A stretch of DNA of 13,414 nt, taken from assembly GCA_028275075.1 (NCBI GenBank), contig JAQCNK010000151.1, positions 1 through 13,414 on the forward strand, read 5' to 3'. The position numbers and the translations under genes are program-made. The stretch comes from Haloarcula sp. GTDB lineage: Archaea > Halobacteriota > Halobacteria > Halobacteriales > Haloarculaceae. The notes beneath the pieces are model-generated. The model saw only the letters and a program-made list of their open reading frames with translations, searched no databases and was not told the origin of the DNA. The stretch's first letter is position 1. Every line of letters begins with the position of its first letter. Of this stretch, positions 1 to 13,414 are shown one piece after another.

Positions 1-93
1 AAACTCTCCGCGAATCCACCCAGAGACATCCATGTCACGCAACTGGCCATCTCGATCAATCTTTGATCTCCAACCGCGTGGGCAGTGTCCCAT
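1..93 (-). CDS. Possible N-terminal part of an unknown protein, cut by the window edge
   Basis: Reading leftwards from an ATG at 91-93, the frame stays open for 31 codons to the window edge. The peptide begins MGHCPRGWRSKIDRDG and has a charged, soluble character. I do not recognise it. The stretch is less GC-rich than the neighbouring genes and has no clear TATA box at the usual distance: an AT-rich patch at 101-108 is too close to the ATG. It could be a real gene start, a fragment of an older gene, or chance. Only its continuation to the left would decide. Confidence 0.3.
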   Translation of the reverse strand, partial: MGHCPRGWRSKIDRDGQLRDMDVSGWIRGEF

Positions 94-218
94 CTTTCCG
101 TCTTAATTCGTCAGCTCTGCTGTTAGAACTTATGGGTAAGAGACAGCCCTGAAGGGCGAAGCTTTCGCCTCGAATTTTCCGTAATTCCCGCCTACTGGAC
201 ACCGGTTCTGAGAAGTTC
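94..218. other. Intergenic stretch with two short hairpins
   Basis: I see no gene here. Two small inverted repeats lie side by side: GCCC-TGAA-GGGC at 146-157 and GGCGAA/TTCGCC at 155-169, which overlap and so would be alternative folds. A short T-run (175-178) follows on the plus strand, but no plus-strand gene ends upstream, so a terminator role is not supported. Confidence 0.3.
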
Positions 219-295
219 TATACGGGTCGACAGAACGATTGATAGAATTCGGCTCGCCAGACCCCGGCGAATAGCTATCAGTGTCGACCCGTATA
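219..295 (+). repeat. Palindromic MITE-like element, copy 1
   Basis: This is a 77-bp unit bounded by 14-bp perfect inverted repeats: TATACGGGTCGACA at 219-232 and its complement at 282-295. Inside these, a second pair of arms (TGATAG-ATTCG and CGAATAG-CTATCA) also pairs, so most of the unit can fold into one long hairpin around a GC-rich loop containing CCAGACCCCGG. It matches copy 2 closely in the same orientation, but lacks six bases near its right end and differs by one base in the loop region. It ends 10 bp before the stop of the CAP-like gene on the minus strand. No transposase is present. The outer TATA of each end would fit a TA target duplication, which is inference. Confidence 0.85.
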
Positions 296-305
296 TCCAG
301 CAGTG

Positions 306-1142
306 TCAGCAGACGACGTATGTGACGAAAACAGTATCATTGGGCGCGACGTGGACATCGACGCCCACGGTGTCACCGCTGCGGAAGGCATTGCCCCGTT
401 CTACGTAACTGTCGACTACCACCGTCGCCAGCGCAGTCTCGGTCTCGAAGTTACGTACTGACTCACCAGTGCGCTCGGGTACCACTGGGTAGCTGATGAG
501 GACCGGTCGGTCACACGGGAGATCAAACTGGGCGAGCACCTCCGTGTCGGGCTTCTCGCCGTTCCCGGCAGCGGCGGCCACGGTGGCCTTGTTGTAGTAC
601 GCAGCGGCCACGTCCACGGTTGCGTTCCGGGCAAGCGCGCCGGCGCCCTCGGCCGTCCGCCGCTCGTTCAGTTCCGCGACATAGGCATCTTCGACCTCGG
701 CAAGCGAGAGCCCACCGACAGTGTCAGCGCTTCCCGGGGCCTCAGGTACTGGCGGTGGGCCCGATGGCCCGCCCAGCGTCGGCAGCGATATAACGCCAAC
801 TACGGACAGGAGCAGAACACCAAGCAGGACGGCGACAACAGCGTAGCCGGCGACGTACGTTGGTTCGAGAACGTCCAGCCAGCTGGTGCCGATCTCGTCC
901 AGCGGGTCCGCTTCGGGCGGGCCCTCGCGCAGTTCGAGGTCCGCTCCGCCACAGCGCTTACACGGGGGAGAGTTGCGCTGGTGGGAGCGACCACAGTCCT
1001 GACAGATCCAGACGGTTCCACCAGGGACGACCTCGTGGTTGACCTGCCGAACCGCCTTCTCGAACGTTCCGTGCCCACAGTTGTCACAGGGCGGGTCGTT
1101 TTCCTCGTGTGGTTTCTCACACCACTCACACCGCCATTCCAT
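306..1142 (-). CDS. Membrane-anchored protein with two zinc ribbons and a CAP/SCP-like domain
   Basis: The 278-residue protein has three parts. Residues 5-22 and 47-64 are two similar zinc ribbons, each with paired CxxC motifs (Cys5, 8, 19, 22 and Cys47, 50, 61, 64) and a shared H..N.PPC..CG core, which suggests an internal duplication. Residues about 97-120 form one transmembrane helix, followed by a Pro/Gly-rich linker. Residues about 145-278 resemble a CAP/SCP domain (AYVAELNERRTAEGAGAL, then an AYYNKA helix). The His usually found in that helix of CAP proteins appears to be replaced by Tyr. Cys210 and the terminal Cys278 could form a disulfide outside the cell. The ribbons would then face the cytoplasm. 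The start at ATG 1142 places CEWC next to the N-terminus, and a weak TATA-like TTTGTAGC lies at about 1163-1170. It follows hisF on the same strand after an 83-bp gap. The CAP assignment is moderate and the function is unknown. Confidence 0.8.
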   Translation of the reverse strand: MEWRCEWCEKPHEENDPPCDNCGHGTFEKAVRQVNHEVVPGGTVWICQDCGRSHQRNSPPCKRCGGADLELREGPPEADPLDEIGTSWLDVLEPTYVAGYAVVAVLLGVLLLSVVGVISLPTLGGPSGPPPVPEAPGSADTVGGLSLAEVEDAYVAELNERRTAEGAGALARNATVDVAAAYYNKATVAAAAGNGEKPDTEVLAQFDLPCDRPVLISYPVVPERTGESVRNFETETALATVVVDSYVERGNAFRSGDTVGVDVHVAPNDTVFVTYVVC

Positions 1143-1225
1143 TACTGCATATAGGTGACCGAGCTACAAAGGAGTCGCGACGGTGGCAGCCCACGCCGGG
1201 ATCGCCCGCCGCTAAATCGACTGTG

Positions 1226-2041
1226 TCACAGCCGAACCGGTATCCCCTGCTCGTCGAGATGCCGTTTGGTCTCCTCGATAGAGTATTCACCGAAATGGAA
1301 GATAGAGGCTGCCAGTCCGGCGTCAGCGCCGGCATCGACGAACACCTCCGCCATGTCTTCCGGGCTGCCACAGCCTGAGGAGGCGATCACCGGCGTCGAA
1401 ACGGCGTCACAGACCGTTTTCATCAACGGGAGATCATAGCCGTCTTTGGTGCCGTCGGCGTCGATGGAGTTGACGAAAATCTCGCCCGCGCCACGCCGCT
1501 CGGCCTCCTTTGCCCACCCGACAGCGTCTAGGCCCGTGCCCTCGCGGCCGCCCTTGACTGTACACTCGAACCAGCAGGACTCACCGTCGATCTCGACGTA
1601 CTGTTCGCCCTGACCGTCGAAACGCCGCCGCGCGTCCAGAGAGATAACGATACACTGGCTCCCAAAGGCAGCCGCACCCTCTTCGATGAGATCCGGGTTT
1701 GCGATAGCGCCGGAGTTGATCGAGACTTTGTCCGCGCCGGCCCGCAGTGTCTCTTTGATATCTTCGCGGGTGCGAATGCCCCCGCCGACCGTGAGCGGGA
1801 TGAACACCTCATCGGCCACAGCCGAGACGGTTTCGAGCATCGTCTCTCGACCCTCCGCGGAGGCTGTGATATCCAAGAAGACGAACTCGTCGGCCCCGGA
1901 CTCGTTGTAGGCCTTCGCCATCTCCACCGGGTCGCCGGTGTACTCCAGATCCTCAAAGTTCACACCGGTGTACACCGCGGCGTCCCCGTTCTCGTCGACG
2001 TCGACATCGATACAGGGAATGATTCGCTTAGTCAGGGTCAT
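1226..2041 (-). CDS. hisF: Imidazole glycerol phosphate synthase, cyclase subunit HisF
   Basis: HisF closes the imidazole ring in histidine synthesis. It uses ammonia from the HisH glutaminase to turn PRFAR into imidazole glycerol phosphate and AICAR, in the cytoplasm. The 271-residue protein is a complete beta/alpha barrel. The first catalytic Asp is D12 in RIIPCIDVD, the second is D136 in VISLDARRR, the phosphate-binding loops include TVGGGIRT and ASSGCGS, and [12 protein letters not shown] is the conserved late-barrel motif. It is somewhat longer than bacterial HisF (about 253), with extra residues after each catalytic Asp ([12 protein letters not shown], and near residues 141-158), as is usual in haloarchaea. 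The AICAR by-product feeds purine synthesis, and purL lies nearby, but hisH and other his genes are not in the window. I see no convincing TATA box at the leaderless distance. Confidence 0.97.
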
Positions 2042-2185
2042 TGCGTTCGAGTTTACTGCATGGCCGTTTCATCGTTTCGACTGCTACGGAATATTGTCGT
2101 CTCGCGCGGTTTCACCCCACAGTCGCCGTGCTACCGCTCGGGCGCCCGCTACAACGCGTCGACTCCCGCGGACGCAAATCCGACA

Positions 2186-2193
2186 GTTACAGG
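2186..2193 (+). promoter_or_regulatory. TATA-like box of the small membrane protein gene
   Basis: GTTACAGG is centred about 27 bases before the ATG at 2217, the usual distance for a leaderless haloarchaeal transcript. The match to a TATA box is modest. Confidence 0.4.
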
Positions 2194-2216
2194 TGGTCGC
2201 TCTCACATTTTCGGGT

Positions 2217-2408
2217 ATGGCAGACGACCACCACGACGATGACCGCCCCGACTACGACCCCGAGCACGTCGAACTGCCCGCGAAGGCGCCGCCGCTGCGC
2301 TCGACTGCGCCCCAAGACGATTTCACAATGGGACAGGTCGGAGAGGGTGCAAGCGTTGCGCTTTTCGGACTTCTCATGACTTTCGGCGTCGCGTTGGTAC
2401 TGGTCTGA
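2217..2408 (+). CDS. Small acidic one-helix membrane protein (haloarchaeal DUF7550-like)
   Basis: This is a 63-residue protein. Residues 1-38 are rich in Asp and His at the start (MADDHHDDDRPDYDPEH) and in Pro/Ala afterwards. Residues about 44-63 form one hydrophobic helix (ASVALFGLLMTFGVALVLV) that runs to the very C-terminus, so the acidic tail probably lies in the cytoplasm with a tail anchor in the membrane. The ATG at 2217 is preferred over upstream starts in the same frame because the segment before it lies over the hisF promoter and reads as Arg/Ser-rich non-protein. A TATA-like GTTACAGG at 2186-2193 stands 27 bases before this ATG. Similar short proteins are common in haloarchaea (DUF7550, named from memory). 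The function is not known. Confidence 0.8.
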   Translation: MADDHHDDDRPDYDPEHVELPAKAPPLRSTAPQDDFTMGQVGEGASVALFGLLMTFGVALVLV

Positions 2409-2459
2409 GAGTCTGTCTCGGCCACTGAGAGCGGGCGCAGCGGTTGCAGCCATAGCGCG

Positions 2460-2541
2460 TATACGGGTCGACAGAACGATTGATAGAATTCGTCCGCCAG
2501 ACCCCGGCGAATATCTATCAGTGCTTCTGTCGACCCGTATA
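2460..2541 (+). repeat. Palindromic MITE-like element, copy 2 (longest copy)
   Basis: This is an 82-bp unit with 17-bp perfect inverted repeats: TATACGGGTCGACAGAA at 2460-2476 and its complement at 2525-2541. The inner arms TGATAGA-ATTCG and CGAATATCTATCA pair as well, and CGCC/GGCG flank the loop AGACCCC, so nearly the whole unit is one hairpin. It lies between the convergent ends of the small membrane protein gene (stop 2408) and purL (stop codon at 2543-2545), one base from the purL stop. Orientation is the same as copy 1. It could end or protect the purL mRNA, or be a non-autonomous mobile element. No transposase gene is visible. Confidence 0.88.
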
Positions 2542-2542
2542 G

Positions 2543-4705
2543 TCAGGCCAACTCGTCGGAGATAGTTGACCGACGGTCGGCTATCTCGGGGGCGTCGTAC
2601 TGCAGACGGTCGTCGTCAACCGTGATTTCGAGGTGGTTCGAACCGTTGGCCTCGCCAAGTTCCATCACAGGTGCGACCCCGTCGAACGCCTCGCGAACGG
2701 CGGCGGGATCGGTCGTCTCGAAGACGACTCGGCCGGGCTGTTCGTTGAACAGGAACTCCGTTCCGGCCCCGTGGTCGCCGGTCTCCAGAGCGACGTTGGC
2801 TCCGGCGTCCTCGTGGACCATCTCGGCAAGGCAGACAGCGAGTCCACCGTGGCTCACGTCATGTGAGGCCAGCACATGGTCTTCGTCGGCCACCTCGGCG
2901 ATAGTACTGATGAGCGCGGTCGGATCCGCGGGGAGTTCCGGGAAGGCGTCGGTGCCGCCCAACAGCGTGGTGAACTCCGAACCGCCCAGTCGGGGCTCGG
3001 TCTCGCCCTCCAGTGACGTGTCGCCGACGACGACCAGGGTTCCCTCTCCGGAGAGCGACATCGGCGGTGCGTCGTACCCTTCTTTGACACCAACGAGCGC
3101 GAGTGTCGGCGTCGGTGGGATCGGTCCCGTGTTCGAATCGTTGTACAGCGAGACGTTCCCGCCGACGACCGGAACATCAAGTTCGCTACACATGTCGGCT
3201 AGCCCATCGACGACACCTTTGAAGCCGCCGTAGACGTCGGGCTTCTCGGGGTTCCCGCCGTTCAGGCAGTCGACCGCAGCGTGAGGCACGGCACCTTTCG
3301 CTGCGACGTTCGTGGCGTTTTCAAGCGCGACGGCCCGAGCGCCATCGTACGGCGCCGCGTCGGTCCAGTTGGGGTCCGCGCCGGCAGAGAAGGCCAGTCC
3401 GGTTCCCGACTCGCGAATCGCGAGGAGGGCAGCGTCGTCGCCGGGGAGAACGCTTGTTCGGACCTGTACCTCGTGGTCGTACTGGCGGTAGACCCAGCGT
3501 TTCGAAGCCGTGTTCGGGCTTGCGACAATGTGGTCGAACGCCTCGTCCAAGTCTATCGTCGGCAGGTCTCGCTCCCGTATCGGCGGGGCCTCGCTGGGCA
3601 GGTCGTTCATCGGCGCGCCTTCACCGAGGAAATGTGCGTCCACGTCGACGACTGTCTCGCCGTCGAACGTACAGACGTAGTTCGTCCCCGCTTCGGTGAG
3701 TTCGCCGATAACAGACGCACCGAGGTCGAACCGATCCGCGAGTTCGAGCACGCGGTTCACGTTCTCCGGTGTGACCTCGTACACCATCCGCTCTTGACTC
3801 TCGGCCAGGAGGTACTCCATAGCGTTCATGTTCGGCTCGCGTTCGTGGACCCGCTCCAGTTCGATACGCGCGCCCAGCCCGCCCTTGGCGACGAGTTCGG
3901 AGGACGCCCCCCCGAGGCCGGCGGCGCCGAGGTCACGCGCCGACTCGATCAACTCCTCGTCCAGCAACGCCTCGTTGCACTCGATGAGCAGCTTCTCAGC
4001 GTACGGATCGCCTACCTGGACCGCAGGGCGGTCCTCGGTCTCGGCGTCCTCAGCGAGGTCTTCGCTGGCGAAGGAGGCCCCGCCCAGCCCGTCACGCCCG
4101 GTCGAGTTGCCGACGAGGACGAGTTTGTTACCCGGCTCCTGGGCCTCGGCGGTAATCGTGCGTTCTGGCTCCAGCAGGCCAATGCAGGAGACGTTGACCA
4201 GCGGGTTTCCTTCGTAGTCTTCGTGGAAGGCGACCGAGCCCGTGACCGTCGGGACACCGATACAGTTACCGTAGTGGGAGATTCCCTCGACGACGCCCTC
4301 GAAGAGATACTGGGAGTGTTCACGGTCGAACTCGCCGAAGTAGAGGCAGTCAGCGAGTGCGATGGGGTAGGCCCCCATCGAGAGGGTGTCCCGCACGATG
4401 CCGCCGACACCGGTGGCCGCCCCGTCGAACGGATCGACGTAGGATGGGTGGTTGTGGGATTCGACGCCCATCGTGATATACATCTCGTCACCGTCGTAGG
4501 TCGGCAGGGCGACGACGGCGGCGTCGTCGCCGGGACCGATAACGACCTGATCGCCCTCACTGTCGAATGCGGTCAGGAGCGGACGCGAGGAGCGGTAGGC
4601 GCAGTGTTCGCTCCAGAGGTTCTCGAAGAGTGCGGCCTCTGCTCGCGTGGGCTCCCGACCGATTTCCTCGACCACGGTTTCGTGGTCGCTGTCGGACAGG
4701 CTCAT
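2543..4705 (-). CDS. purL: Phosphoribosylformylglycinamidine synthase subunit PurL
   Basis: PurL is the ATP-dependent synthase subunit of the fourth step of purine synthesis. It makes FGAM from FGAR with ammonia supplied by the separate glutaminase PurQ, together with PurS. Its 720 residues match the small archaeal/Bacillus-type PurL rather than the fused 1300-residue enzyme. Visible motifs are [14 protein letters not shown] (His34), [10 protein letters not shown] near residue 56, the catalytic GVESHNHPS (residues 80-88), [16 protein letters not shown], the second-half glycine-rich [10 protein letters not shown], and [14 protein letters not shown] near the end. Start ATG 4705 is supported by a TATA box at the leaderless distance. 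The TetR-type gene lies upstream on the same strand with a 72-bp gap. The stop is followed after one base by palindromic element copy 2. purQ and purS are not in the window. Confidence 0.97.
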
Positions 4706-4728
4706 TAGGTGTGCCTGGCCCCCGCCCG

Positions 4729-4736
4729 GCTAAATC
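4729..4736 (-). promoter_or_regulatory. TATA box of purL
   Basis: On the minus strand this reads GATTTAGC and is centred 27 bases before the purL ATG. This supports both the chosen start and a leaderless transcript separate from the TetR-type gene. Confidence 0.55.
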
Positions 4737-4777
4737 GCTTTCCATGCGGGCGCGCCAGCGGGGCGCCGTTCACCGGC

Positions 4778-5374
4778 CTACCCGGCCGGCTCGGCCAGCA
4801 GGCTATCGACGTACGCCGTCCAGCCCTGGCGGAGGTCCTCCGCGACGTCCATCTCCAGGGCAACGGCGATACCCGTCGACCCGTCGGCCGCGGCCAGTAA
4901 GAACGTGGCAGTCGAGCGCGGATCCACATCTCTGAACACACCTTGGTCGACACCGGCGGCGGTGATGTTGGTCAACGCGTCGAGACAGGCGGTCTCCAGT
5001 TCAAGCAACGGCCCCCTGAGCGTCTCGTTGTACGGCGCATGCGAGAGCAGTTCCATTATAGCGACAGCGATGCCGGCGTATTCGTGTTCAGGGGTGCGAA
5101 AGAGGAATTCGCAGGCGTCCCGCAACGCAGCCTCCGGGTCATCGGCCTCGACCCGAAGCAGATCCTCGCTGAGATAGTCGGCAGCATGGTCGAGGAAGGC
5201 GGCTATCATCTCGTCTTTGGTATCGAAGTAGTAGTAGAGCCCCGCCTCGCTGTTCTCGTACTCATCGGCTATCTTCGCCGTCGTCAGCCGCTCGTAGCCG
5301 TGCTGATCGAGGGCCCGCTGTACCGCGAGAGCGATATCCTCCCTTGCGGCTTCATCAGTGTTGAGGCTCACCAT
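4778..5374 (-). CDS. TetR/AcrR-family transcriptional regulator
   Basis: This is a 198-residue repressor-type protein. Residues about 10-55 form the TetR DNA-binding domain, with the helix-turn-helix TTAKIADEYENSEAGLYYYF and the characteristic YYYFDTKDEMIAAF that follows it. The rest is the helical ligand-binding and dimer domain, without a recognisable ligand motif. The start chosen is ATG 5374. An in-frame extension to 5473 would run through the divergent promoter and reads as non-protein, while a TATA-like CAAAAG lies about 26 bases before 5374. The gene is divergent from the DUF2071/DCC operon across an 86-bp gap that holds inverted repeats, so self-regulation and control of that operon are likely by context. 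The ligand is unknown. Confidence 0.9.
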   Translation of the reverse strand: MVSLNTDEAAREDIALAVQRALDQHGYERLTTAKIADEYENSEAGLYYYFDTKDEMIAAFLDHAADYLSEDLLRVEADDPEAALRDACEFLFRTPEHEYAGIAVAIMELLSHAPYNETLRGPLLELETACLDALTNITAAGVDQGVFRDVDPRSTATFLLAAADGSTGIAVALEMDVAEDLRQGWTAYVDSLLAEPAG

Positions 5375-5387
5375 ACGACCGAGTGGT

Positions 5388-5405
5388 CGCTCAGTCTTTT
5401 GAGCG
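5388..5405. promoter_or_regulatory. Candidate TetR operator overlapping the regulator's TATA box
   Basis: CGCTCA-gtcttt-TGAGCG is an inverted repeat with 6-bp perfect arms and a 6-bp spacer. It covers the TATA-like CAAAAG of the TetR-type gene (minus strand, about 5396-5401). A second inverted repeat, CGACC-gagt-GGTCG, lies just before it at 5376-5389. TetR proteins bind such palindromes. That this one is the target is inference. Confidence 0.5.
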
Positions 5406-5430
5406 TTTCGCTGCCATCTGTGGGAGGAGC

Positions 5431-5439
5431 GCTTTTTTG
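5431..5439 (+). promoter_or_regulatory. TATA box of the DUF2071/DCC operon
   Basis: GCTTTTTTG is centred about 26 bases before the ATG at 5461, the normal place for a leaderless start. It is the clearest TATA box in this part of the window, about 30 bases from the candidate operator. Confidence 0.6.
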
Positions 5440-5460
5440 TCTCGGTATCGAACTGGCCGT

Positions 5461-6168
5461 ATGGTCCTCCCACTGGAGATGGGGTGGCGACACCTCCTCT
5501 TCGAGAACTGGCCCGTCGACCCGGACCTGATGGACGCGCATCTGCCCGAGGCGCTCAGCCCAGATACGTACGATGGCTCGGCATGGCTATCTGTGGTCCC
5601 GTTTACCAACGTCGATGTGCGGCCGAAGGGGGTTCCGGCGTGGGCGGGTGTTCACCTCCCGGAACTCAATGTCCGGACCTACGTCACGCGTGACGGCGTC
5701 CCGAGCGTCTACTTCTTTAGCCTCGACGCACAGGGGATTTCGAGCGTCGTCGGCGCGCGCCTCTTGCATCATCTGCCGTACTACTACGCGCGTATCTCGC
5801 TGGACTGGACGGACGGTCGGGTACAGTTCACCAGCCGCCGCAAACACCCGGGGGCGCGTCCAGCCCACTACGAGGCGACCTACTGGCCGACCGACGATCC
5901 GTTCACCGCCCCCGAAGATCCGCTGGGTGAGTTCCTCGTCGAACGGTACCGGTTCTACACAGAAGCGCCGGACGGACGACTCCGGTACACCGACGTCTCT
6001 CACGACCCGTGGACGCTGTATCCCGCGACCGCCGAAGTCGAGACTGATACGCTCTGTTCAGCAGATGGCTTCGACCGCCCCGACAGCGACCCAGTCTACT
6101 TCTACAGTCCCGGGCTCGACGTGGTCGCCGAGCCAAGCAGGCTCGCACCGGCGGGGAGCGAGGTATGA
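5461..6168 (+). CDS. DUF2071 (YqjF-like) family protein
   Basis: The 235-residue protein matches DUF2071, a family related in fold to acetoacetate decarboxylase and of unknown reaction. Family signs are WRHLLFENWPVDPDLM at the start (residues 9-24), AWLSVVPFTNVDVRP (residues 41-55), ELNVRTYVTRDG and VYFFSLDA in the middle, FLVERYRFYT, and a HDPWTLYPA segment near the C-terminus. The start is ATG 5461, just behind a TATA box. The same frame is open further upstream, but that part overlaps the promoter. Its stop overlaps the next start (ATGA at 6165-6168), so the two genes are translationally coupled. There is no signal peptide, so it is a cytoplasmic protein, probably under the divergent TetR-type regulator. 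Confidence 0.9.
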   Translation: MVLPLEMGWRHLLFENWPVDPDLMDAHLPEALSPDTYDGSAWLSVVPFTNVDVRPKGVPAWAGVHLPELNVRTYVTRDGVPSVYFFSLDAQGISSVVGARLLHHLPYYYARISLDWTDGRVQFTSRRKHPGARPAHYEATYWPTDDPFTAPEDPLGEFLVERYRFYTEAPDGRLRYTDVSHDPWTLYPATAEVETDTLCSADGFDRPDSDPVYFYSPGLDVVAEPSRLAPAGSEV

Positions 6169-6587
6169 GCGACAGCAAGCCGCCGGGCGGTGACCACCCA
6201 GTCCTGCTGTTCGACGGTGTTTGTAACCTCTGTAACGGCGTTGTCCAGTTCATCATCCCGCGTGACCCCGAGGGACGAATCCGGTTTGCCCCGCTCCAGT
6301 CGTCGGCGGGCAAGGCGCTGTTGTCGGGCCAGGGCCTCCCGACGGGCAATCTCGACAGCGTCGTCCTCGTAGAGGGAGACGTTGTCTACCGGAAGTCCGA
6401 GGCGGTCCTCCGAGTGGCGGAGCTTCTGGGTTGGCCCTACCGGGCCGCGGCGGTAGGCCGTGTCGTGCCCCTGTCGATCCGTGACGCCCTGTATGACATC
6501 GTCGCCGCCAACCGCTATGACGTGTTTGGCCGGAAAGACCAGTGTATGCGCCCCGACGAAGACGTCAGCGACCGGTTTCTCGGCTGA
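6165..6587 (+). CDS. DCC-family thiol-disulfide oxidoreductase-like protein (DUF393)
   Basis: The 140-residue protein is of the DCC/DUF393 family, thioredoxin-like proteins named for a conserved Asp-Cys-Cys set. The motif LLFDGVCNLCN puts Asp17 beside Cys20 and Cys23 (a CxxC pair) near the N-terminus. RIRFAPLQS and the later VGRVVPLSIRDALYDIVAANRY with its RKDQCMRP end are also typical. A redox role is inferred from the motif; no substrate is known. It overlaps the DUF2071 gene by four bases and ends one base from the stop of the frameshifted minus-strand gene. DUF2071 and DCC genes often occur with other small stress-type genes, but nothing in the sequence shows the inducing signal. Confidence 0.93.
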   Translation: MSDSKPPGGDHPVLLFDGVCNLCNGVVQFIIPRDPEGRIRFAPLQSSAGKALLSGQGLPTGNLDSVVLVEGDVVYRKSEAVLRVAELLGWPYRAAAVGRVVPLSIRDALYDIVAANRYDVFGRKDQCMRPDEDVSDRFLG

Positions 6588-6588
6588 G

Positions 6589-6788
6589 TCAGTCGAACAG
6601 CTCCACGAGGATTCGGGCCGCCTCGCCCCCATCGGTCGACTCCCGTAGTGTCGCCCGTGGTGCCGCGAGCAGGCCGGCTGCGAGAGGGCCCGCTCTACCT
6701 GTTCGTTCCTGACCGCCTCGGCTTCCCGGTCCAATCGGTCCCGTGCCCGCGCTACCCGAACCGCGTCCGTCTCTTTCTGTACGGCCAT
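6589..6788 (-). pseudogene. Small unknown gene with a one-base frameshift
   Basis: From ATG 6788 the frame reads MAVQKETDAVRVARARDRLD followed by REAEAVRNEQVER, a charged, helical, protein-like segment. It then turns into Cys/His/Arg-rich nonsense without a stop until 6102. Near 6672-6695 the neighbouring frame takes over with GLLAAPRATLRESTDGG and EAARILVELFD, then TGA at 6589-6591, just before the convergent DCC gene. The span is 200 bases, one short of a multiple of three, so one missing base would restore a 66-residue protein. It may be a recent mutation or a sequencing error. I do not recognise the family. It lies behind the winged-helix/membrane-protein pair on the same strand. Confidence 0.6.
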
Positions 6789-6816
6789 CGGCAATCAGAG
6801 CCTGGGAATAGGGCTC

Positions 6817-6832
6817 ATACTGCCGGCAGTAT
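6817..6832. repeat. Perfect 16-bp palindrome at the end of the three-helix membrane protein gene
   Basis: ATACTGCCGGCAGTAT is fully self-complementary and shares its last base with the stop codon (6832-6834) of the minus-strand membrane protein gene. It stands about 29-44 bases before the start of the frameshifted gene. No T-run follows on the minus strand, so a plain terminator is not evident. It might be a regulator site or an mRNA hairpin. Confidence 0.7.
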
Positions 6833-7131
6833 CAGCGGGTGTACAGTGAGTAGAGGATGACCCCCAACCCGGCGGCGGTCATCGCACTGGAGACGAAGAC
6901 GCTCGTGTACAGCAAGTCCCCAGCGAAATACGTCTCCACGACGAGGTCAAGCATCCCCCCGAGTATCGCACCGACAGTGATGACACCAAAGCCGAGGGTG
7001 AGCCACCAGTGTTGTTTTGTCCCGGTCCGGCTGTACGCTTGGTAGGAAAAGTAGGTTATGAGCCCGCCCATAATCAGGATCAGCGTCTTTGTGACGACAA
7101 TACCGATCTGCGAGCTTGGGATATGTACCAT
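6832..7131 (-). CDS. Three-helix membrane protein (haloarchaeal DUF7521-like)
   Basis: The 99-residue protein is nearly all membrane. Likely helices are residues 9-31 (GIVVTKTLILIMGGLITYFS), about 43-65 (WLTLGFGVITVGAILGGMLD) and about 74-97 (LYTSVFVSSAMTAAGLGVI), with short loops carrying YSRTGTKQHW and ETYFAGD. It has no signal peptide and no catalytic motif. It begins three bases after the stop of the winged-helix regulator and must share its transcript. Pairs of a short HTH protein and a protein of this kind recur in haloarchaea (DUF7521, named from memory). A role as a membrane partner or sensor for the regulator is possible but inferred only from the pairing. Confidence 0.85.
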   Translation of the reverse strand: MVHIPSSQIGIVVTKTLILIMGGLITYFSYQAYSRTGTKQHWWLTLGFGVITVGAILGGMLDLVVETYFAGDLLYTSVFVSSAMTAAGLGVILYSLYTR

Positions 7132-7134
7132 CTC

Positions 7135-7512
7135 TTAGGTCTCCTTGCGAACTTCCGACCAGAGGTTCTCGAGTCGCTGGTCCGGCGACCGGGCGCGGCC
7201 CTCGATCTCGACCTCGAACTCCCGAGACTCGTCCAGCGCGATGACGACCTCCTCGAAGTCGACGGCATAGCGGCTCGCATGCTGGCCATCTGCTCTGACT
7301 TCGACGCCCTCGTACAGCAGCGAGGAGTCGGTGAGCAGTTCGAGCTTCCGGTAGGTCGTCGAGAGCGGGACCCCGCTTTCCTCCGATATCTCACTGGCCG
7401 TCATCGGCTCCGAGAGCTCGCTGACTATCTTCCGGCAGTCCTCGTCGTCCAGCGCGTCGAGGACCGTCGTCAGTTCCGGTAGTTCCTCGTCCGACAGGGA
7501 GTCCCGGGCCAT
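7135..7512 (-). CDS. Winged helix-turn-helix transcriptional regulator (ArsR-like)
   Basis: This is a 125-residue DNA-binding protein. Residues about 14-75 form a winged helix of the ArsR/MarR kind: VLDALDDEDCRKIVSELSE, then MTASEISEESGVPLSTTYRK as the helix-turn-helix, LELLTDSSLLYEG and a wing reading RADGQHASRYAVD. The C-terminal part is acidic and charged (EFEVEIEGRARSPDQRLENL). There are no metal-binding Cys, so it is not a metal sensor of the classic ArsR type. It starts at ATG 7512 with a TATA box at about -30 and is followed at once by the membrane protein gene. It is divergent from the decayed SPASM gene. Confidence 0.9.
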   Translation of the reverse strand: MARDSLSDEELPELTTVLDALDDEDCRKIVSELSEPMTASEISEESGVPLSTTYRKLELLTDSSLLYEGVEVRADGQHASRYAVDFEEVVIALDESREFEVEIEGRARSPDQRLENLWSEVRKET

Positions 7513-7537
7513 CTTTACCCCGATTCTCGTCCCGATC

Positions 7538-7546
7538 CCTTTAACC
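7538..7546 (-). promoter_or_regulatory. TATA box of the winged-helix/membrane-protein operon
   Basis: On the minus strand this reads GGTTAAAGG, centred about 30 bases before the ATG at 7512. It fits a leaderless or nearly leaderless transcript of the two-gene operon. Confidence 0.55.
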
Positions 7547-7607
7547 TCACCGGCTCACCGTTCAGCGTACCCTCACGGGGTCTCGACGACGTATTTCGTC
7601 GATACAC

Positions 7608-7648
7608 TATACGGGCCGACACTGGTAGATATTCGCCGGGGTCTGGCG
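7608..7648 (-). repeat. Palindromic MITE-like element, copy 3, truncated and inverted
   Basis: TATACGGGCCGACACTGGTA and the following ATTCGCCGGGGTCTGGCG match the complement of the right half of copy 1, with about three base changes. Like copy 1 it lacks the six bases that copy 2 has near that end. After about 7648 the match is lost, so the other half and its terminal repeat are gone. It lies 22 bases before the remnant of the SPASM gene, whose N-terminal coding part is also missing. One event may have removed both. Confidence 0.75.
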
Positions 7649-7669
7649 GCTCGGTGTGAACGGTCACGC

Positions 7670-8012
7670 ATGACCAAGCGCAACGCCGCCGACCTGGAGG
7701 GCATGGTCGACATGCTGACTGAGAAAGATGTCGACGGTTCTGTTTCTACCATCTGGACTACGGCGGCCGCGGCACCGAGATTGTCGACGCCGATCTCTCG
7801 CCAGCCGACCGCCGCGAGACCGTCACGAAGGTCTGTGATATGACCGGCGAGTACCACGCTCGGGCCGAGGAGCGAGATACTGCTCGTGGGCAACTACGCC
7901 GACGCGGCCTACTTGGTAGCGTCCGCCCGCGAGCACAACGACCTGTTCGCACCAGACCCGCAGTGCTATCTGACCGACGACGAGAGACGCGAGACGGCCC
8001 CGGACGGGGGTT
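7670..8012 (+). pseudogene. Remnant of a radical SAM/SPASM protein gene (haem-biosynthesis AhbC-like or haloarchaeal pseudo-SAM type)
   Basis: Three reading frames together give one recognisable protein track. Frame one reads MTKRNAADLEGMVDMLTEKD from 7670. After a base lost near 7737, frame two reads FCFYHLDYGGRGTEIVDADL and on to MTGEYHARAEE. A second shift near 7870-7880 leads to ILLVGNYADAAYLVASAREH, which jumps straight to DLFAPDPQCYLTDDERR. In intact relatives, as I remember them, a long segment with the SPASM cysteines lies between REH and DLFAPDPQCYL, and a radical SAM-like half lies before MTKRN. So the gene has lost its N-terminal half and most of the SPASM domain, and carries two frameshifts. 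No product is expected. The end is approximate. The family call is from memory. Confidence 0.7.
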
Positions 8013-8069
8013 ACATCGGACTGAGCGCGTACCGGGGCGCTTTTGCCCCATCCATTGGTATACCCGTAC

Positions 8070-8756
8070 GTGCTGTCGGTCGAGCTTCACACGCACTCAT
8101 CGCTGTCCCACGATGGTCGGGATCCGGTCGAGTTACTCCTCGAACAGGCCCAGGCAGTGGGACTAGATGCCCTTGCAGTCACTGACCACGACGAACTCGA
8201 AGCCAGCCTCCGGGCGGCCGAACTGGCGCCAGATTACGGGCTGGTGGGTATCCCCGGAATGGAAGTTACCTGCGAGGCCGGCCACGTCCTCGCACTGGGC
8301 ATCTCCGAGGCGATTCCACCTGAGCTGTCCTTTGCGGAGACACTCGACCGAATCCGCGAACAGGGTGGCTTGGCCGTGGTCCCCCATCCGTTTCAGGAGT
8401 CGCGCCATGGCGTCTTAGATAAGATATCCAAGGCGGAGCTCGCGGCGGCCGACGCTATCGAAGTGTACAACTCCCGGCTGCTAACCGGGCGGTCGAACCG
8501 GCAGGCCGAGCGGTTTGCCAGACGGCGTGGCCTCCCGATGACCGCCGGCAGCGACGCCCACATCGCTGAGATGGTCGGGCAGGCGGTGACTTCGGTCGAC
8601 ACTGAAGAAGCGTCGGTGGCCGCGATTCTCGACGCCATCCGTGCGGGACGCACAACCGTCGAAGGCGAGCGAACACCCTGGCGCATCAGCTTCCGCCAGG
8701 CCGCCGGCGGCGTCAAACGCCGAATCGCTGGCCGTCTCAACGGCCTGCTGGAGTGA
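8070..8756 (+). CDS. PHP-domain metal-dependent phosphoesterase
   Basis: The 228-residue protein is a PHP-fold enzyme of the type that hydrolyses phosphate esters or nucleotides with a three-metal centre. The metal ligands are visible: ELHTHSSLSHDG (His7, His9, Asp15), VTDHDE (Asp39, His40), GMEVT (Glu65), GHVLALG (His72), VPHPF (His106) and GSDAHIAEM (Asp162, His164). The start chosen is GTG 8070, which gives MLSVELHTH directly. TTG codons further upstream are possible but place unrelated residues in front, and this GTG has a T-rich GCTTTTGC patch at about -27. The substrate is not known; RNase AM/YciV-like nuclease or phosphatase activities occur in this family. The gene runs into the AsnB-like gene with a 3-base gap, so they form an operon. 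Confidence 0.9.
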   Translation: MLSVELHTHSSLSHDGRDPVELLLEQAQAVGLDALAVTDHDELEASLRAAELAPDYGLVGIPGMEVTCEAGHVLALGISEAIPPELSFAETLDRIREQGGLAVVPHPFQESRHGVLDKISKAELAAADAIEVYNSRLLTGRSNRQAERFARRRGLPMTAGSDAHIAEMVGQAVTSVDTEEASVAAILDAIRAGRTTVEGERTPWRISFRQAAGGVKRRIAGRLNGLLE

Positions 8757-8759
8757 CCG

Positions 8760-9842
8760 ATGCGGGGTGCATCCAGAGCGGTCGTCCGCGACGCGGTGGC
8801 AAGCGGCGATCCGCTACCCGGAACAGCCGGCTTCGCCGGCGAGTTCGACAGTGCGCTCGCAAGGGATCTGCTCGGTCGCGAGCCGTTGTTCGTCGAGGCA
8901 GGCACGACCGGCAATGGGCGTCCGGCTTGGAGCCACGACCCGACTGACCTCGAAGAGCCCGACCTGTTCCCAGCCGGCCACGTGCTGGACGACGACGGTA
9001 CGCGGTCGGTCTGGACACTCCCCGATCCCGAGCCGTTCGACAACCGGGAAACTGCCATAGCGCAGGTTCGCAACGTCGTCGAAACGAGCGTTGACGCCGT
9101 CGAAACCGATGCCTTGGCCATCGCCTTTTCGGGCGGCGTCGACTCGGCACTGCTTGCCGCCCGCCTCGACGCGCCGCTGTACGTCGCCGGCTTCCCCGAA
9201 AGCCACGACATCGAGGCGGCCCGCTCGGCTGGCGACCTGCTCGACCGCGAGCTTCGCGTGGTAACACTGACACACGACGCAATTGAGCGCGCTGTCCCGG
9301 AAATCGCCGCCGCGACCGGGCGGACCGACGCGATGTCGGTCCAGATAGCGCTTCCGCTGTATCTTGTGGCCGAGCGCGTCGCCGCCGACGGGTTCGACCG
9401 CCTCGCGCTGGGACAGGGTGCCGACGAGTTGTTTGGCGGCTACGCCAAGGTCGAGAAGGCGCCATCGGACCCCCGCGTCGAGGCGGACACCGTCCGAGGC
9501 GCCCAGCGAGAGGTGATCCAGACGCTCCCGGACCAGCTCCCACGGGACGTGCTGGCGCTGCGTTCGGCTGGAGTGGAACCGGTGACGCCGTTGCTCCACG
9601 ATCGCGTGGTGTCGGTGGCGGTACGGCTGGGGGATACAATGCTCGTGGACGGCGAGACCCGCAAGTGGGCGCTCCGTCAGGCCGCGCTGGACTCGCTCCC
9701 GGACGCTATCGCGATGCGGGACAAGAAAGCGGCGCAGTACGGCTCGCTGGCCGCGCGCGAACTTGACCGTCTGGCCCGCCAAGCGGGCTACAAGCGCCGG
9801 ATGGACGACCACGTCGGACAGTATATCGAATCCTTGCTGTAG
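8760..9842 (+). CDS. Asparagine synthetase-like protein without a working glutaminase domain
   Basis: The 360-residue protein has the synthetase half of AsnB. The ATP pyrophosphatase loop is SGGVDSALLAAR (residues 124-135), and LGQGADELFGGYAK (residues 217-230) is the second AsnB signature. KKAAQYGS near residue 323 lies in the C-terminal helix region. The N-terminal part is only about 100 residues, begins MRGAS instead of the MCGI that supplies the catalytic Cys, and keeps a fragment of the glutaminase fold (GFAGEFDSALARDLLGREPL). It therefore cannot use glutamine by the usual route. It may take free ammonia or act on a different carboxylate, as beta-lactam or lasso-type AsnB relatives do. 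It follows the PHP gene after three bases. True asparagine synthesis is unproven. Confidence 0.9.
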   Translation: MRGASRAVVRDAVASGDPLPGTAGFAGEFDSALARDLLGREPLFVEAGTTGNGRPAWSHDPTDLEEPDLFPAGHVLDDDGTRSVWTLPDPEPFDNRETAIAQVRNVVETSVDAVETDALAIAFSGGVDSALLAARLDAPLYVAGFPESHDIEAARSAGDLLDRELRVVTLTHDAIERAVPEIAAATGRTDAMSVQIALPLYLVAERVAADGFDRLALGQGADELFGGYAKVEKAPSDPRVEADTVRGAQREVIQTLPDQLPRDVLALRSAGVEPVTPLLHDRVVSVAVRLGDTMLVDGETRKWALRQAALDSLPDAIAMRDKKAAQYGSLAARELDRLARQAGYKRRMDDHVGQYIESLL

Positions 9843-9932
9843 CGAACGGACGGCCGCCGACATCGCGAGGCCGGTCGTGACGACTAGCAGCGCACACAGG
9901 CCGCTGGCTTCCCGTTGAACCTACGTCCGGCT

Positions 9933-10403
9933 CTAGCCGACTGCCTCGATAGCCCGTAGACCGACCGCCACGACATCTGCCGGAATCTCGTCACTGCGAG
10001 CACGCAGGTCCGCGGGCGTGAACCAACGCCAGTCACTGGCGGGCTGTTCGTCCGGTTGGGGCGTTATCGCTTGGCTCGGCGCCGCGCCGTAGAATATGAA
10101 ATCGACGTGCTGGTGTCCGACATCGCCGTTCTCGTGAACGTTGATATCCTCGACCAGGAAGTGCTGTGGCTGAGGAATCGATCTGGCGGTTTCACTCGTG
10201 ATGGCCTCCTGTGGCGCGACGAGATCGACGGCCAGCCCCAGCTCCTCCTCGGTCTCCCGAAGCGCGGCCTCGTGGGGCAGTTCGTCGCGGTCGAGGTGAC
10301 CACCGGCGGGGAGCCACATCTCTAGCTTGTCGTGTTCGTGTAGCGCAACGGCCCCGTCGTGGACGGCGTAGACGGTCGCGACGAAGTGCCGAGTCGTCTC
10401 CAT
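9933..10403 (-). CDS. NUDIX hydrolase
   Basis: The 156-residue protein is a NUDIX-family pyrophosphohydrolase, which cleaves a nucleoside diphosphate linked to another group. The NUDIX box is GHLDRDELPHEAALRETEEE followed by LGL (residues about 35-57). It matches the consensus except for Thr at the hydrophobic place after RE. The LEMWLPAGGH lead-in and WRWFTPADL near the C-terminus are typical. The substrate cannot be told from the sequence. It has its own TATA-like box in the 32-bp gap after the tfb stop, so it may be read alone as well as by read-through from tfb. The end faces the AsnB-like gene across 90 bp with no clear terminator. Confidence 0.95.
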   Translation of the reverse strand: METTRHFVATVYAVHDGAVALHEHDKLEMWLPAGGHLDRDELPHEAALRETEEELGLAVDLVAPQEAITSETARSIPQPQHFLVEDINVHENGDVGHQHVDFIFYGAAPSQAITPQPDEQPASDWRWFTPADLRARSDEIPADVVAVGLRAIEAVG

Positions 10404-10423
10404 GAACGCGCCAACGGAGCGGA

Positions 10424-10431
10424 GGAAAAAC
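10424..10431 (-). promoter_or_regulatory. TATA box of the NUDIX gene
   Basis: On the minus strand this reads GTTTTTCC, centred about 25 bases before the ATG at 10403 and inside the short gap behind the tfb stop codon. Confidence 0.5.
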
Positions 10432-10435
10432 TGCG

Positions 10436-11404
10436 TTACGGCTGGACGGAGTCTTCTGCTTCCAGCAGTTCGTGGTAGCGGTTCCGAATCGTCACTTCGG
10501 AGATACTGGCAACTTCGCTCACTTCGCTCTGGGTGACCTTCTCGTTGGTCAGCAGTGAGGCGGCGTAGACGCCGGCAGCGGCCAGTCCGACCGGCGATTT
10601 CCCTGAGTGGACGCCTTCCGCCTTGGCGTTCTGGAGGAGCTGGCGGGCGCGTCGCTCGACCTCCTCGGAGAGCTCGAGATCGGAGGCAAAGCGGGGGACG
10701 TAGCTCTCGGGGTCGGCAGGCTGGATTTCCAGCGAGAGCTCGCGGACGACGTAGCGGTAGGTGCGGGCGATCTCGTCTTTCCCGACGCGGGAGACGTTGG
10801 CGATTTCGTCGAGGCTCCGTGGCGTCCCGGCCTGACGGGCGGCGGCGTACAGCGACGCCGTTGAGACGCCTTCGATGGAGCGGCCCGGCAGCAGATCCTC
10901 ATCGAGCGCCCGGCGGTAGATCACGCTTGCGGTCTCGCGAACGTTCTCGGGCAGTCCCAGCGCAGAGGCCATCCGGTCGATCTCACCGAGGGCCTGCTTG
11001 AGGTTGCGCTCTTTAGAGTCGCGGGTTCGAAACCGTTCGTTCCAGGTCCGAAGGCGCTGCATCTTCTCCCGTTGGCGCGAGGACAGGGAGTTGCCGTATG
11101 CGTCCTTGTCCTGCCAACCGATGTTGGTTGACAGCCCCTTGTCGTGCATCATATTGGTCGTCGGGGCGCCGACGCGAGACTTCTGGTCTTTCTCTTTGGA
11201 GTCGAACGCGCGCCACTCCGGGCCGGGGTCTATTTCATCTTCCTCGACGACGAGGCCACAGTCCTCACAAACAGTTTCGCCGCGCTCGCTGTCGGAGAGT
11301 AACGAGCCGCTACACTCGGGACAGACCAGTGACTCCTCGTTTTCGGTCTGCTCATCTTCGGTTTCGCTCTCATTCGTGTATCGGCGTATGGTGGTATCGG
11401 TCAT
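10436..11404 (-). CDS. tfb: Transcription initiation factor IIB (TFB)
   Basis: TFB binds the TBP-TATA complex and the BRE, and brings RNA polymerase to the promoter. This 322-residue copy is full length. It has an acidic tail (residues 1-25), a zinc ribbon with Cys28/Cys31 and Cys46/Cys49 (CPEC, CEDCG), the B-finger/linker region (about 55-115, with PEWRAFDSKEKDQKSRVGAP), and two cyclin repeats. Repeat one runs about 120-215, with GRSIEGVSTASLYAAARQAG. Repeat two follows to about 318, with GKSPVGLAAAGVYAASLLTN and a helix-turn-helix VSEVASISEVTIRNRYHEL. The start at ATG 11404 gives MTDTTIRRYT. The frame is open for 22 more codons, but they cover the leader. Haloarchaea carry many tfb copies, and I cannot say which numbered paralogue this is. 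Confidence 0.97.
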   Translation of the reverse strand: MTDTTIRRYTNESETEDEQTENEESLVCPECSGSLLSDSERGETVCEDCGLVVEEDEIDPGPEWRAFDSKEKDQKSRVGAPTTNMMHDKGLSTNIGWQDKDAYGNSLSSRQREKMQRLRTWNERFRTRDSKERNLKQALGEIDRMASALGLPENVRETASVIYRRALDEDLLPGRSIEGVSTASLYAAARQAGTPRSLDEIANVSRVGKDEIARTYRYVVRELSLEIQPADPESYVPRFASDLELSEEVERRARQLLQNAKAEGVHSGKSPVGLAAAGVYAASLLTNEKVTQSEVSEVASISEVTIRNRYHELLEAEDSVQP

Positions 11405-11421
11405 TGGTTGGGCGAACGGGT

Positions 11422-11435
11422 GGGTCTGTAGACCC
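11422..11435. promoter_or_regulatory. Inverted repeat in the tfb leader
   Basis: GGGTCT-gt-AGACCC is a perfect inverted repeat with 6-bp arms, 18 bases before the tfb start codon. If tfb is transcribed from the TATA box at 11476-11483 the repeat lies in the 5' untranslated RNA. If the weaker box GATACAATAG at 11445-11454 is used it covers the start site. A regulator site or an RNA hairpin are both possible. Confidence 0.4.
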
Positions 11436-11473
11436 GAGAAACATCTATTGTATCTTCCTGTTGTGGCCAAACC

Positions 11474-11485
11474 AACTTAAAAGTT
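11474..11485 (-). promoter_or_regulatory. TATA box of tfb
   Basis: On the minus strand this reads AACTTTTAAGTT, a strong TATA-like sequence that is almost a palindrome. Starting about 25 bases downstream gives a leader of roughly 45-50 bases. The other genes here look leaderless or nearly so. Confidence 0.55.
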
Positions 11486-11596
11486 TTCCCAAATCACAAA
11501 GTTATGATTTTCATATCGAAAAACACGATTCGTATTCGTGGTGAGATGCTGTCGCTCGGAGAACTACCCGAAACAGTTGGGCTCGCGGTTCCGAAA

Positions 11597-11604
11597 CGCT
11601 TACC
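11597..11604 (+). promoter_or_regulatory. TATA-like box of gatC-gatA
   Basis: CGCTTACC is centred about 28 bases before the gatC ATG at 11629. The match is modest but the distance suits a leaderless transcript. The gap to tfb (11405-11628) thus holds two divergent promoters. Confidence 0.4.
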
Positions 11605-11628
11605 GCCGGGCCAGTGTTCGAATCCTCC

Positions 11629-11907
11629 ATGAGCGAGAACGCTGTTGACGGCGACGAGGTCGCCCACATCGCCGACCTCGCCCGTATCGACCTGGACGAG
11701 TCGGAGGTCGAGCGGTTCACCGAGCAGTTCGGCGAGATTTTATCAGCCTTCGAGGCCCTCGACGAGGTGCCCGAAACCGACCGGAAAGCCGACCTGACAA
11801 ACGTGATGCGCCCCGACGAGGTACGGGAGTGTCTGACACAGGAAGAGGCGCTACAGAACGCCCCTGAATCGGAGGCCGGACAGTTCAAAGGCCCGAAGGT
11901 GTCGTAG
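11629..11907 (+). CDS. gatC: Glu-tRNA(Gln)/Asp-tRNA(Asn) amidotransferase subunit GatC
   Basis: GatC is the small structural subunit that wraps around GatA and GatB in the complex that turns Glu-tRNA(Gln) or Asp-tRNA(Asn) into the amidated form. Its 92 residues match the family length. Signs are VAHIADLARIDLDESEVERF near the N-terminus, FGEILSAFEALDEVPETD in the middle, and RPDEVRECLTQEEAL with the typical NAPESEAGQFKGPKV end. The start at ATG 11629 is chosen over one five codons earlier because it leaves a TATA-like box at about -28 and gives a standard N-terminus. The gatA ATG follows its stop codon with no gap. gatB is not in the window. Confidence 0.95.
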   Translation: MSENAVDGDEVAHIADLARIDLDESEVERFTEQFGEILSAFEALDEVPETDRKADLTNVMRPDEVRECLTQEEALQNAPESEAGQFKGPKVS

Positions 11908-13188
11908 ATGACCGACTACAACGCCTACATCGCTGCGGAACGCATCACGGGCGCGGACGAGGGGCCACTGGCCGGAAAGACCGTCGCGGTCAAGGACAAT
12001 ATCTCCACGAAAGACGTCCAGACCACCTGCGGGTCGGCGATGTTGGAAGGCTATGTCCCGCCGTACGACGCGACGGTGGTGTCCCGGCTGAAAGACGCCG
12101 GCGCGACCATCCCCGGGAAGACCAACATGGACGAGTTCGGAATGGGGACCACGACAGAGACATCCGCATATGGTGCCGTCGAAAACCCCGCGGCAGAGGG
12201 CCGCGTCCCCGGCGGCTCCTCCGGTGGTTCCGCAGCGGTGGTCGCTGCCGACGACGCCGATATGGCGCTTGGCTCTGACACCGGCGGCTCGATTCGCTGT
12301 CCCGCCGCCTTCTGTGGCGTCGTCGGTATCAAACCCACCTACGGGCTGGTTTCCCGCTACGGGCTGGTGGCCTACGCTAACAGCCTCGAACAGATCGGAC
12401 CGATCGCCCCCTCGGTCGAGGATGCCGCCGAACTCCTCGAAGTCATCGCCGGGCCCGACGAGCGCGACGGGACGACCCGTGACGCCCGCGAGTACGGCAC
12501 CGACTACGACTTCGCCGACGCGGCCGACGGTGATGTAGACGGACTCACCATCGGCGTCCCGACCGAGCTACTGGACGGTGCCGACGAGAACGTGGTCGAG
12601 ACGTTCTGGGACGCCATCGACGAACTGGAGTCCCAGGGGGCGAGCTACCACGAAGTCGCACTCCCGAGCGTCGAACACGCCGTCGAGGCCTACTACGTCA
12701 TCGCTATGTCTGAAGCGTCCTCGAACCTCGCTCGTTTTGACGGGGTTCGGTACGGGCAAAGCGGCGGTGAGGGCAACTGGAACGAGAGCTTCGCCCAGGC
12801 ACGCGAGGAAGGCTTCGGCGAAGAGGTCAAACGCCGGGTGTTACTTGGCACCTACGCGCTCTCGGCGGGCTACCACGACAAGTACTACAAGAAGGCCCAG
12901 GATGCCCGTGCGTGGGTCAAACAGGACTTCGACGAGGCGCTGTCGAACGCAGACGTACTCGCCTCACCGACAATGCCGGTGCCCCCGATGAAACGCGGTG
13001 AGAGTCTGGACGACCCGCTGACGATGTATCTCGCTGACGCCAACACGACGCCGGTGAACCTCGCCAATCTGCCCGCTATCTCCGTGCCCGCCGGTGACAC
13101 GGACGACGGCCTGCCCGTGGGGCTGCAGCTCGTGGGTCCGGCCTTCGGCGAGAAGACGATTATCCGGGCCGGGAGCGCGTTGGCGTAG
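11908..13188 (+). CDS. gatA: Glu-tRNA(Gln)/Asp-tRNA(Asn) amidotransferase subunit GatA
   Basis: GatA is the glutaminase subunit. It frees ammonia from glutamine, which passes to GatB for transamidation of mischarged tRNA. The amidase-signature triad is complete: Lys29 in VAVKDN, the bridging Ser104 in PGGSSGGSAA, and the nucleophile Ser128 in GSDTGGSIR. The spacings of 24 and 99 residues equal those of the characterised bacterial enzyme (K79, S154, S178). At 426 residues it is shorter than bacterial GatA (about 485), mainly because the first 50 or so residues are absent, which is usual in haloarchaea. It starts directly behind the gatC stop. Co-presence with gatC, and the known lack of GlnRS and often AsnRS in such archaea, support a function in Gln-tRNA and perhaps Asn-tRNA formation. 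Confidence 0.97.
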   Translation: MTDYNAYIAAERITGADEGPLAGKTVAVKDNISTKDVQTTCGSAMLEGYVPPYDATVVSRLKDAGATIPGKTNMDEFGMGTTTETSAYGAVENPAAEGRVPGGSSGGSAAVVAADDADMALGSDTGGSIRCPAAFCGVVGIKPTYGLVSRYGLVAYANSLEQIGPIAPSVEDAAELLEVIAGPDERDGTTRDAREYGTDYDFADAADGDVDGLTIGVPTELLDGADENVVETFWDAIDELESQGASYHEVALPSVEHAVEAYYVIAMSEASSNLARFDGVRYGQSGGEGNWNESFAQAREEGFGEEVKRRVLLGTYALSAGYHDKYYKKAQDARAWVKQDFDEALSNADVLASPTMPVPPMKRGESLDDPLTMYLADANTTPVNLANLPAISVPAGDTDDGLPVGLQLVGPAFGEKTIIRAGSALA

Positions 13189-13280
13189 CGGTGTCACCGA
13201 CTGCCGGTGCCGCCTCAGTGCCAGACCGGCGGCTGGGACTCCGTTCTCGCGCGCCGCACTGACCGGGAGAGGACTGATAC

Positions 13281-13287
13281 GTTTTTA
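13281..13287 (+). promoter_or_regulatory. TATA box of the gene at the right edge
   Basis: GTTTTTA is centred about 28 bases before the ATG at 13312, a good match in sequence and distance for a leaderless haloarchaeal promoter. Confidence 0.55.
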
Positions 13288-13311
13288 CTCTCCCGCCATC
13301 TGTACTGGGCC

Positions 13312-13414
13312 ATGAGTGATGTACTCGGGTGGATTCGCTGGCCGCTGATGTCGAAATCCATCGCCGCAGGAACCGGTCTCGGGAGTATCTACGGTGTCGC
13401 GAACGGAGAGTTCG
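13312..13414 (+). CDS. Start of an unknown, probably membrane-associated protein, cut by the window edge
   Basis: Only 34 codons are present: MSDVLGWIRWPLMSKSIAAG, then TGLGSIYGVANGEF. The alternation of small and hydrophobic residues (SIAAGTGLGSIYGVA) looks like the beginning of a membrane segment. The ATG has a clear TATA box at about -28, so the start is probably right. I do not recognise the family. It lies 123 bp behind gatA and looks separately transcribed. Confidence 0.6.
   Translation, partial: MSDVLGWIRWPLMSKSIAAGTGLGSIYGVANGEF

Follow-up and report, generated by a model that had tools for sequence, protein, structure and literature searches.

Two palindromic units flank hisF

The window, a stretch of 13,414 nucleotides that forms an entire contig of its assembly (2.06 Mb, 72% complete, 373 contigs), holds two short repeat units with hisF between them. 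Copy 1 (219–295, 77 bp, perfect 14-bp ends) lies 10 bp past the stop codon of a 278-amino-acid gene on the minus strand (306–1142), presumably the gene that the first-pass annotation called CAP-like, for which we found zero Pfam or NCBIfam matches at an E-value of 0.001. Copy 2 (2460–2541, 82 bp, perfect 17-bp ends) is placed 1 bp past the stop codon of purL (2543–4705, minus strand) and lies 51 bp past a small DUF7550 gene (2217–2408). The two copies share one orientation and are identical over the left 33 bases and at 28 of 29 bases in the middle.

Each unit is predicted to fold into a single hairpin. On the plus strand, the fold of copy 1 reached −35.7 kcal/mol (z = −4.7) and that of copy 2 −53.0 kcal/mol (z = −7.7), energies attained by none of 200 shuffled sequences in either case; on the minus strand, the z-scores were −3.6 for copy 1 (reached by 1 of 200 shuffles) and −7.4 for copy 2 (0 of 200). 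The first-pass annotation had described two near-palindromic units in the same orientation, each forming one hairpin, and its coordinates, end lengths and folds all held. Allowing up to three mismatches, the 14-bp end occurred six times in the window compared with 1.2 expected, a count reached in 0 of 200 shuffles. The features are as follows.

219..220, unstranded: left target duplication of copy 1 (TA), the same as 294–295, by the rule from 131 copies
221..293, plus strand: copy 1 element, 73 bp, short right-end form, with ends at 221–232 and 282–293
240–245 (TGATAG) and 275–280 (CTATCA), plus strand: inner arms of copy 1, within the element 221..293
240..242, plus strand: built-in stop TGA of copy 1, codon 8 from the left TA, by sequence and end rule
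278..280, minus strand: built-in stop TGA of copy 1, codon 6 from the right TA (short form), by sequence and end rule
294..295, unstranded: right target duplication of copy 1 (TA), by the rule from 131 copies
2460..2461, unstranded: left target duplication of copy 2 (TA), by the element-free site in related genomes
2462..2539, plus strand: copy 2 element, 78 bp, long right-end form, with ends at 2462–2476 and 2525–2539
2481–2486 and 2515–2520, plus strand: inner arms of copy 2, within the element 2462..2539
2481..2483, plus strand: built-in stop TGA of copy 2, codon 8 from the left TA, by sequence and end rule
2518..2520, minus strand: built-in stop TGA of copy 2, codon 8 from the right TA, by sequence and end rule
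2540..2541, unstranded: right target duplication of copy 2 (TA), 1 bp past the purL stop codon
7608..7648, minus strand: third copy, truncated to its right end and a portion of the middle; 14-bp end with one mismatch

The element is present in more than 100 copies

Searching the whole assembly for the 14-bp end with up to two mismatches returned 155 forward and 158 reverse matches, compared with one of each for a control in which the end was reversed without complementing. At 155–158 end matches per strand over 2.06 Mb, this corresponds to approximately one copy per 13 kb. The exact 15-mer end occurred 190 times. From 793 kb of this genome (100 contigs or contig pieces) we extracted 132 full copies, with no more than one mismatch allowed per 11-bp end core; the contigs were drawn from the matches listed, and those with a left end alone may be missing. 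Copies outside this set were cut at contig edges or truncated. The full copies comprise 111 distinct sequences, which diverge from the consensus by a mean of 2.3 substitutions. Lengths range from 64 to 82 bp with no genes inside, and two size forms stand out: a 6-bp deletion beside the right end (47 copies) and a shortened middle (approximately 12 copies). The family is thus short, free of a transposase gene and of high copy number, as expected of a MITE. A local duplication of longer DNA, raised in the first-pass annotation as the alternative that would explain two similar copies, is ruled out by the unrelated flanks of the two units and the occurrence of copies throughout the genome.

Insertion duplicates 2 bp, and empty sites exist in relatives

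Aligning the copies placed the proper limits of the element at TAC and GTA, giving TACGGGTCGACA...TGTCGACCCGTA with terminal inverted repeats of 12–15 bp inside a flanking duplication. The 2-bp flanks were identical in 121 of the 131 own copies for which both flanks were available and unmatched in 10. Among the matched duplications, 111 were TA, 5 GA, 3 TC, 1 CA and 1 AA. In other genomes, 55 of 66 fetched copies (a list of 69 rows minus three that belong to a second repeat family, family B, described below) had identical 2-bp flanks, 11 of them non-TA. Non-TA duplications across both sets were GA, TC, CA, AA or TT, and made up about one in ten here. Matched non-TA pairs would hardly arise if the two sides of a TATA end had decayed separately, which argues that the duplication is fixed at 2 bp, the constant length being a further hallmark of MITEs. 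Beyond the duplication, flank conservation was weak: the strongest signals were G at −3 (0.48), followed by C at +3 (0.40), and A was scarce at −1 (0.08). The supposition that the TATA ends conceal a TA duplication was therefore correct, as shown by the flanks of the 131 copies. IS630 elements are known to insert strictly at TA, and an IS630-family MITE of the RUP type would be expected to do the same; the non-TA duplications (10/121 here and 11/55 elsewhere) depart from that rule.

Several copies are nested in repeats of family B, and unfilled copies of these repeats carry the TA once. For copy 2, the two flanks were joined and used as a query against 32 genomes of the genus, and 19 loci were realigned. 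In four of these (L430, L437, L438 and L442), the joined flanks aligned whole, through the junction, with no element present, which provides the empty sites that the first-pass annotation had proposed to look for. In six of the 19, the junction was crossed over part of the left flank; four aligned as two separate pieces and five on the purL side alone. A lone 11-base end match (at most one mismatch) was found no more than 400 bp away in three loci (L437, L439 and L440), and paired ends within 400 bp of the site in none of the 19. The copy number, the 2-bp duplications including matched non-TA pairs, the empty sites and the weakly conserved outer flanks together back the earlier suggestion of a non-autonomous mobile element.

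Comparison with known short repeats

The first-pass annotation knew of no named element with these ends. Among the papers listed on haloarchaeal MITEs, small mobile repeats, Correia elements, archaeal IS630 MITEs, stop-codon insertion and C-terminal extension, none appeared to describe this family, although this does not prove that no description exists. Among the systems that we compared by description, RUP of Streptococcus pneumoniae (107 bp, 108 copies, with IS630-Spn1 as its proposed helper) resembles the element in its TA-containing targets, terminal inverted repeats and lack of genes; it differs in having a proposed parent insertion sequence, and a built-in stop does not feature in the part of its description compared here (PMC2229807). 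The Correia/NEMIS repeats of Neisseria, also compared by description, share a terminal TA, inverted ends and several size forms and give rise to hairpin transcripts, but they are bacterial, measure 107–155 bp and have 24-bp ends (PMC2229807). QMITE1 and QMITE2 of Coxiella are MITEs that likewise overlap or extend gene 3′ ends, in their case with variable overlap lengths, and the portion of the source compared does not describe a single in-frame stop at both ends (PMC5896051). By this comparison of descriptions, the element behaves like RUP- or Correia-type MITEs.

The SMR-A, SMR-B and MITE repeats of Haloquadratum walsbyi by their description are haloarchaeal, short, bounded by inverted ends and present in many copies (PMC3119063). 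The element could be a small mobile repeat of this type, moved by an unspecified mechanism that directs it to other mobile elements. Its size class (SMR-B HqIRS41 is 80 bp), prominent inverted ends, many copies, some nesting and the lack of a parent transposon, which was not found for SMRs either, all fit (PMC3119063). However, according to that source's description, SMRs occur without the target duplication that is clear in our family, and SMR-A favours mobile elements (PMC3119063). The element differs on both counts: measured on family-B repeats, a preference for mobile elements was not seen, as 14 of 132 copies were inserted in these repeats and their portion of non-coding TA sites predicts 11.9 (P = 0.54). 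We consider this explanation unlikely.

A short, palindromic and extragenic repeat might also belong with the REP/REPIN or PATE palindromes, mobilized by an HUH enzyme of the IS200/IS605 group. REPINs are not known to have terminal inverted repeats or to duplicate their target. The lack of both is described for PATEs and IS605 types (PMC3119063, in the part compared), whereas our family has both features, including matched non-TA duplications, making such an origin extremely improbable.

A related family points to a probable IS630-type helper

The first-pass annotation had proposed to seek an insertion sequence sharing these ends; it was not found in the contigs analysed from this genome, at the loci inspected from the 146 genomes of the taxonomic family, at the named loci, or in plasmids and phages. 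In 841 kb of own contigs, eight convergent pairs of lone ends lay 300–4,000 bp apart, each with at least one two-mismatch end, and none continued in an element-like manner at both ends. A degenerate 16-base end pattern matched 16 of the 146 genomes. Of 30 fetched pattern loci, the 11 inspected contained zero insertion sequences with these ends: they were genes or chance matches in five family-free genomes, a remnant in one further genome (G110), and otherwise short or cut-off elements. At 53 named loci with 55 ends, 52 ends belonged to a short element, two were lone and one was regarded as chance. Plasmids, phages and IMG/VR lacked the ends. Repeated insertion sequences are often missing from fragmented and incomplete assemblies such as this one.

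Several candidates for an autonomous copy were rejected. One (L087:11124) was an end remnant whose local open reading frames encode no recognized transposase, and another (genome G102, contig C40; L308:11527) was a decayed copy. At DDE_Tnp_1 (PF01609) loci taken from ten genomes, the sole exact match to the end pattern (L285:1080) fell inside a 314-amino-acid open reading frame, and its partner end was absent. We also considered a set of 38 DDE_3 loci; for many of these, clear ends were not found. Four of them (L303, L364, L366 and L368) had TAC ends and a TNA duplication, and another group combined TAGTAG-like ends with a TA duplication; the element's ends matched those of neither set. The sole match outside archaea (L386, Desulfobacterales) was a lone end and was regarded as chance.

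Family B, present in the same genome, resembles the element in its TAC start, similar size, palindromic structure and a stop in the target frame. It comprises 91 loci in the fetched DNA, mostly 80–82 bp in length, with ends TACTGGTGGCTGTAAGTTCGTAAAG. Unlike the element, it has other end sequences, a 3-bp TNA rather than a 2-bp duplication (in 30 clean copies: TGA 14, TCA 9, TAA 2, TTA 1 and unmatched 4) and a probable helper. IS630-type insertion sequences with TAC ends in the taxonomic family match family B, with L303 and L368 as its relatives. L368 (genome G140) is a 1,114-bp insertion sequence that has perfect ends TACTATCGGCTGAAAGTTCGTGAG, is flanked by a TCA duplication and encodes a 344-amino-acid transposase of the IS630 family (241 bits, cut-off 100). 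Because family B shares its ends with this insertion sequence, it very likely moves by means of an IS630-type enzyme. Our element has a related end and a 2-bp duplication, and we infer that its helper is probably a transposase of this type too.

Every end examined carries a stop codon in the frame set by the target

We next consider where copies lie relative to genes. In the fetched DNA, sampled as match-bearing contigs, an in-house hexamer-based gene finder called 840 genes, covering 85% of the sequence. Seventy per cent of TA sites were intragenic, yet zero copies had a called gene on both sides. Copies were placed between co-directional (44), divergent (31) or convergent (23) genes, at contig edges (14) or overlapping the end of a gene (20).

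Reading from the duplicated TA as the start of a codon (frame 1), a stop occurred within 27 bp in all 264 ends of the genome's own copies and in all 130 ends of 65 copies retrieved from other genomes. The other two frames, 2 and 3, were fully open in 252 and 258 of the 264 ends, and in 100 and 82 of the 130 ends elsewhere. The 6-bp deletion form keeps the reading frame. All 20 overlapping genes enter the element in frame 1 and end at its built-in stop. For thirteen copies, the insertion site is precisely the TA of the native TAA or TAG of a gene, and a fourteenth stop-codon insertion (L149) has an altered end base that restores TAG. Seven further insertions interrupt sense codons in phase 0, five of them no more than 11 codons from the old stop; among own copies, there were none in phase 1 or 2 of called genes. 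Per site, stop codons were hit in weak excess over other non-coding TA sites (14/371 versus 111/5,255, P = 0.044). Within the last 11 codons, the 304 open sites in phases 1 and 2 were free of insertions, whereas 19 occurred at the 557 stop and phase-0 sites (P = 0.0004). A looser open reading frame test found four own copies in phases 1 and 2, all without a called gene; in other genomes, where genes were uncalled, it gave 19 rows, of which 7 were in stop codons, 6 in phase-0 sense codons and 6 in phases 1 or 2.

These positions bear on whether the repeat is instead an immobile structured RNA or transcription terminator, kept for its function at gene ends. Both window copies form strong hairpins and lie just past a stop codon, convergent regions hold slightly more copies than their share of non-coding TA sites (23/98 versus 16%), and copies are rare just upstream of genes (2/106 within 10 bp versus 12.5%), all of which would suit a terminator. 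By contrast, copies were not enriched beside gene 3′ ends, with 16 of 90 within 10 bp compared with 16.6% of random non-coding TA sites (P = 0.78), and an Rfam search of the window gave zero matches. The 2-bp duplications, the empty sites, the insertions into stop codons and other repeats, and the patchy spread among genomes also speak against a terminator, and we regard it as very unlikely.

We favour, as likely, a gene-less MITE-like transposon of 64–82 bp that is mobilized in trans, duplicates 2 bp and carries stop codons that may spare genes hit in their own stop codons. A transposase from elsewhere, most probably of the IS630 (DDE_3) type, would act in trans on the TAC..GTA ends and insert the element, presumably by a cut-and-paste route, at a dinucleotide, with TA strongly preferred, that becomes duplicated. 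Each end contains a TGA, in many cases with a TAG directly behind it, in the single frame that has the duplicated TA at the start of a codon. When the element enters the TA of a TAA or TAG, that codon becomes TAT and translation would stop five to eight codons in, so that the host protein would be kept with a short tail (YTGRQND, YTGRQKP or YTGRH). Such a stop would lower the cost of insertion and shape where copies survive.

More tentatively, the ends of both the element and family B, in which a stop stands in the target frame at 18 bp in 52 of 60 ends, may have been selected as translated sequence, providing a spare stop in the frame set by the target and making gene stops safe harbours. As 5% of shuffled elements have a stop at both ends, the trait could also have arisen by chance or as a side effect of a binding site and been retained afterwards as harmless; conservation of TGATA could reflect protein binding instead of a stop. 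If the spare stops are an adaptation, they would explain how approximately one copy per 13 kb is accommodated in DNA that, where examined, is about 85% coding. Such a mobile element, found in at least eight haloarchaeal genera, would be adapted to the genetic code where it lands, and the general question of whether target choice and element sequence co-evolve to limit harm would become testable.

Related genomes amplified different versions of the element

By plain DNA similarity, the family was found in 7 of the 146 genomes of the taxonomic family. A covariance model based on 17 copies, of which six came from other genomes, matched 12 of the 146 (E = 1 × 10−4). In one of these (G032), both matches were family B, and it was rejected as a carrier, leaving 11 carriers in 8 of 22 genera. 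The proposed search for further copies thus returned more than 100 in the genome itself and the family in 11 of 146 genomes, adding to the haloarchaea a large family of tiny DNA transposons that has not yet been named. Carriers named among the matches listed were the MAGs QS_5_68_33, QS_4_62_28, SW_9_67_25, SW_7_65_23 and Tc-Br11_E2g27, together with Halovenus sp. B1Sed10 and Halorientalis sp. LUM.68. Within the same genus, no further carrier genome was confirmed. The exact 15-mer end occurred once each in two others among 392 genomes of the order, and the match in one of them (G078) was isolated.

Four genomes gave 28 to 32 model matches among the best 32 candidates per genome, where a palindrome may count on both strands. 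The degenerate 16-base end occurred 22, 25, 20 and 11 times in G138, G108, G102 and G060, respectively. The end versions vary: TACTGGTCGACAG in G138, TACCGGTCGACGG in G102 and G108, and TACCGGTGGACGT in G060, while G081 carries the version found in the window. Different genomes therefore amplified different versions of the element, and the resulting natural bursts, spread over several assemblies, lend themselves to comparison of individual copies.

Pairing between the two ends was maintained throughout this variation, at 97.2% of cells. Changes on both sides were found in 19 cells compared with 5.3 in shuffles, and in 6 pairs compared with 3.4; further pair types showed no excess (9 versus 8.7). 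When the partner was slid by one to three columns, pairing fell to 23–49%.

Family B and DDE_3 elements

Family B, the sister palindromic repeat family of this Haloarcula genome, comprises 91 loci altogether in the fetched DNA and also occurs in genomes G032, G081 and G138. Its palindromic elements, mostly 80–82 bp in size, form several subfamilies, with starts TACTGGTGGCTGTAA, TACGGTCGGTTGTAACG and TACTGTTGGCTGTACG, and their target duplication is 3 bp, TNA. The ends of the IS630-family insertion sequence L368, from genome G140, are close in sequence to those of family B.

Repeats and loci with the IS630-type transposase domain DDE_3 (L, fetched locus):
L086:3075-3156, family-B example
L076:1306-1385, family-B example
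L072:1632-1713, family-B example
L072:5776-5857, hybrid repeat
L303:1406-2444, L364 and L366, DDE_3 loci
L299:1189-2256, DDE_3 element of the window's genome
L349, L352, L354, L356, L357, L362 and L363, second DDE_3 group

L303, L364 and L366 have a TNA duplication and ends at or near TACGGTCGTGCG, and by its score the protein of L303 belongs to the IS630 family; these loci are possible helpers of the B2 subfamily. The element of the window's genome has an apparent TCA duplication and a transposase reading frame split into two. Ends near TAGTAGCCGTTAGAAC characterize the second group, with an apparent TA duplication that lies within CTAG in several cases.

Relation to the main family

The hybrid joins a family-B interior to one main-family end, with AACGATT common to both, which suggests either homology between the ends of the two families or recombination between them. 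Separately, contigs L070, L071, L078, L112, L115, L148 and L152 end inside a main-family copy; the repeat itself thus seems to fragment the assembly.
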